Shown piece after piece: positions 1 through 64,000 of a DNA stretch of 64,000 nucleotides. Below the pieces are notes generated by a model. It searched no databases, was not told where the DNA came from, and saw only the letters and a list, made by a program, of their open reading frames with translations. The stretch is from a virus: IMG/VR virus record IMGVR_UViG_3300046368_000651, positions 1 through 64,000 of that record; one strand, given 5' to 3'. The position numbers were made by a program, and so were the translations under genes. Numbering within the stretch: position 1 is the first letter of the stretch; every line of letters starts with the position of its first letter.

Positions 1-1412
1 ACTATCCATTTGCGTAAATCTTCAAAAAAGTCTACTTCACGTATACCTTGTTTGCTTAGATACTTTGCTAGATAATGTCCAAAACCGTAATAATACATTA
101 AGATGCTTACCCAGCTAAACATAAAGCCTTGTAATACTGTATTCCAATCTGCTGTGCGTGTACTAACTACTGCGCCAGTGTATTCAAAAATATACTTTTC
201 CATATCAGTATCACGTAGATAAAATGTGTCTAGAGGTATTTCCTTAACACCCATTCCATATGTATCTTGGTATTTGCTGTCGCCCATTGTAGCGTTATAT
301 GTTATAACCAAAGGATGTATCATTAGATAACTATCTTGTCCTAAGTCAATAAGTTTTTGCACATTATTTTTTAGACTATCGTATGTTTCTTCTGGCATAG
401 GCCAAATAAGTTCACTGTAAGTAGGAATATCTTCTTCCCTATACTTTTCTAAATATTCCGCAACTTGTTCTTCGTTGATATTAAAGCGTTCGCTTGCAAC
501 TAGTGTTGTATCATTAAAACTTTGCATAGCAAACGTAACACCTTTAAAAATATTTACAGGTGCTTTTTTATTCATTAATGCAATATCAAAATTTCTATCT
601 ACATTGTTCTTTGCCCATGTAGCATCAAACCACATAGGATAGCCATACTTTTCTTTTGCGTCTAAGACAAGTTGTGTAAGTTCTACATCACGTTTTAGCA
701 ATCCCCAATTACTATCACAAACACTTACATACTCAATTTTGTTTTTGCCCATCCATTCAATTTCTTGTTTACAACGTTCCATATCAAACAATGTAAGTTT
801 GTTCCAATAACTATCACCAATGTCGCAAAATGCACAGTGATAAGGGCATCCACGCAAACTTTCCCAAGTAACTTGCCACATAGTGTCTTTAGGATACTTT
901 GCCATAATTGGCTCATAGAATCCTTCTAGTATTGGACTTGGAATATCTGCTATGCTTTTTCTACGCATTGCCATCTTAGGCATGTGTGTACGTGTTTGTG
1001 TGTGTACAATGTCGTCATACTCACCAATTGGTCTAGCAAGTATCTCTTTCATAGCATTTTCGCCTTCGCCGTGTACTGCTACATCAAAGTATGGATATTT
1101 GTCAAAAAACTCTTTGTCACGCTTGTCAATTTGCGGACCACCTGTTACAATTACACAATTAGGGTACACACGTTTTACTTCAGTTGCTAGTTGTTTATTG
1201 TATTCCCAGTTCCAAATATAGCTGCTCATTACAACCATTTTTGGTTCTACCATTTCTGCAACATATTCACTTGGCACTGGCTTTTCAATTAATGTGTCTA
1301 CTAGATTCCAATTGTCGTTTTTTCCATAGCACCACTGGTATGCTATCGCCAAAGGCAAAAATTTATTAGGCCCGTATGCATCACTTGCTTGTATTAGGTA
1401 TATATTATTCAA
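1..1412 (-). CDS. B12-binding-type radical SAM protein (3' end cut by window)
   Basis: An open frame of about 470 codons runs off the left edge, so the C-terminus is missing. Residues 1-125 look like a cobalamin-binding-type Rossmann domain (VIVTGGPQ near residue 88). The motif RGCPYHCAFC holds the CxxxCxxC triad (C189, C193, C196) that binds the radical SAM 4Fe-4S cluster. The only sensible start is a TTG at 1412 that overlaps the stop of the upstream gene as TTGA; the first in-frame ATG would remove much of the B12 domain. Such proteins do radical methylation or rearrangement of varied substrates; the substrate cannot be read from the sequence. No DxHxxG cobalamin-ligand motif is obvious. 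Confidence 0.8.
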   Translation of the reverse strand, partial: MNNIYLIQASDAYGPNKFLPLAIAYQWCYGKNDNWNLVDTLIEKPVPSEYVAEMVEPKMVVMSSYIWNWEYNKQLATEVKRVYPNCVIVTGGPQIDKRDKEFFDKYPYFDVAVHGEGENAMKEILARPIGEYDDIVHTQTRTHMPKMAMRRKSIADIPSPILEGFYEPIMAKYPKDTMWQVTWESLRGCPYHCAFCDIGDSYWNKLTLFDMERCKQEIEWMGKNKIEYVSVCDSNWGLLKRDVELTQLVLDAKEKYGYPMWFDATWAKNNVDRNFDIALMNKKAPVNIFKGVTFAMQSFNDTTLVASERFNINEEQVAEYLEKYREEDIPTYSELIWPMPEETYDSLKNNVQKLIDLGQDSYLMIHPLVITYNATMGDSKYQDTYGMGVKEIPLDTFYLRDTDMEKYIFEYTGAVVSTRTADWNTVLQGFMFSWVSILMYYYGFGHYLAKYLSKQGIREVDFFEDLRKWI

Positions 1413-1930
1413 CGTAAAAATTCTCGCCAATCTAATTCATATTTAATACTATTAATTTTATGTACGCCTATTAGGTATAGCACATAACTTGCTACACTCG
1501 ATCCTCTACCTACACCCCATACAATGTCGTTCTCACGCATAAAGTCTACAAGATAGACCATATAGCGTAATAATGGTAACATACCTCTTTTGTTAAACTC
1601 TGCATATTCTTCAAAATAACGTGTAAGTTCTTCTTGTGTTGTGCATTTATTTTGCAAGTATGCTGCAATGTCCATGTTCTTGTATTGCTCAGGCATAAAC
1701 CATTCACTTTGACATACACCGTCAAAAGTCTTTTCGTCTACATCTAATGGAATATACTTTTGTAGTTTGTCTAGACCTTGTTCTTCCATTGCAGCATTAA
1801 ATTTATCAACATCATCATTAGAGTCACACAGAACTACGTGGCACTTGTCTACATTGCCACTGTAAATCATATCTACTAAGTCTTTATTAGAGAATCGTGG
1901 GATACCGAGTTCGTCTGTTTTCATAAGCAT
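1409..1930 (-). CDS. Truncated DNA polymerase III alpha (DnaE)-like protein, no palm
   Basis: 173 residues. Residues 117-173 match the part of bacterial DnaE just before the catalytic palm: DFMRENDIVWGVGRGSS (129-145) corresponds to the DFI..GPGRGS motif of PolC/DnaE, and ELDWREFLR aligns with the LLFERFL segment. The frame stops exactly where DnaE continues into the PDxDxDF catalytic aspartates, so it cannot polymerise. Residues 1-100 are not recognisable to me, and no PHP metal motifs are seen. It is followed without a gap by the radical SAM gene, so a simple frameshift does not restore the palm. Start is the first ATG (1930) or the ATG at 1924; no strong SD is present. Its role is unknown. 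Confidence 0.65.
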   Translation of the reverse strand: MLMKTDELGIPRFSNKDLVDMIYSGNVDKCHVVLCDSNDDVDKFNAAMEEQGLDKLQKYIPLDVDEKTFDGVCQSEWFMPEQYKNMDIAAYLQNKCTTQEELTRYFEEYAEFNKRGMLPLLRYMVYLVDFMRENDIVWGVGRGSSVASYVLYLIGVHKINSIKYELDWREFLR

Positions 1931-1936
1931 ACATGT

Positions 1937-1965
1937 ATTTTAACTTACATTTATTAATTTGTCAA
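1937..1965 (-). promoter_or_regulatory. Possible sigma70-like promoter
   Basis: TTGACA (1960-1965), 17-base spacer, TAAAAT (1937-1942). It lies in the last codons of the small gene upstream and would start RNA right at the DnaE-like ORF. It lacks the TGC extended -10 seen in most other early promoters here, so it may be chance. Confidence 0.3.
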
Positions 1966-2167
1966 GATCTGTTTTAGGTTCTTCTGCACTTTTTTGCTGA
2001 CCTAATCTTCTTTCTTCAAGCTCGAGCTTGTACGTATCCATTAATAAAATCATTTGCTGACGAACGTCTTCGTTGTCGGTCATAAAATACATTCCGTTAA
2101 GTTTGTATAGTTTCTTTTCAAGTTCTTGTACAGATAAAGTTTTAACTTCGGCTTGCGGATGCATCAA
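1940..2167 (-). CDS. Small conserved-type phage protein
   Basis: 75 residues, rich in Glu, Lys and Leu, with probable helices at residues 10-60 (LSVQELEKKLYKLNG and LLMDTYKLELEERRLG). No signal peptide, membrane segment or metal motif. Its ATG overlaps the stop of the tail gene upstream by four bases (ATGA), which points to translational coupling with the structural block. I do not recognise a function. Confidence 0.6.
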   Translation of the reverse strand: MMHPQAEVKTLSVQELEKKLYKLNGMYFMTDNEDVRQQMILLMDTYKLELEERRLGQQKSAEEPKTDLDKLINVS

Positions 2168-2751
2168 TCAAACGATCCTATGTAATTAAAGAACAAGTTA
2201 TTTCCTGTATCGTATGTAAACACATCAACAATAATTTTTTGTCCGATTGAACCAGTATGTGTTAGGATATTGTTTCCGCCAACCCATGCAGCATTATTGT
2301 CATTTAATCCAGTGCCGTTACCAGGAGATAGTGTAATGTTAGTTGATACTCCGCTGCTTACACTCATAATAACTCGTAATTTTGCATACCTATTTGTAGG
2401 CCATCCAACAAACGATACTGTCATGATATTACCTGCTGGTGCAGTAGCATTAAATTGATGTACATGTGCATCTCTATAGTCTACTTCGTGATCGGCTGTT
2501 AGTGTTTGACTACTGTTGTTAAACTTTTCAGTGACTTGTAACAGTTCAGCATCTTGGATTTCGTTGCCAACATGATTATTATCTGCATCAATTCTAGCAC
2601 GATTTGCTTGTAGTGCTGTAATCTCTGATCCAGCAGTTGTTATGTTTGTTTTTATACTATTAAAGTTGTCGCGAAATCCTTGGCTATCGTTGTCGATACC
2701 TGCCACTGGATAATCTGCGTCAATTGTACTTGTGTCTATGCTGCTTGCCAT
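2164..2751 (-). CDS. Small tail-fibre-like structural protein
   Basis: 195 residues. The N-terminus (DYPVAGIDNDSQGFRDNF at residues 13-30) is a variant of the adaptor found at the start of many marine T4-like fibre proteins: a short extended segment then a helix with SIKTNITTAG. The rest is Gly, Asn and Thr-rich beta sequence ending in FFNYIGSFD. It is the last gene of the structural run and has a good SD (GAGGAAATAAC) before ATG. Likely a virion surface component; the exact position in the tail is inference. Confidence 0.65.
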   Translation of the reverse strand: MASSIDTSTIDADYPVAGIDNDSQGFRDNFNSIKTNITTAGSEITALQANRARIDADNNHVGNEIQDAELLQVTEKFNNSSQTLTADHEVDYRDAHVHQFNATAPAGNIMTVSFVGWPTNRYAKLRVIMSVSSGVSTNITLSPGNGTGLNDNNAAWVGGNNILTHTGSIGQKIIVDVFTYDTGNNLFFNYIGSFD

Positions 2752-2770
2752 GTTATTTCCTCTGCTATAC

Positions 2771-2777
2771 TATTTAT
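2771..2777 (-). promoter_or_regulatory. Late-promoter-like motif ATAAATA
   Basis: ATAAATA on the minus strand about 20 bases before the 2751 start codon, in the short gap between two structural genes. It matches the core of T4-type late promoters (TATAAATA). Confidence 0.45.
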
Positions 2778-2782
2778 TCTCG

Positions 2783-5700
2783 TTAGCTGTTAAATTGATA
2801 ATTACCGAATACAATATATTGATCTTCGGATGATTCTGTAGTTGCATTAACAATGTATCGATCAATATCGTAATCTAGTTTGTTAAATGCAAAACCTACT
2901 GTGTTATTTTTTATAAAGTTATTTACATTTGCAAGCATCTGTGTGCCTTCGCCTGGTTTTGTGTACACCAAAGGCACTGCAAATGTATATCCTAATTCAC
3001 GTAAACTTCCATCCTGTGCAGTTTGCATCCAAATTGGTAAAAAATCTTTACTAGTTTCACCTACTGCATTAAGATTAGATCTCATTTTTTCAATGTTACT
3101 AATATAAGTCCTAGCGTCCGAACCTTCACTAACTGCTACAGCATCACTATCAATTTTTATGGTAGTCCAGTCAGGACGTAGTCGCCAAGTTTCTTCTAAT
3201 CCGTCAACTGTTGTTGTACTTGCTACTGGAATAAGATTAACAGCACCGTTGCGTTTGATTATACTAATATTACCAACTGCATTTATTTTTACTGTTGCGC
3301 CACCACGTTTGATTACAGTTAATTCTCCTGTTTTTAAATCTAGCTTAAATGTAGTATTGTCTTTTCGAATAACACTCAAACCTACACCACCGGCACCACC
3401 ACTAAAACTATCGTCAATTGGTTCATACGATACACTGTCAACTGTAATTGCTTTTCCACTATTTGGTGATATAAAGTTATCTCTTGTTTCGCCCTTTGAT
3501 GGCAATGCAGGATCGACCATTTCGATGTATACAACTTCGTACAAAACAGTATCAGTACCAGGTTTCTTTGCTACTGCTTTTTTGATGTCTCCAAAGTAAT
3601 ACTGTTTTCTTTTAACACCTTTTACACTTGCACTTACATAATCGCCAATACTCTTTTGTTCAATACCAGCAAAAATTAAACTACGTAGTTCTTTTTGTAC
3701 GCCAAAATTTGGATCGCTCGGTCTATATAAACTTTGTGGTGTAAACACAGTAGTATTATTTAATAATTGATTAATTGTGCGCCTTTGGACTTTTGGTAAA
3801 AATGGCTTCATATACAAATTGCTATATTCATTGGTATCAAGCGTATCAATATTAATTGTAAATTCTTGAGAGATGTTTGTATTTGCAAATCTATCTCTTG
3901 CTAACACTGTAAACTTAAATGTTCGATCAAATGTTTGAGTATTGCCGTCAAATGTAGTATTTTGTGTATCAAACTTTGTAAGTCCGGGATTATCTACTGT
4001 ACCAATACTTGGAAATCTTCCTGAAATTTCGCCAGTTGTAGCAAGTGTCATTCCGTATGGTAATGTACCGCCTATTAATGCATAACTTAATACAGCTGAT
4101 GCATATGTGCTGGTTGCACTTACACTAAACAAACTATCTCTATTTGGTTTGATACTTCCAATTAGTGCAGGAGTATTCCAACTTAGTACACTATCAATTT
4201 CTCCAAGAATTTGAATTGTAAATGTTTTAATTTTTTCTTGTATGTTGCTTTCGTCTTTGGTAAAACTTTTTTCAAAGTTTCCTCCTCGTACAGCACCAAA
4301 GCTAATATTTCGACCAACATTGTATGTTCTTTGTAGAACTTTATCAATCTTTACTCTTTGGTATTCTGCATTTTTTGTAATATTAATTGGCGCACTATCA
4401 GCTGTATGAAATAGTTCTCTAATGTATGTAGCATTACTAGAATTAGCTGTTAATGGCACCTGCATTTCTACTTGGTATACTCCAGCTGCTCCTGTTGTAA
4501 CTACAATGTATGCTGGCAAGTCTCCTTGTTTTAATAAGTTTTCTAACCCGTCAATAAGACTAACCCCAGCACTATCATCAAAAGAATTTGTAACCAATTC
4601 GAGCGAGTTGGTTGGATCAACACTAACAGTATATTTTACATAATCGTTTATACTATTGATGGTATATGTTTCAGTATCGCTATAAATTATATCCTGTCCA
4701 TTGTAGAATAGCAAATCTGCTGTGCCTAGCTTGTTAATATAGAAATAATCATTAGCACCAGAAGGTTCAGCTACAACCAAAGGATTATATTTGTAAAATG
4801 GATCAAGCCCTCTGTTTAGTGTTACAGTGTCAAATTCAGCATTATCGTCATTTACACCTTCAATTCTATAATTACGTCCTTCAATTTCAACATCTTCTCC
4901 TACCAGTTCTACTAGGTCGTCTATCCCATCTGTTAAGTCTGTGCTTAGTTTTGCAATTTTAATTGTTTGTGTGCCAGCTAACATATCTTCATAGAACGTA
5001 CCGAACACAGTAACAATACCAGTGTCTTCATTATAGCGTAGCGCACTAACTGTAAAATTATATTCTTTTGTAACTGCTGGCTGATAAGGAATAATACCTG
5101 CTACTTCTCCAGTTGCAGGATCTAAATCAAGTCCAGGAGGCAGTTCACTTACGCTTTCAGCTTTTACTACTGTAAATTCGTCAGTTGTAATTGGATCTGC
5201 TACAAATTGTTCATTGAGACTATCTGGTCCACGTTTGCTTACAGGAAAATATGGAAGTATGCCACTAAGTTCATAGTAACCTTCGGTTATTTCACCTGTT
5301 GCAGTTAGTTTATACTGTCCTGGGTTACGCTGCTTCTTTTGATATACTAAAGCACCACTAACATCAGGTTGTACTACTGTTTCTAAAAACAGAGTTGTAT
5401 AGTTGTTTGCTCTACGTTTTCCTAAATCGCTTGGTGTTACCCATATTGGAATTCTTTCAAAGGTAATATCGGCAGTAAACACACCAGTACTAACTTCCAT
5501 AAGTGTATTGTCTGCTTTTGTAAAATCATCACCTACAACATATATTGTAAATTGTCGTGAGTTTATTGCAGTGCCGTCTGTTACAGTTACAACAAAAGTG
5601 TAACGTCTGTTAAGTTTGCGTGGCGGCTGCACTAAGTCAACATTTGTTAAATCTACATCGCCGTAGTAGTAACTTTCAATTCTGTCATCTGCAGATGCGC

Positions 5701-6286
5701 CCCAGTCAAACACATTAGTACCGTATCTACCTGCATCGTAACCTAGTCTAATTTCATTAATATCTAATGCACGTAATGGATCAACTACACCCGAAATACG
5801 TCCAGCACTATTCATTGATAATCCTGGAGGTAGTGTATTCTGTCCTGCAGTACTGCCGTCACCTAATATGTATTCAAGTGTTTCGCCAGCAGCTACATCT
5901 AAGTCAATTGCTTCAAGTTGAAAATCAATTGGTGAACTGTCTAATATAAAATAAACACCATTAGGACCAACAGGTAAGTTGCCTTCGGCTGTTACCCAAA
6001 CTGGCTCGTCGTATCCATCTACTGTAAGTTTTAGTGTACGGTCAGCAATTTTAGTATCACCTGTGGCACGTATACAGAATGCACTTGTTTTGATACTTTT
6101 TACATTATACGGAGTTCCGACTATTTGATTGTTTTCTATTCTTAATCCGTCGGGTAATGCACCACTAATAACTTTTGTAGTTATACCAGTTGTATCCACA
6201 AGAGGTAAGTCAATAGCAATAGTTTGTCTTTCTTGTAGTGTACCTAGGCTACTGCCGTTGATTACGCTCCATTGTGGCTCAGCCAT
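2783..6286 (-). CDS. Large structural protein with Ig-like (He_PIG type) repeats
   Basis: 1167 residues. Several copies of a motif typical of putative Ig/cadherin-like domains are visible: LPDGLRIENNQIVGTP (about residue 45), LPPGLSMNSAGRISG (about 155), LPPGLDLDPATGEVAG (about 382) and LPYGMTLATTGEISG (about 737), each followed by FTV or FTI strands. The C-terminal quarter has a short Lys/Thr/Val segment (VIRKDNTTFKLDLKTGELTV) and ends YIVFGNYQFNS. No signal peptide. A strong SD (AAGGGGG) precedes the ATG. It lies in the tail-fibre cluster, so a long, multi-domain tail or baseplate-associated fibre is likely. Confidence 0.75.
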   Translation of the reverse strand: MAEPQWSVINGSSLGTLQERQTIAIDLPLVDTTGITTKVISGALPDGLRIENNQIVGTPYNVKSIKTSAFCIRATGDTKIADRTLKLTVDGYDEPVWVTAEGNLPVGPNGVYFILDSSPIDFQLEAIDLDVAAGETLEYILGDGSTAGQNTLPPGLSMNSAGRISGVVDPLRALDINEIRLGYDAGRYGTNVFDWGASADDRIESYYYGDVDLTNVDLVQPPRKLNRRYTFVVTVTDGTAINSRQFTIYVVGDDFTKADNTLMEVSTGVFTADITFERIPIWVTPSDLGKRRANNYTTLFLETVVQPDVSGALVYQKKQRNPGQYKLTATGEITEGYYELSGILPYFPVSKRGPDSLNEQFVADPITTDEFTVVKAESVSELPPGLDLDPATGEVAGIIPYQPAVTKEYNFTVSALRYNEDTGIVTVFGTFYEDMLAGTQTIKIAKLSTDLTDGIDDLVELVGEDVEIEGRNYRIEGVNDDNAEFDTVTLNRGLDPFYKYNPLVVAEPSGANDYFYINKLGTADLLFYNGQDIIYSDTETYTINSINDYVKYTVSVDPTNSLELVTNSFDDSAGVSLIDGLENLLKQGDLPAYIVVTTGAAGVYQVEMQVPLTANSSNATYIRELFHTADSAPINITKNAEYQRVKIDKVLQRTYNVGRNISFGAVRGGNFEKSFTKDESNIQEKIKTFTIQILGEIDSVLSWNTPALIGSIKPNRDSLFSVSATSTYASAVLSYALIGGTLPYGMTLATTGEISGRFPSIGTVDNPGLTKFDTQNTTFDGNTQTFDRTFKFTVLARDRFANTNISQEFTINIDTLDTNEYSNLYMKPFLPKVQRRTINQLLNNTTVFTPQSLYRPSDPNFGVQKELRSLIFAGIEQKSIGDYVSASVKGVKRKQYYFGDIKKAVAKKPGTDTVLYEVVYIEMVDPALPSKGETRDNFISPNSGKAITVDSVSYEPIDDSFSGGAGGVGLSVIRKDNTTFKLDLKTGELTVIKRGGATVKINAVGNISIIKRNGAVNLIPVASTTTVDGLEETWRLRPDWTTIKIDSDAVAVSEGSDARTYISNIEKMRSNLNAVGETSKDFLPIWMQTAQDGSLRELGYTFAVPLVYTKPGEGTQMLANVNNFIKNNTVGFAFNKLDYDIDRYIVNATTESSEDQYIVFGNYQFNS

Positions 6287-6295
6287 ATGACCCCC

Positions 6296-7042
6296 TTAAA
6301 TACTTCCGCCGTCAATACCACCTGACGCTGGAGTTGTGATAGTTCCTAAATCTACAATTTGATTTCCTAAAAACCATTGTAGTTGCCCTTCGTATGTAGC
6401 AGTAATTGAACCAATGTCCCAAGTTAAAAATCTGCCTAAATTTTCTTCGTATGCTACTGAATTAGTACTAGTAGTTCTAATATTAGTTGGTGCAAGTGTA
6501 CTAATTGATCCGGTGCCACTTACAGTAAGTGTTGCTGTCAATGCACTAGTCGAACTTAGATTGTTTACACCTGTGATATTTTGACTATTAGCATCTAAAC
6601 TTGCACCAAGTGTTGGACTAGTATCCTGCTCAAGTGCAGCATCAATAATAATTTGAGGGTTTGGACTAGCATTAGCATCTGCTCTAGTTTCAACTCCGTC
6701 GCCGCCATAGATTGCCCAGCTACTTCCGTTTCCTAATAGTATACTGCCTACATCACTAATCACAGCACTTTGCTGTACAGGGTCACTACCGTCAATAACA
6801 ATAGTATTGTCTAGTTCTGTTAGATTAATGTTACTACCGCCGATTAGATTTCTAAATCTTAAACTGTTGGCTACTTTGTCTTTGTAAACACTACTTCCTG
6901 AAGCGCCAAGACTTAATCCATCGGTTGCCTGCACTGCTTCAAGGTCTGCAAAATTGTTGTTTACCTTAATAAATGCTTCTCGGAGATCGTCGCCTGTTCC
7001 GTCGTTTGCTGCATTACCTATGTTAATTGTTTGTACTGCCAT
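6296..7042 (-). CDS. Tail-fibre protein with shared N-terminal adaptor
   Basis: 248 residues. It begins with the module INIGNAANDGTGDDLREAF..VNNNFADLE that recurs at 8740-9264 and 9264-16118. A Ser/Thr/Asn-rich beta region with INLTELDNTIVIDG follows, then a short C-terminal domain (GRFLTWDIGSITATYEGQLQ). Spacing to the neighbours is 9-13 bases. The shared N-terminus probably docks several fibre proteins to one tail site, which is inference. Confidence 0.7.
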   Translation of the reverse strand: MAVQTINIGNAANDGTGDDLREAFIKVNNNFADLEAVQATDGLSLGASGSSVYKDKVANSLRFRNLIGGSNINLTELDNTIVIDGSDPVQQSAVISDVGSILLGNGSSWAIYGGDGVETRADANASPNPQIIIDAALEQDTSPTLGASLDANSQNITGVNNLSSTSALTATLTVSGTGSISTLAPTNIRTTSTNSVAYEENLGRFLTWDIGSITATYEGQLQWFLGNQIVDLGTITTPASGGIDGGSI

Positions 7043-7055
7043 CTAAATCTCCTCT

Positions 7056-8693
7056 TTAATTTGTTGCAACTTCTAGCCAAGAATTATTTAAAAATACCAT
7101 TAGTGCTTGGCTGCCATCGCCGATTGGATCCCAGGCTTGCCCGTCGGCTATTGCCATCATTCCTATAAAGGTATCATCTGCATTCGGCGTTCCGCCGATA
7201 GGTGGAATAAATGTAGCCCACCCGCCGGTAACAAGACCGTTGCCTGCTGCGTTAACAAAATCTCTACCACTAAGATATATTTGGTGATATCCGTGTGTAC
7301 TATTGTACATATATGTACCTTCTGACGGGCTACTTGGTCTTTGTGCATCTGTGCCGCCGCCACTTTGGGCAAGTTCTACATAATTTGCACGAACACGTAT
7401 TCCAGCTCCTGCTTCAAATGTGATTGTTCCTGATGCGTTGTTGTTGTCAATTTGTAAATTAGCTGTGTCTGCTATAATTCCACCTAAGCTAACATTTCCG
7501 CTAATGTAAGCTGAAGCAAATTCGTTACTGGCATCGCCTAAGCCAATATTTGCAGCAGGACTTAATGTTGCACTTACACCAATAGTATTTCCTGAATCTA
7601 ATACTAAGTTGCCGGTGCCGCCAATAGTCATGGTGTTACCACCTGCGGTATCAATACTAAATGCATTAGAGTGGTTAAAAGAAAGACCGCCGGTGTTAAG
7701 TTGCATATCAGTAGCAATAATTTGTCCACTACTCGTTATTGCACCTGTTCCAATTGATAGTGCTGTGGTAGAACCTAGTTGGAGAACATCGTCGAGTGTT
7801 TGAGTTTCAGAAGTTAAAAATCCTAGTAAGTTAGTTGCACCATTATATGGTGTATATCCAATTGCTGTTACAACTTCACTAGCATCAATATAACCATTTG
7901 GGTTAGTAGTGCCGTTGTATGGTGTATATCCTAAGGCAGTTGTTACATCTGCTTCGGCGATACCTGTGATATATCCAGCTGGGTTAGTGTTATTGTATGG
8001 TGTGTAACCTAAAGCATCTGTAATACCTATTGCAGTATTGATAAATCCATCTGGGTTAGTAGCATTGTAAGGAGTAAACCCTAGTGCGCCAGTAATTTGA
8101 GTGCCAGTTAACCCATCTAAAATACTTGCAGTTGTAATAGTAGTTAAATTTTCTTCGGTAGCATTTACAACTACTAATTGATCTGCTCTTCCATCAAATG
8201 TAAAGCCATCACTTAAACTTTCAAATGTACCGCCTGCTAACAAGCCACCGTTGTCTGTAAGATCAGCAAGGTCTGTCGGGATCAATCCATCAGTGTCGCC
8301 AAGTTGATTAAGGTCAATTGGAATAAATGGTTTGTTAATTAAGTCATTATAGTCACCAGTAAATCCGCCACCTAATAATCCATCTGTATCAGCTAACTGA
8401 TTAACGTCTACCGGAATAGTTGGAGCATCTAATAGATTATTAAAACTAACTTGTTCTAGTAATGGTAATCCTCCAACAGTATAAGTAAGTGCTTCAATTG
8501 TTCCGCTAACAGTTGCATTAGTTGCTAACACAAGCGGCGCTGTTAGTGTACCGCCTGCTGTAATGCCACCTGTTGTGCTTAGTGAGGATAACCCAGTTAA
8601 GTTATTGCCAGTAAGATCTAAATCATCACCGACTGGCAGTTCTCTCAACTGGTTGTTTGTTTCATCTAATATTAGTGGAAATCTACTTGCCAT
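7056..8693 (-). CDS. Tail-fibre protein with GYTPYN repeats
   Basis: 545 residues. Residues 195-290 contain four copies of an approximately 25-residue repeat with core LG(Y/F)TPYN..NP.G(Y/F)I, a repeat type known in phage tail fibres. Earlier, VDVNQLADTDGLLGGG-like segments recur. The C-terminus (GTYMYNSTHGYHQIYLSG) resembles trimeric fibre heads. A late-promoter motif and a clear gap precede it. Likely receptor-binding fibre. Confidence 0.7.
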   Translation of the reverse strand: MASRFPLILDETNNQLRELPVGDDLDLTGNNLTGLSSLSTTGGITAGGTLTAPLVLATNATVSGTIEALTYTVGGLPLLEQVSFNNLLDAPTIPVDVNQLADTDGLLGGGFTGDYNDLINKPFIPIDLNQLGDTDGLIPTDLADLTDNGGLLAGGTFESLSDGFTFDGRADQLVVVNATEENLTTITTASILDGLTGTQITGALGFTPYNATNPDGFINTAIGITDALGYTPYNNTNPAGYITGIAEADVTTALGYTPYNGTTNPNGYIDASEVVTAIGYTPYNGATNLLGFLTSETQTLDDVLQLGSTTALSIGTGAITSSGQIIATDMQLNTGGLSFNHSNAFSIDTAGGNTMTIGGTGNLVLDSGNTIGVSATLSPAANIGLGDASNEFASAYISGNVSLGGIIADTANLQIDNNNASGTITFEAGAGIRVRANYVELAQSGGGTDAQRPSSPSEGTYMYNSTHGYHQIYLSGRDFVNAAGNGLVTGGWATFIPPIGGTPNADDTFIGMMAIADGQAWDPIGDGSQALMVFLNNSWLEVATN

Positions 8694-8718
8694 TCTCGTA
8701 TCCTTGTATTGTTATGTA

Positions 8719-8725
8719 TATTTAT
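8719..8725 (-). promoter_or_regulatory. Late-promoter-like motif ATAAATA
   Basis: CGATAAATATAC on the minus strand, 26-32 bases before the 8693 start, in one of the few gaps inside the tail block. Confidence 0.45.
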
Positions 8726-8739
8726 CGTAGTTGGTATCG

Positions 8740-9264
8740 TCATGTCCAATAGTACCAAGCAGTGCCGTCCCAAACAAATTCCGCAGACTGGGCAATACCA
8801 ACTTCACGTTGTGATGCTGCTTGTACTCCGCCTGCTTCAAAAATATTTCCGCTGATCTTTGTTGCACCGGCGAGCCCGCCATTCCAAGCGTCAACAAATC
8901 TTATTATTTGACCAACATATGCACCACTTCCTATATCTGCATATATATTTACTGACGGAGTGCCTTTGATTATATATGTTGAATTAGTAGTGTTATCTAG
9001 TATTGTAGGATTTACGCTATCTGTACTAAATCCTGTATCAGCCGGAACTAATACTACACCTGCAGGTCTATGACCATCAGTAATTCCATAACCTGCTATT
9101 GTAGTTGGTTTTCCTGTAAGAGAACTAAACGCACCGTCAAAATTGGAAGTATCTGCTGTATACAGTTCATCAAAGTTATCATTGATTTTATCAAATGCTG
9201 TGCGTAACGGATCACCATCACCTTTGTTTACTGATGATCCAATGTTTATTGTTTGCTTAGCCAT
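8740..9264 (-). CDS. Short tail-fibre protein with shared N-terminal adaptor
   Basis: 174 residues. The N-terminal 40 residues (INIGSSVNKGDGDPLRTAF then INDNFDELY) are paralogous to the adaptors of the 6296 and 9264 genes. The rest is a compact beta domain ending EFVWDGTAWYYWT, as in small fibre tips. Its ATG overlaps the stop of the giant fibre gene (TAATG) with a GGGAGAG SD, so the two are translationally coupled. Confidence 0.7.
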   Translation of the reverse strand: MAKQTINIGSSVNKGDGDPLRTAFDKINDNFDELYTADTSNFDGAFSSLTGKPTTIAGYGITDGHRPAGVVLVPADTGFSTDSVNPTILDNTTNSTYIIKGTPSVNIYADIGSGAYVGQIIRFVDAWNGGLAGATKISGNIFEAGGVQAASQREVGIAQSAEFVWDGTAWYYWT

Positions 9265-12200
9265 TATACTCTCCCTACCACAACTTCAACAATGCCGTAG
9301 CCGTCGTCACCTTTAGTACCAACTGCTTTACCAAGTACTTGACCAACACCCGGAGTGTTATTAACAATAGCATATCCTTCTTTTGCTGCTGTTACTAACA
9401 TATCGCCTTTTTCTACTTTTCCTAATACCTTACACGGAACTCTACCCTGTAGTGCTACACCAACTACTGTGTCGCCTTCTAGTGCGCTGTTCATCAAGTG
9501 AGCTGGATTGGTTGTTACAACACCAGCAATTCTATGATCAGATTTTGTATTAGTTGTAGTAACTTCAGCTTCTCCTCCAAATACTAGTACAGTTCCTGGT
9601 TCGTATGCTACATCACCTACATAGTTTTCTGCTAAGTCAGCATATAGTGCTTCGGTAGCAGTACCATTAAATGTTTGTGCATATATTGTGTTGAATCTAT
9701 CTGTACTTGTACCAATAGTACTGCCGTTGTCAGTACCACTGCCGTTGCCAGCACCTCTATATCCGCCTGGAGCAGTTACAGTTTTTGATGCTGCTAGTGT
9801 TAAGTCACCACCGCCTGCAATATCGCCACCAATTGTTAGTTTGTTTGTACTTGGATTATATGCTACACCAGCGTCAGTTTTTATTGTTTCGTTTGCTGCT
9901 GAGGCATTTGCACTATCTACAAATGTAAGATAATGTGTTGCGTTAGTAGTATTGTTTATTGTTTTGACTTGATCAGCACTATCAGCGTTACCAGTTAGTT
10001 CACCTGTGCTAACATCTAATATCAGGCTAGTACCGTCGTAAATATCGCCATCAACATTAGCTGCAATTTTATTTGGCAGACTAACTGTGAAAGTTGGTGA
10101 ACCTGCTATCGGTGAAGAATCGGCAAAATTTACACTTACTTCATTTGCAGTACCTTGGATAGTAACTGAGTTGCCTAATGCAGTGGCTACAGTTGACGAT
10201 CCATCTCCAAACGTAATTGAACTGTTACTTAGTTTTGCGTTTGTAATACTACCAGCTAGTTGTGCATTACTTACACCAAGTGCTTTAATGCTTACATATC
10301 CACTTGCTGAGCCAAAGTCTGCATTGTTAAAACTTGCTATACCTTTTACGGCTGTCCCGGAGGTTGCTGCTGCTGTAGCATCGCTTAAAGAAAGTTTACT
10401 CTGTGCAATAGCTGCACTTGCATTTACGTCTGCGTTTACAATAGCACCTGCGGTAATCTGACCTTCTAGAAAGCCACTAGTTCCATTTAGTGTTAGACTA
10501 ATATCGGTGTTGGCAGCATCTGTATCAAACGGTGCATCAATCCAGTTGTTTGCTGAATCGTCATATACTAAGAAAGCAGCATCAACTGGGCTTGTAATAT
10601 CAGTATCTTCAAGTTCAGCTAGTGTATCGTATGCTTCGTCTCCTGCGTCTACATATGCCTTTGTTGCTGCGTCACTTCCACTAGTTGGTGCAGCAAGGTC
10701 GTTAATTTGCTGACCGCCCATACGCAGATCACCTGCCATTGGTACTGCACCTGATAGTGCTAAAAAGCCACCAGTTGTTTGTGGAATAATTTCAGCACCA
10801 GATATCACTGTACCGTTGCGGTCCATGCCTAGTCGTCTATCAATATATCCTTCAACTGCTGTTTCAACTGGTACAGCATCTGCTGTAGCATTTGTAAATG
10901 TACTGTCTGCACTAAATTCGTTTACACGTACACCACGTTTAAAGCCAATACCGTCAATGTTTGTTAGAACAAGTGCAGCATTAAATGTAATTCTACCTGT
11001 GCCCTGATCAACTGTAAAGAATCTACCTACACGGAAGAAACCGTCTTGGTCTGTACTTGCAAAGAAACAACGTCCTCTACTACGTTCTTGTACCTGTGCT
11101 TTACTTGCAAATCCTTCACTGTCTAAACTTTCTTCATCAGTAACTGGCGCAATCTTTGGACCACCAAAGATTCTATCAGGATAGTTACTACTATTGTATC
11201 CACCTGTACCAATATCCAAGAAGTCATGCGATGTAGCTCTACATGTACTGATATTAACTGTGATATTACCTGTTTCAGCTGATTGCAAGCCTGCTTGTAG
11301 TGTAATATTATTACCTGCTGCACTACTTGCTCTAGCTGCTAGTCCTGCTCCGGCATATGTATCACTAATGTTGTACTTGTCTGTAAAGCTAATAATACCA
11401 AACTGTGTACTTGTTGCGCTATCTGTTACAACTTGATAGTTAGTAATAATATGTGTTTTACCTTGCCATGCAAATATCATGTCAACATCACTTGAGTTCA
11501 ATCGAGCTTGATCATTTGCACTTAAAACTGTACTTACTGCAATGTGAGTATCACCTTGTGTATCGCCTAGTGTTGTACCACCGCTTAAACTATAAGTAGC
11601 TGGTGCCTGTGCAGCAAATGTATTGTTTACAACTAGATCAACATAATCAAAGTTATCATCAATTGTAATTCTAGTCTGTGCTCCTACTACTGGTATACCA
11701 CCAGTAATAGTATTTTCAAATGCTAGTGTTCTGTAGGTTACAGTTTCTTGTTCGTTAAATATAAGTGCTGTACTTGGTCTTGTTACAACATCACTACTAA
11801 CACCATTTACAAATACGTTTTGTTGACTTGTTAGTACAGCGTTTGTAGCATGTGCAACATTAAACTGTAGACCAGTTGTTTCTGTAGCAACACCACCGCC
11901 TGTTCCACTAGTAAATTCAAGTCTCCATACTTTACTACCAATTAGACCGATAGAACCAATATCGTCAGTAATAGCACCGTTAGTATAATCTACTGGAATA
12001 GTTATGCCAGTCTCACTTACGTTGATAACTTCGTATGGCTGGAATGTACCTTCGCTGTCGTCATGATGAATTTCAAGTTGCGATGCATTTAGAGGATAGT
12101 TTGTAGTATCGTAAATAAACGCACGTTGTACACCTTTTACAGCACCAAAGTCTCTATTGGTAATGCTTACAGGAGCACCATAGCTTTGATAAACTGTACC

Positions 12201-15200
12201 GTTACCTCCGCCGTCTACGCCTGTTGCAACAAATGCTGTTCCTGGGTTGTTATTAGCTGCACCAACAGTGGTAAAGTCTGATGTTCCTTGTGTACCAATT
12301 ACGTAGCGTGTTGCAGCTAGAAGCCCGCCGTCGTTTGTAACACTATTTGTTGTTAGTTCGTCAGTGTCGTTAAATGCATAATCATATCTTGTAGTTGCTG
12401 TAACATGTCTATTTACACTTAGTATACTATTTGTATCATTATCGTCGTTAAAAATTACGGTTGCAAGAGCAGTATTACCTGTGGTTGTGTCGTATTGACG
12501 TATTATCTGGCCACGTGCAATACCAGAACTATTGCCTGTTATTTCAACTTCTTGATCAACTGAGAATATTTTAACAGGTTGTACTAAGTCTTGTGCAAGT
12601 GAAATAGTTTTTGCAACTTCATCTGGATCACTGCCTTCTGCAACCAGTCCGTAGTTACCATAACTGTTGTTACCTGTAAGCGAACGTATCTGGGCACCAT
12701 TTAATGATAGGTAGCCTGTGTGCGCATAGTATGTAAACACACTAACAAGTTCTGAAAGTCCGTTGTTTGTAACAACTACACCATAACCTAAATCGTTGAC
12801 TTGTGTAAAGTCGTTTGCTAACATACTTTTGTTACCAGCACCTTGTAAAACAATATCAATTGGTCCACCTGCTGAGTCAATGTCGTCGTCTAAACCTGCG
12901 CCGCCATTAGCTGCACTATCTAGTACAAGCGTTGCAGTAGCTTTTCCACTGCCGTTATCTGCAACATAATCAACAATAGCATTAACTTGATAACGTCTAC
13001 CAAACTCAAAGAAACTACAAGGAAGATTAGGTTTACGTTGTCCTAAAATACTTGTGTTTGGCGCTTCGATTTGAATACGGAAAGGATCGCTGTTACCGCC
13101 TTGAATAACTGTAGCTGGCATATTGTAGCAATAACCGTCAATAAATATACCGCCTGCAAAAGTTTTAGCATTAATACTTCTACTAAATGAAGATCCTGTT
13201 TGTACATATGGCGAACGTGTAAAGATAGCACCTTCTGGATCTAGCACCATCATAAAGCCACCTTGTCGCTGTGCTGTAATATTTCTAATAATAGTGTTAT
13301 CGTTACACAGGAACATGTCCATTTCGTTGTTGTCTTTAGCAGCATTATAACCTGCATCAAACGCAAAAGATATAAAACTTACTAGAGCAGTTGCATTTGT
13401 ATTTGCATTTGTTTCAGCTGTTAAGTTAGCATTTACAACTTGTCCTGTAACACCGCCAGCGCCTGCGTATGCTGTCTGTGCTAGTACACTTGTAATAATT
13501 GTTGCAATATTGTTAAATGCTGCTTCAGTCTTTGCTGCTGTAGCAACAACTGTATTTGCTAATGCAGTTTTTTGACTTATGCCACACTGTACTCTACCAC
13601 CTGTGCGTAAATCAGCTTCAATACTGTCTACTATTTCGCCTACATCTCTTTCGGCATCTGCTTGTACGTATGAAGGCGGAGTGTTTGCAGCAATAAAACT
13701 AATAGTTCTATCAATAATAAATTGTCTGTTTAGACTTATTAAGTCTGCTGCTTCGTTAAACTTACCTGGGTTAGTTGCGCCAAAATTACTTATGTTTATG
13801 TCTGCTGCTGGATTTGTTAAGTAGTGTCTGCCATAGTATCCGTCAGTGTCACCTGTAAGATCGTTTACATATGCTTCACCACCGGTTGCAGTAGTATTAC
13901 CATCGATTGTAGCATCTCTATAAAAGAATGTATTGGCTGCTGAACTTAAACTCATACCTGGTGCTGGACGTACAAGACAACGTCTAAATTCGTCACCTTT
14001 GATACTTACGTTAGCAGGTAATCTAATTGGCAACTGTTCTTCGTATGTGCCTGATTCAATACGTATACTAATCTGTTGTTTCTTAACAAATGCACCGTAT
14101 TCAATTTCTTCTTGTTCGATAAAATCAAACGGTAGTAGTAGTTTAACCTCGATAGTATCATATACCGGTGTACCAACTGTATCGACACCTCTACTATATT
14201 CTTGTACAATACCAACAGCACCACTTTTCTTACCTCTAATAATTTTACCAGGAAAGATATCAATATTTGGCTCGTCTTCAGTTGGGTCGCCAGCTTGTGT
14301 TAAAAATTTGTTATTACCACTACTAACATATACTTTATAATTGTTACTAGCTTCTACTAGTGTTGGATCAGCACTACTAGTATCGATAGTATCTAAAACA
14401 TCGTCAAATCTAGCACTTGCTGCTAGATACCATTGATCAGACCCAAATCCGCTGCCAAGTGCAGTTGCAATAAATCCTAGTGCAGTAGTTTTAGCAAAAC
14501 TAATTGCTGCAACAGTTTCGGTATACTGCCCGCCACCTGTTTGAGATATTGCAACTTCGCCACTAGCATTACTAAAGTAACGTAGCCCTGCATATCTACT
14601 TAGATAGTTGTGTTTGACACTTACTGTACTTGCAAGAATATCCTTTTCGATACTGTCCAGTATCAGTCCTAAATCTCTTCTACATACTGCTTCGCTGTAA
14701 ACAAATGTAGGATATGTTGTTGCAATAAATGCAATAGTTTGATCAATAATTGCTTGTCTATTAGTATCAATTGCTGATGCTGTTGTAGTAGCTGCAACTG
14801 CTGGGGCTGTATACCCATTACTTGAATAGTTTGTAATTGTACCATTATTTAGACCAGTACCATCTGTGTATGTTAGTGTTTGTACATAAGGACCAATATC
14901 AATATCTGCTGCTTCTTGTAATCTTTCAGCTCGTAAACATGCGCCGGCAATTGTTCTATAAGCATACTTCTCGCTACGTCCAGCCAATCCTGCGGGTGTT
15001 TCTGTTTGTAAATCATCACCGTTGATGTTTACATAAATATTTTCACTTTTACTGTACTGCTGTGCATCAACATAATATTTTGTTGCTGCCTGTAAATCAT
15101 CTGCACCAGCCGGAGTTCCTGCTCCTGCAAATGGCTGTGGATGATCGTGCAATGTCAACGCACCTGTCATGGTGTCGCCTTCACGTCTAGTTATGCTTTT

Positions 15201-16118
15201 ACGTGGTAGTATAGCATCGCCAGTCCAGAACCCATCAAGGCCTCCATCACTGTCATCGTATGTTGGATCTTTTAAAGTTTGTGTACCTGTGCCGCCACTT
15301 GCAATAATTTGATTAGTGTTATCTAATGCATCTTGTGCAGTTGGGTGTAGAGTTACTTGATTTGCAGTATTGCGTCTAACATAATATGTTCCGGCACTTG
15401 TTAAGCCTGTAGCATCTGTAGTAGTTGAATCATACAACCAAGCACTACCTGTTACAGCCTCTGTAAAGCCATGCGATACAATGTTAGCAGCACCGGCACT
15501 GAAACTTGCAATAGTTTTTGTATAATCACTAGCATCAGTTGGCTCGTCTGCTACACGAGGGCCCATACCAGGTGTATTTTTCTCAAGGTACTTTCTATTA
15601 GCTAATCCAATACTTGGAATAATATTTTCGTCAGCAACATCTGGTTCATGAACTGTATTCCAATTTGTAAGTAGAGTACCTCTTTCGAGATCTGACATAA
15701 TTTTAGGATTAGTAGTGGCACTATACGCAAACGCTGCACCTGCTTTTAAAGGATTTGAAATAGTAGGCTTTGGATCTGTTTCAAGGTTTACGTTAATAAC
15801 TTTAATTTTTAATTGATTGCCTTCAACACTAAAAGCAACAGTGTTGGCTTCATCATTTGGATCAGCATTTCCAGCATCACTTACTAGTTCAAAAAAGTCA
15901 ACACCTGTGCCTGCTTGATTTACTAAGAGTACTTTTCCTTCGTTGCCTACAGTACTATTTGGAGTATCGTTAAGTGTGGTAAACGAAATTTGCCCACCTA
16001 AACCAAAAATAGCATATAGTTCGTTGAAGTTTTCGTTTACCTTCTTAAAACTTTCACGGATACTATCACCAGTACCGTCATTGCCCTCTACGCCAATATC
16101 AACTTGTTGTTTTGCCAT
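9264..16118 (-). CDS. Giant tail-fibre protein, 2284 residues
   Basis: The largest gene in the window. The N-terminus has the shared adaptor (VDIGVEGNDGTGDSIRESF, VNENFNELY). Near residue 325 and again near 1790 there are fibre motifs of the AATK.YVDA type. Around residue 680 RIESGTYEEQLPIRLPANVS suggests a pectate-lyase-like beta-helix. Residues 925-1040 hold a conserved block starting MDMFLCNDNTIIRNITAQRQ. Near 2155 the segment ALYADLAENYVGD begins a C-terminal domain ending in VEVVVGRV, like the terminal domains of long phage fibres that may act as folding or processing domains. Probably a long, multi-part host-recognition fibre; the domain borders are approximate. Confidence 0.8.
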   Translation of the reverse strand: MAKQQVDIGVEGNDGTGDSIRESFKKVNENFNELYAIFGLGGQISFTTLNDTPNSTVGNEGKVLLVNQAGTGVDFFELVSDAGNADPNDEANTVAFSVEGNQLKIKVINVNLETDPKPTISNPLKAGAAFAYSATTNPKIMSDLERGTLLTNWNTVHEPDVADENIIPSIGLANRKYLEKNTPGMGPRVADEPTDASDYTKTIASFSAGAANIVSHGFTEAVTGSAWLYDSTTTDATGLTSAGTYYVRRNTANQVTLHPTAQDALDNTNQIIASGGTGTQTLKDPTYDDSDGGLDGFWTGDAILPRKSITRREGDTMTGALTLHDHPQPFAGAGTPAGADDLQAATKYYVDAQQYSKSENIYVNINGDDLQTETPAGLAGRSEKYAYRTIAGACLRAERLQEAADIDIGPYVQTLTYTDGTGLNNGTITNYSSNGYTAPAVAATTTASAIDTNRQAIIDQTIAFIATTYPTFVYSEAVCRRDLGLILDSIEKDILASTVSVKHNYLSRYAGLRYFSNASGEVAISQTGGGQYTETVAAISFAKTTALGFIATALGSGFGSDQWYLAASARFDDVLDTIDTSSADPTLVEASNNYKVYVSSGNNKFLTQAGDPTEDEPNIDIFPGKIIRGKKSGAVGIVQEYSRGVDTVGTPVYDTIEVKLLLPFDFIEQEEIEYGAFVKKQQISIRIESGTYEEQLPIRLPANVSIKGDEFRRCLVRPAPGMSLSSAANTFFYRDATIDGNTTATGGEAYVNDLTGDTDGYYGRHYLTNPAADINISNFGATNPGKFNEAADLISLNRQFIIDRTISFIAANTPPSYVQADAERDVGEIVDSIEADLRTGGRVQCGISQKTALANTVVATAAKTEAAFNNIATIITSVLAQTAYAGAGGVTGQVVNANLTAETNANTNATALVSFISFAFDAGYNAAKDNNEMDMFLCNDNTIIRNITAQRQGGFMMVLDPEGAIFTRSPYVQTGSSFSRSINAKTFAGGIFIDGYCYNMPATVIQGGNSDPFRIQIEAPNTSILGQRKPNLPCSFFEFGRRYQVNAIVDYVADNGSGKATATLVLDSAANGGAGLDDDIDSAGGPIDIVLQGAGNKSMLANDFTQVNDLGYGVVVTNNGLSELVSVFTYYAHTGYLSLNGAQIRSLTGNNSYGNYGLVAEGSDPDEVAKTISLAQDLVQPVKIFSVDQEVEITGNSSGIARGQIIRQYDTTTGNTALATVIFNDDNDTNSILSVNRHVTATTRYDYAFNDTDELTTNSVTNDGGLLAATRYVIGTQGTSDFTTVGAANNNPGTAFVATGVDGGGNGTVYQSYGAPVSITNRDFGAVKGVQRAFIYDTTNYPLNASQLEIHHDDSEGTFQPYEVINVSETGITIPVDYTNGAITDDIGSIGLIGSKVWRLEFTSGTGGGVATETTGLQFNVAHATNAVLTSQQNVFVNGVSSDVVTRPSTALIFNEQETVTYRTLAFENTITGGIPVVGAQTRITIDDNFDYVDLVVNNTFAAQAPATYSLSGGTTLGDTQGDTHIAVSTVLSANDQARLNSSDVDMIFAWQGKTHIITNYQVVTDSATSTQFGIISFTDKYNISDTYAGAGLAARASSAAGNNITLQAGLQSAETGNITVNISTCRATSHDFLDIGTGGYNSSNYPDRIFGGPKIAPVTDEESLDSEGFASKAQVQERSRGRCFFASTDQDGFFRVGRFFTVDQGTGRITFNAALVLTNIDGIGFKRGVRVNEFSADSTFTNATADAVPVETAVEGYIDRRLGMDRNGTVISGAEIIPQTTGGFLALSGAVPMAGDLRMGGQQINDLAAPTSGSDAATKAYVDAGDEAYDTLAELEDTDITSPVDAAFLVYDDSANNWIDAPFDTDAANTDISLTLNGTSGFLEGQITAGAIVNADVNASAAIAQSKLSLSDATAAATSGTAVKGIASFNNADFGSASGYVSIKALGVSNAQLAGSITNAKLSNSSITFGDGSSTVATALGNSVTIQGTANEVSVNFADSSPIAGSPTFTVSLPNKIAANVDGDIYDGTSLILDVSTGELTGNADSADQVKTINNTTNATHYLTFVDSANASAANETIKTDAGVAYNPSTNKLTIGGDIAGGGDLTLAASKTVTAPGGYRGAGNGSGTDNGSTIGTSTDRFNTIYAQTFNGTATEALYADLAENYVGDVAYEPGTVLVFGGEAEVTTTNTKSDHRIAGVVTTNPAHLMNSALEGDTVVGVALQGRVPCKVLGKVEKGDMLVTAAKEGYAIVNNTPGVGQVLGKAVGTKGDDGYGIVEVVVGRV

Positions 16119-16130
16119 CTACCTTATCCT

Positions 16131-16493
16131 TTAAAATTGTGGTACTAAATTGTCCATGTCGAAGTTAACGCTTACGCCGCAACCACATGAACTTTGTGCA
16201 TTTGGATTATTAATTTCAAAGTTAGCACCAACTAAACTTTTTACATAATCTACTTCTGTTCCTATTAGAAACATTAAACTGTGCGCTCCTACTACAAACG
16301 CACATCCGTTTGTTGTTTTTACTACTTCGTCGTCTTTTGCTAGATCTGTTGGACTAGCAACAGTTCCCCATTCGTATTCAAATCCAGCACAGCCACCACC
16401 TTTGATGTTAAGAGTAATGCCATAGCATTCGTTCTCTTCGCTTAAAAGGTCAATTTGTTTCTCTGCTGCTGGTGTTAAAGTAAGTATGCTCAT
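16131..16493 (-). CDS. IscA/ErpA-type Fe-S cluster carrier (HesB family)
   Basis: 120 residues, the usual family length. The three cluster-binding cysteines are present: C35 in GGGCAGFEY and C103, C105 in the C-terminal SSCGCGVSV motif. In bacteria A-type carriers pass Fe-S clusters to apo-proteins; here a client could be one of the two radical SAM proteins, which is inference. It ends 12 bases before the tail block and is preceded by a late-type motif. Confidence 0.9.
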   Translation of the reverse strand: MSILTLTPAAEKQIDLLSEENECYGITLNIKGGGCAGFEYEWGTVASPTDLAKDDEVVKTTNGCAFVVGAHSLMFLIGTEVDYVKSLVGANFEINNPNAQSSCGCGVSVNFDMDNLVPQF

Positions 16494-16508
16494 AGTGTTC
16501 CTTTCTAA

Positions 16509-16515
16509 TATTTAT
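16509..16515 (-). promoter_or_regulatory. Late-promoter-like motif ATAAATA
   Basis: CGATAAATATTAG on the minus strand, 16 bases before the IscA-like start, in the divergent gap facing the plus-strand zinc-ribbon gene. May serve IscA and the tail genes downstream. Confidence 0.45.
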
Positions 16516-16549
16516 CGTTGTATTTTATAATCTTAATGTAAATATAGTT

Positions 16550-16837
16550 ATGTTTATAAAAGAATATTTGATTGATACCTGGCATATGCGCCGTAGCAAA
16601 CTTGGCAATCAACATACGTACAACCGCAAAAAAACTATGGTTGTACTAAGGTGTGATTGCTGTGATAATGAATTTACAAGAGAGCGTGGACAAATGGATC
16701 CTAAAAGACTCAATAATAACTACTTTCATGTTTGTGAAAATTGTGATGCTAAAGTGTTTGCACAACAAAGAGGTGTAGCAGCTAAAAAAGTTTGGCAACT
16801 AAAAGCAAGTAGCGACATTCCTATTAACAAACTTTAG
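16550..16837 (+). CDS. Zinc-ribbon protein
   Basis: 95 residues. Two cysteine pairs, C35/C38 (CDCC) and C62/C65 (CENC), spaced 23 residues apart form a treble-clef or zinc-ribbon. The N-terminus is basic (MRRSKLGNQ, TYNRKKT), suggesting nucleic-acid binding. It is an isolated plus-strand gene; its last 39 bases overlap the 3' end of the sulfotransferase-like gene on the other strand. Function unknown. Confidence 0.7.
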   Translation: MFIKEYLIDTWHMRRSKLGNQHTYNRKKTMVVLRCDCCDNEFTRERGQMDPKRLNNNYFHVCENCDAKVFAQQRGVAAKKVWQLKASSDIPINKL

Positions 16838-17398
16838 TGTGTTAAAAAATTTATAGTCTGCATCGTAAAGTGTAGATAATTTAGATTCAATAACTTTTTG
16901 GTTTTTGTCAATAAATCCTCTTACTATTTTTTTGTATTTTTTTCTAAGTTTTTCTTGATGTGTAACAAGTATTTCGTCAAAACAGTTATAATCTTTGTTT
17001 ATATCTTCAAGTACACTGTTACAAAACCAATAAGGTTTTAGGTCTAAATTAGAATAGTTATAAACTGTTGATTGCAGGCTAGTATGGTAATCCCAAGGCA
17101 CTGGTTCTCGATTTAACCATTGTTGTAGATTCAATTGTACACCATGTTCAGACGTTGACAGGTAAGATACACTTTCAGGATAAGCAAAATATTCGACTGT
17201 TCCACTTATCCATCTATCATAAGGATCTCTAAAAATTACAATTGCTGTAGTATCTTTTGGTAAATCTATAGTATCATAATATACAAAATCTTTAGTAACG
17301 CCTTGTTTAATACTTTCGCTACAATTTTTTGCAATAGTCAATAAAGCTAAATTTTTAGCTTCATTGTAAAATATCAACCATTTCTCCAAATAGTCCAT
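16799..17398 (-). CDS. Sulfotransferase-like protein 1
   Basis: 199 residues. AKNCSESI (residues 23-30) fits the 5'-phosphosulfate binding loop of Sulfotransfer_2-type enzymes and FRDPYDRWISG (56-66) the 3'-phosphate motif RDPYxRWxS. These enzymes transfer sulfate from PAPS to sugar or other hydroxyls. First of three related genes in this stretch, all divergent from each other. The start overlaps the small membrane gene upstream by 25 bases. The acceptor is unknown; viral glycan or host surface glycan is inference. Confidence 0.65.
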   Translation of the reverse strand: MDYLEKWLIFYNEAKNLALLTIAKNCSESIKQGVTKDFVYYDTIDLPKDTTAIVIFRDPYDRWISGTVEYFAYPESVSYLSTSEHGVQLNLQQWLNREPVPWDYHTSLQSTVYNYSNLDLKPYWFCNSVLEDINKDYNCFDEILVTHQEKLRKKYKKIVRGFIDKNQKVIESKLSTLYDADYKFFNTLKFVNRNVATCF

Positions 17399-17538
17399 GC
17401 ACCGTATGCAATTGCACCGTATGCAATTAATTTTGTTAGTGGCGAAAAGATAATAATAGCTGCTCCTGCTGCTATCATTAGTGCGCCATCAATTGTTGAT
17501 CGCTCTGCTAAACGCTGTTCTATCCATTTTTTGATCAT
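17374..17538 (-). CDS. Small membrane protein, 54 residues
   Basis: Reading MIKKWIEQRLAERST then one hydrophobic stretch (LMIAAGAAIIIF to IAYGAIAYGAW, residues 20-50) with a central Pro. It has a good SD (AAGGAAA) and overlaps both neighbours: 50 bases with the upstream coiled-coil gene and 25 with the downstream sulfotransferase-like gene, each in another frame. Likely an inner-membrane protein; role unknown. Confidence 0.6.
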   Translation of the reverse strand: MIKKWIEQRLAERSTIDGALMIAAGAAIIIFSPLTKLIAYGAIAYGAWTIWRNG

Positions 17539-17785
17539 TTGTTAATTTCCTTAGTTTTTTGTCTTGTTCGTTAACTAGTGCTTCTAGTCTACGAAGTTTT
17601 TCTTCTAAGCCTTGTACATATGCTTTTGTTGGTACTTGTCTTTCTTGCCCGTCTTCTCCAAGAACACTATAATGGTCGGCGCCGTGTCCTTTTAAACCGC
17701 CTAGCACTCTGTTAGGATTTTTTTCAACGGCTGCTGTAGCTTGTTTTCTAGCATACATGCTTGTAATATAATTAGTTTTTCTCAT
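17489..17785 (-). CDS. Small coiled-coil protein
   Basis: 98 residues. Residues 52-90 (YVQGLEEKLRRLEALVNEQ, then KKLRKLTNDQK) form a clear heptad coiled coil, after a Gly/Asn-rich N-terminal half (NRVLGGLKGHGADHYSVLG). ATG overlaps the stop of the upstream gene (ATGA). Looks like a small structural or scaffold-type phage protein; not recognised further. Confidence 0.6.
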   Translation of the reverse strand: MRKTNYITSMYARKQATAAVEKNPNRVLGGLKGHGADHYSVLGEDGQERQVPTKAYVQGLEEKLRRLEALVNEQDKKLRKLTNDQKMDRTAFSRAINN

Positions 17786-18408
17786 ATTGTATTTATTAAC
17801 TCCTGTACTAAGTCTGTTTGGTCTTCAACTTGCTCATACTTACGTCTTTGCTTAAAATATACATCAGTTGTTTTATTTAAATGTAGTACTTTAAGTTTGG
17901 GATGTATTTTTTCAAGTGCCATTGCAAATTTAAAAATTTTATTAATATCAACATATTCAACATGTTTCGAATTATTTAGAACGTATTTGTGTATCCATTT
18001 TGAATTCATAGCACAGTGGCCTAGCCATTGTGTATTCCAATCTTGAAGCATTACAGTACGATCTTCGATATGCGCTGTTTCTTTGCAACGTTGATAAAAT
18101 CTTTTAACCTCTAATAAATGTTGTTCAAAATTTGCCGGAGGTTTTGGAAATTTATCATCTGCATACAATGTTACCTTCATATGATAACCGCTTAAATACC
18201 AATCGTGAAACGGACGAGTTAATAGGTATATTTTTTTATACTTTGTTAGATCAAGATGTTCAAACACTGCAACGGTTTTAACTTTACATTCATAATTTTT
18301 TTCATACTCACTAAGCAACTCCTTGTATGCTGATTCAATACTAGTGCTACCATTTTTACAAGGTGCAAGTACTGCTACCTTTGTTTTCATGTTCTTTAAA
18401 ATAATCAC
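17782..18408 (-). CDS. Sulfotransferase-like protein 2
   Basis: 208 residues from a GTG at 18408 that overlaps the preceding stop (GTGA); an ATG at 18390 is the alternative. The loop PCKNGSTSIES matches a PAPS-binding loop and LLTRPFHDWYLSGYH the 3'-phosphate motif. The middle and C-terminal parts (YFKQRRKYEQVEDQ) are unlike its two neighbours, so these are old paralogues or separate acquisitions. Confidence 0.6.
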   Translation of the reverse strand: MIILKNMKTKVAVLAPCKNGSTSIESAYKELLSEYEKNYECKVKTVAVFEHLDLTKYKKIYLLTRPFHDWYLSGYHMKVTLYADDKFPKPPANFEQHLLEVKRFYQRCKETAHIEDRTVMLQDWNTQWLGHCAMNSKWIHKYVLNNSKHVEYVDINKIFKFAMALEKIHPKLKVLHLNKTTDVYFKQRRKYEQVEDQTDLVQELINTI

Positions 18409-18995
18409 AGTGTATATCCAAACTTTTTAGCATAGTCTTCCGAAATCTCATTTAATAGAGATTGTATATTACTATTTATAATTGGGTATGGAATACGAGG
18501 ACTGGTGACATTTTTTATAGGAACTGTGTTAAAAACATTTAATGTTTTAAAAAAGTCATCTATGTTTTCAAGTTTAACTGGTATTGCATTTTTGTCACAG
18601 TATTTGTCCGGCATAACACTACAATGCTCGCTCCAAAATAAATTAAACACTGTGATGTTTTGTGTACGTTCAGCAAGTACATCAGTAAGGTGCGCTTCGT
18701 AATCTCTATGATACTTGAAGTGTCGAGGATTACCACCAAAGGATTGCAAAAATCTAAATCCACTCATTAGCCAACTATGTGGATGTCGCACAACTACATA
18801 ATGAGTGTAGTCGTCAAAGTTAATCTTTAGTTTGTCGCAGGCTGCTAGAGTCTTTTGTAATCCTGTATAAGGTAGATTGTCAATTGACTTTTTTGTATAC
18901 ACATCTTGCCATCCTTTAAGTAAGTGTGCAAATGTATACGTTCCGCACTTGCTTGGCACACTTATTAATATTTTGGCATCATGATTTACAAACAT
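18405..18995 (-). CDS. Sulfotransferase-like protein 3
   Basis: 196 residues. SVPSKCGTYTFAHLL (residues 12-26) fits the PAPS 5'-phosphosulfate loop and VVRHPHSWLMSGFRF, near residue 70, the 3'-phosphate motif. Follows uvsE by six bases and overlaps sulfotransferase-like 2, so all three genes probably share the early promoter before uvsE. Substrate unknown. Confidence 0.6.
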   Translation of the reverse strand: MFVNHDAKILISVPSKCGTYTFAHLLKGWQDVYTKKSIDNLPYTGLQKTLAACDKLKINFDDYTHYVVVRHPHSWLMSGFRFLQSFGGNPRHFKYHRDYEAHLTDVLAERTQNITVFNLFWSEHCSVMPDKYCDKNAIPVKLENIDDFFKTLNVFNTVPIKNVTSPRIPYPIINSNIQSLLNEISEDYAKKFGYTL

Positions 18996-19001
18996 TTAAA
19001 C

Positions 19002-20105
19002 TCATGCAACAAGTTTACCAGTGAAAGCATCATTGTTCATAAAATGCCGCTGTAACAATTGACCACTAGCAAGATTCTTACATTTTGCTTCTACCATAAT
19101 ATCAGCCCATTCCCAATGAGACAATGCCCAGTCGTTGACTGCATCGTTCCACAAGTAATCACTGTGTGCTCTTAGTTTTGCTTTTTTGAAGCCTTGTTCT
19201 TCAAGCGCCGCAAAGTCTGGTCTTTGTGTTGTTGAGTAACTGGAAAGAAGATCTTCTCTACTAACACTATAATGCATAGCAGGACGCACACCACGCCAGC
19301 TATCAATAATGCGTTTGATTCTATCATCATCGGGTTCAATATATTCTCCTCTAGTATTACACCAGTGATGGTGTATGTCAAGAACAAGTGCAACATCATC
19401 TGCAAGTTCTAGGCTTGCTTCGAGACCCCATTTGTTTTCGTCGTTCTCAATAGTAATAGTGTTTCGTGCTTCTGGAGACAGTCTTGGAAGGACTGCTTTG
19501 ATACCGGCTGGACCTTGTCTACCGGAGATGTGGACGTTACACTTGAAGTCTTGCCAGTCTTGACCGTAGCCCATCCAGCGTAATAAGTTGACATGGTATT
19601 CAAATTCTTCTATGCTCCGTTCTACAATTTCGGGGTTGTCGCTCGCAAGTACAGTAAATTGGCCTGGGTGCATCGATAGTCGGACATCGAGGGCTCTTGC
19701 CGCTTCACCGACTTTTGCGTATTCTCTTTCACAGAATGCAATAACGTCAGGGCGCTGCCAATAATAAGACCAATCACGCTGGGTATAACAAGGAAGCTGA
19801 TTACTACCCAGTCGTACCATACGTAACTCTTTAGGAAGACTTCCAACATATTCGACTAACCTCTTTGCTGCCGCTGCGTTGTGTGCCATAATATCCCACA
19901 ACCGTTCTTCAGCAACATCCTTTGTTTGTCTATTTAGCCATTGTACTGTTGTACACTTTTCTGTCAGTGGACGTTGTAGTTCTTCTAAGACTTTTTTCTT
20001 TTGTGATTGGTCTGGATGCATGTATTTGCAAGCAAAACCAATACGCTTTGTATCTTGCTGACTTGCAAGATAATCGCCGCATGTTGTAAATTTAAGATCG
20101 TTCAT
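19002..20105 (-). CDS. uvsE: UV damage endonuclease (UvdE/UvsE)
   Basis: 367 residues with the TIM-barrel signature motifs: RIGFACKY near the N-terminus, VRLGSNQLPCY, RLSMHPGQF, NVHISGRQG, TIENDEN, LDIHHHWC and KLRAHSDYLWN, which carry the His, Asp and Glu ligands of the metal cluster. The enzyme nicks DNA 5' to UV photoproducts and is common in marine T4-like phages exposed to sunlight. A sigma70-like promoter lies about 120 bases upstream, so it is likely expressed early. Confidence 0.92.
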   Translation of the reverse strand: MNDLKFTTCGDYLASQQDTKRIGFACKYMHPDQSQKKKVLEELQRPLTEKCTTVQWLNRQTKDVAEERLWDIMAHNAAAAKRLVEYVGSLPKELRMVRLGSNQLPCYTQRDWSYYWQRPDVIAFCEREYAKVGEAARALDVRLSMHPGQFTVLASDNPEIVERSIEEFEYHVNLLRWMGYGQDWQDFKCNVHISGRQGPAGIKAVLPRLSPEARNTITIENDENKWGLEASLELADDVALVLDIHHHWCNTRGEYIEPDDDRIKRIIDSWRGVRPAMHYSVSREDLLSSYSTTQRPDFAALEEQGFKKAKLRAHSDYLWNDAVNDWALSHWEWADIMVEAKCKNLASGQLLQRHFMNNDAFTGKLVA

Positions 20106-20120
20106 ATTACCATTTCCTGT

Positions 20121-20207
20121 ACGAGCCGTCTAGCTCGTGTGTGCCTGAGTTTGACCATGCCCACGCTACACAGTTGTACCATGCATAGTGTGGGTGTTGC
20201 CTGAGTT
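20121..20207. other. Structured leader with hairpins and direct repeats
   Basis: The 147-base gap before uvsE has no ORF. It holds a 6-bp hairpin (20121-20126 with 20133-20138), a second, 8-bp one with a G-U pair (20160-20167 with 20187-20194) and a 10-base direct repeat TGCCTGAGTT (20142-20151, 20198-20207). All lie downstream of the promoter, hence in the uvsE mRNA leader. Confidence 0.45.
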
Positions 20208-20227
20208 GTTTGTACCATTGTGTAAAC

Positions 20228-20256
20228 AATATAACACGTTTCTTAAAGTTTGTCAA
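20228..20256 (-). promoter_or_regulatory. Early sigma70-like promoter (uvsE)
   Basis: TTGACA (20251-20256), 17-base spacer, TATATT (20228-20233). It lies at the end of the upstream glycosyltransferase gene and faces uvsE and the sulfotransferase-like genes. Confidence 0.8.
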
Positions 20257-21065
20257 CGCCAATTTTCTATTACCCAAGGATCATTACAATCACTTGGGTT
20301 TGGCCTTCCGTGAAATACTGCAATGCTTTGATCCTTCATTATTGTTGGATACCCAATTGTTTTAAAGTTCCTGACACCGTTTTTTAGTTCTAGATCTCGT
20401 CTATCACGCATTTCCCACTTATAACTGCGTACCCATTCTTCAGGCCAATATTCCCAAGGTCTGCAATTACGATACATCCAATCCTGGTCTCCTGGCATAC
20501 GATGTACTATACTGTCTTTTTGTGATATAAACTGTGCATACTGCGACTGTCTTGAACCGATGTGCATACGAAAAACACTACTGTTAATCCTATCCCAACG
20601 AGCTCGCATACTACGATTAAAATCTCTAATAACTACAAAGTCTTTTTTAGGCTCATAATCAAAGAATTTATCAAGGTTGTCGCATATAACCACATCAAGA
20701 TCTAAAAACAATAGTGTGCCTCTAAACGGCAATTCATTACTAAAGAACCAAGGTTTGTACCACCAGCCTTGTACTCGTGGTATATCTGGCAATGGATGCG
20801 TAGTTATGTCTTTATCAATACCGTTAGTGTTTTCAGTAAAACAATGGAATTTTATATTTTGCTGAGTATGTCTTTTGCACATATTGTTAAGTTTGTTAAC
20901 ATACTCAGAACTATACTTATTACCCCACTTGAGACAAACAATATGCTTGTCATTGCTTGGCGGTAGCTCTTGTTTTACAGGTTCAACCGCAGGCGCCTTT
21001 TCTAACCTTTTACGTGCTTTGCGTTGGTCTTTTGTCTCACCGGGTATATAGGTTTTAACCTTCAT
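20253..21065 (-). CDS. Glycosyltransferase-like protein (DxD type)
   Basis: 270 residues from the ATG at 21065; a GTG 30 bases upstream only adds residues inside queD. The core TLLFLDLDVVICDNLDKFF carries the DxD metal and sugar-nucleotide motif. MPGDQDWMYRNC and the C-terminal FHGRPNPSD fit GT-A folds of the GT8 type. The N-terminus is basic (KDQRKARKRLEKAP), perhaps a tail or linker. Likely transfers a sugar to a virion, DNA or host-surface acceptor; acceptor unknown. It overlaps the end of the QueD-like gene by 11 bases. Confidence 0.65.
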   Translation of the reverse strand: MKVKTYIPGETKDQRKARKRLEKAPAVEPVKQELPPSNDKHIVCLKWGNKYSSEYVNKLNNMCKRHTQQNIKFHCFTENTNGIDKDITTHPLPDIPRVQGWWYKPWFFSNELPFRGTLLFLDLDVVICDNLDKFFDYEPKKDFVVIRDFNRSMRARWDRINSSVFRMHIGSRQSQYAQFISQKDSIVHRMPGDQDWMYRNCRPWEYWPEEWVRSYKWEMRDRRDLELKNGVRNFKTIGYPTIMKDQSIAVFHGRPNPSDCNDPWVIENWR

Positions 21066-21501
21066 AGATTGCGCTGTTTGCTCCGTGTTCTGCACACTCG
21101 CAACTTACAACCCAACAACGTCCGTTGCTCATTTCGCTTACAAGTTCTTGTGCTTTGTTAAAAGCATGTTCAGCAAACTTTTCTACACCAACACCATCCA
21201 AGATGTTTAGCTCTGCAAGTCCTGCATCTTCTAGCGCACGAAAGTTATCCAATGCCCAGTCTTTGCTGTCTAGTACAACTTTGTGATCAAAGTTATCTTC
21301 AAGCCATTTCTTTAGTGGTTTCAATCCGCCAAAGTCTACTACCCAGTTACGTTCATCTAATTCGTTGCAACTAAATGTAAATTTAAATTGTAAACTGTAT
21401 CCATGTAAGAAACGGCAGTGTGAATGATCTGCGTGTGGTTGTCTAAAGCAGGCGCTTAAACCAATGTTATGTCCATATGTTTTTGTGCTGTAATAAGCCA
21501 T
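21055..21501 (-). CDS. QueD/PTPS-like protein with altered zinc ligands
   Basis: 148 residues. Overall fold signature of 6-carboxy-tetrahydropterin synthase: catalytic Cys in SHCRFLHG (C29), NWVVDFGGLK, a DH pair in NFDHKV and the C-terminal CECAEHGANSAIY. But the usual zinc histidines are changed: AAH is ACF (F19) and HGH is HGY (Y35). H23, H26 or H28 could replace them. The canonical enzyme makes a 7-deazaguanine precursor; whether this variant does is open. No QueC, QueE or transglycosylase lies nearby. Confidence 0.7.
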   Translation of the reverse strand: MAYYSTKTYGHNIGLSACFRQPHADHSHCRFLHGYSLQFKFTFSCNELDERNWVVDFGGLKPLKKWLEDNFDHKVVLDSKDWALDNFRALEDAGLAELNILDGVGVEKFAEHAFNKAQELVSEMSNGRCWVVSCECAEHGANSAIYEG

Positions 21502-21557
21502 GTATTCTCCTTGTAAGGCGGCAGAGTTAGAAGGGTTGACGCTAAGTCCTTAATAGC

Positions 21558-21586
21558 AGTATACTATAGTTTATTTATTGTGTCAA
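21558..21586 (-). promoter_or_regulatory. Early sigma70-like promoter (queD-like)
   Basis: TTGACA (21581-21586), 17-base spacer, TATACT (21558-21563), 57 bases before the ATG. The SD AAGGAG follows in the leader. Confidence 0.85.
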
Positions 21587-21589
21587 GTA

Positions 21590-22054
21590 TTAACGTGGGT
21601 CTACTTTTAAATAGATGTTATCAAATTCTTGCTTTTTGTGTGTTTTGAATATCAAGTGTACACATTCGAACTCACCTGTCATACTAACACGATACTCGCC
21701 GCCTTCTTTCATATCATCCGGTACGGCCATATGCCAGCCGTTTTCTACACGGTCGCCTGGTGCTGTTGCTTGTATGTAGCGTTTTGTAAAGGTGTTTAGT
21801 TTGTGCGAGTGTGAGCCGTCTGTTGCGTGTGCTACACCATATACGGCTGTGCTGTTGCACTGGAACTTCTTTGACCCTACCATATAGAACTCTATATCTT
21901 TGTCTTTAGTTATTGGATTATTCGTAATGCCGATTTCTGTATCTGTAAATACAAATGCATTGTCAAAACTGACGTACAACACACCAACTACTATAAGTGT
22001 TGCCAAGCTAAATCCGCTCATAATATTTAGAAGTACTATTCTAACTGGGGCCAT
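21590..22054 (-). CDS. Membrane-anchored protein of unknown function
   Basis: 154 residues. One N-terminal membrane segment (IMSGFSLATLIVVGVLYVSF, residues 11-30), then an extracytoplasmic beta-rich domain with two Cys (FQCNSTAVYG and GEFECVHL). Overlaps the other membrane gene upstream by 14 bases, so the two may act together. Not recognised further. Confidence 0.6.
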   Translation of the reverse strand: MAPVRIVLLNIMSGFSLATLIVVGVLYVSFDNAFVFTDTEIGITNNPITKDKDIEFYMVGSKKFQCNSTAVYGVAHATDGSHSHKLNTFTKRYIQATAPGDRVENGWHMAVPDDMKEGGEYRVSMTGEFECVHLIFKTHKKQEFDNIYLKVDPR

Positions 22055-22349
22055 TTCGTTCCTCTTCCAATGATTTCCTTATATCCTTGAGATCTTGCTT
22101 TACCTCTATAAGATTGGTAGTTGCTGAAGACATTGTCCTGATAATGTATTTAACAGTTATAATGGTCCAAAACCACCATGTGACGGCAGTAAAGGCAAAT
22201 AAGATCATACCAATATTAAACAAGGTATCAAACGATGTAATACCTATTGTGAGAGATATACCCCCCGTAACAAGAAAAATCGTTGGGGCTACTTTTGCGT
22301 AGATATCCCAACGATGTACTTGTCTTTCAATTTGTGAATTTTTGTCCAA
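22041..22349 (-). CDS. Two-helix membrane protein
   Basis: 102 residues. Two hydrophobic helices (residues 22-40 and 45-68), then an amphipathic, charged C-terminal helix (NLIEVKQDLKDIRKSLEEE). A late-type motif lies 56 bases upstream. Function unknown; possibly membrane remodelling or a lysis helper, with nothing specific to support it. Confidence 0.6.
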   Translation of the reverse strand: MDKNSQIERQVHRWDIYAKVAPTIFLVTGGISLTIGITSFDTLFNIGMILFAFTAVTWWFWTIITVKYIIRTMSSATTNLIEVKQDLKDIRKSLEEERNGPS

Positions 22350-22404
22350 ACAACTTTTCCTTCGGCCTTTTGATAACGGAGGCTCGTGGCGAACTCCTAT
22401 ACTA

Positions 22405-22411
22405 TATTTAT
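22405..22411 (-). promoter_or_regulatory. Late-promoter-like motif ATAAATA
   Basis: CAATAAATATAG on the minus strand in the gap before the membrane-protein pair (22349 and 22054). Confidence 0.4.
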
Positions 22412-22436
22412 TGTTGGCTAAAGATCTATTAAGTAC

Positions 22437-22805
22437 TCAGTCAATTTCTTTCCAAAATTCACCAAGTCTTATTTTGTAGTCATTTTTATCAATAATTTCT
22501 ACATTTGTTACACGATCGTAACGAAAACTACGAAATCCTTTTGCTTCAACTGCCCACACTGCACATACCTTGTCTGATATTTCACGCACTTTCTTTTGTG
22601 TGATTGCATCATCTTTTTTAGCAGGAGGAAGAAACTGTGGAATAAGTGTACAAGGCATTACACGCTCGTCACCATTTAATTTCTTAAATGTAACTATTGC
22701 CACTTCCTTTTGGAGGAGTTCCATTAACTCCTCCCTTGTAGGAATACCTTTGAGTGCTGCTACTGTATCAGCGACTTTCAACGACTTTGTCTGCGAGTCC
22801 TGCAT
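22437..22805 (-). CDS. Phage WYL_2/SH3-like small protein
   Basis: 122 residues from ATG 22805, chosen for its GGAGG SD rather than a start 33 bases upstream. The core [19 protein letters not shown] and [14 protein letters not shown] resembles the SH3-like Sm-fold family (formerly DUF2693) common in T4-like phages. It overlaps the 3' end of clpP by 38 bases. Proposed nucleic-acid binding is inference. Confidence 0.55.
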
Positions 22806-23385
22806 CGACTGCCTCCTCTGCTGATAAGAACGTATCAAACTTCATAGTATCAAACAATTCTTCAAACGTTTTTCCTGCACTATTATGTTTTACATATAAC
22901 TCAGTTAGACGTCTATTAAGTCTCTTACCTTCGTCAAATGAACGAATAGCATCTTCCATTTGTAGTTCTTGTACGTGTACACTGCCGCTTGTGCCTCTGG
23001 TGCCACTTGACACTCTATGAATCATTGTACGGCTTTCAGGTAGTACATAGCGTTTTCCAGCTTCACCTGCTTGTGCTAGGAAACTGCCCATGCTTGCTGC
23101 TTGACCCATTACCATTGTGTGTACAGGTGCTTTAACAAACTGCATAGTATCATAGATAGCAAGTCCTGCTGTAACACTACCGCCTGGGCTGTTTACATAC
23201 AACTTAATAGGCTTTTCAGAGTTTACACTTTCTAAGTATAGCATTTGTGCTACAATTAGATTAGCCATGTTGTCTTCAACAACACCTTGCATCATAATGA
23301 TACGGTCTTTCATTAGACGACTGTAGATATCATAACTACGTTCGCCTTTGGATTCTGATTCTACTACAATTGGTACTAGGGGCAT
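22768..23385 (-). CDS. clpP: ClpP-family serine protease
   Basis: 205 residues, the normal ClpP length. The catalytic triad is visible: S98 in [10 protein letters not shown]123 in RTMIHRVS and D184 in MKFDTFLSA. The oligomer-handle region ([14 protein letters not shown]) is also intact. ClpP forms a 14-mer that degrades proteins unfolded by ClpA/X. No Clp ATPase is in the window, but a ClpS adaptor is at 51788. Phage ClpP may replace or modify host Clp specificity, or process virion proteins. Confidence 0.95.
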
Positions 23386-23396
23386 GTTTTATCCTT

Positions 23397-24596
23397 TTAA
23401 TAAACTTTTAGTATTATGGTGTCTGCATTAAGTCTACCGTTTAACTTAATGTCTGTGGTTTTGATTTCATCCATGAATTTACGTAATTTGACCTTGGATG
23501 CTTTTTTGAACTCTTTGAGTGTTTCATCAGGTTTACGAAGTGTTTTTTGGATACTAGATTTTTCGTTATAGTGTAATAGTGTTGTGCCTTTAACACGTAT
23601 AGTTGCATGTTCATCTGCAACGTACTTTCCTAATTTGCGTGTCTTAATATTGTACACCCAAACTTCTTTAGAGTCAATTAGTTCAAGCGGATTGACACTT
23701 ACAATTTGCAGTTTATCATCACGCTCAAGATACTTGAGTTTAGCAACCATCTTCTCTTTGCTAGGAGGTGCTTTCTTGCGTGGCTTACGTGTAGCTTTAG
23801 CAGCGTCTATAACAAGGTCACAAGCGCCGTGTAGCGTCTCTAATGCTTCTAAGTATGCTTTAGCATCCTTTTTAGTAAGGTGGCTGTAGCCTTCTCTAAG
23901 CTGTGCTAACATGTCGCTTTTTAGAGGATCTTTTTCTCTGTTGATTTCGCCCGGTGTAGGAAGTTTTTGTATTAGTTGTGCTTCTTTGTATTCGTTATCG
24001 TAATACTTTTTAATCTTACGTGCATGAGCTTGTGTGACTTTCATTTTAGCAAAATGTTTAGTAAAGTCAAAGCCTTTAGGATCAAACTTTTTCTTGTCGG
24101 TAATAAAGCCGTCTAGCCATTCTTCGATTGCATCGCAGGCATCTTGTGCTTGTTCTGCAATACGTTCTTGTATACTAGGGACGTAAACATTTTTCTTTGT
24201 TTTGTCAACTGCTTTCTTTTCTTCTACTAGAGCTTCGCCTTCTTCGGCAAGTGCAAGAATCCATTTATTTAATCCAGTCACATGCCCTTCTGGTACAAGT
24301 TCGCTAAAATCATTTTCTATAAGATATGCCGCACAAGCCCAATGACTCTTCCCACCAACTTTCCAATCTGGTAACTTATTGATGGCGGAGACAATTTTTT
24401 TATCATATTTGTTTTTGATATATAGTTTACAGCGTGTAAGCCATTCTTTTGATTCAACTTCATAATGTGTATAATAGTGTGCTTTAATCCAAGTCAATTT
24501 TTTAGTAGGCATCAGCGGAAGCATATTTGCTCCTCGACGTACTGCTCTTACTGTTTTCTTTTTAGGTTTTGCCGCTGCTTTGTTAGCTCGTGCCAT
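23397..24596 (-). CDS. Conserved-type phage protein, basic, function unknown
   Basis: 399 residues. Very Lys-rich N-terminus (ANKAAAKPKKKTVRAVRRG), mostly helical middle with long charged helices (residues 120-250), a second basic linker (ATRKPRKKAPPSKEKMVAKLKY) and a C-terminal beta domain (LELIDSKEVWVYNIKTRKLG). It resembles large uncharacterised early proteins of marine T4-like phages, which is from memory and unverified. Its own sigma70-like promoter lies just upstream. Confidence 0.6.
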   Translation of the reverse strand: MARANKAAAKPKKKTVRAVRRGANMLPLMPTKKLTWIKAHYYTHYEVESKEWLTRCKLYIKNKYDKKIVSAINKLPDWKVGGKSHWACAAYLIENDFSELVPEGHVTGLNKWILALAEEGEALVEEKKAVDKTKKNVYVPSIQERIAEQAQDACDAIEEWLDGFITDKKKFDPKGFDFTKHFAKMKVTQAHARKIKKYYDNEYKEAQLIQKLPTPGEINREKDPLKSDMLAQLREGYSHLTKKDAKAYLEALETLHGACDLVIDAAKATRKPRKKAPPSKEKMVAKLKYLERDDKLQIVSVNPLELIDSKEVWVYNIKTRKLGKYVADEHATIRVKGTTLLHYNEKSSIQKTLRKPDETLKEFKKASKVKLRKFMDEIKTTDIKLNGRLNADTIILKVY

Positions 24597-24619
24597 TTGC
24601 CACTCCTTAGTTTTGTTTA

Positions 24620-24648
24620 ACTATATAGCCAAGAATACAGATTGTCAA
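24620..24648 (-). promoter_or_regulatory. Early sigma70-like promoter
   Basis: TTGACA (24643-24648), 17-base spacer, TATAGT (24620-24625), about 25 bases before the 24596 start. Confidence 0.75.
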
Positions 24649-25031
24649 CCGAAATCAAATAAATCTTGTGGATCTCCAAACGCTCCCATAGTATTTTCCA
24701 GTGAAGGTTTAGGCTTTGATGCCTTCTTTTTACGAACACTGCCTGATTTTGTATAAAACTTTTTACGTACTGCGTCTAAGCCGCCTTCGACTCGACTTGG
24801 ATATTCTCCTAAAAAACTACCTGCTGCTAGATCATCTTTGTTAATATGATCTTTATGAAAGTGTTCTATTTCATCCCAACGCTCTAGCATAACCTTACTC
24901 ATGTTATCAAAGAACGCATCTGAAAATATACTATCGTCTTGCTTATAGTAAGCAAATGATGCCATAAGATACCATGGCACCATCATGTTTATATTATCAT
25001 CAAAGATTTCTTGTGCTTGTGAATCTAGCAT
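24645..25031 (-). CDS. Small acidic helical phage protein
   Basis: 128 residues, with a helical N-terminal part (MMVPWYLMASFAYYKQDDS), a DEIEHFHKDHI segment and a basic linker (SVRKKKASKPKPS) before an acidic tail ending DLFDFG. That tail resembles the short partner-binding tails of some T4 replication proteins, which is only a resemblance. ATG overlaps the previous stop by seven bases. Confidence 0.5.
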   Translation of the reverse strand: MLDSQAQEIFDDNINMMVPWYLMASFAYYKQDDSIFSDAFFDNMSKVMLERWDEIEHFHKDHINKDDLAAGSFLGEYPSRVEGGLDAVRKKFYTKSGSVRKKKASKPKPSLENTMGAFGDPQDLFDFG

Positions 25032-25255
25032 TTTACACCAATGGACATTAGCATATTACGAGCCATTGTTACACCAGTTTTTTCAACTTCTTCTTCGCAA
25101 AGTTCGTCAACTAGCAACTGATGCAGTGTTAATGCCATTTCAAGCTCTTCTTCGTTTAGCTGTTGGAACCAAGACACTAGCTGTTCGTTTGTATCACACT
25201 GCCACATTGTGTCTAACATTCTGCACTGTTCTTCAGTGAGCCCGTCGATCCTCAT
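25025..25255 (-). CDS. Small acidic phage protein
   Basis: 76 residues, rich in Glu and Leu (LNEEELEMALTLHQLLVDEL), predicted all-helical. Coupled to its neighbours by ATGA overlaps at both ends. No recognisable motif. Confidence 0.55.
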   Translation of the reverse strand: MRIDGLTEEQCRMLDTMWQCDTNEQLVSWFQQLNEEELEMALTLHQLLVDELCEEEVEKTGVTMARNMLMSIGVKC

Positions 25256-25446
25256 AGATTAAAAGGTTCTTTGTAACCTTCCTCAACAAGACTTGCAAAA
25301 TATTCTTGGGCACGATCTAAGTCGTGATAATCGTGCTGCTTTTCAAACTCAAACGCATCAAAGTGATTAAACACTGCCCGGTTATCGTTGACTTTAACCA
25401 ACACACTGTTAGCATTTTTTTGTAATACACATTCTTTAAGTTTCAT
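25252..25446 (-). CDS. Small phage protein, unknown
   Basis: 64 residues starting MKLKECVLQ, with ALLVKVNDN-like beta strands followed by an acidic helix (HDYHDLDRAQEYFASLVEE). It begins 11 bases inside the end of the radical SAM gene. No function assigned. Confidence 0.55.
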   Translation of the reverse strand: MKLKECVLQKNANSVLVKVNDNRAVFNHFDAFEFEKQHDYHDLDRAQEYFASLVEEGYKEPFNL

Positions 25447-26632
25447 CGTTACCTACCAGTTTTGCTATCTTAGGGTTGACATCTACAAGTGCAGTATTGC
25501 CCTTACTGTCAAGTTTACTTATAACATATCTACGCAGATTGTCAACCTCTTTTCGTGAATTTATTCGCCAATTTTTGTTTTTTATTTCTTCAACATGCTG
25601 TGTGTCTATAAACTTACTAACTTGCTGATCAATTGAGTTGTTGGTTAAAAACTGTTTTATGTAGTCTTTTTGTGCATAGCTTAACAAACTAATATTGTAA
25701 TAGATAGGATCGTGGCAAAAATTAACATTTACGCTTTCATGCGGAATACCTACCTTAGTACACCATTCAAGCATGTCAGTACCGCTTAGACAGTTTAACA
25801 AGCTCACAGTGTATGTTATACGTATGTCAATGTCCTGCTGTAATGCGTGTACAATGTTATCTTCAACACGTTGCCATTTAGCAGGCGGACGTTGGTATTC
25901 GTAGTTAGCGCCTATATCGTCAATACTATAATGCAATTGTATGCGTTTAAACTGTGCAAACTGTTCTAGCAATTTATCTGTTAGTTTAAAGGTACCATTG
26001 GTATGATATTTAATCCAAATATCTTTTGCTTTGTCTTGTGCAATTAAATGCTCTAGTAATTGGTTGTGTTCTTCGATTAAAAATGGTTCACCGCCGCTCA
26101 AATATAGTACTTCTGCATTATTGCTTATGTTTAGAATACTATTCCAATTATCCTGCTGTTGTACCCAATTTTTTCCGTAGCTAGGATTTATAACCTGGCC
26201 AAATAATTCTAATTCAGTAGCTTCCCACTTTTTTGTAAATTCACTATTGCATATCTTACATTTTAAGTTACAATGATTACCTAGTTTAACATCAAAAAGT
26301 ACAGGGTTTGGAGCATCAGTTGAATCCATAAGGTGTAAATGTTTGCCGTGTATTTCAAGTTCACGCTGTCTGCGACTTAGTAAGCCTTGGTCTTCTTGGC
26401 TAAAGCATTTGTTGCATCCTGCTGGCCGTTCGCCGTTGATGTATTGCTGTCTTAGTGCTTTGTATTCTGCATTGTTCCAAACAGTTTCTAGTGTTGTATC
26501 TTTGTTGTTTAAATCTAGTTTGTTGCCCTGTTCGTCTGTAAACTCATACAAGTATTCGGCACAGGGTCTTACATAGCCTGTTGCACATACTTCAATTTGT
26601 GTCCACGGTACAATGCACTTAGGTAATGTCAT
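25436..26632 (-). CDS. Twitch/SPASM-like radical SAM protein
   Basis: 398 residues from ATG 26632; the frame is open further upstream but that part lies inside the SGNH gene. The radical SAM triad is C121, C125 and C128 (CNLKCKIC), and LYLSGGEPF gives the GGE motif. Extra cysteines at 6, 16, 24, 73 and 76 suggest an auxiliary Fe-S cluster. Such proteins are common in marine phages and may modify a peptide or protein; the substrate is unknown. The IscA-like carrier could supply clusters (inference). Confidence 0.8.
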   Translation of the reverse strand: MTLPKCIVPWTQIEVCATGYVRPCAEYLYEFTDEQGNKLDLNNKDTTLETVWNNAEYKALRQQYINGERPAGCNKCFSQEDQGLLSRRQRELEIHGKHLHLMDSTDAPNPVLFDVKLGNHCNLKCKICNSEFTKKWEATELELFGQVINPSYGKNWVQQQDNWNSILNISNNAEVLYLSGGEPFLIEEHNQLLEHLIAQDKAKDIWIKYHTNGTFKLTDKLLEQFAQFKRIQLHYSIDDIGANYEYQRPPAKWQRVEDNIVHALQQDIDIRITYTVSLLNCLSGTDMLEWCTKVGIPHESVNVNFCHDPIYYNISLLSYAQKDYIKQFLTNNSIDQQVSKFIDTQHVEEIKNKNWRINSRKEVDNLRRYVISKLDSKGNTALVDVNPKIAKLVGNDET

Positions 26633-27353
26633 ACTTGTCCCGTAAGAAAGGCATAATAACTTTTTCAGAAAAGAGTTTGTGCTGATAATTTCCAGGATGA
26701 GGATCTCTTGGATGGGGGAAACGGTCGTTACAATTTTCAACACACCATCCGTGTTCACTACTCACAGGTAAAAAATATTCAAAATCTATCATGTCTTTGA
26801 GATAGTCGTGCTGGTAATTTGCACGATCATCAGGCCTGTCTTTTAATACTTCATCTGTATAAGTGGTCATGAAATATTTAATATTATAATTTTGTAAAAA
26901 CCACTGTGTTCTCAATATGTTTTCATAAGCATATATACTATCGCTTGGATGATTTTGATATCTCTTATACCAATTCTGTGAAAACAAACTATTAAATCCT
27001 ACACCAATTAACACCCACCAACTTTGTTGTTGGGCATGTACTTGAGGCCATAAATGAGGACTGGTATCGCTATCAAACGGTTCGCATATTCCTAATCCTT
27101 CAGGCTTATCAATTAAAAATGCTCTACGTTCTTTGCCACTCCACATTATACCAACCAACATGTCTTCAGGGTTAACCCCTGCTTTTAAACATTCGTTTAC
27201 TTGCCAAATAACTTTTCGACTAATTAAGTCGTTGCCCGAACTACCCACACCGGTTTGGTAATGAGTGTCATATTGTAGTCTATCTTGTAAATGCACAGGC
27301 CAGCACATACTGTCAGCACTGAAGCTGCATCCTCCAGTAATTAATACTTTCAT
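26619..27353 (-). CDS. SGNH/GDSL-hydrolase-like protein 1
   Basis: 244 residues. GGCSFSADS near the N-terminus is the SGNH block I nucleophile (Ser9 or Ser11), GSSGNDLISR fits the Gly/Asn blocks and HPRDPHPGNYQH near the end gives the Asp-x-His pair. Family members hydrolyse esters, often deacetylating glycans. A second, unrelated-looking SGNH gene lies at 53786. Target unknown. Confidence 0.65.
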   Translation of the reverse strand: MKVLITGGCSFSADSMCWPVHLQDRLQYDTHYQTGVGSSGNDLISRKVIWQVNECLKAGVNPEDMLVGIMWSGKERRAFLIDKPEGLGICEPFDSDTSPHLWPQVHAQQQSWWVLIGVGFNSLFSQNWYKRYQNHPSDSIYAYENILRTQWFLQNYNIKYFMTTYTDEVLKDRPDDRANYQHDYLKDMIDFEYFLPVSSEHGWCVENCNDRFPHPRDPHPGNYQHKLFSEKVIMPFLRDKYDIT

Positions 27354-27511
27354 TTGTTATCAATTCTTCCTTTGGTTCCACAATGTGGGCAATGCCAAGT
27401 TGTTCTGTCTGCACAATACTTGTCTTCCATTGTTGCAAACGTAAACCATCCTTTACATTTTATACATGTTAGATGCCAAATAATTTCTTTATGAGCTTTA
27501 AACATAAACAT
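27350..27511 (-). CDS. Zinc-ribbon mini protein
   Basis: 53 residues from the ATG at 27511 or 51 from that at 27505. Cysteine pairs CIKC and CPHC spaced about 23 residues apart make a compact zinc ribbon (LTCIKCKGW, WHCPHCGTKG). Its stop overlaps the SGNH gene start (ATGA). It follows the tRNA-Pro gene directly. Likely nucleic-acid or protein binding; unknown role. Confidence 0.65.
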   Translation of the reverse strand: MFMFKAHKEIIWHLTCIKCKGWFTFATMEDKYCADRTTWHCPHCGTKGRIDNK

Positions 27512-27519
27512 ATTTATAT

Positions 27520-27597
27520 TGGTCGGGGATGCAAGATTCGAACTTGCGATCTTCTGCTCCCAAAGCAGACGGATTAACCAGACTTTCCTAATCCCCG
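27520..27597 (-). tRNA. tRNA-Pro (TGG)
   Basis: Full cloverleaf with encoded CCA. Acceptor CGGGGAT pairs with ATCCCCG, discriminator A. Anticodon loop TTTGGGA, anticodon TGG at 27560-27562. T-arm contains GTTCGAATC. Confidence 0.95.
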
Positions 27598-27599
27598 TT

Positions 27600-27676
27600 T
27601 GGTGCGCCCGGTAGGACTCGAACCTACGATCTACCCGTTATGAGCGGGGAGCTTTAACCAACTAAGCTACAGGCGC
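27600..27676 (-). tRNA. tRNA with CAT anticodon (Met or Ile2)
   Basis: Cloverleaf with encoded CCA, acceptor GCGCCTG/CGGGCGC. Anticodon loop CTCATAA, CAT at 27640-27642. The loop is identical in elongator tRNA-Met and in lysidine-modified tRNA-Ile2; sequence alone does not separate them here. Confidence 0.93.
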
Positions 27677-27680
27677 AATT

Positions 27681-27754
27681 TGGCATCGGTGCAGGGAGTC
27701 GAACCCCGGCTTTCAGTTTTGGAGACTGACGTGCTACCGTAACACTTCACCGAC
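27681..27754 (-). tRNA. tRNA-Trp (CCA)
   Basis: Acceptor GTCGGTG/CACCGAT with one G-U pair, discriminator G and encoded CCA, as in bacterial tRNA-Trp. Anticodon loop CTCCAAA. The T-run of the upstream terminator touches its first base. Confidence 0.93.
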
Positions 27755-27790
27755 AAAAAAAGCCCCTAATAAAATTAATTACTAGGGGCT
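27755..27790 (-). terminator. Intrinsic terminator before the tRNA-Trp/Met/Pro array
   Basis: Perfect 8-bp stem AGCCCCTA/TAGGGGCT (27783-27790 with 27761-27768), 14-base loop, then six T on the minus strand (27755-27760). It ends RNA coming from the 27.8-28.1 kb locus. Confidence 0.9.
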
Positions 27791-27883
27791 TGTTGAAATA
27801 ACTTTTTAAAAAGTCACATTCAAGACGTACCCCGGTTATTCGGTGGCCAATATATTATACATATTGATATAGTCTTGAGCATG

Positions 27884-27991
27884 TTAAAATTCCTTATTTC
27901 TTACGTTCTTATTTATATAAAATGATAGGTTGGACTCTGTGAATACCAACAACCCCTTTGTAGAGCCACGCTCAAAAACAGGGAGCTTCAT
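27884..27991 (-). CDS. Possible 35-residue peptide
   Basis: An ATG-started frame of 35 codons (MKLPVFERGSTKGLLVFT at its start) inside the promoter-terminator locus. The upstream SD is weak. A second frame of 20 codons (27820-27882) follows after one base, with AAGGAA before it. Coding status is uncertain. Confidence 0.25.
   Translation of the reverse strand: MKLPVFERGSTKGLLVFTESNLSFYINKNVRNKEF
27910..27917 (-). promoter_or_regulatory. Late-promoter-like TATAAATA inside the RNA locus
   Basis: Exact T4-type core TATAAATA on the minus strand, about 28 bases before the 20-codon frame. Could give a separate late transcript ending at the same terminator. Confidence 0.35.
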
Positions 27992-28132
27992 ATTAAACGG
28001 TTACGTCTAAAAATACAACTTCGTATCTCTACGCTCTTGCATTGCCACTACAGCTATGAACCAAGTTACAACCTCTACGGATTGCCATTCCTTGCACTAT
28101 CTAACTTAGGATATCTCCTAACTTATGTACTT

Positions 28133-28161
28133 AATATAACAGCCTTTACTACCATTGTCAA
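28133..28161 (-). promoter_or_regulatory. Early sigma70-like promoter (RNA locus)
   Basis: TTGACA (28156-28161), 17-base spacer, TATATT (28133-28138). No gene start lies within the next 130 bases, unlike the other early promoters. Confidence 0.8.
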
Positions 28162-28176
28162 CCACTTTTTTGCATT

Positions 28177-28380
28177 TTATTTAAAATTCTTTTCAGTTCC
28201 GTCAGTTATTTTCTTTGCTAATCTGTATGGGAGGAACCCAAACATAAAAGGAAAAAATGCATGAATAATTCCTGTGATAAAAACTAATAGTGCTATACAT
28301 GCAAAATATACGGCATAGAAAAGATGCTCAAAATATGTTGTGCTTGCTTTCTGTAAATGCTTAAAATCAAATATTTTCAT
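28177..28380 (-). CDS. DUF6356-like small membrane protein
   Basis: 67 residues: HLQKASTTYFEHLFYAVYFA then a hydrophobic helix and FITGIIHAFFPFMFG. The pattern of a TYxxH-type amphipathic N-terminus followed by HAxxPF fits a small family of uncharacterised membrane proteins found in marine bacteria and phages. It sits between two tRNA groups with a short leader (SD weak). Function unknown. Confidence 0.6.
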   Translation of the reverse strand: MKIFDFKHLQKASTTYFEHLFYAVYFACIALLVFITGIIHAFFPFMFGFLPYRLAKKITDGTEKNFK

Positions 28381-28395
28381 ATGATTCCTTTGTTA

Positions 28396-28470
28396 TGGTA
28401 GTCCCTACGGGAGTCGAACCCGTCTTTCAAGGTTGAAAACCTGGCGTCCTAACCGATAGACGAAGGGACC
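28396..28470 (-). tRNA. tRNA-Glu (TTC)
   Basis: Acceptor GGTCCCT/AGGGACT with encoded CCA; anticodon loop TTTTCAA gives TTC. The anticodon stem has one mismatch (C-T), otherwise a standard cloverleaf. Confidence 0.92.
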
Positions 28471-28475
28471 AAGTT

Positions 28476-28550
28476 TGGCTGGAACGGTAGGACTCGAACC
28501 TACAATCACTTGTACCAAAAACAAGGGCATTACCATTATGCTACGTTCCA
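28476..28550 (-). tRNA. tRNA-Gln (TTG)
   Basis: Acceptor TGGAACG/CGTTCCA, discriminator G, encoded CCA. Anticodon stem CTTGT/ACAAG, loop TTTTGGT, anticodon TTG. Confidence 0.93.
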
Positions 28551-28561
28551 TTGCCATTAAA

Positions 28562-28645
28562 TGGTGCGGATGGAGAGACTCGAACTCTCACGCCGTGAAG
28601 CACAGGTACCTAAAACCTGCGTGTCTACCATTCCACCACATCCGC
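28562..28645 (-). tRNA. tRNA-Leu (TAG)
   Basis: 84 bases with the long variable arm of tRNA-Leu, acceptor GCGGATG/CATCCGC and encoded CCA. Anticodon stem CAGGT/ACCTG, loop TTTAGGT, anticodon TAG. Confidence 0.93.
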
Positions 28646-28647
28646 TA

Positions 28648-28723
28648 TGGTGCCTGTTGAGAGACTTGAACTCCCGACATGATGCTTACAAAGCACCTGC
28701 TCTACCAGCTGAGCTAAACAGGC
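28648..28723 (-). tRNA. tRNA-Thr (TGT)
   Basis: Acceptor GCCTGTT/AACAGGC, encoded CCA, loop TTTGTAA with anticodon TGT. Its 5' half is duplicated on the far side of the neighbouring HNH gene. Confidence 0.94.
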
Positions 28724-28724
28724 T

Positions 28725-29093
28725 TTATTTATTTCGACCTTTAAATGTGTCTGTCTGTGAATGACAGTTAGGACACAACAGTCGGAGATTACTTGGCACA
28801 TTGTTCTTATTGTTGCCATCTATATGATCGCACTCTAATACAATGTCTTTGCCGTTATGCTTGCTAATACCACAGCACTCGCAAGTGTAACCTCTTTCAC
28901 GGGCTAAGTACCCGCTTTTGTCTTTAATCCAACCTGGAATGTTATTACCCCAAGTATAGTCTTCGTTAAGCCATCTGGTAATTCTGGCTTCTCTTGTGGC
29001 AGCACCTTGGCAAGCATTGTTACAATACTTGTTAGTGTTTTGCCTAACCCATACATTCTCTTTGCCGCAGTGTAAACAGTTATAAGTTTTCAT
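28725..29093 (-). CDS. HNH homing-type endonuclease
   Basis: 122 residues. An N-terminal zinc finger (CLHCG and KYCNNACQG) precedes an HNH core: CECCG (71-75), ECDHIDGNNKNN (88-98), N102 and CPNCH (107-111). Such free-standing HNH enzymes in phages promote their own spread into tRNA or gene arrays. Its stop is two bases from the tRNA-Thr gene, and a 25-base repeat of that tRNA lies on its other side, consistent with insertion by homing. A late-type motif and a GGAGG SD precede it. Confidence 0.88.
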   Translation of the reverse strand: MKTYNCLHCGKENVWVRQNTNKYCNNACQGAATREARITRWLNEDYTWGNNIPGWIKDKSGYLARERGYTCECCGISKHNGKDIVLECDHIDGNNKNNVPSNLRLLCPNCHSQTDTFKGRNK

Positions 29094-29112
29094 TGGTGTA
29101 ATACCTCCAATG

Positions 29113-29119
29113 TATTTAT
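29113..29119 (-). promoter_or_regulatory. Late-promoter-like motif ATAAATA (HNH gene)
   Basis: GTGATAAATACATT on the minus strand, 20 bases before the HNH start codon and just before the GGAGG SD. Confidence 0.45.
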
Positions 29120-29121
29120 CA

Positions 29122-29159
29122 CTGCTCTACCTTTTCTGCACCAGCTGAGCTAAACAGGC
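29122..29159 (-). pseudogene. tRNA-Thr 5'-half remnant
   Basis: The minus strand carries the acceptor and D-arm of tRNA-Thr (GCCTGTTTAGCTCAGCTGGT), then an insertion of about 11 bases and GTAGAGCAG, but no anticodon or T-arm. It lies upstream of the HNH gene while the complete tRNA lies downstream. Confidence 0.8.
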
Positions 29160-29164
29160 TTTAT
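29140..29164. repeat. 25-base direct repeat flanking the HNH gene
   Basis: Positions 29140-29164 are identical to 28704-28728, which covers the start of tRNA-Thr. The pair encloses the HNH gene and marks the likely edges of an inserted cassette. Confidence 0.85.
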
Positions 29165-29235
29165 CTTTTTACTCTACAAATTGGACAAAAATCATTATGA
29201 TCCAATTCAAATTTACATTCAGGACATTTATTCAT
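29161..29235 (-). CDS. 24-residue zinc-knuckle peptide
   Basis: Frame MNKCPECKFELDHNDFCPIC then VKR. Two CPxC pairs make it a plausible mini zinc ribbon. It sits between tRNA-Ser and the tRNA remnant. The SD is weak, so translation is uncertain. Confidence 0.4.
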   Translation of the reverse strand: MNKCPECKFELDHNDFCPICRVKR

Positions 29236-29256
29236 AAAAATACTTATCCTGTATCT

Positions 29257-29347
29257 TGGCGGGCAGCCAGGGATTCGAACCCTGGGAACGCTATTAACGT
29301 TCGTCCGCTTAGTAGGCGGGTGCTTTAAACCACTCAGCCAACTGCCC
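29257..29347 (-). tRNA. tRNA-Ser with unusual ACT anticodon
   Basis: 91 bases with a long variable arm (ACGAACG..CGTTC), discriminator G and encoded CCA, all serine-like. The anticodon loop reads CTACTAA, anticodon ACT at 29311-29313, where bacterial tRNA-Ser for AGY codons normally has GCT. The rest of the cloverleaf is intact. Confidence 0.88.
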
Positions 29348-29352
29348 GTATT

Positions 29353-29571
29353 CTATTCAGTAGGAAACTCTACTACCGTATCGTCATCATTACTAACTAT
29401 TGTTAGCATGGGTCTACTGTTGTTGTTATTTGCTGCTTCGTCTTCTTCTAACAGCTCTTCTAGTATGTCTGCAACTTGTTCATCTTCGAAGTGCAAATAC
29501 TTTTCAATAATATCTAAACGGCTATCAATCTTATACAGCAATTCTAATATTTCATCAGCTTTAAAACTCAT
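29353..29571 (-). CDS. Small acidic coiled-coil protein
   Basis: 72 residues: helical N-terminus (ADEILELLYKIDSRLDIIEKY), then an acidic Asn-rich linker (EEDEAANNNNSRP) and a short beta tail. Coupled to the gene upstream by ATGA. Function unknown. Confidence 0.55.
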   Translation of the reverse strand: MSFKADEILELLYKIDSRLDIIEKYLHFEDEQVADILEELLEEDEAANNNNSRPMLTIVSNDDDTVVEFPTE

Positions 29572-30062
29572 TTTGCTGAAATACTTACATTTACAGGAAT
29601 ACGATCGCCTACATTATACGAATTATATGTATAGCTTTTGCCAACTACACCATTCCATTCATAACGAATGCGATAGTTTTTAATTTGACGTTCAGTAGTA
29701 TAACGATTTTCTTGGTAACATTGCTTTTCACGTTTGTAGCCAACAATGCCACGTTTTCCTTGATTATTATCAGCAGCAATAATACCGCCTAGCACTGCAC
29801 CTGCGGCAGCACCATTGTCTTTACCAGTAACACCTTTACCTAACAGTCCACCAATAATCATACCACCTAGCACATCAGCGCCGCTTGCGCCTCCGCCGGT
29901 GTTGCCATAGATAGGAACTTCAACATCGTTACAAATTGTAACAGGTTGATTGGTTGTTACTTCTTGATAGTTAGCTGTGACGTTAGTAATAGTAGCATAA
30001 TTTTCAGCAGACGCTTGTGTAGCAAATGTTGCAATTGCGGCTGTAGCAAGTAAGTATTTCAT
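29568..30062 (-). CDS. Exported glycine-zipper protein (17-kDa-antigen-like)
   Basis: 164 residues from ATG 30062. The frame is open to 30101, but the promoter -10 at 30090-30095 puts the RNA start near 30083, which excludes the upper start. MKYLLATAAIATFATQASA is a signal peptide. Residues 60-105 hold a glycine zipper (GGMIIGGLLGKG and AAAGAVLGGIIAA) as in Rickettsia 17-kDa-type outer-membrane proteins. The C-terminal part is beta-rich. Likely inserted in the host envelope; role unknown. Confidence 0.75.
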   Translation of the reverse strand: MKYLLATAAIATFATQASAENYATITNVTANYQEVTTNQPVTICNDVEVPIYGNTGGGASGADVLGGMIIGGLLGKGVTGKDNGAAAGAVLGGIIAADNNQGKRGIVGYKREKQCYQENRYTTERQIKNYRIRYEWNGVVGKSYTYNSYNVGDRIPVNVSISAK

Positions 30063-30089
30063 AATAACCTCTGTTTTGTTTATACAAAC

Positions 30090-30118
30090 AACATAGCACA
30101 TTTATGTGCTGTTGTCAA
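30090..30118 (-). promoter_or_regulatory. Early sigma70-like promoter (glycine-zipper gene)
   Basis: TTGACA (30113-30118), 17-base spacer ending TGC, TATGTT (30090-30095). The spacer contains a near-palindrome AGCACATTTATGTGCT. It fixes the start of the downstream gene at 30062. Confidence 0.8.
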
Positions 30119-30119
30119 C

Positions 30120-30647
30120 CTAAAAATGCATTTCGTCTTGTTTTATTTTTGGAGTACCAGTAAGCTGTATAGCATATCTATTCTGCATACTAAAATTATA
30201 TACAGCATGTGGATCTCCGTTGTCCCAACTGATCCAATCTCCTGCTTTCCATTCTCCAAGTGTAACATCACATGCTTGCGATACTTGTCCAGGTACACTA
30301 TCTTCTAGCATAATAACATGTCTAGTAATAGTTTGGTCTGTTAATCCGTGAAAGGTTTTATACTTGCCATACAGGTCTCCGTGTACAGGCAAGTATTGCC
30401 CAGGCGTGAACAAGTTTATTGCTACACTTACATTTTCTAAATCAAACTGCGGTACAATATAATCAAACACAACATTAGGAAAAGGATTGGGTTGAAAGTA
30501 ATTCCACAGTGTCATATACATTTTACTGTGTCCGGTACTAGCAAATTTGTTTAGTAACGCATCGTCTTTATGCGTATCAAATTTGTAGTCTAATGCCTTA
30601 AACTCTTCGATGTCCCACGAAGGATTTATGTGTCCGCTGTTAAACAT
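30120..30647 (-). CDS. 2OG-Fe(II) oxygenase / aspartyl-hydroxylase-like protein
   Basis: 175 residues. A cupin-like core with YLPVHGDLYG (His and Asp candidates), RHVIMLEDSVPGQ, GEWKAGDWISWDNGDPHAVYNF (second His) and NRYAIQLTG (Arg for 2-oxoglutarate) fits the double-stranded beta-helix oxygenases frequent in marine T4-like phages. Would hydroxylate a protein or small molecule using 2-oxoglutarate and Fe(II). Substrate unknown. Confidence 0.65.
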   Translation of the reverse strand: MFNSGHINPSWDIEEFKALDYKFDTHKDDALLNKFASTGHSKMYMTLWNYFQPNPFPNVVFDYIVPQFDLENVSVAINLFTPGQYLPVHGDLYGKYKTFHGLTDQTITRHVIMLEDSVPGQVSQACDVTLGEWKAGDWISWDNGDPHAVYNFSMQNRYAIQLTGTPKIKQDEMHF

Positions 30648-30897
30648 TTTGATGCAACTTTATATTCAATACAAAATTTTCAACCAGTAGTTTTACAATA
30701 GTACTCATCATAATTGGTTCTTTGAAATTTTCTTCAACACCACCGAATTGCTCAATTACACTACTAGCCATAAGCTCGTATGCCGTTTGTTCATCAATGT
30801 TCATAGCTTGCCAATCAATAGGATCTGTGATCTCTACTTCTCGTGCTAAGTCAGCCAATTGTTTTACTGCTTCAGTCATTGTAATTTTTTCTGTCAT
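30640..30897 (-). CDS. Small phage protein, unknown
   Basis: 85 residues, acidic and helical (EAVKQLADLAREVEITDPIDW), with QTAYELMASSVIEQF in the middle. It overlaps the oxygenase gene by eight bases and is four bases from the next gene upstream. Resembles conserved small proteins of marine phages; no function. Confidence 0.55.
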   Translation of the reverse strand: MTEKITMTEAVKQLADLAREVEITDPIDWQAMNIDEQTAYELMASSVIEQFGGVEENFKEPIMMSTIVKLLVENFVLNIKLHQNV

Positions 30898-30901
30898 ATT
30901 A

Positions 30902-31156
30902 TTACTTACCTATTGGTTCTTGGTTTATAAATTTTTCTGGCATTGCTTGAACAAAACAATTAAGATCTATACGATGTTCGAATAAAAATGTATGTTCATA
31001 AACATCAGTGTATTCAACTATATCCCATTGATGTTTCATCAACTGTACTTTGCACCAGTCTTTACCTTGTCTCTGGAGATCGCTGTGTAACCGCACTCTA
31101 TAGTGATGATGCTTTTGCCATCGTTTTTTGTATTCAAAAATTTCTATAGGTGTCAA
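30902..31156 (-). CDS. Small basic phage protein, unknown
   Basis: 84 residues, rich in His, Arg and Trp (KKRWQKHHHYRVRLHSDLQ). ATGA overlap with the gene upstream. Possibly nucleic-acid binding from composition alone. Confidence 0.5.
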   Translation of the reverse strand: MTPIEIFEYKKRWQKHHHYRVRLHSDLQRQGKDWCKVQLMKHQWDIVEYTDVYEHTFLFEHRIDLNCFVQAMPEKFINQEPIGK

Positions 31157-31374
31157 TGTATAGTTCCATAGCTAGTTTCATCATTTGCATCAACGTCCCA
31201 GAAGTGTTTGATAACATCTGTAATTGCGTTTGGCACTTCGTCTTCTTCAGAACCCGAAGGTATCCATATGCCCTTTAATCTACCGTCTTTGCTCATAATA
31301 AGAGCATAGTCGTCCTCTTCTAAAGTGTCTTCAAGTCCTAAAAAATCGTGATTGTGTTCATTGTCCATGCTCAT
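31153..31374 (-). CDS. Small acidic phage protein, unknown
   Basis: 73 residues, strongly acidic (LEDTLEEDDYALIMSKDG, GSEEDEVPN). Start could also be the Met at position 3. Overlaps the membrane protein gene upstream by 17 bases. Confidence 0.5.
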   Translation of the reverse strand: MSMDNEHNHDFLGLEDTLEEDDYALIMSKDGRLKGIWIPSGSEEDEVPNAITDVIKHFWDVDANDETSYGTIH

Positions 31375-31543
31375 TCCATTTCATAATTTCTGTCTCGCCA
31401 TCTGATCTTTTGCGATAGCGTAGAAACCCATTGTCCATTAGCGATTGAATAGTAGCGTCGATAACAACTTCTTGTTTATCTTTGCCTAGTATATATCCTG
31501 CAAATGATCCAATAAGATACGTTCCGATAATCCAATATATCAT
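31358..31543 (-). CDS. Small N-terminal-anchored membrane protein
   Basis: 61 residues: MIYWIIGTYLIGSFAGYILG is a membrane anchor with a small-residue face, followed by a cytosolic helix and KRSDGETEIMKWNEHGQ. Function unknown. Confidence 0.55.
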   Translation of the reverse strand: MIYWIIGTYLIGSFAGYILGKDKQEVVIDATIQSLMDNGFLRYRKRSDGETEIMKWNEHGQ

Positions 31544-31550
31544 AATGTAT

Positions 31551-32243
31551 TTACTTTCTTAGCTTTACATAGTTTAAACGAGTCATGGGCAAATTAGTAT
31601 TACGCTCGAGGTCATATCCTTTTACTTTGGCTGCAATTTCAAAAGTTTTACCAACAGTATACATTTCATTTTTAGTAAAGCAAACAAGATCTTTACCAAT
31701 AGCGCCAAAATGCAAATAAGCAGTGCCGCCATTAAAACTATCTGCAAGTGGAATAAGTTTAAGAATTTCTACTTCACCTGTAACACGTTCACCAACTGTA
31801 CTAATATTCTTACTATCAGCAAATTCAGCTTTGTAACGTAGTTTTAATTCTTTTTCAGCTAGTTCACGATCAATAAATGCAGGCAAATAAGCAATAAGTC
31901 CTACACGACTAATGTTTGTTTGTTCAGCACTATATGCTGAAAACAGATCTGATTCAAACTGTGGCAAGTCACCTAGTGCCAGCATACTGTATCGACGCAT
32001 ATGCTTTTCACCTTGCTTGGCAGCTTCACGATCTTCGTCGGTGATTACAATTGGCGTAAAGTCTTCAGGTTTCCAATCAGAATTTGCTGTAAATGTAATA
32101 AGCTCTTTATTACTCCATGTGGTTGGCTTCTCTTCACTGTAACGGCGTGTGTTCTTTTCATATCCGTTGTTTGTGCGGTAAGCTGCATATGCTAATGCAA
32201 TAATATCCTCAGTAGGATGCATGTTAGTGTTCTGTACTTCCAT
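31551..32243 (-). CDS. Conserved-type early phage protein, unknown
   Basis: 230 residues. Helical N-terminal half with DIIALAYAAYRTNNGYEKN and QGEKHMRRYSMLALGDLP, then a beta-rich C-terminal half (VTGEVEILKLIPL, GKTFEIAAKVKGYD, TRLNYVKLRK) that could be an OB-like fold. It has its own early promoter. Function not recognised; a role in phage DNA metabolism is only a guess from position. Confidence 0.55.
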   Translation of the reverse strand: MEVQNTNMHPTEDIIALAYAAYRTNNGYEKNTRRYSEEKPTTWSNKELITFTANSDWKPEDFTPIVITDEDREAAKQGEKHMRRYSMLALGDLPQFESDLFSAYSAEQTNISRVGLIAYLPAFIDRELAEKELKLRYKAEFADSKNISTVGERVTGEVEILKLIPLADSFNGGTAYLHFGAIGKDLVCFTKNEMYTVGKTFEIAAKVKGYDLERNTNLPMTRLNYVKLRK

Positions 32244-32275
32244 GGTGCGCCTCGTTTTGTTTGTGCCTATACACT

Positions 32276-32304
32276 AATATAGCATACAGACACACTGTTG
32301 TCAA
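32276..32304 (-). promoter_or_regulatory. Early sigma70-like promoter
   Basis: TTGACA (32299-32304), 17-base spacer ending TGC, TATATT (32276-32281), 33 bases before the 32243 start. Confidence 0.82.
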
Positions 32305-32846
32305 GCTGATTCATACACAACTTTGTTCTCTTTAGTTTCAAACAAATAATTCCAAACACTAGGCACCATTGTTTGCTTATTACGATCGTTTGGATCTTGG
32401 GTATTTCCTACAGGAATTATGCCAAACTTTGCCTTACAATCTCGAAACAATTTCTTTTCACATTCAATTGTAGCACTGTTAAAAGAATCTACTATGATAT
32501 TACTAGTATCCCACAATTCTAAAATAACATTATCTTTGTGTACTTGTATATCAGTAAACTTATCTTCAAAAAGTTTGACAACCACTTGCATATCAGAACC
32601 AAAGTCGCCTGTTAGGGCATTGTGACCAAAGCCATATAAGTTGCCACATTTGCGATACACCCTGTCGCCTATATGCGCTCCTTCGCTCATTCCAATATTC
32701 ATAATGTATTTTACATTCTTATCCTTCACATGGAATGCATAGCAATATTTGCCTAGGTTATTTGCTTTCATTATACGTAGTACCTCCGCAGGCGTCGATA
32801 CTTCATCTAAGAATACCCTATAGTGCGGTTTGTTAAGACTTATCAT
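32301..32846 (-). CDS. Protein with GIY-YIG-like N-terminus
   Basis: 181 residues from ATG 32846, which has a GGAG SD; the upstream TTG is not needed. YCYAFHVKDKNVKYIMNIGMS followed by GDRVYRKCGN resembles the beta hairpin and Arg helix of GIY-YIG nucleases, but the match is loose. The rest is alpha/beta with a conserved-looking IIVDSFNSATIECEKKLF. Overlaps the clearer GIY-YIG gene upstream by 14 bases. Confidence 0.45.
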   Translation of the reverse strand: MISLNKPHYRVFLDEVSTPAEVLRIMKANNLGKYCYAFHVKDKNVKYIMNIGMSEGAHIGDRVYRKCGNLYGFGHNALTGDFGSDMQVVVKLFEDKFTDIQVHKDNVILELWDTSNIIVDSFNSATIECEKKLFRDCKAKFGIIPVGNTQDPNDRNKQTMVPSVWNYLFETKENKVVYESA

Positions 32847-33159
32847 TTGTTTCTCCAATTAATCCATCGTAGGTGTTTTCTATTTCCCACTCAAGCCACT
32901 GTATGACTTGTTCAGTAGATACAGTCTCCCGTATCCACTCATATTTTCCTGTAGTTGTTTGGAACAAGTGATCCCAAAACTCGCCTTTGATACGATCTTC
33001 CAAGTCTTCGATATGGTTGCTAGGACCTGCATAAAGTTTTAACCAATTAACTTCAAAGCCGTTGTGTCCTTCGTACTTGCGTTTACGAGTGTCGGGGTTG
33101 CTTGTGATGCCATAGCATGTACGGCCTAAGTGATTAGTCCATATGTACAGGTAACGCAT
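32833..33159 (-). CDS. GIY-YIG-type nuclease-like protein
   Basis: 108 residues from ATG 33159; the frame upstream lies inside the ParB-like gene. MRYLYIWTNHLGRTCYGITSNPDTRKRKYEGH matches in two parts: YLYIWTN for GIY and CYGITSNPDTRKRKYEG for YIG plus the catalytic Arg helix. EFWDHLF holds a candidate metal Glu. Single-domain GIY-YIG proteins in phages are often homing or repair nucleases. Confidence 0.65.
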   Translation of the reverse strand: MRYLYIWTNHLGRTCYGITSNPDTRKRKYEGHNGFEVNWLKLYAGPSNHIEDLEDRIKGEFWDHLFQTTTGKYEWIRETVSTEQVIQWLEWEIENTYDGLIGETNDKS

Positions 33160-33160
33160 C

Positions 33161-34330
33161 TTAAATACCGTTGTATTTGTTGATGTGCTGGTCTGGCAAG
33201 ATTGGAAAGTCCAAGTTGTTTGCATCACAGTAAGCATAGAAGTCTAAGATCAAAATGCTCAACAAACAGTTGTCGCTCCAGCCGCCTGGCAAGTCATGCG
33301 AACGATTAAACTTCTCCAAACGATTCTTTGCTTGCTTATGAAACTTGCTTGGCGATGCGTATGTAGTCTTGAAGAACTGCATCAGTGCATCCTGCCACTC
33401 ACGTGTAACAGTTGTTTTGTTTTTACGTGCAAGTTTAGCATAGCGTCCTAGAGCTAGGATAAAGCCGCCGTCAACACCTTTTTCATTTGCAAAGTATTGA
33501 TTGTGCAAGTTCAATGCAAAGTCTAAGTCGTTAATTGCAACATCAAAGTTATCGCTTTCCATTTCAGCAATTTTATTAAGTCCTGAAATGTATGTTACCA
33601 TGCCAGGCTTAGCGCCTTGGCCACGTGCTTCAACTGCTGGGCGTGTATACATGTTTGCGCCTTCTACTACGCTCTGAATACGCTCGGCATGTAAATCTTC
33701 TGTAAGTGTACTACCATAGTTACGTACACCACTTACACGACTCTTGTGCATGTAATAAGGCTCAACTGCTTTACGTCCTTTGTAATTGATCAAACGGAAC
33801 AAGAAGTTACCAAATGCTTCGCCTTTAGTATTGTTGCCTGGTACTACTGCAAGTGCATCTACAACTTTACATGCAACTGTAAAGTCTTTTTCAATCATAC
33901 CAGCTTTCCACAACAAGTACAATGCGACTGCTGTATGTTGACCCTCTGGAATACTATACCGTCCATTGGGCAATTTAATACTGTTTACAACCTGTACTGC
34001 TCGCGGATCAAACGATTCAATAATATGTGCTACGTGATCCCAATCGACATCACGTTGATTGTCTACGTTAATATCCAACAGTTCAAATGCTACAAACTCA
34101 ACACCACCAAAGTCTTTGGTTGTATAGGTACCATTACAACGAGCTCGCAAGCTGTTGATTGCATCTGTAATAAGTTTTTGTGTTGGGGGTGTTTTAGTTG
34201 GGCTAGTACGTGTTTCAAGATCTTCGTATAAATCTTTATCCTGATTACGTTCCATCAAGTTTTGAATTTTAGCAACACTAAAAGGGTTACGCTTAGGCAG
34301 GTTTGCCCGTGTTTCAAGTTTAACTGTCAT
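33161..34330 (-). CDS. ParB/Srx-fold-like protein
   Basis: 389 residues. Residues 85-145 (LLDINVDNQRDVDWDHV, FDPRAVQVVNSIKLPNG, SIPEGQHTAVALYLL) match the ParB N-terminal type: a partner-binding strand pair, then the G-Q-H-T nucleotide motif. The C-terminal 200 residues are helical with no HTH that I can name. ParB-fold proteins can be CTPases, nucleases or DNA-modification sensors. It has its own early promoter and is two bases from the GIY-YIG gene downstream. Confidence 0.55.
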   Translation of the reverse strand: MTVKLETRANLPKRNPFSVAKIQNLMERNQDKDLYEDLETRTSPTKTPPTQKLITDAINSLRARCNGTYTTKDFGGVEFVAFELLDINVDNQRDVDWDHVAHIIESFDPRAVQVVNSIKLPNGRYSIPEGQHTAVALYLLWKAGMIEKDFTVACKVVDALAVVPGNNTKGEAFGNFLFRLINYKGRKAVEPYYMHKSRVSGVRNYGSTLTEDLHAERIQSVVEGANMYTRPAVEARGQGAKPGMVTYISGLNKIAEMESDNFDVAINDLDFALNLHNQYFANEKGVDGGFILALGRYAKLARKNKTTVTREWQDALMQFFKTTYASPSKFHKQAKNRLEKFNRSHDLPGGWSDNCLLSILILDFYAYCDANNLDFPILPDQHINKYNGI

Positions 34331-34392
34331 TTTGTCTCTCCATTTTGATTCGGTTAAGAATTGCGTAGGGCTGTTATGCTTCCTACTATTAA

Positions 34393-34421
34393 GTTATAGC
34401 ATAGTTAAATGCTGTTGTCAA
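34393..34421 (-). promoter_or_regulatory. Early sigma70-like promoter (ParB-like gene)
   Basis: TTGACA (34416-34421), 17-base spacer ending TGC, TATAAC (34393-34398), with a 60-base leader before 34330. Confidence 0.8.
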
Positions 34422-34429
34422 CCAGATAT

Positions 34430-34828
34430 TTATCTTTGTGTCCATGCTAAGTGAGATAATTCATTTTTTTCTGCCCAGCGAATAAACAAACCAGGCTCAC
34501 GTCCAGTTGCTTCGATCTCACTAGGCTTATCCCAGTAGTCCATACCTTCTTCATTGGTCTGTGTTAGTGTACCTTCTTCGTACTGCTTCACATGGACTAG
34601 TTCGTGTGCAAGTGTACACAACAATTCTCTTAGTTTTAGACTGCGTTTAAGATCAATTTCGTACTCACCTGCTTCAAGTTCAGTACAATACCCAAAGTTA
34701 GGATCGTTTGACATATTCCTAAAGTTAATTTCAACAGTAGGATTTATGCCAAACTTCTCACAAACAAAATGGGCCATGCTGAAAGCATAGTATTGCTGTC
34801 TTGCGCTGCCGCCGTTTACAGTAATCAT
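34430..34828 (-). CDS. SprT-like zinc metallopeptidase
   Basis: 132 residues. LCTLAHELVHVKQYEEG contains HExxH (HELVH) and a downstream E in KPSEIEATGREP as a third ligand candidate. Family members such as SprT/Spartan cut DNA-protein crosslinks or other substrates. Single domain, no membrane segment. A perfect early promoter lies in the gene upstream. Confidence 0.7.
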   Translation of the reverse strand: MITVNGGSARQQYYAFSMAHFVCEKFGINPTVEINFRNMSNDPNFGYCTELEAGEYEIDLKRSLKLRELLCTLAHELVHVKQYEEGTLTQTNEEGMDYWDKPSEIEATGREPGLFIRWAEKNELSHLAWTQR

Positions 34829-35079
34829 TGTGCCATCTCTATTAGTTTTAGTTTTAGCATTATAGCATTAACTGCATCAGGTGTCAATCCTGGAATAACA
34901 TCGTCGTCATCGTGTATTCCTGGCAACTGTACAAACATATCTTGATCAAAAACTGCTGCTTCGTACAAGGTCTTGCCTGGTAGTAAAACAACACTCAGCT
35001 GGTAGTTGCCAAACTGTTGTTTCGCTTGGAAATGTCCAGTTCTTACTTCATCAAAAGTTAATGTGTTAAACAGTTTCAT
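34825..35079 (-). CDS. Small phage protein, unknown
   Basis: 84 residues from ATG 35079, placed by the promoter whose RNA start is near 35098. Beta-rich start (FDEVRTGHFQAKQQFGNYQL) then an acidic loop (IHDDDDVIPGL) and a C-terminal helix. Its 3' end carries the promoter of the SprT-like gene. Function unknown. Confidence 0.55.
   Translation of the reverse strand: MKLFNTLTFDEVRTGHFQAKQQFGNYQLSVVLLPGKTLYEAAVFDQDMFVQLPGIHDDDDVIPGLTPDAVNAIMLKLKLIEMAQ
34859..34887 (-). promoter_or_regulatory. Early sigma70-like promoter inside a coding region
   Basis: Perfect TTGACA (34882-34887), 17-base spacer ending TGC, perfect TATAAT (34859-34864). It lies within the last codons of the 34825 gene and about 30 bases before the SprT-like start. 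Confidence 0.8.
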
Positions 35080-35104
35080 CTTACCCTCCTTGTTTGTTAC
35101 ATAC

Positions 35105-35133
35105 GTTATAGCATAAAGATAGAGGGTTGTCAA
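35105..35133 (-). promoter_or_regulatory. Early sigma70-like promoter
   Basis: TTGACA (35128-35133), 17-base spacer ending TGC, TATAAC (35105-35110), just after the IF-1 stop codon and 25 bases before ATG 35079. Confidence 0.8.
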
Positions 35134-35134
35134 C

Positions 35135-35350
35135 CTATAATCGTCGGGTAATACGCCCTTTTTCAAGATCATAAGGAGTCATTTCAACTCTTACATTATC
35201 TCCTGCTACCATTCTAATTCGAAATTGTCGCATTTTGCCGCTTGTGTAGCAGATTACCATGTGTTTGTTTTCAAGTTCAACTTTAAACGTTTGGTTTGGC
35301 AAAACTTCAATTATTGTGCCTTCAAATTCTAAGATACCTTCTTTAGCCAT
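35135..35350 (-). CDS. infA: Translation initiation factor IF-1
   Basis: 71 residues, almost the bacterial length of 72. It aligns end to end with IF-1: [47 protein letters not shown] and [17 protein letters not shown], one S1/OB domain with the conserved Arg/Lys ribosome-contact residues. IF-1 blocks the A site of the 30S subunit and helps IF-2 and IF-3 select the start. It overlaps the AbrB-like gene by eight bases. Confidence 0.93.
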
Positions 35351-35522
35351 TCTCTACCTTAGTTATAGATATGACTCCGCGTTCTATGTTTATCTTCAAC
35401 GTGTCTCCTGGTTGCCATCCCATCTGCTCAGATATTTCAGGTGGAATATTCATTAATACGTTTTCAGGATCATCTTCGATATCTTCAAAGATTTCCTCAA
35501 CTTTATACTCTCTATTTACCAA
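35343..35522 (-). CDS. AbrB/MazE-like DNA-binding protein
   Basis: 59 residues starting at TTG 35522 with a strong GGAGG SD seven bases before it. [20 protein letters not shown] and ISITKVE form the swapped-hairpin (SpoVT-AbrB) fold used by transition regulators and antitoxins. No toxin gene neighbours it. It is tightly linked to infA, so it may be a small early regulator. Confidence 0.7.
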
Positions 35523-35694
35523 AGTTATTCCTCCAAAACTGCTTTGCTTTTCCCATAAGATTCTTGGGCTCTACAGACACACCTCTGATAGCTGTGCTGT
35601 CGTTGTGCGTTGTATTTACAATTTCAACAGCATTGGCACTGCTATTTGCTTCAACAACATATGTTTTAGTATCTGTTTTAACTTTCCATTTCAT
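35512..35694 (-). CDS. Small phage protein, unknown
   Basis: 60 residues from ATG 35694 (TAATG overlap with the gene upstream; the TTG 12 bases earlier is unlikely). KWKVKTDTKTYVVEANSSAN then VEIVNTTHNDS suggests a small alpha/beta fold, and the C-terminus is basic and aromatic ([12 protein letters not shown]). No function. Confidence 0.55.
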   Translation of the reverse strand: MKWKVKTDTKTYVVEANSSANAVEIVNTTHNDSTAIRGVSVEPKNLMGKAKQFWRNNFGK

Positions 35695-36374
35695 TAGTTT
35701 TTCCAAAAATAAACACTAGTGCCTTTGCCGTTGGTATCCCCGCCATTGTTGTCAATGTCTAGGCCATCGTACTCGATGCTTTCAACTGTATCGTCGCCGT
35801 TCCAATATTCGGTAGTATAAAATTTTAGTTTCTTAGGATCAAAACTGCCTACAGTTTCAATTATACCGTCAAAGAATGTACCTTTTTCACTGTTATAAAC
35901 TTGCATAACGTATGCTGGTTCGTCTGTTTCATCGTAACCCATTTCGACATCAAGTTCATTATCATCAACTAGTTCAGTTAAATCAACACCGTCAACTACT
36001 GTGTTAACAATACTTGATCCATATTCTCCATTTGCGAGCTCTTCAACTGTAATTCGAGCATGACTGTAGTCTACACCATTTTGATGTACTACTAGATTTT
36101 CTGCATCATACCACATATGGTGATAGCTAGGATCTTCTTTGTCTGCTAAAAAATCCATCTTAGGATCAATTTCAATCTCGGTGTCTTCAGGATCAAGAAT
36201 GTAGTTTACAACTTCGCCGTTGTCGTCTTCTGCCAAACTTTCCCAGTAGTCGTATTGATCTTTATTAAGTGAAAGATATCCAACTTCGCCACCGTATCCC
36301 CATAATGATACTTGGTAATAACGTGGACCTTTTAATGTTTCTACTAATTCTTTGTTTTCTTCTGATGTTGACAT
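35694..36374 (-). CDS. Acidic phage protein, unknown
   Basis: 226 residues from ATG 36374 with an AAAGGAG SD; the earlier in-frame start lies upstream of the promoter. Very acidic (DPEDTEIEIDPKMDF, DLTELVDDNELDVEMGYDE), with beta-sheet segments (YYQVSLWGYGGEVGYLSL). Acidic proteins of this kind in phages sometimes mimic DNA; that is speculation. Confidence 0.6.
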   Translation of the reverse strand: MSTSEENKELVETLKGPRYYQVSLWGYGGEVGYLSLNKDQYDYWESLAEDDNGEVVNYILDPEDTEIEIDPKMDFLADKEDPSYHHMWYDAENLVVHQNGVDYSHARITVEELANGEYGSSIVNTVVDGVDLTELVDDNELDVEMGYDETDEPAYVMQVYNSEKGTFFDGIIETVGSFDPKKLKFYTTEYWNGDDTVESIEYDGLDIDNNGGDTNGKGTSVYFWKN

Positions 36375-36392
36375 TTTTTTCTCCTTTAGCTT

Positions 36393-36421
36393 ATTATATA
36401 GCACTATTATTCGTTTGTCAA
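36393..36421 (-). promoter_or_regulatory. Early sigma70-like promoter, perfect consensus
   Basis: TTGACA (36416-36421), 17-base spacer, TATAAT (36393-36398). It faces the acidic protein gene and IF-1 and sits back to back with the plus-strand late motif. Confidence 0.88.
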
Positions 36422-36423
36422 GC

Positions 36424-36430
36424 ATAAATA
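36424..36430 (+). promoter_or_regulatory. Late-promoter-like motif ATAAATA (plus strand)
   Basis: GCATAAATAGATG on the plus strand, 29 bases before the first plus-strand membrane gene. With the early promoter on the other strand it makes a divergent switch point. Confidence 0.5.
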
Positions 36431-36458
36431 GATGTATAAGCAAAGCGTGAGGGCGCAC

Positions 36459-36737
36459 ATGGATTTTTTAAGTTTAGTAGGCGATGTAGGATTTCCAATA
36501 GCAGGATCGATAGCAGCCGGCGGGTTTGTATTCCTAACATTGAAGTTTATACTTGCAGGAGTTACTGGCGGTGTAACTACACTAAAGAACATTATTGGAC
36601 AATTGGATAATAGAGTACAGACAATGAATAACGATCTTGTTAAGATTGATGCATTACTTAGTTACGCACTAAACGTAAGACCAAACATAGATCGTATAGC
36701 AGCAAACGAAGGAAAAGAAGATGCCCGAAGGGACTGA
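36459..36737 (+). CDS. Small holin-like membrane protein A
   Basis: 92 residues from ATG 36459, chosen for the GAGGG SD. One membrane segment (VGFPIAGSIAAGGFVFLTLKFILAG) followed by an amphipathic helix with LDNRVQTMNNDLVKIDALLSYALNVRP. The same layout and several residues (GFPI, NDL, L..R) recur in the third gene of this run. Size and layout resemble BhlA/UviB-type holins, but the assignment is inference. Confidence 0.6.
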   Translation: MDFLSLVGDVGFPIAGSIAAGGFVFLTLKFILAGVTGGVTTLKNIIGQLDNRVQTMNNDLVKIDALLSYALNVRPNIDRIAANEGKEDARRD

Positions 36738-36915
36738 TGACAAAGGCAAGTTAGAACTTGCAGTAAGAATTTTAGGTAACGAACTAGTTGCTTTTAGAAT
36801 GGACGTAGACGATTTCAAAATGAAATGGCTAGTTATGGGCGTAGTTGCTATAGTAGCACTAGGATGGACTGCCGGAGAGTTTGGTCCAGCACTCATAAAC
36901 ATGTTTGGAGAATAA
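36721..36915 (+). CDS. Small membrane protein B
   Basis: 64 residues: charged helix (KLELAVRILGNELVAFRMDV) then one C-terminal membrane segment (WLVMGVVAIVALGWTAGEF). Overlaps A by 17 bases and ends one base before the next start. Probably works with the flanking membrane proteins. Confidence 0.6.
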   Translation: MPEGTDDKGKLELAVRILGNELVAFRMDVDDFKMKWLVMGVVAIVALGWTAGEFGPALINMFGE

Positions 36916-37248
36916 ATGGAGTTTGATCTAGCCAAAGCAGTTAGTGACTATGGGTTTCCTATTATTGCTGCTATGGGTATGGGTTACTTTATCTATTTTA
37001 TATGGAAATGGGTTACTGAAACAATTGATCCTGTTATAGGCGAAACAATGGGTACACTTATTAAACTAGTAGACCGTATTCGTATGCTAGACAACGATTT
37101 AATTAGACTCAATAGTAAACTCAGTATGGTACTTGAATATAGAGCCAAACTTAATCCCGCACGACAAGATGAATTACAAAGGTTAGTTGATGAATACAAA
37201 CATTCTGCAGCAGAATCAGACACGACAGGCAAAGCGCCCAAAAAGTAA
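36916..37248 (+). CDS. Small holin-like membrane protein C (paralogue of A)
   Basis: 110 residues: YGFPIIAAMGMGYFIYFIWKW is the membrane segment, then VDRIRMLDNDLIRLNSKL and a charged tail ending TTGKAPKK. Similar in order and spacing to protein A, so likely a tandem duplicate. The Cys-rich gene begins inside its 3' end in the +1 frame. Confidence 0.6.
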   Translation: MEFDLAKAVSDYGFPIIAAMGMGYFIYFIWKWVTETIDPVIGETMGTLIKLVDRIRMLDNDLIRLNSKLSMVLEYRAKLNPARQDELQRLVDEYKHSAAESDTTGKAPKK

Positions 37249-37348
37249 GTGTGAGAACTGTCATTGTGAATCACACTGTGACATAGAGTGTGCTTCGTGT
37301 GCCAACGATGTTTGCCAGAATTGTAAATGCGAACTTTGTAAACAATAA
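37190..37348 (+). CDS. Cys-rich mini protein (metallothionein-like pattern)
   Basis: 52 residues, ATG at 37190, overlapping the previous gene by 59 bases in another frame. The C-terminal 32 residues hold ten cysteines (21, 24, 26, 30, 34, 37, 42, 45, 47, 50), giving CxxCxC, CxxC and CxxCxCxxC clusters with two His. The first 20 residues are Gln/Arg/Lys-rich. It looks like a small zinc or copper binding protein; a metallothionein role is inference. Confidence 0.6.
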   Translation: MNTNILQQNQTRQAKRPKSKCENCHCESHCDIECASCANDVCQNCKCELCKQ

Positions 37349-37356
37349 ATACCAGT

Positions 37357-37614
37357 ATGAAAGTACACCTCGGAAGCTGTGAATATAAATGGACTCACGC
37401 AAACACCAGCATGGAACAAATGTGGATCATGCGTAAAGTGGGTACTGAAACATATAAACAAGTTGAAGAAAACAACTGGAAATGGATACTAGAACACACT
37501 TCTAGTCGTACACTTCCTTCAGATATATATTGTTGTTGCAATATCTCAGTTGAAATGCCAGATACAAAAGAAGCAACACATTTTATAATAAAACATTCGG
37601 AGAAAGTAACATGA
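37357..37614 (+). CDS. Small phage protein, unknown
   Basis: 85 residues, Trp-rich (CEYKWTHAN, EENNWKWILEHTSS), with a CCC triplet near residue 60 (DIYCCCNISVEMP). Eight bases after the Cys-rich gene. No family recognised. Confidence 0.5.
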   Translation: MKVHLGSCEYKWTHANTSMEQMWIMRKVGTETYKQVEENNWKWILEHTSSRTLPSDIYCCCNISVEMPDTKEATHFIIKHSEKVT

Positions 37615-37838
37615 TGTGGGTAGATTATACAATTGATAGCATTCCTGGCGGCAAAGGCTTTAAGGTCAAAGGCGACTGGGAAGGTGAAGTAATGGGAATT
37701 GACAACAAAGGTAATAAAAAAGAAAACTGGTTATATCGACCCGGTGACGTTTTTATTGTAAATGAAAATGGGTGGCTTATCAAAACAGATGAAGTGAATG
37801 CATTATTAATGAAGCACGAAACATCTAAAAATGATTGA
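37611..37838 (+). CDS. Small SH3-like phage protein
   Basis: 75 residues of mostly beta pattern (GGKGFKVKGDWEGEVMGID, LYRPGDVFIVNENGWL). Coupled to both neighbours by overlaps (ATGA before, eight bases after). Function unknown. Confidence 0.5.
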   Translation: MMWVDYTIDSIPGGKGFKVKGDWEGEVMGIDNKGNKKENWLYRPGDVFIVNENGWLIKTDEVNALLMKHETSKND

Positions 37839-38202
37839 GATACTTTTCCTATTTGTACTATCTATTAAACACGCTTTTGCTGATATGTTTACACAAACAT
37901 ATATCAAACAACCTTTTACTAAACTTAAATATTTTGACAATGGACACAGACATTATCTACATCACGGATTGAGTAACTTTGCTGTGTGTTTATTTTTTGT
38001 ATCGCCAACATGGGCTATAATTTACAGTGTATTTGATTACATTGCACATTGGCATATTGATTGGGGTAAAACAGTATTCTATACAAAATTTAATTGGCAG
38101 CGAACAGAAAAGAGATTCTGGAGACTGCAATCATTAGACCAAATGCTGCATTACGCTACTGCATTTTTAATTGTGTGGCATGCTCATACTTACGTTTTAT
38201 AA
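37831..38202 (+). CDS. DUF3307-like membrane protein
   Basis: 123 residues with three hydrophobic segments and conserved-looking polar residues: KHAFADMFTQTY, HRHYLHHGLSN, DYIAHWHIDWGKT and LQSLDQMLHYATAF. This arrangement of His, Asp and Gln in membrane helices fits the DUF3307 type seen in marine phages and bacteria. The last 47 bases overlap the alpha/beta-hydrolase gene on the other strand. Confidence 0.65.
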   Translation: MIEILFLFVLSIKHAFADMFTQTYIKQPFTKLKYFDNGHRHYLHHGLSNFAVCLFFVSPTWAIIYSVFDYIAHWHIDWGKTVFYTKFNWQRTEKRFWRLQSLDQMLHYATAFLIVWHAHTYVL

Positions 38203-38806
38203 TTTCAGCAACACTATCTGAACACATAGTTTCATAATGTGTATGTGCTACTTCAATGTGTTCCATATCTTCTCTATGCGTCATACTTGCTAGAGTACAC
38301 ACACCGTCATTAGGACCGTTGTGATAAGGTACACTACCTGTTGTAGTTACAATCTGTGTCCAAGGCATTTCTAGTTGCATTTCATTTGCTTCACGTATTG
38401 GATCGCTTTTACGTCCTATATCTCTAAACAGTGGATAACTTGGTACAATGTATTTTGCCCAGTCTGCTGTACTACTGCCTCTAAATGGCGTGCTTATACT
38501 TACACCGCCTACTACTCTCACCCACTGTGTAAGATGTAGTGCGTACAATCCGCCCATGCTATGTCCTATTACAAAATGCGGACCCTTGCCCTTCACTGCA
38601 TCAACAATCATTTCAATGTTATCTTGAAAGCGATTCATGCTGCTATAGTTTATAGATATTTCATTGGTAAAGTTTGTTTGCATTTGCAAATACCTAAAGC
38701 TCAAACTAGTTTGATTAGCACCGTGTAGCCAAATTACATTTATGTCATCTGTGGTGTGTTTTTCCGTGGCTGTAGAACCAAATAAGTTTCGTATATAATT
38801 GAGCAT
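38156..38806 (-). CDS. Alpha/beta hydrolase (lipase/esterase-like)
   Basis: 216 residues. GHSMGGLYAL gives the nucleophile elbow (S83), with D167 (GPNDGVC) and H188 or H190 (VAHTHYET) as acid and base. WLHGANQTS near residue 26 is the oxyanion region. No signal peptide, so it acts in the cytosol. Last gene of the curli/cyclase run, three bases after the cyclase. Substrate unknown. Confidence 0.75.
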   Translation of the reverse strand: MLNYIRNLFGSTATEKHTTDDINVIWLHGANQTSLSFRYLQMQTNFTNEISINYSSMNRFQDNIEMIVDAVKGKGPHFVIGHSMGGLYALHLTQWVRVVGGVSISTPFRGSSTADWAKYIVPSYPLFRDIGRKSDPIREANEMQLEMPWTQIVTTTGSVPYHNGPNDGVCTLASMTHREDMEHIEVAHTHYETMCSDSVAEIIKRKYEHATQLKMQ

Positions 38807-38809
38807 ATA

Positions 38810-40855
38810 TTATTTACTTGTGGCTACAAAGATGCCATTCCAATCTGAAGGCAAATCCTGTGTTTTCATATATTCACAACGTTCAATCCACATATCGTAA
38901 TACTTTTCCATCTTGTGATCAAAGTGTGTATACAACATCTTACACTTGTCTATAGCGTCATCAAAACGCTGCGCACGATAGTCTTCGTGCATTTGTTCAT
39001 GTTTCTTCTGCGCACTACGCCATGCAGGATATGGCTTATCCAACACTGTGTAAATTTTAAGTCCTACACTTTTGCCTTTGACTTGCAAGTCATCTACTTT
39101 GAGGTAGAAGAAATCTGTTCTAGTTGCTTCGTATGTAGATTCTCCTACAAGTAACAAACACCCATACTCTTTACATTTGCTTTCTACTCTTGCTGCGGTG
39201 CTGACAGCGTCTCCAAGGACATCATATGAATGACGTTTAGTACTTCCCATCTCACCAAGGTACCCCAGCCCTGTGTTGATGCCAGCGCCCATACCAACAG
39301 CAGGACGACCATCAGGTATAATAACTTCTTCATTAAACTTCTCCACTGCTTTAAGCATGTCTAAGCCACACTGTACTGCTGTACGAGGATGGTTAGGATC
39401 ATCTATAGGCGCATTGTGTATGTGCATACTAGCATCGCCTATGTACTTGATTATCATTCCGTCTGACTCTAACACAGGTTCTGTAATAGCATCCATGTAG
39501 CCATTCATAATACGTGTGAGTCCTTGTACGTCATCTCCAAAACTTTCTCCTAGTGGTGTAAATCCACGCAAGTCTGAGAATACAATACTTACATTACGCT
39601 TAGTGCCCAGTTTAATAAGCTCTGGCGACTCCTGTAGTAGTCTAACCACTGTTGGTGATGCATAACCTTCGAATTGCTTTTTGATGGCTTGCTTTTGTAA
39701 GAACTCGTCGACGAACTTGACAATGTATCGTTTGAGCCCAACGAGCAAGATGAAAGCACTGATAACAGCGCCATCGATAAGAATATTTTGTGTATTGAAA
39801 ACATATATGCTCCCTCCTATAAACCCGCCCACGGACAACACAAAGAAGGCTATGCCTACAAATGTCCAACGGGCGAGTATGATTAACAAAACGCCGGCTG
39901 CAACTAGAGCTGCTAGTTCTGCCCACTGCTCTGCGTCTGGATGTCTGCTAATATTTGATTCATTAAACACTGTTCCTAGCATTGCTGCCTGTATTTCGTG
40001 TGGAAATACACTGCCTGCTGCTGTTGCTAGTGGCTGTGTAAGCCCTGCTGCTGTTGGTCCTACAAACACTATACCGCCAGCAAAGTCATCTGGTAAGTCA
40101 ACTGCGCTCACGCTTTTGCTGCGCTGACTCCAGTCTATCCATACTTCGCCTGTGGGGCTTGTTTGTATTATACCATATGCTGGTATGCGTAGTTTATCTA
40201 CACCCATAGGTGATAGTTTAATTTGGAAGCTAGGATCGCCTGCTAGTACACGTAGCACTTCCATAGTAACATTTGGATATAATGTACCACTAGATTCAAC
40301 TACTAGAGGTATACGTCTAGTAACACCGTCTACTTCCGGCCAACTGTTTGTTATTCCACTACCTACTGCGTTGAATTCAATATCTGGTACATTTGCGATG
40401 ATTCCTGGAACACTAGGAATAGTATAAAGAAAGTCGCTGTTAACAATAGTAGCGCCTGGATTGACTGGTTCATTTTTGTTGTCCTCCGCACCTAACATAG
40501 TAACTATAACAGGTAATTGCTGCATTGTCAAGCCTAATGTAGCATCTTCACCTGACCTGTCTTCTTCCGACATCAATACATTGAAAACCACTAGTCCAGC
40601 GCCTCTGGCATATAAGTCCTCTATAAGGCTACCATAATCACCTCTCGGCCACGGCCATTGTCCGTAAGCCTCTAAACTTGGTTCATCGATGTTCACTGTG
40701 TAAATGTTGTTTTCAACAGGTTGTTGATTTACAATAAGTGTATCAAAGTAGCGTAGTCGTATGCTTTCTATAAATGCTGGATTAAGATAGTATACATAAC
40801 TCAGCACACCTAATAATAAAACACTCCAAAGCGGGCTGAACAGTACTTTTCTCAT
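38810..40855 (-). CDS. CHASE2-domain class III adenylate/guanylate cyclase
   Basis: 681 residues. An N-terminal membrane helix (residues 7-24) leads into a periplasmic CHASE2 sensor (about 28-300, with DEPSLEAYGQWPWPR and DGVTRRIPLV). Three membrane helices follow (about 311-375), then a class III cyclase domain (about 420-600). Metal-binding Asp are in IVFSDLRGFT and KYIGDASMH; VLGDAVSTAARVE and VKGKSVGLKIY follow as in active cyclases. It should make cAMP or cGMP in response to a periplasmic cue. FecR proteins often neighbour CHASE2 genes in bacteria, as here. ATGA overlap with the gene upstream. Confidence 0.88.
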   Translation of the reverse strand: MRKVLFSPLWSVLLLGVLSYVYYLNPAFIESIRLRYFDTLIVNQQPVENNIYTVNIDEPSLEAYGQWPWPRGDYGSLIEDLYARGAGLVVFNVLMSEEDRSGEDATLGLTMQQLPVIVTMLGAEDNKNEPVNPGATIVNSDFLYTIPSVPGIIANVPDIEFNAVGSGITNSWPEVDGVTRRIPLVVESSGTLYPNVTMEVLRVLAGDPSFQIKLSPMGVDKLRIPAYGIIQTSPTGEVWIDWSQRSKSVSAVDLPDDFAGGIVFVGPTAAGLTQPLATAAGSVFPHEIQAAMLGTVFNESNISRHPDAEQWAELAALVAAGVLLIILARWTFVGIAFFVLSVGGFIGGSIYVFNTQNILIDGAVISAFILLVGLKRYIVKFVDEFLQKQAIKKQFEGYASPTVVRLLQESPELIKLGTKRNVSIVFSDLRGFTPLGESFGDDVQGLTRIMNGYMDAITEPVLESDGMIIKYIGDASMHIHNAPIDDPNHPRTAVQCGLDMLKAVEKFNEEVIIPDGRPAVGMGAGINTGLGYLGEMGSTKRHSYDVLGDAVSTAARVESKCKEYGCLLLVGESTYEATRTDFFYLKVDDLQVKGKSVGLKIYTVLDKPYPAWRSAQKKHEQMHEDYRAQRFDDAIDKCKMLYTHFDHKMEKYYDMWIERCEYMKTQDLPSDWNGIFVATSK

Positions 40856-41142
40856 TTTTTAATTCCTAACAACTTTGCTTTCATTGCGGCCGCAGAGGGC
40901 GACTCTTGTGGTTTGGATTCGGCACTCCCCGTTCGTACTCTACTACTGGGTTGTAGTTTGGAGGGTGCTTCTTGCGAAATCCCCGATGAGGTATTATTAA
41001 GCGTTTCTCTGACTCGGGCAATTCTTGCTTTGTGTTCTTGTTTGCGCTGGTGAAGGTAGGCTTCAAGTAATTTCTCCTGAAACTTTTCCTCCACCATATT
41101 TTCTATATGTTCTTTGAACAACCATTCGCTTATCCATTTCAT
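40852..41142 (-). CDS. Small basic helical protein upstream of cyclase
   Basis: 96 residues: an amphipathic helix (EWLFKEHIENMVEEKFQEKLLEAYL, residues 6-30), then an Arg/Ser/Pro-rich disordered part and KAKLLGIKK. It is coupled to the cyclase (ATGA). It may bind the membrane or cyclase, but nothing specific is seen. ATAAATA lies five bases before its ATG and no SD is visible. Confidence 0.55.
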   Translation of the reverse strand: MKWISEWLFKEHIENMVEEKFQEKLLEAYLHQRKQEHKARIARVRETLNNTSSGISQEAPSKLQPSSRVRTGSAESKPQESPSAAAMKAKLLGIKK

Positions 41143-41154
41143 ACAGTATTTATT

Positions 41155-43155
41155 TTAGAACTTCCAAGTAAACCCTGCGTTTACAGTTGTACTTGTATTA
41201 TCGCCTGCTGTAATTCTGTTAACACCGGCTGCAATACCTATGTTTTCATTAATAGCATGATTTACACCTAAACCTATACGAGTTGTTCCTGCATCGTCAA
41301 AATCTCTAGCAATATTTGCTGTTACTATATCGTTGTCAATATTGATACCAATTGTAGGATAACGATATGTTTCGCTGTTGCCTGCATCTAGTAATGCTGC
41401 TTGAACATCGCCAGTCTCAGCAAATGCATCGTGACTTTTTGTACCAATAGTATATCCAGCAAACGGACGAACTATACCAGTTGATTTTTCTACTGTAACT
41501 GTTGCCCATCTATCGCTTGAAGTAGTAGATCCCATTGCACTAAAGTCTCCAATAGTTCTATTGTACTCTAAGTCTGTGTTTGCAGCATTTACCTGTCCTC
41601 GAACTGTAATATCGCTGTCATCAATATGTTTACCTGCACTTAAACTTAATACTGTTGTAGACATGCTACCTGTACTACCTTCACCAGTTATATCTGTTGT
41701 AATACGATTTATACCTAAACCAATAGTCATACTATTATCAGTCACAGCATTATGTCCTAATCCAAACACTCGAGACTCAGCACTATATCCGTTACTCATA
41801 TCATGGTTAATACGTCCTGCTGTAAATCCATCACCTATACCTACGCTGCTATGTGGACGCAATGTTAACATTTGATCCATTTGATCCATACGTCCTGTAA
41901 ATGCACCTGGATCTGTAACGGTTACAACATCATCTGCTCTACTTGCTGTAGTGACTGTTGGTGTAGCGTCTGTAACAACTTCGCTACCATCACTCATTGT
42001 TGCTGTAGTTCTAACAAAACTAGTTGTAGTGATTGTCATTGGTGTTGTTACTGTTGTAGTTGTTTCTCTAGCAATAGTTTGTACACCTTCTGCTACACTG
42101 CTATCGTGTGTTGTTTGTGCTGCTGTAAGTACTGGCAACGCTGTATTAACTGCTTCACTACTGCTGGTAATAGTTTCTGTACTTGTACTAACTACTGTAG
42201 GTTCTGCTGCGCCATCTGCTGCGTCTGTAGCACTACCAACATCTTCTAATGTACCCCAACTACTGATGTCACCACCGCCACCTGCGCCTGCTGTAATAGC
42301 AGCATCGGCAGCATCAAACGCACTTGGTCCAAATATGTATGCGTAACTTGCTGTAAGTATATCGCCTGTGCTTACATCGGCCCAGTTCCAACTTAGTCCA
42401 ATAGTGTTGTCGCCTCTGTTGGTGTTTGATCCGTCACCGTCAACAGCGTTTTCAGTATAACCGTCTGCCTCTGTTGACCAGCCTGTAATACCTGCATCAA
42501 CATTAGAGTTTGTGGAGTAAAGTCCTAGTGCATAGCGTGATACTGTTGCTTCTGCAAATGCTACATTACTATCTGGAATAACGCCATAACCTAGCACGTT
42601 GTCTGTAGCACTTGTGTCGCCAGTTTCTGGCATAGCATCTGGATCAATAAAGCGTCCAAAACTTAGTGCGGTAGCATCACTGCCTGCTGTAATCTGTGTG
42701 CCGATCTCAATGTGTTCTGATGTAGCACCTAAAGTATATGTGTTTTCTATTTCCCAACCACTGTGTGCTGAATTTGTACCAGTCCAAGTAAGTGAATTAT
42801 CACCGTTTGTTAAACCATCTGCATCTACCCAAGTACTTCCGCCTTGGTTATTATTTTTGCTGTTAGTACCATCTATCTTGATAGCAAAGCCATCAAACGG
42901 TGAACCTGGTGTTAGGTAGTCGCCTTGTGCGCTATCTGCTGGAAATGTGCCTGAACCTGTGCTGTCAAACTGTAGTCCTGGACGAGTGCTTCCTCCTGAT
43001 CCAAAAGTACCTGCGTCACCATTGACTCCGGCTTTTACATAACTGTTTTCAAGTATACCCATGCCTGTTGCTGTTGTACTCATGCTACTCGTATCTGCCA
43101 ATGCAGTAGTACTAAGTAGTGCTGCCATTATACTGGCAATCGCTATTCTTTTCAT
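41155..43155 (-). CDS. Autotransporter-like outer-membrane protein
   Basis: 666 residues. MKRIAIASIMAALLSTTALA is a signal peptide. Residues 25-290 are Gly/Asp/Asn-rich beta sequence like a passenger domain. About 300-400 is an extreme Thr/Val/Ser-rich stretch (TTTTVTTPMTITTTS). The last 230 residues alternate polar and hydrophobic residues and end NAGFTWKF, the terminal Phe of BamA-inserted barrels. It sits in the curlin run, so it may be a surface adhesin or anchor for fibres. Confidence 0.75.
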   Translation of the reverse strand: MKRIAIASIMAALLSTTALADTSSMSTTATGMGILENSYVKAGVNGDAGTFGSGGSTRPGLQFDSTGSGTFPADSAQGDYLTPGSPFDGFAIKIDGTNSKNNNQGGSTWVDADGLTNGDNSLTWTGTNSAHSGWEIENTYTLGATSEHIEIGTQITAGSDATALSFGRFIDPDAMPETGDTSATDNVLGYGVIPDSNVAFAEATVSRYALGLYSTNSNVDAGITGWSTEADGYTENAVDGDGSNTNRGDNTIGLSWNWADVSTGDILTASYAYIFGPSAFDAADAAITAGAGGGGDISSWGTLEDVGSATDAADGAAEPTVVSTSTETITSSSEAVNTALPVLTAAQTTHDSSVAEGVQTIARETTTTVTTPMTITTTSFVRTTATMSDGSEVVTDATPTVTTASRADDVVTVTDPGAFTGRMDQMDQMLTLRPHSSVGIGDGFTAGRINHDMSNGYSAESRVFGLGHNAVTDNSMTIGLGINRITTDITGEGSTGSMSTTVLSLSAGKHIDDSDITVRGQVNAANTDLEYNRTIGDFSAMGSTTSSDRWATVTVEKSTGIVRPFAGYTIGTKSHDAFAETGDVQAALLDAGNSETYRYPTIGINIDNDIVTANIARDFDDAGTTRIGLGVNHAINENIGIAAGVNRITAGDNTSTTVNAGFTWKF

Positions 43156-43209
43156 ATTTTACCCTCATTGTTTGGATGCCGGTTGCGCCCTCACGCCGCG
43201 GTCCACACT

Positions 43210-43551
43210 CTATTTAAGCCTAATCTCTACTCCTAAAACTACGCCGATATCTTCACTTTCTATGCCTGGTGCTATAAACATTCTCATTTTACCTATGTCA
43301 TATGTGCCTCTAATATAAGGAGTAAGCGAGCCATTGTTGTAGCCTGTTACAAATGCAGCTTCAAAACCAAAATTGTTTATTTCTTGTCGATGTCCTGCAT
43401 ATACGCTTAAATTTTCTACACTATTATAATAGGCGCCTGTAATAAATTTTTCATGTGTGTATCTTAGGTGTGGATGAAAAGCGTTATATTTTTCATCAAA
43501 TCCAATATGGCTACTGAGTCCTAAACTAATCGTTAGTGCTTCTAATATCAT
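43210..43551 (-). CDS. Small beta-barrel-like protein
   Basis: 113 residues with alternating strands (FHPHLRYTHEKFITGAYYN, FGFEAAFVTGYNNGSLTPYI, GVVLGVEIRLK) as in eight-stranded outer-membrane barrels, but with no clear signal peptide. Similar short proteins occur near membrane genes of marine phages (from memory). Overlaps the 44-residue membrane gene by 26 bases. Confidence 0.5.
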   Translation of the reverse strand: MILEALTISLGLSSHIGFDEKYNAFHPHLRYTHEKFITGAYYNSVENLSVYAGHRQEINNFGFEAAFVTGYNNGSLTPYIRGTYDIGKMRMFIAPGIESEDIGVVLGVEIRLK

Positions 43552-43660
43552 CTTGCTTTTCCTCGTAATGAGTGTCTATTTTGGTTGTTAACTTTTCAGC
43601 AGCCCACCAACCAAATGCTGTAAAAAATCCTGCTATGAAAAATGTCAATACAGTTTCCAT
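43526..43660 (-). CDS. 44-residue membrane protein
   Basis: ATG 43660 overlaps the stop of the curlin-like gene (TAATG). METVLTFFIAGFFTAFGWWA is a membrane segment, followed by a charged tail (DTHYEEKQDDIRSTND). An earlier in-frame codon lies inside the curlin gene and is unlikely. Role unknown; its place in the run suggests a curli-system part. Confidence 0.6.
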   Translation of the reverse strand: METVLTFFIAGFFTAFGWWAAEKLTTKIDTHYEEKQDDIRSTND

Positions 43661-44496
43661 TAGTTGTGCTGCTGAACACTTACAACACACCCGTTTGGGT
43701 TTGTACATACACCACTTAGGCTAAATGATTTAGCAGAAGTGTCTGTTTGTTGACTAACTGTTACGTTATAGGCAGGACCATATATGCTTTCTACACTAAT
43801 GTTTGCTGATGCAGAATTCATTCCACGTTGGTTTAAATCAATTACATTGTAATTTCCTGACAACTCAATGTCAGCAGTTTTTTGTCCGCCATTGCCTTTC
43901 TGATAAGTTGTAACATCATTTCCAGTACCTGAAATATCAATGTCTAATAGATGCTTTTGATTTCCTCTTTGCGTCATTTCAACATCGTTGCTATTACCAG
44001 TAATTTCTGCGGTTAATTCATGCCTACCATAGCCTGAAGTTTGTTGATCAGTTTGTGCTGCTTTAATATCGTTATAATTTCCAGTAATTGTAACTGTAGC
44101 AGTGTGATCACCGCCCTCTGCTAAGTCAATTGTACCATCAGCATGTTTACCTTGCCATATTACCAAGTCGTTGTTATCACCAGTAACTCGAGAAGTGATC
44201 ATTCCACTATCACCGCCGCCGCCTTGATAGAAATCTACATTATTGTTATCACCGTCTAACATTCCCTGGACGCCATGATACATACCTGTTTGTACCATAT
44301 CAATCGTATTGCCATCGCCTTCAATACCTTTAGTCTCACCAGGTATTCCACTGATATAATTTACATCCCCATCTTGAGTCAAGGTTAATGCATTATTGTC
44401 ACCAACTTGGTATACATAAATTTCATTTGCATTACTAGTAGTCGTTTTGATTGATAGTAATATTGTTAGCGCCACCGACGCCCACTTGATATCCAT
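43660..44496 (-). CDS. Curlin-repeat protein 2 (CsgA/CsgB-like)
   Basis: 278 residues from ATG 44496, which gives a signal peptide (MDIKWASVALTILLSIKTTT up to SNA). The mature part starts NEIYVYQVGDNNAL, close to that of the other curlin gene. At least eight copies of a 22-26 residue unit of the form G.xN.V...Q.G follow (GDGNTIDMVQTG, GTGNDVTTYQKG, GNYNVIDLNQRG). Ends with two Cys (GVCTNPNGCVVSVQQ). Likely secreted through CsgG and assembled into amyloid-like fibres. Confidence 0.82.
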   Translation of the reverse strand: MDIKWASVALTILLSIKTTTSNANEIYVYQVGDNNALTLTQDGDVNYISGIPGETKGIEGDGNTIDMVQTGMYHGVQGMLDGDNNNVDFYQGGGGDSGMITSRVTGDNNDLVIWQGKHADGTIDLAEGGDHTATVTITGNYNDIKAAQTDQQTSGYGRHELTAEITGNSNDVEMTQRGNQKHLLDIDISGTGNDVTTYQKGNGGQKTADIELSGNYNVIDLNQRGMNSASANISVESIYGPAYNVTVSQQTDTSAKSFSLSGVCTNPNGCVVSVQQHN

Positions 44497-45577
44497 ATTT
44501 GTAAAATCCTCCCTGCACCATGTCAACACTATAACTATGACTTTGACTTAGTCTTAATTGAAAAAAGTGTTGATCGCCTTCTGCTCTCCTTACTATAAAA
44601 TAAGGATATTCTTCATCGTAAAATATATTTGTTTCTGGATCTAGTCCAAAAAACTTTTCTTGAAAAAATTGTATGTTTTGAGTTCCTAGCTCATCAAACC
44701 ACTGTGCTAATATTTCAGCAAGTTGTTTTTCCATAGCATCTATAAACTCTGAATTTAGATAACTTGTATTATCTAAGTCTGTAACCCAGATGTTTTTAAT
44801 TCCTTCTACAAGCGGATCTTTATCAAGTTCGTCAAACTTTAAAAAATCAATATCTAACAAATTTGTGTTTGGATATTGCCTTACTATTTCCTCTGTGTAA
44901 GGAGAAACTTTTCTTATGATTAACATTGCGGTAAGCATATCTTCTGGCAAGTTTAGTGTAATTGGTCTTTTAGGCACTGCTCCTGCGTGTGCTACAACTG
45001 TAGTTTGAAATGCTTGATTCATAATAACTGTGCCTGCGTCTGATTCTACTTCAATTTCGCCAACAACACACAGTCCTGCAACATCGCAACTAGGCAATAG
45101 TGTTACCATACTACCGCCAATCTCGTCTATAATCATCATAAAATCTGTGCCACGCACGTTGATAGTTGCACTTGGTGTTCTAATGTTTACTCTTTGTCTG
45201 CTGTTTTTTGCAATTTGTCCACTAGCATAACGTACTGCACCTAGTGTTGCTTTCATTGACAATGCACCTTTTTGTGTAGCAGGATCGTATATAAACTCAT
45301 CTATAGTCATACGACTATTTTCTGTAACATCAACCCTAGTGTCATCAATAAAATCTAAACGTAATCGACCTTTGCCTGTTACAACATTGTCGTTCATTTG
45401 TAACCCAAGACCTACTTCGCCTGTGTATGCTTCTTTGTCTCGCTTGATTGTACTGCTGCCTTTAGATTCGGCAATCTCGCCAATAGGAGATGCTTTGGCC
45501 ATATCTACATACGCCAGCGCAAAAAATATTATGTATAAAAGTCTAGTCGGTTTGTGTAATATCAACTGTGTTACCAT
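44435..45577 (-). CDS. FecR-domain periplasmic protein
   Basis: 380 residues. The N-terminal hydrophobic segment LLYIIFFALAYVDMAKA looks like a signal peptide or anchor. Residues 45-190 carry a FecR-type domain: LQMNDNVVTGKGRLRLDF, TRVDVTENSRMTIDEF, TPSATINVRGTDFMMI. The C-terminal half is acidic and helical, then ends in a curlin-like GGANNITINQND. In bacteria such FecR proteins pair with CHASE2 sensors. Overlaps curlin 1 by 35 bases and curlin 2 by 62. Confidence 0.8.
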   Translation of the reverse strand: MVTQLILHKPTRLLYIIFFALAYVDMAKASPIGEIAESKGSSTIKRDKEAYTGEVGLGLQMNDNVVTGKGRLRLDFIDDTRVDVTENSRMTIDEFIYDPATQKGALSMKATLGAVRYASGQIAKNSRQRVNIRTPSATINVRGTDFMMIIDEIGGSMVTLLPSCDVAGLCVVGEIEVESDAGTVIMNQAFQTTVVAHAGAVPKRPITLNLPEDMLTAMLIIRKVSPYTEEIVRQYPNTNLLDIDFLKFDELDKDPLVEGIKNIWVTDLDNTSYLNSEFIDAMEKQLAEILAQWFDELGTQNIQFFQEKFFGLDPETNIFYDEEYPYFIVRRAEGDQHFFQLRLSQSHSYSVDMVQGGFYKYGYQVGVGGANNITINQNDY

Positions 45578-46295
45578 CCCCAGTCGAAGTCATGTCTACC
45601 AAGTTGTCGTTGATGCCACTTTGTGTAATAGTGTATACACTGCCAGCGCCTGTAATGTCTAATGTTACAGTATGCCCTAAACTATCGCCGTTACCTGATA
45701 TTGCTAAATCAACAATGTTACCAGGTGAACTGGTAGTTAATGTGTTATCATTTGCACTTGTAATTGTTGATCCACTTCCTGTTGAAGCACTGTTATCAAT
45801 TTCAATAGTAATGTTAGCATCAGTGCCATCTAAGTCCATGTCAACTAAGTTGTAGTCACCGTCTACTGTGAAGTTAATTGTAGCATCGCCAGCGTCATTG
45901 GTTTCGCCAATCTTGAAGTCAAACGTATTCAAGTCGCCTGTTGTAGTAATATTTAATGTTACACTATCGCAATTTCCGCCACCTGCTGTTGCTGCGCTAT
46001 CACACAATAAGTCAACATTGTTACTGTCTCCAGTAAACTGCCATGTACCTGTGTAGCTATCACCTGCAATAATTGCATCAATGGTATTAGTATCGCCAGT
46101 TTGTGTTATACTAAACACCATGTTGTCGCCATAGAGGCCAGCGTCTGTAGTACTGTCTCCAATTTTGTTATCCTTGCCATCTTGTGAGATGTCCAAATCT
46201 AAACTATCGCCAATTTGTGTGATGTATATCTCGTTTGCATGTGCTGCACTTACGAGAACCCACGATAGTATAAAACTATATAATGCTGCCCTCAT
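45543..46295 (-). CDS. Curlin-repeat protein 1 (CsgA/CsgB-like)
   Basis: 250 residues from ATG 46295, chosen for its GAGGAG SD and signal peptide MRAALYSFILSWVLVSAAHA. Mature start NEIYITQIGDSLDLDISQ. Repeats of the form GD.N.VD (SITQTGDTNTIDA, FTGDSNNVDLLCD, VDGDYNLVDMDLDG, TSTGDGNTVDITQT) recur every 20-40 residues. It is unusually Asp-rich with few basic residues, so the fibre would be acidic. Contains an approximately 33-residue Cys loop (LLCD..GNCD). Confidence 0.82.
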   Translation of the reverse strand: MRAALYSFILSWVLVSAAHANEIYITQIGDSLDLDISQDGKDNKIGDSTTDAGLYGDNMVFSITQTGDTNTIDAIIAGDSYTGTWQFTGDSNNVDLLCDSAATAGGGNCDSVTLNITTTGDLNTFDFKIGETNDAGDATINFTVDGDYNLVDMDLDGTDANITIEIDNSASTGSGSTITSANDNTLTTSSPGNIVDLAISGNGDSLGHTVTLDITGAGSVYTITQSGINDNLVDMTSTGDGNTVDITQTD

Positions 46296-46401
46296 TTTTG
46301 CTCCTCTGGGGTTTCCCCTAAATGTATTTACCTCGTGCCTCAACGAATAATAAATACACTTATATTTAGTGTAAATATATTTACAGATAAAGGCTATTAT
46401 A

Positions 46402-46680
46402 ATGAAAACTGCATACGTAATCAACGCTTTGAAACAAGCAGAACAAAAACACAAAGAACAAGAAGAATTCTGGAACTTGTTTAACGAGATTTGGTCTGAT
46501 GAAGTGCCAAAACAATATTCTTTAAATGACGAAGTTGATCAATTACAGATTGATAAGATACAACGAGCGTTAGATGAAAACGATGGCAACAGAACTTATG
46601 CTGCAAAATCACTCGGTATTAAAAGAGAAACACTATTAGCTAAAATGAAACGCTATTGTTTAAACTGCCACAAGTCTTGA
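46402..46680 (+). CDS. Fis-type HTH DNA-binding protein
   Basis: 92 residues. A charged helical N-terminus (QAEQKHKEQEEFWNLFNEI) precedes a C-terminal Fis/NtrC-type HTH (HTH_8): IDKIQRALDENDGNRTYAAK and SLGIKRETLLAKMKRY. It is the only plus-strand gene here and lies between csgG and curlin 1. Its last 28 bases overlap csgG. Probably regulates the divergent curli genes. Confidence 0.8.
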   Translation: MKTAYVINALKQAEQKHKEQEEFWNLFNEIWSDEVPKQYSLNDEVDQLQIDKIQRALDENDGNRTYAAKSLGIKRETLLAKMKRYCLNCHKS

Positions 46681-47435
46681 TTTGCACCTTGATAGATTAA
46701 TTCAATGACGCCTTGTTCAATTGCTTCACGCACTGCATAGTTTGTAGGTTCGTTAACACTATAACCTGTTTCAATTTCTAATGCCTTTGTGCCTAAGTCT
46801 AAGAATTTAAATACATCTGCTCCAGCACGATAACTTGCTATTGTTTTTTCTGATGCAACGCTAACTAGTACACGCCCTGTACTAACACTTACAATACGCA
46901 TTGCTACGGTTACTGTGTCGACTCTGTATTCTGCTGCTGTTCCAATACCAAAGTATCTAGCGCCAGTGCCTCCTGTAGTAACATTTGAGTCATACCCAAC
47001 TATACCGCCTTCGATAATTATACCAGCAAATTTCATTGGTGCTAACGGTGAAGCATTATCTTTTTCGTAGTTTTCTCTAGTGTTACGTATTAATTGACGC
47101 TCGCGAATAATGTTGTCCATGCCCACACGTTCTACAACTTCAAACCATGTGCCGTTGCCTGCTTGTAACAATGCATCTATTACCCAAACTTCAGCGCCTT
47201 GTGTTACAGCACTTGACAGGTTAGCAACATTTTCTGCTGGCTTACGCTGCCCAGTTTTGTCTGTAAAACTATAAACAGCAATTGTCATCACAGGACCATT
47301 TAATGGCTTTAGTTCGTTAAGTTCTTCAACCATTGGATTATCTTGTATCTTTGCAGGGCTTTGTAGCTGTGCTGGAATATTTCCTGCGCTGCATCCTGCA
47401 AGCATTAATGCTGTAATTAACAATAAATGTTTCAA
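46653..47435 (-). CDS. csgG: CsgG-type curli secretion channel lipoprotein
   Basis: 260 residues. MKHLLLITALMLAGC has a lipobox with C15 as the lipidated Cys. MTIAVYSFTDKTGQRKP, WFEVVERVGMDNIIRERQL, FAGIIIEGGIVGYDSNVTTG and YRVDTVTVAMRIVSVSTGRVL match CsgG, a nine-fold outer-membrane pore that exports curlin subunits. The C-terminus (REAIEQGVIELI) also fits. It shares ATGA with csgF upstream. Confidence 0.92.
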   Translation of the reverse strand: MKHLLLITALMLAGCSAGNIPAQLQSPAKIQDNPMVEELNELKPLNGPVMTIAVYSFTDKTGQRKPAENVANLSSAVTQGAEVWVIDALLQAGNGTWFEVVERVGMDNIIRERQLIRNTRENYEKDNASPLAPMKFAGIIIEGGIVGYDSNVTTGGTGARYFGIGTAAEYRVDTVTVAMRIVSVSTGRVLVSVASEKTIASYRAGADVFKFLDLGTKALEIETGYSVNEPTNYAVREAIEQGVIELIYQGANQDLWQFKQ

Positions 47436-47905
47436 AAGTTAAAGTCTCCTGCACCAGGAATAGTTATTTCTGTGTAGCCATCTTCGCCATCAATAATAAG
47501 TGTAATACTACCATCAGTTTCATCTTTGGTCCATGTAATAGTAGAGCCTTCTACTTCGGTTGTACCAGTATTCGAACACGCTGGCTGGTCTTCTTCGCCA
47601 CATGCTGCAAACATATTATCGACCATTTGTTTTGATAGTGTAGCGTAGATACGTGATTCTAAGTTACGTATAAACTTGTTTAGCACTGTGTTTTCTAGTT
47701 CACGCTCTAAACGATCAGCTTCACGTTGTGCTTCATCGTCAATGTCTTTTTGTCTATTAAACTGTAATTGCTCCATACTTAGTACATGAGCACTATACCC
47801 ATTGCCACTAAACGAAGGTGATTTAAAACTATGCACCAAATCGGCACTTGCTGCTGGTGCATAGTTTGTCATTATAAAAAAGATTATCAAGAATGTGTAT
47901 CGCAT
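47432..47905 (-). CDS. csgF: CsgF-like curli assembly protein
   Basis: 157 residues. Signal peptide of about 21 residues (FLIIFFIMTNYAPAASA), then LVHSFKSPSFSGNGYSAHVL, which matches the CsgF N-terminal (F.NP.FGGN) segment that plugs CsgG. The C-terminus GSITLIIDGEDGYTEITIPG matches the CsgF strand end. A charged helical middle (EADRLERELENTVLNKFIRN) and a Cys pair are additional. Four bases after the 45-residue membrane gene. Confidence 0.8.
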   Translation of the reverse strand: MRYTFLIIFFIMTNYAPAASADLVHSFKSPSFSGNGYSAHVLSMEQLQFNRQKDIDDEAQREADRLERELENTVLNKFIRNLESRIYATLSKQMVDNMFAACGEEDQPACSNTGTTEVEGSTITWTKDETDGSITLIIDGEDGYTEITIPGAGDFNF

Positions 47906-47909
47906 ACTA

Positions 47910-48047
47910 TTATTTATCTAGCAGGTCCTTGCGCTTGTTGAAAAACATATCCCAGAACATCCAGAACAATGCGCTAAGTTGTATTAGGATTGCACCAATA
48001 CCTACTCCGACAAAAAAACAAAATGCTACGTGGATAAAAAGTTCCAT
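47910..48047 (-). CDS. 45-residue membrane protein in the csg operon
   Basis: MELFIHVAFCFFVGVGIGAI then LIQLSALFWMFWDMFF is one long hydrophobic helix or hairpin, with a basic tail (NKRKDLLDK). ATG overlaps the previous stop (TAATG). It is co-transcribed with csgF and csgG; a link to curli export is inference. Confidence 0.6.
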   Translation of the reverse strand: MELFIHVAFCFFVGVGIGAILIQLSALFWMFWDMFFNKRKDLLDK

Positions 48048-48193
48048 TACTTGCCTCCTGCATTAGCTTGTATGATTAACCAAAGCGGTCCGCATAGTGC
48101 AATAAGAGCACCAAGCACAACATCGCCTAGTGCAATAAAAGTAATACCTAAGATTGTACATATGATAGCGTAAATAAACATTCCTTGTGTCAT
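48047..48193 (-). CDS. 48-residue membrane protein in the csg operon
   Basis: MTQGMFIYAIICTILGITFI followed by ALGDVVLGALIALCGPLW gives two short membrane helices. Strong SD AAAGGAG. First gene after the early promoter at 48224-48252. Function unknown. Confidence 0.65.
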   Translation of the reverse strand: MTQGMFIYAIICTILGITFIALGDVVLGALIALCGPLWLIIQANAGGK

Positions 48194-48223
48194 AGCGTTT
48201 CTCCTTTGTGTTGCTATACATAT

Positions 48224-48252
48224 AATATAGCATTAGAGCCGCAAGGATACAA
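48224..48252 (-). promoter_or_regulatory. Early-type promoter (csgF-csgG operon)
   Basis: TTGTAT (48247-48252), 17-base spacer ending TGC, TATATT (48224-48229). Weaker -35 but the extended -10 matches the window consensus. Drives 48193, 48047, csgF and csgG. Confidence 0.65.
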
Positions 48253-48287
48253 CCTAGCAAAAGTAGGGGTTTTGGTATAATAAGTTT

Positions 48288-49367
48288 TTAGAGGTCTGTG
48301 CCTTGCTCAACATCTTTTGTTGAGATAGTAGCAAGTTGTTTGAACAGAGGACCTGTCTCGACTATAATTTTATGTCTTTCAGCTCTTTTTGATCCATCAT
48401 CTCTAACTTTTGCTGCACCATAACTATATCTAATCATAAACAAAAAATTCCTTTGCTGGCCGATTTCGTGTACATATAGTGTTGGTCTTCCACCTAATTT
48501 CAAACTAGTCTCTAAGTTTACATTAGCAAGATTTTTACGCATAGTTCTAATTGTTTGTGCAGTGTAATCGTTTTTACCTAAATTAACAATATAAACTCTT
48601 GGATCTTTCTTTGTAAGATGCTCATCCATAAATCCAGCAACATTTGTAATTAGTTGTATTTCTTTAGCAGGATCATCACCTGCTGTAAGTGCGTTCAAGT
48701 CATCACTAACTTGCTTCATTATTGAAACAACATGTTCTGCCGGATTTTCTTCGTAGTTCTCAATCGGCTTTAGTGTGACGCCCATTTCTTTAAAGAACAC
48801 TTGCATATTTTCAAATGTTCTAGGCGATGCTTGTCCAATAAGATTACTTCCTGTTTTTAGACTCCAGCCTTTAATTGTACGTTCTGTGCCATCTTCTTTT
48901 TTGTAAATTAAAAAGATGTCTGCTTTTGTACCTTTTTGATCTTCTTCACCTGCTGCTTTAACAACTATTCTATCTGGCTTTCCGTTTTCGTAAAAGATTT
49001 TACTCCATTTTTTAGCATAGACATCACTGTTTGCAAATCTTACTGCACCATCAAGTTCGTCTGACATTACGCTAGTAAGTGCTTCAATATCTTTTGCATC
49101 TGCAATATTTTTCTTATTACTAATAATATTTTTAAAAGCAATGCTATCGCCTTCGTCACTCATAAATGTTAGGCTTAGGTCTTTAGTTTTAGAAGTTCTA
49201 CTTAATACTGCTTTGACTTGCTCAGCTGTAACTTGTTCATCACCAATAATCATTTTTGCAACAACTGCACCGCCTAGCAAGTACTCTCCCATGTGTCCAC
49301 GAGTTGAGCCGTGCTTTAATTTAGCTACTTTGGCTTCTGTAATATTTTTAAAATCACTGTAACGCAT
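48288..49367 (-). CDS. PD-(D/E)XK nuclease-like phage protein
   Basis: 359 residues. TKADIFLIYKK followed by RTIKGWSLKTGSN fits a PD-(D/E)XK core of the restriction-endonuclease type (D..., SLK). Flanked by helical segments (GHMGEYLLGGAVVAKM at the start). Proteins of this layout recur in marine T4-like phages, without known function (from memory). A late-type motif lies 21 bases upstream. Confidence 0.5.
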   Translation of the reverse strand: MRYSDFKNITEAKVAKLKHGSTRGHMGEYLLGGAVVAKMIIGDEQVTAEQVKAVLSRTSKTKDLSLTFMSDEGDSIAFKNIISNKKNIADAKDIEALTSVMSDELDGAVRFANSDVYAKKWSKIFYENGKPDRIVVKAAGEEDQKGTKADIFLIYKKEDGTERTIKGWSLKTGSNLIGQASPRTFENMQVFFKEMGVTLKPIENYEENPAEHVVSIMKQVSDDLNALTAGDDPAKEIQLITNVAGFMDEHLTKKDPRVYIVNLGKNDYTAQTIRTMRKNLANVNLETSLKLGGRPTLYVHEIGQQRNFLFMIRYSYGAAKVRDDGSKRAERHKIIVETGPLFKQLATISTKDVEQGTDL

Positions 49368-49387
49368 TTGTATATTCCTGTTTTATA

Positions 49388-49394
49388 TATTTAT
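49388..49394 (-). promoter_or_regulatory. Late-promoter-like motif ATAAATA
   Basis: TGAATAAATATATAA on the minus strand at the end of the bilin reductase gene, 21 bases before the nuclease-like start. Confidence 0.4.
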
Positions 49395-50077
49395 TCAATA
49401 TCAGGGAATAAACATTCTTGTACGAATACTCTTACGTCCTCTTCGTCAAGTCCTAAACTGGTCATTGTTTTAGGAGTATGTGGATTTTGTTTTTGGTAAT
49501 GGGCATAACGATTTTGTGCAGTCTTAACTTCATCTGTATCTGCCATATGATTGTGATTACCAATTTCAGTAAGATATGCATCAACACTATCTAAACTAAG
49601 TTCTAGTAGTTGATCAAGTTCTTCACGTTTGCTCACGTTACCTGCTGCTACCATATGTGGTGAGAAAATTGCTTGAGCCCACTCAGGTAGTTCACGTTCT
49701 TTGCGCCATTCAAGTTTACCTACTTCGTCACCAAATGCTTCAATCATTGGATGATCAGCATCTACGGTTCTGCTGTAGTCGTGAAAGAATCCTGTAATTT
49801 TATTTTTACCAGCAATAACATCTAAGCCAAAAACAGGACCGTTATTGTCTAGTCTAGGAAATACACAACAATGCATCATCCACAAGCCTTTGCTGTCACG
49901 TACATCAACTACATCAATGTGTGCTCTGCGATAGCTGTCACTGCTCCATACTCTATTAAGCCAGCCTGGTTGATTGAATCTATCCATGCCAGGTTCTTGT
50001 ATTTCTGTACCTGTAGCATCAAATGCATCAATTAGTCTATCTTGTATTTCAATTAAGGTTTCCCAAACTTCACTCAT
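49391..50077 (-). CDS. pcyX: Ferredoxin-dependent bilin reductase (PcyX-like)
   Basis: 228 residues. RRAHIDVVDVRDSKG, MMHCCVFPRLDNNGPVFGLD and ELPEWAQAIFSP are the core of ferredoxin-dependent bilin reductases. H69 and D86 align with the catalytic H88 and D105 of PcyA at the same spacing of 17; D55 lies where PcyA has E76. The match is closest to PcyX, a viral group from uncultured oceanic phages reported to make phycoerythrobilin from biliverdin. It shares an operon with heme oxygenase. Product assignment is from family knowledge. Confidence 0.82.
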   Translation of the reverse strand: MSEVWETLIEIQDRLIDAFDATGTEIQEPGMDRFNQPGWLNRVWSSDSYRRAHIDVVDVRDSKGLWMMHCCVFPRLDNNGPVFGLDVIAGKNKITGFFHDYSRTVDADHPMIEAFGDEVGKLEWRKERELPEWAQAIFSPHMVAAGNVSKREELDQLLELSLDSVDAYLTEIGNHNHMADTDEVKTAQNRYAHYQKQNPHTPKTMTSLGLDEEDVRVFVQECLFPDIE

Positions 50078-51255
50078 GTTCTCTCCGTTTCAATAAATTT
50101 ATTCTCTGGCAGCGATCCCCAATTGTAATATACTAAATGGTCAACGCCGATTTTTTTAGGTTGTTCGTATGCCTCTGACATAAACAAAAGCAAGTTTAAT
50201 TTTTCGTCATTGGCTGTATAATTAATTTGTGATCGTAGTTGTTTCTGTTCTTCGTTGTATGATGATACTAATAGTTCGTAGTTGTGAACTATATCTTGAT
50301 TGATCTGATCAAACGGTAATGTATTCCAATTATCTTTAAGCCAGGTTATGTTTCTATATATAGTATCATATCTTTGTAATGTATTGTAAATGTGGTCGTA
50401 TTTTTCTGGGAAGTATTTTTCAAACGTTCTATAGCCCTGCTTACTTAGGCATTCTAGCATCCGCGGCTCGGCAAACATTATAAACGGATGATGATTTAGT
50501 ATTGCTCTCCATGTTTTTTCAGTGATCCAATTGCTACCAGTTTCAGGGCAACTATTTGATTCTGATATGAAACTAAAAGATGTATTTTCATACAGCGTGT
50601 GATCAAACGGAACTCCGTCGTGATGGAAAGCGCCTCCGGCCTTAACGTGAGATATTTGATCTGGGTTCCGAGCATGTCTTTTTAAAAACTTCGCTACAAA
50701 CTTTTTACTTCGAATGGGTTCCTGGGCGTCTCTATTAGCCTTATGTACTACATCGGTTATAGCATCAACTTGACTATTGACATAGTGCAAACTCCATTCC
50801 ATGTCGTTTGTATTTAATATTTCCAGTTCTTTAAATTGTATTAATGGCATGATCCTATTTAACTTGTCTGATTTACCTGATAGAAACAAGCCTCTAAATT
50901 TATCTCTATTCCACTTGGTGGAGAATTTTTGATCTTGATGGTCAACACTGTGTAAAATTTTATGCTTGAAGAATGCATATGGTATTACGTATGGGTGATG
51001 AAATTTAGTATCTTGTAATTGTGCTAAGTTGCAAAAATGAAAATGCAAATAGTTTTCCTGCGTACAGTATCTATGAATATACTGAACGTGTTGCTGTAAT
51101 AGACCGGATGGGTACAATTCCCAAAGCGACGATGTTATAACTGTTATTTGATATTCTTTGAAGGTTTCAAAAAATTCCTTCATGTGTTCGACTGTGTTCT
51201 GGGCATTGTTAGCATCATCAACAGGAATATTAAAAAATGCAAATAACCTTTTCAC
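50074..51255 (-). CDS. Glycosyltransferase-like protein between HO and PcyX
   Basis: 393 residues. The C-terminal half has SFSFISESNSCPETGSNWIT then EKTWRAILNHHPFIMFAEP, the pattern of GT10/exostosin-type C-terminal domains (ITEK, acceptor or donor helix, HPFI). The N-terminal half is alpha/beta without clear motifs. It overlaps both pcyX and heme oxygenase by four bases (ATGA or TGA), so it is part of the bilin operon. Whether it acts on bilin or on a glycan is unknown. Confidence 0.5.
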   Translation of the reverse strand: MKRLFAFFNIPVDDANNAQNTVEHMKEFFETFKEYQITVITSSLWELYPSGLLQQHVQYIHRYCTQENYLHFHFCNLAQLQDTKFHHPYVIPYAFFKHKILHSVDHQDQKFSTKWNRDKFRGLFLSGKSDKLNRIMPLIQFKELEILNTNDMEWSLHYVNSQVDAITDVVHKANRDAQEPIRSKKFVAKFLKRHARNPDQISHVKAGGAFHHDGVPFDHTLYENTSFSFISESNSCPETGSNWITEKTWRAILNHHPFIMFAEPRMLECLSKQGYRTFEKYFPEKYDHIYNTLQRYDTIYRNITWLKDNWNTLPFDQINQDIVHNYELLVSSYNEEQKQLRSQINYTANDEKLNLLLFMSEAYEQPKKIGVDHLVYYNWGSLPENKFIETERT

Positions 51256-51791
51256 TCACTCTCCAACTCCTCAAATAATTGCATAGCAAATTGAAAACAA
51301 ATATTTGCTTCTTCGGCCATGTCGTCGTGTAACATCGATCTCACTGTAGTTTTTAGTTCTTCTACATTTTCAAAATCATACATTGTGCCAGAGCCAGGAT
51401 TACGTTTGCGAATCATTTGTCCGCCGTACATATCACCAAAGTGTCTAACATAAAGATGTGCTAGAAATTCGTCCCTGTGTTCCATGTGCATTACATAATC
51501 TGTGTAGTCTGCTACAACTTGACAAAGTTGCAGTTCTTTACGATCAATATCAAACTCTTCTTCTAGTTCGGTCATATCCGCATGGATATTATTTGCTCTA
51601 GCAAGGTGTTCAATGCCTTCTAATGCACCGTGTCTGCCGGCTTGTGCTTCTAGTACTGCATACAATGCCCATTGATTGTAAAGGTAAGTATGGTATTCTT
51701 CTGGTTTCATGCCCTTCAATAACTTGCGGGCATGTTCTGTTCTTTCTGCTTTACTATGGTTTTCCCATGTAAGTTCTTTAAGTTTGCTCAT
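51252..51791 (-). CDS. ho1: Heme oxygenase (HO1/HemO type)
   Basis: 179 residues, all-helical. WENHSKAERTEHARKLL gives the proximal heme His (H12) in the HxxxE motif. HLYVRHFGDMYGGQMIRK is the distal helix with the Gly kink. The enzyme opens heme to biliverdin, CO and Fe2+, using reduced ferredoxin. Overlaps clpS and the GT-like gene by four bases. It gives the substrate for the PcyX-like enzyme. Confidence 0.92.
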   Translation of the reverse strand: MSKLKELTWENHSKAERTEHARKLLKGMKPEEYHTYLYNQWALYAVLEAQAGRHGALEGIEHLARANNIHADMTELEEEFDIDRKELQLCQVVADYTDYVMHMEHRDEFLAHLYVRHFGDMYGGQMIRKRNPGSGTMYDFENVEELKTTVRSMLHDDMAEEANICFQFAMQLFEELESE

Positions 51792-52090
51792 TTGTCCTCT
51801 TCAATTTTGATACGCAATGGAAATTTATTTTCCTTGCAAATACTTTGTGCTTCTAATGCCTTCTGTTCTGCTATTTCGTAGTTATACGTACCAACTATAC
51901 CTGAACCTTCTTCGTGAATTTTGTTAGTAATTTCCATTGCTGTATGTTCATTATGATGAAAAATGTTTACTAACAATGCAATTACAAAGTCCATTGGTGT
52001 CTTGTCATCATTAAGAAAGATCACATGATACAAACTAGGCTCTTTAATTTTAATTTTGATTTTTTCATCTAATACTACATCAGTACTCAT
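51788..52090 (-). CDS. clpS: ClpS N-degron adaptor
   Basis: 100 residues. LYHVIFLNDDKTPMDFVIAL, HEEGSGIVGTYNYEIAEQKA and EAQSICKENKFPLRIKIEED cover the ClpS fold, including the NDD.TPM.FV signature and the substrate-pocket helix. It brings N-degron proteins to ClpA. With ClpP at 22768 the phage carries two Clp parts. Starts after a G:C-rich hairpin. Confidence 0.92.
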   Translation of the reverse strand: MSTDVVLDEKIKIKIKEPSLYHVIFLNDDKTPMDFVIALLVNIFHHNEHTAMEITNKIHEEGSGIVGTYNYEIAEQKALEAQSICKENKFPLRIKIEEDK

Positions 52091-52104
52091 ATTATTCTCC
52101 TAGT

Positions 52105-52129
52105 AAAATGGGGGGATATTACTCCCCCC
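52105..52129 (-). terminator. Hairpin with short T-run before clpS
   Basis: Six G-C pairs (52110-52115 with 52124-52129), eight-base loop, then TTTT within ATTTTAC on the minus strand. Could be an attenuator between hsp20 and clpS, since genes continue beyond it. Confidence 0.6.
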
Positions 52130-52136
52130 TAGACTG

Positions 52137-52583
52137 TTAACCTTCAATTGCATCAAAGTTTTTGATAGAAATTTTCTTTGGTTTCTGTGCTTCTGGCACA
52201 TTGCGCACCAAATGAATGTTAAGCATACCTAATTCAAGTCCAGCTTGTTCTACTTCGATATGCTCTGCTAGAGTAAACTCTCTACGGAAGTTACGTCCGC
52301 CAATACCTTTATGTAGGTAATTAACGTCTTCGCCTCCTGGAGGAGTAGTACCTTCAATTGTAAGGACATTCTTTTCTAGTGTAATATCCAAATTGTCCAT
52401 ACCAAAGCCAGCAACTGCCAACGAGATCATATACTCGTCTTCGTCGATTTCTACTACATTGTATGGTGGATAACCTTGTGATTTACTGTTTGCAAACTCT
52501 TTGTTGAGTTGGTTAAACATTCTATCAAAGCCAATAGTTGCTCTGTGAAATTCAGGTAGGTTTAGTGTTGTTAATCTTGTCAT
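52137..52583 (-). CDS. hsp20: Hsp20 small heat-shock chaperone
   Basis: 148 residues from ATG 52583 with an AAGGAG SD. PYNVVEIDEDEYMISLAVAG begins the alpha-crystallin domain. NVLTIEGTT, HKGIGGRNFRREF and GMLNIHLVR finish it. The N-terminus (FHRATIGFDRMFNQLNKEF) is the IbpA type. It holds unfolded proteins; marine T4-like phages commonly carry it, perhaps for virion assembly. Confidence 0.93.
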   Translation of the reverse strand: MTRLTTLNLPEFHRATIGFDRMFNQLNKEFANSKSQGYPPYNVVEIDEDEYMISLAVAGFGMDNLDITLEKNVLTIEGTTPPGGEDVNYLHKGIGGRNFRREFTLAEHIEVEQAGLELGMLNIHLVRNVPEAQKPKKISIKNFDAIEG

Positions 52584-52635
52584 TTGTTTCTCCTTATAAA
52601 GCAAGAATTATATTGAGCCCTTTCGGCGCTCATGT

Positions 52636-53796
52636 TTATTTACCAATTGTCGATCCTTCATAGACCGGATTGTGTGTTTGTGTGCAACGAATAAATGTTG
52701 TACACTTTGCTAGTTGTTTTAGTTTCATTGCACCTGCATAGGTACATGTACTACGCACACCTCCGAGGATCTCTTGTACCGTTCTGGCTACTTCTCCTCT
52801 ATAAGGCACTAACACTGTGCGTCCTTCTGATGAACGATAGTTTTTCAATCCACCAAAATGCTTGTCGTTTGCACTTTCGCTACTCATACCGTAGAATTGC
52901 ACAAAATGTTTTTCTTCATAAACAGATTCAAAGAATCCGTCATCTGTTTTAGTTACTTCATTGGTTTCGTAAGTCTTAGTGATTATCTCACCACCGCCTT
53001 CATTGTGCCCAGCAAGCATGCCACCAAGCATAACAAAATCTGCGCCGGCAGCAAAGGCCTTAGCGACATCTCCAGGGCAAGTACACCCACCGTCAGCAAT
53101 AATGTGACCACCAAGTCCGTGTGCTGCATCAGCGCACTCGATGACTGCAGATAGTTGCGGATATCCCACACCAGTTTGAATCCTAGTAGTGCAAACAGAC
53201 CCGGGACCAATGCCCACTTTAACAATATCAGCTCCTGCAAGGATAAGTTCCTCCGTCATTTCTCTAGTTACTACGTTACCAGCAATGATTACCAAGTCTG
53301 GAAACTCTGTACGTACTTTGCGAACGTGTGCTGCAAAATGATCGCTGTAACCATTAGCAATATCTATACATACATATTTAAGTTTATGTTCAACTTCTTT
53401 CTTTACTTGCAATAGTTTGTTGTAATCACTATCACCTGTGCCAATACTCATGGCTACATTTTCGGTGCGTTCTATAGAATCGCCATCTAAGTCTGCACCA
53501 TTGAAGTACTCAATTAAATATTCTGCACTGTATGTCTTAACCAAACAAGTAAACATTTCGCCTTCAGCAAGTTTGTCCGCCATGCGCATTGTACCAACAC
53601 CGTCCATATTACTTGCCATTATTGGAATACCTTCGTAGTGATATTCATCAGGTAATGGTGTTGCAATGTCGTGATCGTAATGCCTAAATTGGAACTTACG
53701 ATTAAGTTTAACTTGACTACGACTTTTAAGTGTACTACGCTTAGGACGGATCAACACATCCTTGTAGTCTAATTTAATATCTTCTTCAATTCTCAT
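52636..53796 (-). CDS. guaC: GMP reductase (IMPDH/GMPR family)
   Basis: 386 residues, slightly longer than bacterial Gua[31 protein letters not shown] and the catalytic loop [20 protein letters not shown] (Cys) are clear, then [20 protein letters not shown] and QFYGMSSE. The enzyme reduces GMP to IMP with NADPH, rebalancing purines. No CBS domains, which supports GMPR over IMPDH. Overlaps the SGNH gene by 11 bases. Confidence 0.85.
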
Positions 53797-54469
53797 TTAT
53801 TCTCCTATACAGTTCATCAGCCCACAGGCTGTAACCGTTAGCGTTTGGATGACCATCCTTACTAAAGTACTTTAAGTTTACACGATCTTTTGCTGTTTGT
53901 CTACCATATTTTTTATGTACATAACTTAAAGATTCATCTACTTCTCCGCACCGATTTCTGTCACCATCTAAAAAACTGCGCATAGTTGTGTTAGTAATTA
54001 TTTTATCTTTGTTTAACAACGAATAAACAGTTTCACTGTTGTCAAAATTATATGTGCCGTCAATACGTTTAAGATCATCAAAGCTAACAAATGCCAAACA
54101 GTCTATGTTGTTATTCATACAATAGGTTTGCCAACTATGTAGCATTACCATTGATTGATACTGAACTGCTTCGTCACTATAATACTTTAGCATAAAGTTT
54201 GAATCAAACTTGTCATTGCTTATAGTTTGAAACTTACTATTGATTAGTCGACTAAAGGCTGTTAGGCCCCATACTGCTATGCTGTCTTTATGAATTGGCT
54301 GTTTTAAAAAACTAAGATACTGTAACCAATTACTATCACCTTGTCCGCCAAGGTTAGTATATTCGCATCCTAGTTTATCTGCTAATCTGCCTACCCATCC
54401 GCCTAAACGAAATTCATCGTCAGTGCCTTCAGTCCAACTACATCCTAATGCATAAAGGTGTGTTACCAC
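53786..54469 (-). CDS. SGNH-hydrolase-like protein 2
   Basis: 227 residues. [19 protein letters not shown] (block I), [19 protein letters not shown] (Gly/Asn) and [20 protein letters not shown] (D-x-H) fit SGNH hydrolases. Differs from the 26619 gene in sequence and length. Probably de-esterifies a glycan; target unknown. Overlaps bS21 by seven bases. Confidence 0.65.
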
Positions 54470-54702
54470 TGATCCTGAGCTTTTGCACGTAGTCTCTTAT
54501 AACGTCGAATAGCGGCTTCTTTTTCCTTGCGGCGCTTTGTACCTCTTGATTCATAGTACTCACGTTTACGCAATTCTTGTAGTAGTCCGTCATCAGATAC
54601 TTTCTTTTTAAATTTGCGTAATGCCTTTGTAAAGTCGCCGTTGTGTACTACAACATGCAATCCTCTAAGTTCTTCGTCACGTTTCTTTTTGTTAAATTTC
54701 AT
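54463..54702 (-). CDS. rpsU: Ribosomal protein bS21
   Basis: 79 residues. LHVVVHNGDFTKALRKFKKK, LLQELRKREYYESRGTKRR and KEKEAAIRRYKRLRA match bacterial S21, including the basic C-terminal helix. bS21 sits near the mRNA exit and anti-SD of the 30S subunit. Phage S21 copies occur in some marine phages. It has its own consensus promoter 65 bases upstream. Confidence 0.92.
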   Translation of the reverse strand: MKFNKKKRDEELRGLHVVVHNGDFTKALRKFKKKVSDDGLLQELRKREYYESRGTKRRKEKEAAIRRYKRLRAKAQDQW

Positions 54703-55084
54703 CTAATCCTCGTTTGATGTAGTGTTCTAAATATTGCAAGTCGTATATACGATTCGCACTAAGTTTATTATACGGGGTGATCCCGTCATTTGTCAAGTAA
54801 AAAGTGTTAGGTTGCGAAATAATCCAACCTGCTATATTTTTTGTTACAGGTGTACAAAAATCAAGATCGATAATTATCATGTTAACTTTTTTAACATGGT
54901 CGATCATCCAATCTATTTCTAAATCATCTTGGTGATCATACAAATAGATATTCACAGGAGCGCTGGTATGCGATAATAAATCGCTTACTGCATCTCTAAT
55001 TTCTTGTTGTGGATATACTAACATAATGCTATAAACATCGTTATTAATACTATCGGGGGGAGTTATTAAAGTAATATCACTCAT
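54692..55084 (-). CDS. Receiver-like small protein
   Basis: 130 residues from ATG 55084; the longer frame lies inside the coiled-coil gene. DVYSIMLVYPQQEIRDAVSD, MIIIDLDFCTPVTKNIAGWI and FYLTNDGITPYNKLSA give a beta-alpha pattern like a CheY-type receiver with DLD at strand 3, but the acidic pocket is incomplete. Function unknown. Confidence 0.45.
   Translation of the reverse strand: MSDITLITPPDSINNDVYSIMLVYPQQEIRDAVSDLLSHTSAPVNIYLYDHQDDLEIDWMIDHVKKVNMIIIDLDFCTPVTKNIAGWIISQPNTFYLTNDGITPYNKLSANRIYDLQYLEHYIKRGLDEI
54767..54796 (-). promoter_or_regulatory. Early sigma70-like promoter (bS21/bilin operon)
   Basis: TTGACA (54791-54796), 18-base spacer, TATAAT (54767-54772), inside the 3' end of the 55084 gene. 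Likely drives bS21, the SGNH gene, guaC, hsp20 and perhaps clpS, ho1 and pcyX. Confidence 0.78.
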
Positions 55085-57203
55085 TGCGTTTTTGTAGTTT
55101 ACTCCAAAGGCTTGATTCGTCTTGTTCATTGTTTTGAACATAAGGCTCCTGATGCCATGGCAAATCTTCATCCTTACCTTTTATATATCTGTCTTTATAG
55201 TACTTGATATTCTGTTCTGGATGGTCTGTTTTCCATGCTTTCTTTGCTGCCTTGTAGTCTTCATCGCCCTCGAGTGTTTCTACAAAATTACTACGTTTTA
55301 ATTGTTCTCTATCCAGCCCTTCGGCAGGCATTCCTCTTTGTTGTCCGGCTCCAGCTGTGTTACGCAACTCGGTAGTGGAGTTGGATTCTTCTCCGGTGTC
55401 TTCTGTGTTTCTATTGATAAAGGTTTCTCCATCTCCGGTTTTATCTGAACTAGTGTGGTGTGCATATTTAACATGCTTATTATCATCGACTGAATTGTCA
55501 TTTTTATTCTCCTTGCTAGTGCGGCGCATTTCAAATGTTGCCTGACTAGCTATCAGCAATAAGACTGCAAGTGGATCAAATACAAATATGATTGTAATAA
55601 TAACCCAACGAACAGCTTCTTCTAATATATCTTGATCAGTTTCTCCGTATATAAATTCTGCAAGATATTTTATCGGTCCTACTTCTGCTTCTAATTTTCT
55701 GTATTCTGCTTGTAGAGTATACTTGTCTTCAGTTAAACTGTCAATAGTATTATTTGCTTCTACAATCTTGTTTTCCTGTGTATCTATAACAGCTTCGATA
55801 TCTGCATCTTTTCCTATAGTGATAGTATCACGTAATCTTTGGATAAGAGTATTACTTGCGGCAATTTGTGCGTCTGCACTTGCTCTAAGGTCTTTAATTG
55901 CTTGTCTTGCTGTGTTGATACGAGGATCATCTGCTTGTCTTAAGGCAGTAATTGCGTCTTGTGCAGTTTGCCTTGCTTTTCTGTTTGCAGGAATGTCTAT
56001 GTCTAAGACTGTGTCTATCTTTGTCTGTATATTTGCTCGCATTAATTTTGCTTCGTCAACAGCGCCACTTCGGATACTGTCAACTGCATTTAACAAAGAT
56101 TGTTTACGTTGTAAAACATTGTCGGTCTGTGTGCCACGCAGATCTTTTACTAGATCTGTTAGTCGTGTTCTTTCGGCATCTAAGGTGCCTTGTGCCTGTG
56201 TTCTTAATTGTACTGCTTGTGTTTGTAATGTGCTTATACGTGATTGCTGTGCGTCTACCCATTTGGCAAGAGCAGTTCTTGTGTTGCTACCAAACAAACC
56301 GTCACTGGTAACACCTATAACAGCCTGTCCTTCTTGTATCTTAGCACGTTCAGTACTTTGTAATTTATTAGTTGTAACTACAATTGCATTTTCTATGTCT
56401 GCAATTTGTTGTTGCAATGCTTCAATCGCACTGTTGTCAATGCTTACTTCGCTTATGCGTTGTTCATATTCATTTGCTTGTGTGTTGATGCGTTCTAAGT
56501 CTGCATCTAGTTGTGCAATCTGATCACTGTATGGTTGTACTTGCGCTTCAATACTTGCTACACTTGTACCAGCAAGTTCGGTTCTGTAGCTTTCTACTAC
56601 ACTATTTAAACGCTGTAAATCAGCATCCAAACTAACTAGCTCTTCTTCATACACATTCACTTGATCTTCAAGTGCTTGTAATTGTGTTTGAATTATTGTA
56701 TTCTGTTCATCAATAGCAGGCTGTATACGTTCGTAGGCTGTATCAATTCTGCCTTGCTCTTTATCAATTTGATCTTGTACTGCATTATTACCAGCGCCTA
56801 CACTTGCTTCTGCTTCTACAATACGTTCTCTTGCACGAACAATAACTGCATCTTGTCGAACAAGCTCTTGTTCAATGCGTTCAATTTGTGCAATGCCTTC
56901 GTTGGCTGCACTAGTTTGTTCAATATGTGCTTTACTTAGAAAGCCAAAAATACCCATGCTTGTAATAAACATCAATACAACCACAGCAATAGCTAGATAG
57001 TATTTTAGCCACCAACGTGCTTTGTGCCAATACTTGTGCAACCACACTGCTGTAACTAACTTGCCTATTTCTAAAGCACCGCCCATAATAACAATGGGTA
57101 GGGCAGCGGCGGCAAAAATTGCCACTAGTCCGCTGACCGAATAATATATTGCAACGGCACTAATACATAGTGCAGTTATTAAAACTAGTAAACCTAAAAT
57201 CAT
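55077..57203 (-). CDS. Large membrane protein with long coiled coil
   Basis: 708 residues. Three N-terminal membrane helices (residues 2-22, 25-48 and 66-92), a very long coiled coil from 95 to 515 (LVRQDAVIVRARERIVEAEA and LNSVVESYRTELAG), one more helix near 530-555 (WVIITIIFVFDPLAVLLLI) and a disordered acidic tail. Proteins of this layout occur in marine T4-like phages (from memory). It could span the envelope or bridge structures; no enzymatic motif. Confidence 0.65.
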   Translation of the reverse strand: MILGLLVLITALCISAVAIYYSVSGLVAIFAAAALPIVIMGGALEIGKLVTAVWLHKYWHKARWWLKYYLAIAVVVLMFITSMGIFGFLSKAHIEQTSAANEGIAQIERIEQELVRQDAVIVRARERIVEAEASVGAGNNAVQDQIDKEQGRIDTAYERIQPAIDEQNTIIQTQLQALEDQVNVYEEELVSLDADLQRLNSVVESYRTELAGTSVASIEAQVQPYSDQIAQLDADLERINTQANEYEQRISEVSIDNSAIEALQQQIADIENAIVVTTNKLQSTERAKIQEGQAVIGVTSDGLFGSNTRTALAKWVDAQQSRISTLQTQAVQLRTQAQGTLDAERTRLTDLVKDLRGTQTDNVLQRKQSLLNAVDSIRSGAVDEAKLMRANIQTKIDTVLDIDIPANRKARQTAQDAITALRQADDPRINTARQAIKDLRASADAQIAASNTLIQRLRDTITIGKDADIEAVIDTQENKIVEANNTIDSLTEDKYTLQAEYRKLEAEVGPIKYLAEFIYGETDQDILEEAVRWVIITIIFVFDPLAVLLLIASQATFEMRRTSKENKNDNSVDDNKHVKYAHHTSSDKTGDGETFINRNTEDTGEESNSTTELRNTAGAGQQRGMPAEGLDREQLKRSNFVETLEGDEDYKAAKKAWKTDHPEQNIKYYKDRYIKGKDEDLPWHQEPYVQNNEQDESSLWSKLQKRNE

Positions 57204-57218
57204 CGTGTAGTATTTAGC

Positions 57219-57710
57219 CTATTCCCACCTATAGAATATATGCGCACCTATTCTTCCGACTAGTTGTAGTGTCTTAGCCCAACGTGGATTAACATATGTA
57301 GCGTGATAATGCGTAGAGCCTTCCGTAATGCCGCGATATTTGTTTTCTTCAACCATATTCCAAGCAATACTTTGTGCTTCTACCCAACGATCTTCGTCTT
57401 GTGGCCTGTCATGTTTTCCGTCACAGTACCAACTGAATTGACACTTGTTACGTAGCATATTTCCGTTAGCATCTTGTAATCCTTGCTTGACTACACCACA
57501 AACTGTATCTGGATAACGTGTATCATTTACACGATTCAGCACTACGTCTGCTACTGCTGCCTTGTCTGCTAGGTTGCTTCCTCTTGCTTCATAGTATACA
57601 TTCAGTGCCATACACTGCACTTGTGGAAATAGTTTTTCCAATTCAAAGTTTTGAGCCGATGCTGGACCGGTCACGAAAAGTAGCATTACTGCTGTAATAA
57701 AATGTTTCAT
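57219..57710 (-). CDS. SleB/CwlJ-type cell-wall hydrolase (probable endolysin)
   Basis: 163 residues. Signal peptide MKHFITAVMLLFVTGPASA. QCMALNVYYEARGSN and KAAVADVVLNRVNDTRYPDT then NKCQFSWYCDG are the Hydrolase_2 core (catalytic Glu in YYEARG). The family cuts cortex or peptidoglycan glycan strands. The signal peptide would route it through Sec, a SAR or exported-endolysin-like path. Probably the lysis enzyme. Confidence 0.85.
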   Translation of the reverse strand: MKHFITAVMLLFVTGPASAQNFELEKLFPQVQCMALNVYYEARGSNLADKAAVADVVLNRVNDTRYPDTVCGVVKQGLQDANGNMLRNKCQFSWYCDGKHDRPQDEDRWVEAQSIAWNMVEENKYRGITEGSTHYHATYVNPRWAKTLQLVGRIGAHIFYRWE

Positions 57711-57734
57711 ATTTCTACCTCAATGATTGTTTTG

Positions 57735-58088
57735 TTATCTACGCATACTTGAGATGTCTTTTGCATCTTCTTTTCTGTCTGCGAATACTGGTACCATATT
57801 ACTCTTATGCATTGTTGCAATACCAAGCAACTGACGTTCGCCTGAATATACCATAGACTCCTTTGCTGGACCATGTCCTGCAATCTTGTTGCCTAGTGGT
57901 ACTGTGTCACGTGTTTTGTAATCTGGTATTTCGTTGGTGTGTTGTGCTGTACTTTTGCCTACACCCATCTTTACAAGCCACTGCTCGTGTTCAGCTTGTG
58001 CTTTTTGTAGCTTCTTACTCTTGCTTTGTTTCTGTTTACGATTGTAACGAGTGGTGGTCATATAAGGACCAACTAGTGACATTGTCAT
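57735..58088 (-). CDS. Small basic phage protein behind a hairpin switch
   Basis: 117 residues (or 115 from the ATG at 58082). Very basic start (TTRYNRKQKQSKSKKLQKAQ), then a helical middle and a conserved-looking GERQLLGIATMHKSNMVPVF. Its SD AGGAG (58096-58100) lies in the right arm of the upstream terminator hairpin. Similar proteins occur in other marine phages, from memory. Function unknown. Confidence 0.6.
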   Translation of the reverse strand: MTMSLVGPYMTTTRYNRKQKQSKSKKLQKAQAEHEQWLVKMGVGKSTAQHTNEIPDYKTRDTVPLGNKIAGHGPAKESMVYSGERQLLGIATMHKSNMVPVFADRKEDAKDISSMRR

Positions 58089-58136
58089 AAAAAAACTCCT
58101 GCTAATGTTTCTACTCTAAGTAATATAGCAGGAGTT
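58089..58136 (-). terminator. Intrinsic terminator overlapping an early promoter
   Basis: An 11-bp stem (58094-58104 with 58126-58136), then seven T (58089-58095). The upstream arm includes the -10 of the promoter at 58122-58150, and the downstream arm includes the SD of the next gene. Confidence 0.85.
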
Positions 58137-58150
58137 TAGTTGAATGTCAA
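58122..58150 (-). promoter_or_regulatory. Early sigma70-like promoter inside a terminator
   Basis: TTGACA (58145-58150), 17-base spacer ending TGC, TATATT (58122-58127). RNA from here starts after the first hairpin arm, so it escapes the terminator. Confidence 0.82.
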
Positions 58151-58153
58151 CCT

Positions 58154-58633
58154 TTATTTTGCCATTTTAGCAACTGCGGCATCATAGTCTTCACGACTTA
58201 CTACACCTTCGGTTAGTAGACGTTCACGGTTTGCCATATGTGCAGCCTGTGTGTCGTCTTTTGATCCGCCAAAGTAAGGAACACAATGTCCTTCTATTTC
58301 CATAATCTCTGTAACTTTTTTCATTTCGCCGTTGTATTCTACTTTGAAATCTCCTAAGATACGTCCAAACTTGCCTTTCATATCTTCGCCTTTGCGGTCT
58401 TCCGTAGTGATAAGTTTACCGCCGTGCTTCATAAGTTCTTTCAAACGTGCTTTAGCCGCTTCGCCGAACAAGTCTTCTACTTTGTCTCTTGTGCGTGACT
58501 CAGGCGTATCAATGCCCATAATTCTTACACGCTCGTCTGTTAGTGTTACACCAAAACCTAGATCAATGTCTACGTCTACTGTGTCGCCGTCTACTACTTT
58601 AATGACTTTTACGTCATACTCATTATGTTGCAT
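58154..58633 (-). CDS. Staphylococcal-nuclease-like protein (SNase)
   Basis: 159 residues. KVVDGDTVDVDIDLGFGV and RVRIMGIDTPESRT give the Ca2+ and catalytic residues (R37, D42, E45), with KGKFGRILGDF for the second Arg. The OB fold is complete and the C-terminal helical part is longer than usual. No signal peptide, so it may degrade host DNA or RNA in the cytosol. It precedes the terminator at 58089-58136. Confidence 0.88.
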   Translation of the reverse strand: MQHNEYDVKVIKVVDGDTVDVDIDLGFGVTLTDERVRIMGIDTPESRTRDKVEDLFGEAAKARLKELMKHGGKLITTEDRKGEDMKGKFGRILGDFKVEYNGEMKKVTEIMEIEGHCVPYFGGSKDDTQAAHMANRERLLTEGVVSREDYDAAVAKMAK

Positions 58634-58645
58634 TGTGTTTCCCTC

Positions 58646-58912
58646 TTAACTTAGTTTCTTTTTAATCCACATGTAGATTGCATACACTACTAATAAGTAT
58701 GCTGTGGCTACTGTAACGTCTACAATATGTTCTCGCATGTGATAGATAAATTCTATACCTGCTTGTACATCGCCCTGACTTCCTGAGTTTTCAGTAATGT
58801 TTATTGTCTTACCTTCAAATCCATCAAATGCCCCATCTTCAATAATAATATCACATTCGATACAGTCTTCTTCGCTAGTAGGAAATTCTACTGTTTGATT
58901 TATGTCTGCCAT
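58646..58912 (-). CDS. Small acidic membrane protein
   Basis: 88 residues: acidic N-terminal part (SEEDCIECDIIIEDGAFDG), a linker, then one C-terminal membrane helix (VTVATAYLLVVYAIYMWI) and a Lys tail. Tail-anchor layout, function unknown. A CTAAATA motif lies 27 bases before its start. Confidence 0.55.
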   Translation of the reverse strand: MADINQTVEFPTSEEDCIECDIIIEDGAFDGFEGKTINITENSGSQGDVQAGIEFIYHMREHIVDVTVATAYLLVVYAIYMWIKKKLS

Positions 58913-58938
58913 TGCCCTGCCCTGTTATGTACTATGTT

Positions 58939-58945
58939 TATTTAG
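58939..58945 (-). promoter_or_regulatory. Late-promoter-like motif CTAAATA
   Basis: TGACTAAATAAACATAG on the minus strand, directly after a terminator and 27 bases before the 58912 start. A terminator followed by a late motif suggests a new late transcription unit. Confidence 0.45.
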
Positions 58946-58949
58946 TCAT

Positions 58950-58976
58950 AAAAAAAGGCCGCATAAAGCGACCTTT
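58950..58976 (-). terminator. Intrinsic terminator after the porin gene
   Basis: Nine-bp stem with one G-U pair (58968-58976 with 58954-58962), loop of five, then a T-run (58950-58956). Ends the porin mRNA. Confidence 0.85.
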
Positions 58977-58995
58977 TAGTTGTTATGTGTTTAAC

Positions 58996-59802
58996 TTAGA
59001 AGTTGAACGATAAACCTGCTGATGGTGTAAAGTCTTCTGCATCTGTGTCATAGTCAACACCAGCAGTAAATTCTGCACCTGCATAGTCCATTGTGTACTC
59101 ACCACCAATGTGCTGTAGTGTGTTTGCATCTGTACCGTTTACGTATGCTGTTAGTGAGTTTACTGCAAATGTGCCTTCATATGCAAATACTTCTGCATCT
59201 GTGTCATATGTTAATGCACTACCTGCTGTTGCTACACCTAAGTCTACGCCAGATACTGCACCACCGAACACTGTGTTTTCACTGTCCATGTTGTAGTCCA
59301 TTGCACCTGTAATAGCAAAACGATCCATATCAATTGTGTATGAACCTTGAATGTTGCTTACATCAGTTACATCTGTTGTCCAGTCTGTTAAGCCTAGTGC
59401 TACACTTGCACCAGCTACTGATACTGCTAATGATTCTGTCATTGCTGGTGTTGCCAATGTTCCGTCAGCTGCTGCATTTGCATCTGTTTCTGGCATTAAG
59501 TTGTTGTCGTCACCAAACGCTAAGCCTACGCCTGCTACTGTAGTTCCTACAGTCCATGTGTCTAGTGTTAGAGCACTACCGTCTGTTGCACTAAAGTCTA
59601 GATCTACTGTTGCCAATGAACCTGCATCGATGTCTAGTTCGATACCCATTGTGCCACCGTAGTTGTCACCAGCTGTTTCAGCAAAGTCTAAGTTTACTGC
59701 ACCTGAGATAACTGGGCCTGTTGGAGCCGCTGTTGTTGTGTCTTCCGCTGAAGCCGCACTTGCAAATGCCGCTACTGCTAAAATGGTAAATACGTTACGC
59801 AT
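58996..59802 (-). CDS. Outer-membrane porin-like beta-barrel protein
   Basis: 268 residues. Signal peptide MRNVFTILAVAAFASAASA. The rest alternates Gly, Asp and hydrophobic residues in strands (VISGAVNLDFAETAG, GIELDIDAGSLATVDLDF, FTAGVDYDTDAEDF) and ends SAGLSFNF, the C-terminal Phe signature for BamA insertion. Very acidic, few Lys. Single-gene transcript with its own late-type promoter, leader hairpin and terminator. It may alter nutrient uptake or block superinfection; this is inference. Confidence 0.8.
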   Translation of the reverse strand: MRNVFTILAVAAFASAASAEDTTTAAPTGPVISGAVNLDFAETAGDNYGGTMGIELDIDAGSLATVDLDFSATDGSALTLDTWTVGTTVAGVGLAFGDDNNLMPETDANAAADGTLATPAMTESLAVSVAGASVALGLTDWTTDVTDVSNIQGSYTIDMDRFAITGAMDYNMDSENTVFGGAVSGVDLGVATAGSALTYDTDAEVFAYEGTFAVNSLTAYVNGTDANTLQHIGGEYTMDYAGAEFTAGVDYDTDAEDFTPSAGLSFNF

Positions 59803-59840
59803 AATAATTTCCTTCTTGTTTTGTTATGTGTTCATAAAGT

Positions 59841-59867
59841 AAAGGGCAAGTTCGACGCTTGCCCTTT
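59841..59867 (-). other. Perfect 10-bp hairpin in the porin mRNA leader
   Basis: AAAGGGCAAG (59841-59850) pairs with CTTGCCCTTT (59858-59867), seven-base loop. Lies between the TATAAATA promoter and the porin ATG, with no T-run, so it is probably a 5' stabiliser or regulator rather than a terminator. Confidence 0.65.
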
Positions 59868-59875
59868 CACTGTTT

Positions 59876-59883
59876 TATTTATA
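59876..59883 (-). promoter_or_regulatory. Late promoter TATAAATA (porin)
   Basis: Exact T4-type late core TATAAATA on the minus strand 74 bases before the porin start. A weaker -35-like TTGCAC also lies upstream. Confidence 0.55.
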
Positions 59884-59950
59884 ACATACTTTAGTAAAAG
59901 TGCAACCGTTTAGGTGAATCTTTACTGAAAGTGTGTTCTCTTTGCAACAG

Positions 59951-60172
59951 TTATCCGCCGCCTTGAAATGTACCGTCATTGGCTCTATACCAATTCTTTT
60001 GGTTGTGTATTCTACCCAACAGTTCTTGTATCTCTGTCATTTCATCATGCAGTTGTGTTGATACATCACCTTGTGCAATAGCCATACCTCTACGACCTGC
60101 TTTTGCTCTTAGTGCTGATTCAATAACTTCAATGTCACGAATCGATAATTCAAACTGTTTGTTAGGTTTCAT
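59951..60172 (-). CDS. Small phage protein, unknown
   Basis: 73 residues, helical (IRDIEVIESALRAKAG then LHDEMTEIQELLGRIHNQK) with a Gly-rich tail. Resembles small conserved proteins of marine T4-like phages (from memory). Preceded by a promoter with the extended -10. Confidence 0.55.
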   Translation of the reverse strand: MKPNKQFELSIRDIEVIESALRAKAGRRGMAIAQGDVSTQLHDEMTEIQELLGRIHNQKNWYRANDGTFQGGG

Positions 60173-60173
60173 A

Positions 60174-60356
60174 TCACCAAACTCCTAATGTTCTTCCGTT
60201 GCCTGCTATAATAGCACAACATGTTAGTATATGCAAGACAATCCAAAACGTTCTAAACGCTAGTGCTCGTCTTACATCTTTTTGTCGAATGGGCAAGAAC
60301 TCTGGTTTGTCATCGTCACTAAGTCCGATTGGCATTCCAACTGTCCTTGCCCACAT
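60174..60356 (-). CDS. Small membrane protein in the electron-transfer run
   Basis: 60 residues from ATG 60356; the upstream part of the frame lies inside the DoxX-like gene. MWARTVGMPIGLSDDDKPEF is soluble and FRTFWIVLHILTCCAIIAG is a membrane helix with a Cys pair. Role unknown. Confidence 0.55.
   Translation of the reverse strand: MWARTVGMPIGLSDDDKPEFLPIRQKDVRRALAFRTFWIVLHILTCCAIIAGNGRTLGVW
60208..60236 (-). promoter_or_regulatory. Early-type promoter inside a coding region
   Basis: TTGCAT (60231-60236), 17-base spacer ending TGC, TATTAT (60208-60213). Lies in the end of the 60356 gene and faces the 60172 start. Confidence 0.5.
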
Positions 60357-60379
60357 TTTTAAAAAGCGTCTTTGTCCGC

Positions 60380-60787
60380 TCAAGTTCTGTTTCCTCGCAG
60401 AGCAAAGTACATGCCACCTACCCAAAGTAGTACATGCAGATTGTCATACCATAAGACGTCCCAGAAACTTTCGGGTTCGCCTGTCCATATAACACCTGTC
60501 ATAATACTGGCAATAGTAATACCACTGAAACGTGTAATAACATCGCCAAACTCTTTTGTGCGTTTGATATAGTCTGCCATGCCGCCGACCAACAATCCTG
60601 CGGCAGCACCAAGCTCTCCAAGTACAACAAACGTCCAAACTAATAGTGTAAGTTCTACTGGTGAGTCTTCAATGTTGATTGGCCACTTGTTCATTCCTTG
60701 CTGAAAGAATACAACAATAAGCGGAATACGAAGCAGCCAATGAGTCATACAAAACTCTGGTATTCTGTGTACTAAAGTTTTAATCAT
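60380..60787 (-). CDS. DoxX-like membrane protein
   Basis: 135 residues with four hydrophobic helices (HWLLRIPLIVVFFQQGMNKW, TFVVLGELGAAAGLLVGG, ITIASIMTGVIW, LHVLLWVGGMYFAL). FFQQGMNKW and the GELGAAAGLLVG segment fit the DoxX/DoxD type, which is linked to quinone or terminal-oxidase systems. Start overlaps the pseudoazurin stop (TAATG). Confidence 0.6.
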   Translation of the reverse strand: MIKTLVHRIPEFCMTHWLLRIPLIVVFFQQGMNKWPINIEDSPVELTLLVWTFVVLGELGAAAGLLVGGMADYIKRTKEFGDVITRFSGITIASIMTGVIWTGEPESFWDVLWYDNLHVLLWVGGMYFALRGNRT

Positions 60788-61206
60788 TACAGATCAGCCA
60801 GCAACTCCTTGAATTTCTTTTTTGACTTGCCTTTTACTTTTGTTTTGGAAATATCATTATCTCCGTCACCTACAACTACAATAGCAATCATACCCATTGT
60901 TTTGTGTGGAGTACACTGATACAAATACACACCTGGTGTGTCAAATGTAATCGCAACTTCTTTTGATAGTTTTGATTTACGTGGTGCGTCCCATCCGTCC
61001 GGACCTGCAATAAATTCTACATTGTGTCCTTTTGATGTTGGTACCCATGTGATTGTATCGCCTACTTCAATACGTGCGATATCTTCACTATATACCATCT
61101 TAGCGCCATCTTCACGCTTGTTTAGCATATCGATCGTCATATCCTCTGCGAGTGCCGGAGTGGCAAGGGCGAGGATAATACTTACTGAACTTAATAATTT
61201 TCTCAT
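60787..61206 (-). CDS. Pseudoazurin-like blue copper protein
   Basis: 139 residues. Signal peptide MRKLLSSVSIILALATPALA. EVGDTITWVPTSKGHNVEF gives His61; YQCTPHKTMGM gives Cys98, His101 and Met106, with the C-x2-H-x4-M spacing of pseudoazurin. The C-terminus is very Lys-rich (KTKVKGKSKKKFKELL). It would carry electrons in the periplasm. It lies inside a five- or six-gene membrane operon with an oxidase-subunit-like gene. Confidence 0.9.
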   Translation of the reverse strand: MRKLLSSVSIILALATPALAEDMTIDMLNKREDGAKMVYSEDIARIEVGDTITWVPTSKGHNVEFIAGPDGWDAPRKSKLSKEVAITFDTPGVYLYQCTPHKTMGMIAIVVVGDGDNDISKTKVKGKSKKKFKELLADL

Positions 61207-61415
61207 TTCTTATCCTTTACATTGAGATTGGACGGATTGTATTGTTCGCCATTATAGCCAGGGTAGGTGTCGTCCTCTACCCCAAAGTTACATGATGCCA
61301 CAATAAACAAAAATGCTATTGATGCATATGTAGTTCGCTTGCTCCATGTTATGAAGCCTTCGAATGTCTTTTCTGCTTCTATTTGAGCGGCTGCTCTTAC
61401 TTCATTGTCTGTCAT
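61203..61415 (-). CDS. aa3-type cytochrome oxidase subunit IV-like protein
   Basis: 70 residues from ATG 61415, fixed by an ATGA overlap with the gene upstream. EKTFEGFITWSKRTTYASIA then FLFIVASCNFG matches the small alphaproteobacterial subunit IV pattern (acidic start, T/Y-x-GF, W-x-K/R, one membrane helix), with an extra acidic tail. The resemblance is to a short motif, so it is moderate. Shares ATGA with pseudoazurin. Confidence 0.5.
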   Translation of the reverse strand: MTDNEVRAAAQIEAEKTFEGFITWSKRTTYASIAFLFIVASCNFGVEDDTYPGYNGEQYNPSNLNVKDKK

Positions 61416-61570
61416 TCTAAACCTATACACGGAATAAGAATAGATTGCTTACAATTTTCTGGGTAAGCAATAGCTGAGCCAAGTATAGGTAGACCAACCA
61501 TACCAATAATGATAATCAAGAATGCCCAACCTAGGCCTTTTGTAGTGCAATATTGTGTTTGCTCACTCAT
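61412..61570 (-). CDS. 52-residue membrane protein
   Basis: MSEQTQYCTTKGLGWAFLII then a membrane helix (GMVGLPILGSAIAY) and two further Cys (ENCKQSILIPCIG). Overlaps its neighbours as ATGA and by eight bases. Probably part of the same membrane complex. Confidence 0.6.
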   Translation of the reverse strand: MSEQTQYCTTKGLGWAFLIIIIGMVGLPILGSAIAYPENCKQSILIPCIGLE

Positions 61571-61922
61571 GCTCGCCACCATTTGCTCGGCCGTTGTACT
61601 TACGTCCTGATTTCAAAATGTTGTTAAGTGACTCTGGATTATTTTCTGCTTGACGGAATGTTACAACTGTAATTGTAATACCACTAATCAAAAGCAAGTG
61701 AAAGGCTGCGCTTAGGCCAAAAGCCACGTAACTTCCTACCATTAGGGCAAAGATGCCACTCCAGATAAAAAACAGACACTGGAAGATCATGTGTCCTACC
61801 ATAGGGTCTAAATTACGTAGTGGTGACTTTTCTACTGTCATTACACTGTCCCACATTTCACGTGGAATGTTTGCAATTTCAGTTAGTGTGGTTGCCCAAC
61901 CAATGGGTTTTGGATTCTTCAT
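61563..61922 (-). CDS. Two-helix membrane protein, first gene of the operon
   Basis: 119 residues. A conserved-looking cytosolic start (GWATTLTEIANIPREMWDSV and VEKSPLRNLDPMVGHM) precedes two membrane helices (QCLFFIWSGIFALMVGSYVA, AAFHLLLISGITITVV) and a soluble tail. Directly follows the early promoter. Family not recognised; its place suggests an assembly or anchoring role for the electron-transfer proteins. Confidence 0.6.
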   Translation of the reverse strand: MKNPKPIGWATTLTEIANIPREMWDSVMTVEKSPLRNLDPMVGHMIFQCLFFIWSGIFALMVGSYVAFGLSAAFHLLLISGITITVVTFRQAENNPESLNNILKSGRKYNGRANGGEHE

Positions 61923-61955
61923 AGTTTTCTCCTGTGTGTCTTTTGGTGTGTACTA

Positions 61956-61984
61956 TATATAGCATAAAAAAATACAGAAGTCAA
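61956..61984 (-). promoter_or_regulatory. Early sigma70-like promoter (electron-transfer operon)
   Basis: TTGACT (61979-61984), 17-base spacer ending TGC, TATATA (61956-61961), 33 bases before ATG 61922. Confidence 0.78.
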
Positions 61985-61998
61985 CCGTGCAAGGTGTG

Positions 61999-62604
61999 TT
62001 AAATTGTAGCAGGCATAGTAAATAATGCATGTACACCATCATCGGTTGGCCTACGTGCAAATACGCACCACTTGATTACATCTTGATTAGGATAATGTTC
62101 GTCACAATACTCTCGAAAACTTGTTCCTGTTGTGTACACATCATCTGCAATTAATACAGGATCTGTTGGATCTCCGCTTGCATATTTGTTTAGTGCTTCG
62201 CCTAGTGCCATACCGCCTCTTGGGATACCTTCGGCTTTGTAGAAAGGACGTTTTTGGTAATCCATTATCATACGTGCAAGTCCTTCCCACCACTCTGGGC
62301 GTATAGCATCGCACTCAATCTTCCATGCTAGTTTTAGTCCTGCATGACTTGTAAAGTCGCCAACTTCAAATAAATCTGCGCCTGTTCTAAATACCATTAG
62401 TTCTCTTTCCAATTCTTCAATATAATCTGCTGCTTGCCAAGCAAAATGTTCTGTGCATCTTGTCTTCCATTCTTCGCCTGCTTGATTTTTTAATCTTACA
62501 ACCCATTCACTTTTTTGTTGTCTTGGTATAATATCTGTATATACCTTATCAACTACATCGTGTTCGTTTTCTTCTAATTCGAATCCGTGTGTATTATGCG
62601 TCAT
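61999..62604 (-). CDS. Phosphoribosyltransferase-like protein
   Basis: 201 residues from ATG 62604. DPVLIADDVYTTGTSFREYC is the PRPP-binding motif, and KAEGIPRGGMALGEALNKYA is the pyrophosphate loop. The N-terminal 90 residues are an extra helical domain. Probably purine or pyrimidine salvage; base specificity unknown. Overlaps the aldolase gene by 11 bases. Confidence 0.75.
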   Translation of the reverse strand: MTHNTHGFELEENEHDVVDKVYTDIIPRQQKSEWVVRLKNQAGEEWKTRCTEHFAWQAADYIEELERELMVFRTGADLFEVGDFTSHAGLKLAWKIECDAIRPEWWEGLARMIMDYQKRPFYKAEGIPRGGMALGEALNKYASGDPTDPVLIADDVYTTGTSFREYCDEHYPNQDVIKWCVFARRPTDDGVHALFTMPATI

Positions 62605-63409
62605 TATTAGCACCTGTTATCATTTTAATATTCTGTGACAACTTTGCGTTGAACTCTGCATCTGTTTGCGAATGTGCTAGTCCTTCACTTAATGCTCTGC
62701 TAAAACTTGCTGTGATGTCATTATTCATTGATAGCCTACGGCATGCTTCTTGTGTAGCATATCCGCCACTAAGGAATACAACCTTTTCTACGTTGTGTTT
62801 AACTGTCAAGTTATGATACAAGTTAGGTGTTTCAGGAGGTGTTAGTTTAAGAATAACGGAAAAGTCTTTGCCTTGTAAATATATTTCTAACAATCGATAC
62901 AGCTCATCTTCAATTGCGGCTTTGTCAGGATGATCAATCGGCACTTCGGGTTCGACAATTGGTACAAGACCGTACTCACTAATTGTGTGTGCTAGTTCAA
63001 ACTGCTGTTTAAGAACTGCACCTATCATGCTTTCACTTTTAATAATGCTACGCATCTTAGTGCCGTAGATTCGAGGACCAATGCCGTTTGTAGCCCATTC
63101 GCACATAGCACGTACATCAAATTCTTTGAGCATACCGTTGTCTTCGCATCCGCTATCAACTTTTAGAAACGTGTCAATACCTTTTTCATCAAGCACATTA
63201 ACCATGCCGCGGGTGACTGTGTCTTGGTAGAGGATTGCTCCCCAGATGTTTGAGTCGTTGAAGTCAGGACTGTTGACCATTCTAAGACGCATAGCATGAA
63301 CTTTCTCCATCTTGTTTTCTTCTGTGTATTCTTGTCCGTAGCGTTCTAGTACGCCACCTGTTGAACCACCACTGTGATCCATTGCTGCAATAAATCTATG
63401 ATCACTCAT
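62594..63409 (-). CDS. Class I fructose-bisphosphate aldolase
   Basis: 271 residues from ATG 63409; the longer frame lies in the HAD gene. HRFIAAMDHSGGSTGGVLER, FGTKMRS-like IYGTKMRSIIK, VPIVEPEVPIDHPDKA and the Schiff-base Lys segment SVILKLTPPETPNLY match bacterial class I FBA closely; ITASFSRALSEGL is the phosphate site. Cleaves or forms fructose-1,6-bisphosphate; in phages it may steer carbon to the pentose-phosphate pathway. Confidence 0.9.
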   Translation of the reverse strand: MSDHRFIAAMDHSGGSTGGVLERYGQEYTEENKMEKVHAMRLRMVNSPDFNDSNIWGAILYQDTVTRGMVNVLDEKGIDTFLKVDSGCEDNGMLKEFDVRAMCEWATNGIGPRIYGTKMRSIIKSESMIGAVLKQQFELAHTISEYGLVPIVEPEVPIDHPDKAAIEDELYRLLEIYLQGKDFSVILKLTPPETPNLYHNLTVKHNVEKVVFLSGGYATQEACRRLSMNNDITASFSRALSEGLAHSQTDAEFNAKLSQNIKMITGANNDA

Positions 63410-63740
63410 ATGTTTCGCCTGTTTCACGGAAGAAGTTTTCACTCCAAAATGCTTTGTCGTCAATCCATACATCGTAGTTTTCTTTTTTGCCTACGCTGAG
63501 TTCATGATACTTTGCACCCCAACCCTCTAATTGGTTCTTGGTTAGGTCGTAATAGTCAACGCCACTAACACACCCGCGAGCAGTCATATACTTAATTGTA
63601 TGTCCTGCATCGTACAATGCATTTACTCGTGCAATGCGTTCTGGCATTGGAATATGATTTGCATAATCCTTCTTGCCGCCGCTGTCTGGAATAATTACTT
63701 CCTTGCAGATCGTACCGTCGATATCAATTACATATTTCAT
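63402..63740 (-). CDS. HAD-family phosphatase
   Basis: 112 residues. MKYVIDIDGTICKE has the catalytic DxDGT. TIKYMTARGCVSG gives motif II and DVWIDDKAFW motif IV. Short, capless HAD type, like polynucleotide-kinase-3'-phosphatase or sugar-phosphate phosphatases. Overlaps the aldolase by eight bases. Substrate unknown. Confidence 0.8.
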   Translation of the reverse strand: MKYVIDIDGTICKEVIIPDSGGKKDYANHIPMPERIARVNALYDAGHTIKYMTARGCVSGVDYYDLTKNQLEGWGAKYHELSVGKKENYDVWIDDKAFWSENFFRETGETYE

Positions 63741-63764
63741 TAAACGTCCTTTATATTAGAGTGG

Positions 63765-64000
63765 CACTTCTGTTGCTAGGCAGTACCCGCCCCCACATAC
63801 CCTTAGGCTGCTAATGCCATTTCTGGCGCATAATTGTTATTTGCAATTATAAAGTTTGACCAATAACGCAGTCATCCGGTTAACTCCACTTCACTTTCAC
63901 ACCTGTCGATCCTAGTTCTGCCCCATCATAAACATACGACTTGCGGCTTTCGGCCCTTGTCCTATGCACAGGAAAGTAGGTGCATCTACTCTCATATGTT
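63765..64000 (-). ncRNA. ssrA: tmRNA (ssrA), coding piece; gene continues past the window
   Basis: The minus strand has the tmRNA 5' tRNA-like start GGGGCAGAACTAGGATCGAC (from 63924), then a resume codon and tag frame at 63803-63844 encoding ANNNYAPEMALAA and a stop. Downstream is CTAGCAACAGAA (63768-63779), typical of the coding piece of alphaproteobacterial two-piece tmRNA. No T-arm or CCA follows, as expected for a permuted gene in which the acceptor piece comes first; that part must lie beyond 64000. Bases 63925-64000 would be the removed spacer. Confidence 0.85.

Follow-up and report, generated by a model that had tools for sequence, protein, structure and literature searches.

A seven-gene phage operon encodes a putative pseudoazurin together with small, mostly membrane-bound proteins. 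The reading that we favour, at slightly better than even, is a phage auxiliary cassette that would provide the oxidase end of the host respiratory chain with a heme-free electron carrier and membrane partners. The analysed window is a 64-kb stretch out of a linear IMG/VR virus record of 75,758 bases, and the seven close-packed genes, designated A to G, are located on its minus strand at 61922-59951 (Table 1). Successive genes overlap by 8, 4, 4, 1 and 4 nt, and a 1-nt gap precedes G. The original prediction had listed six overlapping genes; the tight packing is real, and the count becomes seven with G, which had not been listed and is separated from F by that gap. The starts of B (61570, MSEQ), C (61415) and F (TTG, 60383) were refined by comparison with relatives, the TTG of F being inferred from an ATG at the same position in the relative L146.

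Table 1. Predicted features of the cassette, in window coordinates
Feature	Position	Strand	Description
Promoter-like element	61956..61984	-	TTGACT-N17-TATATA; 34 nt upstream of gene A; kept in divergent relatives
Gene A	61563..61922	-	119 aa; predicted two-helix membrane protein; conserved C-terminal GEHE
Gene B	61412..61570	-	52 aa; one predicted membrane helix; conserved CTTKG and PC motifs
Gene C	61203..61415	-	70 aa; N-terminal part aa3 oxidase subunit IV-like; lipobox-like V-A-S-C-N; 28-residue tail
Gene D	60787..61206	-	139 aa; predicted pseudoazurin precursor
Gene E	60380..60787	-	135 aa; predicted DoxX-family four-helix membrane protein
Gene F	60174..60383	-	69 aa; TTG start; one predicted membrane helix; basic
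Gene G	59951..60172	-	73 aa; small, soluble-looking; operon end

A scan of the single sequence scored the promoter-like element no better than chance. By comparison with relatives, a matching promoter was found upstream of 25 of 43 distinct units that begin with A and 13 of 36 that begin with D, against a background of 3.6% in random windows. Across the relatives it takes the form TTGACTT-N13/14-TGCTATATA ahead of the first module gene. These results support the earlier proposal of one promoter for the operon, and genes A to G appear to sit behind a single, conserved sigma-70-like promoter. All seven genes are under purifying selection, with median dN/dS of 0.11-0.31 (0.11 for A and E, 0.12 for F, 0.15 for D, 0.19 for G and 0.31 for B), which rules out chance ORFs. 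As is characteristic of an auxiliary metabolic cassette, host-type genes are present in a phage genome, their dN/dS is well below 1, and they recur on hundreds of viral contigs.

The product of D matches Pfam Copper-bind (1.5e-15) and, over positions 1-115 of 116, the NCBIfam pseudoazurin model TIGR02375 (6e-30, 103.3 bits; cut-off 109.85), with a score far ahead of those from the amicyanin and plastocyanin models. Pseudoazurins in the PDB were matched with E-values down to 1e-32. The type-1 copper ligands H61, C98, H101 and M106 are invariant in an alignment of 13 sequences, in agreement with the blue copper protein with four ligands that had been proposed, and the His, Cys, His, Met pattern with CxxHxxxxM spacing is present in 92/92 untruncated unique viral copies. 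The N terminus resembles a signal peptide, ending A-L-A before ED. By its sequence, D qualifies as a complete pseudoazurin that retains the four copper ligands. It is 45-66% identical to clearly cellular pseudoazurins, the closest of which are from marine Rhodobacteraceae (64-66%), followed by PS1/OCS116-type lineages and then SAR11. In a tree, the viral copies cluster together (support 85/84), intermixed only with copies from phage contigs binned into MAGs and with that of MED-G08. Three contigs, L171 (PBPT01000016.1, 335 kb), L155 and L162, had been binned into Neomarinimicrobiota, Muricauda and Rhodobacteraceae MAGs; they look like phage contigs and were dropped as cellular relatives. L171 encodes a pseudoazurin and two copies of A.

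The likeness of C to an oxidase subunit, which formed part of the original prediction, persisted in profile searches against Pfam and the PDB and in hhalign. The window protein matches COX4_pro_2 above the gathering score (2.7e-5, 24.7 bits vs 22), and several relatives fall below or miss the Pfam threshold (L043, 17.3 bits; L059, no match). When a profile built from 16 viral C proteins was run at E<=10 against 177,635 PDB sequences, it hit only three chains, all of them aa3 subunit IV (1m56_D, 1qle_D and 5weh_D), each weakly at E of about 1. Despite the weak single scores, we regard the specificity of these matches as telling for a putative relationship. A comparison with six cellular subunit IV proteins by hhalign gave 95% probability, the likeness spanning only about 26 residues. 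The same profile found no match in 289 alphaproteobacterial genomes. C resembles aa3 subunit IV in its N-terminal KTF-x-GF motif and in the first part of the hydrophobic segment. Subunit IV is a short protein with a single full membrane helix, ending after that helix. In contrast, the hydrophobic stretch of C is too short to score as a full membrane helix and ends in a lipobox-like V-A-S-C-N motif, found in 72 of 75 unique relatives, beyond which lies the conserved 28-residue tail. Because this motif and tail differ from subunit IV, we call C only 'subunit-IV-like' and would not place it in the family. The COX4-like part could simply be a lipoprotein signal, given the lipobox-like motif.

E is assigned to the DoxX family on the basis of profile matches of its relatives and a predicted four-helix topology. 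The window protein itself scored below the threshold of PF07681 (0.0038, 18.2 bits; threshold 23.6), and matches above it were obtained for the relatives L008 (2.7e-8) and L098 and for cellular homologues. The AF2 model is a four-helix bundle (pLDDT 81). It gave no Foldseek match at E<=0.001, and solved structures yielded neither a sequence nor a fold match. The DoxX family is broad and functionally diverse. Like its other members, E is a small four-helix membrane protein, and it differs in forming a distinct phage subfamily with invariant IPEFC..HW and D..HV.LWVGG motifs.

Searches with A, B and F against Pfam, PHROGs, NCBIfam and the PDB gave nothing convincing. A was modelled by AF2 as a hairpin of two helices (pLDDT 70), and B carries CTTK in 67 of 80 unique relatives. 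Of the five small membrane proteins claimed originally, A, B, E and F do look membrane-bound, and C has only its short hydrophobic stretch. G had no database match and may lie outside the electron-transfer function.

The contig encodes a tail fibre, ribonucleotide reductase (NrdAB) and further phage genes; this content of an IMG/VR record, together with hundreds of viral contigs, rules out host DNA misread as phage. A protein with CHASE2 and adenylate/guanylate cyclase domains (38810-40855, minus strand) is 51% identical to its counterpart in Melnitz and 34% to that in HTVC008M, and a ferredoxin-dependent bilin reductase (49391-50077, minus strand) is 46% identical to that of the Mosig pelagiphage. 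These neighbouring genes point to marine myophages of the HTVC008M/Mosig/Melnitz type as likely relatives, and the host is probably a marine alphaproteobacterium. The contig UViG_2747842453 (L248), searched for host assignment, had no match in the phage collection. Melnitz, HTVC008M and Mosig are likewise large marine myophages, sharing the cyclase (Melnitz and HTVC008M), the bilin reductase (Mosig) and gene A (Melnitz). They differ from the present phage in B, C, D and E, of which tblastn over phage records including these three found no relative; A is the only cassette gene found among cultured phages.

Several other genes of the same phage were recorded. A heme oxygenase gene is located at 51252-51791 on the minus strand, and an unmatched 393-aa ORF (50074-51255) lies between it and the bilin reductase gene. 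A CsgG-like curli secretion protein (46653-47435, minus strand) adjoins an ORF with a weak curlin-repeat match (45543-46454, minus strand) and an ORF with a FecR domain (44435-45577). On the minus strand, the phage also encodes IMP dehydrogenase/GMP reductase (52636-53796), Hsp20 (52137-52604) and a protein resembling class-I fructose-bisphosphate aldolase (62594-63472).

The gene set is widespread among uncultured marine phage contigs. Scans of IMG/VR yielded 487 relatives of C, 268 of D and 406 of E, and 131 relatives were obtained with a single A query. Co-occurrence was counted over dereplicated loci flanked on both sides by 3 kb or more. As these had been selected for their similarity to the proteins of the window, the counts describe the nearer relatives. 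On this basis, the 20 E loci contained D in 18, C in 14 and B in 12 cases, and the 26 D loci contained C in 19, E and B in 18 each, A and G in 13 each and F in 5. Roughly one in four of all dereplicated loci of D or E contains F. Loci that hold three or more of B, C, D and E show 21 different arrangements or subsets, including D-E-B-C, E-B-C-A-D and A-B-C-E-D. D, E, C and B are co-inherited despite their shuffled order, and they constitute a cassette, not a coincidence. The co-occurrence of neighbours with pseudoazurin, on which the original prediction depended, is found in many divergent phage contigs. A is the loosest-linked member and no obligate part; contigs G022 and G023 carry it but lack D, C and E, and in the cultured OM43 phage Melnitz it stands alone, 84% identical to one relative. 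About 20 of 49 representative loci encode, on the upstream side of the cassette, a phage DUF1127 protein and a second small protein (FAMGVWAFGESAGRARAAAEL...) (e.g. L277:4728-4985 and L261:4848-5057). Downstream, a 268-aa protein with a signal peptide, a porin-like look and no Pfam match (window 58996-59802, minus strand) follows the cassette in many relatives.

Early regions of phages typically encode short membrane proteins of unknown function. The small membrane proteins of the operon might serve membrane takeover or superinfection exclusion by remodelling or blocking the envelope, with the pseudoazurin hitchhiking; the solitary A in Melnitz and the lack of relatives of known function for B and F are consistent with this. 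However, D and E form the tightest pair (18/20), the copper ligands are kept in every full-length D, and D, E and C have not been separated by the reshuffling of gene order. We consider this explanation improbable.

Cellular relatives of D and E were found beside respiratory genes. In nine marine alphaproteobacterial genomes, a close pseudoazurin is directly divergent from genes for a CuA-type, aa3-type oxidase, in a cluster of COX2 with a complete CuA motif (CAEYCGTGHYAM), COX1 (6.8e-130) and a third gene. Close relatives of E are likewise chromosomal. In two small alphaproteobacterial genomes, such a DoxX-like gene is immediately followed by one for an NDH-2-type NADH dehydrogenase, and this NDH-2 is fused to a cyclic-nucleotide-binding domain (L398:6568-8664 and L397:5126-7204). 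In MED-G08, an E relative and a pseudoazurin gene are on one contig, about 8 kb apart. Taken with the oxidase-subunit likeness of C, these respiratory neighbours argue that the cassette most likely acts at the oxidase end.

The cellular neighbours of A give a different picture. A relatives are present in 19 of the 289 alphaproteobacterial genomes, and one of them lies directly upstream of genes for an ECF sigma factor and a ChrR-like cupin anti-sigma (L411:4687-6437), which suggests that the A family may be part of photo-oxidative stress responses. Others are near another ECF sigma gene and a BLUF photosensor (L414), near a PAS/LOV-like protein (L408) or near short-chain dehydrogenases. In addition, the gene after pseudoazurin in 10 marine Rhizobiales-like genomes is flavin amine-oxidase-like. 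These neighbourhoods, together with the DUF1127 gene upstream in some relatives and the heme oxygenase and bilin reductase of the same phage, are the basis of the main rival reading, a redox or photo-oxidative stress cassette that would protect the envelope from oxidants such as singlet oxygen and peroxide, or act as an electron sink, instead of driving ATP synthesis. The stress pattern weighs less because A is only loosely tied to D, E and C, and the D-E-C-B core has no such neighbourhood. Moreover, pseudoazurin is an established electron carrier and no antioxidant, and C points to the oxidase. We regard the stress reading as rather unlikely.

In denitrifying alphaproteobacteria, the classical role of pseudoazurin is electron donation to copper nitrite reductase or nitrous oxide reductase. 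D might similarly aid nitrogen-oxide respiration by serving one of these host enzymes at low oxygen, and viral nirK and norB have been described from oxygen-depleted waters (PMC8115048). No gene for a nitrite, nitric oxide or nitrous oxide reductase was present among the neighbourhood families, the cassette has an oxidase-like subunit instead, and the close cellular neighbours include the aa3 oxidase, all of which make this role most improbable.

In the favoured reading, action at the oxidase end, we infer the export and copper loading of D, its partner enzymes and the effect on infection. D would be exported to the periplasm, load copper and serve as a heme-free single-electron carrier like cellular pseudoazurin, most likely taking electrons on the quinol/bc1 side and passing them to the CuA site of the host aa3-type oxidase. 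C may dock on or near the oxidase, with its lipobox-like cysteine and tail in the periplasm; E could be a membrane partner on the quinone/dehydrogenase side, and B, A and F may be small accessory membrane proteins. Because the cassette has no cytochrome, quinol-oxidising or oxidase catalytic subunit, these partners must be supplied by the host. Proton pumping and ATP supply would be maintained, or redirected, during the collapse of host gene expression, the effect being either to sustain or to divert host electron flow. The original idea of a respiratory or electron-diversion module is upheld in part by the co-occurrence, the oxidase-IV match and the pseudoazurin beside aa3 oxidase in cells, and is weakened where A is concerned, since A is not obligate and has relatives in stress-type neighbourhoods. 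In a bolder and distinctly doubtful version, a phage-made assembly of C, E and B, with A and F, would capture either the quinol pool or the aa3 oxidase of the host and couple it to the phage pseudoazurin. Terminal respiration of infected marine Alphaproteobacteria would then pass through heme-free wiring of phage origin, and in phages with heme oxygenase this wiring would replace cytochrome c as heme is degraded. A general heme-depletion story joining heme oxygenase and pseudoazurin was rejected, as only 4 of 13 long records that carry D have the bilin reductase.

The best-known phages that rewire electron transport infect cyanobacteria: cyanophages carry plastocyanin to keep photosynthesis going. 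A phage electron-transport cassette is thus already known in kind, and the one described here is, on our reading, respiratory and copper-based. A conserved respiratory counterpart, present in hundreds of contigs from phages of marine heterotrophs, would mean that viruses manipulate ocean respiration as well as photosynthesis, using copper in place of heme. Several families without a Pfam match would gain a testable role, and what a phage needs from a terminal oxidase becomes a concrete experimental question. A viral cbb3 oxidase subunit I has been described in an Indian Ocean virome (PMC3474794). Azurins, plastocyanin and cytochromes go unmentioned in papers on pelagimyophages, Melnitz and uncultivated pelagiphages. 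We found no report in the open literature that joins phage auxiliary metabolic genes with pseudoazurin; most subscription journals lay outside this search, and an earlier report is possible.

Two known systems are closest to the cassette. The pseudoazurin of marine Alphaproteobacteria is a full-length cellular homologue of D with the same ligands, and D differs from it in sitting in a phage operon and grouping with other viral copies. The cyanophage plastocyanin (petE, PHROG 515) is likewise a phage-encoded, exported type-1 copper carrier, which is thought to maintain host electron transport. It belongs, however, to another cupredoxin family, as D scores 103 bits with TIGR02375 and 34.9 with TIGR02656 (cut-off 87.85). 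Unlike plastocyanin, D occurs in a heterotroph lineage with no photosystem, in the company of oxidase-IV-like and DoxX-like membrane genes.
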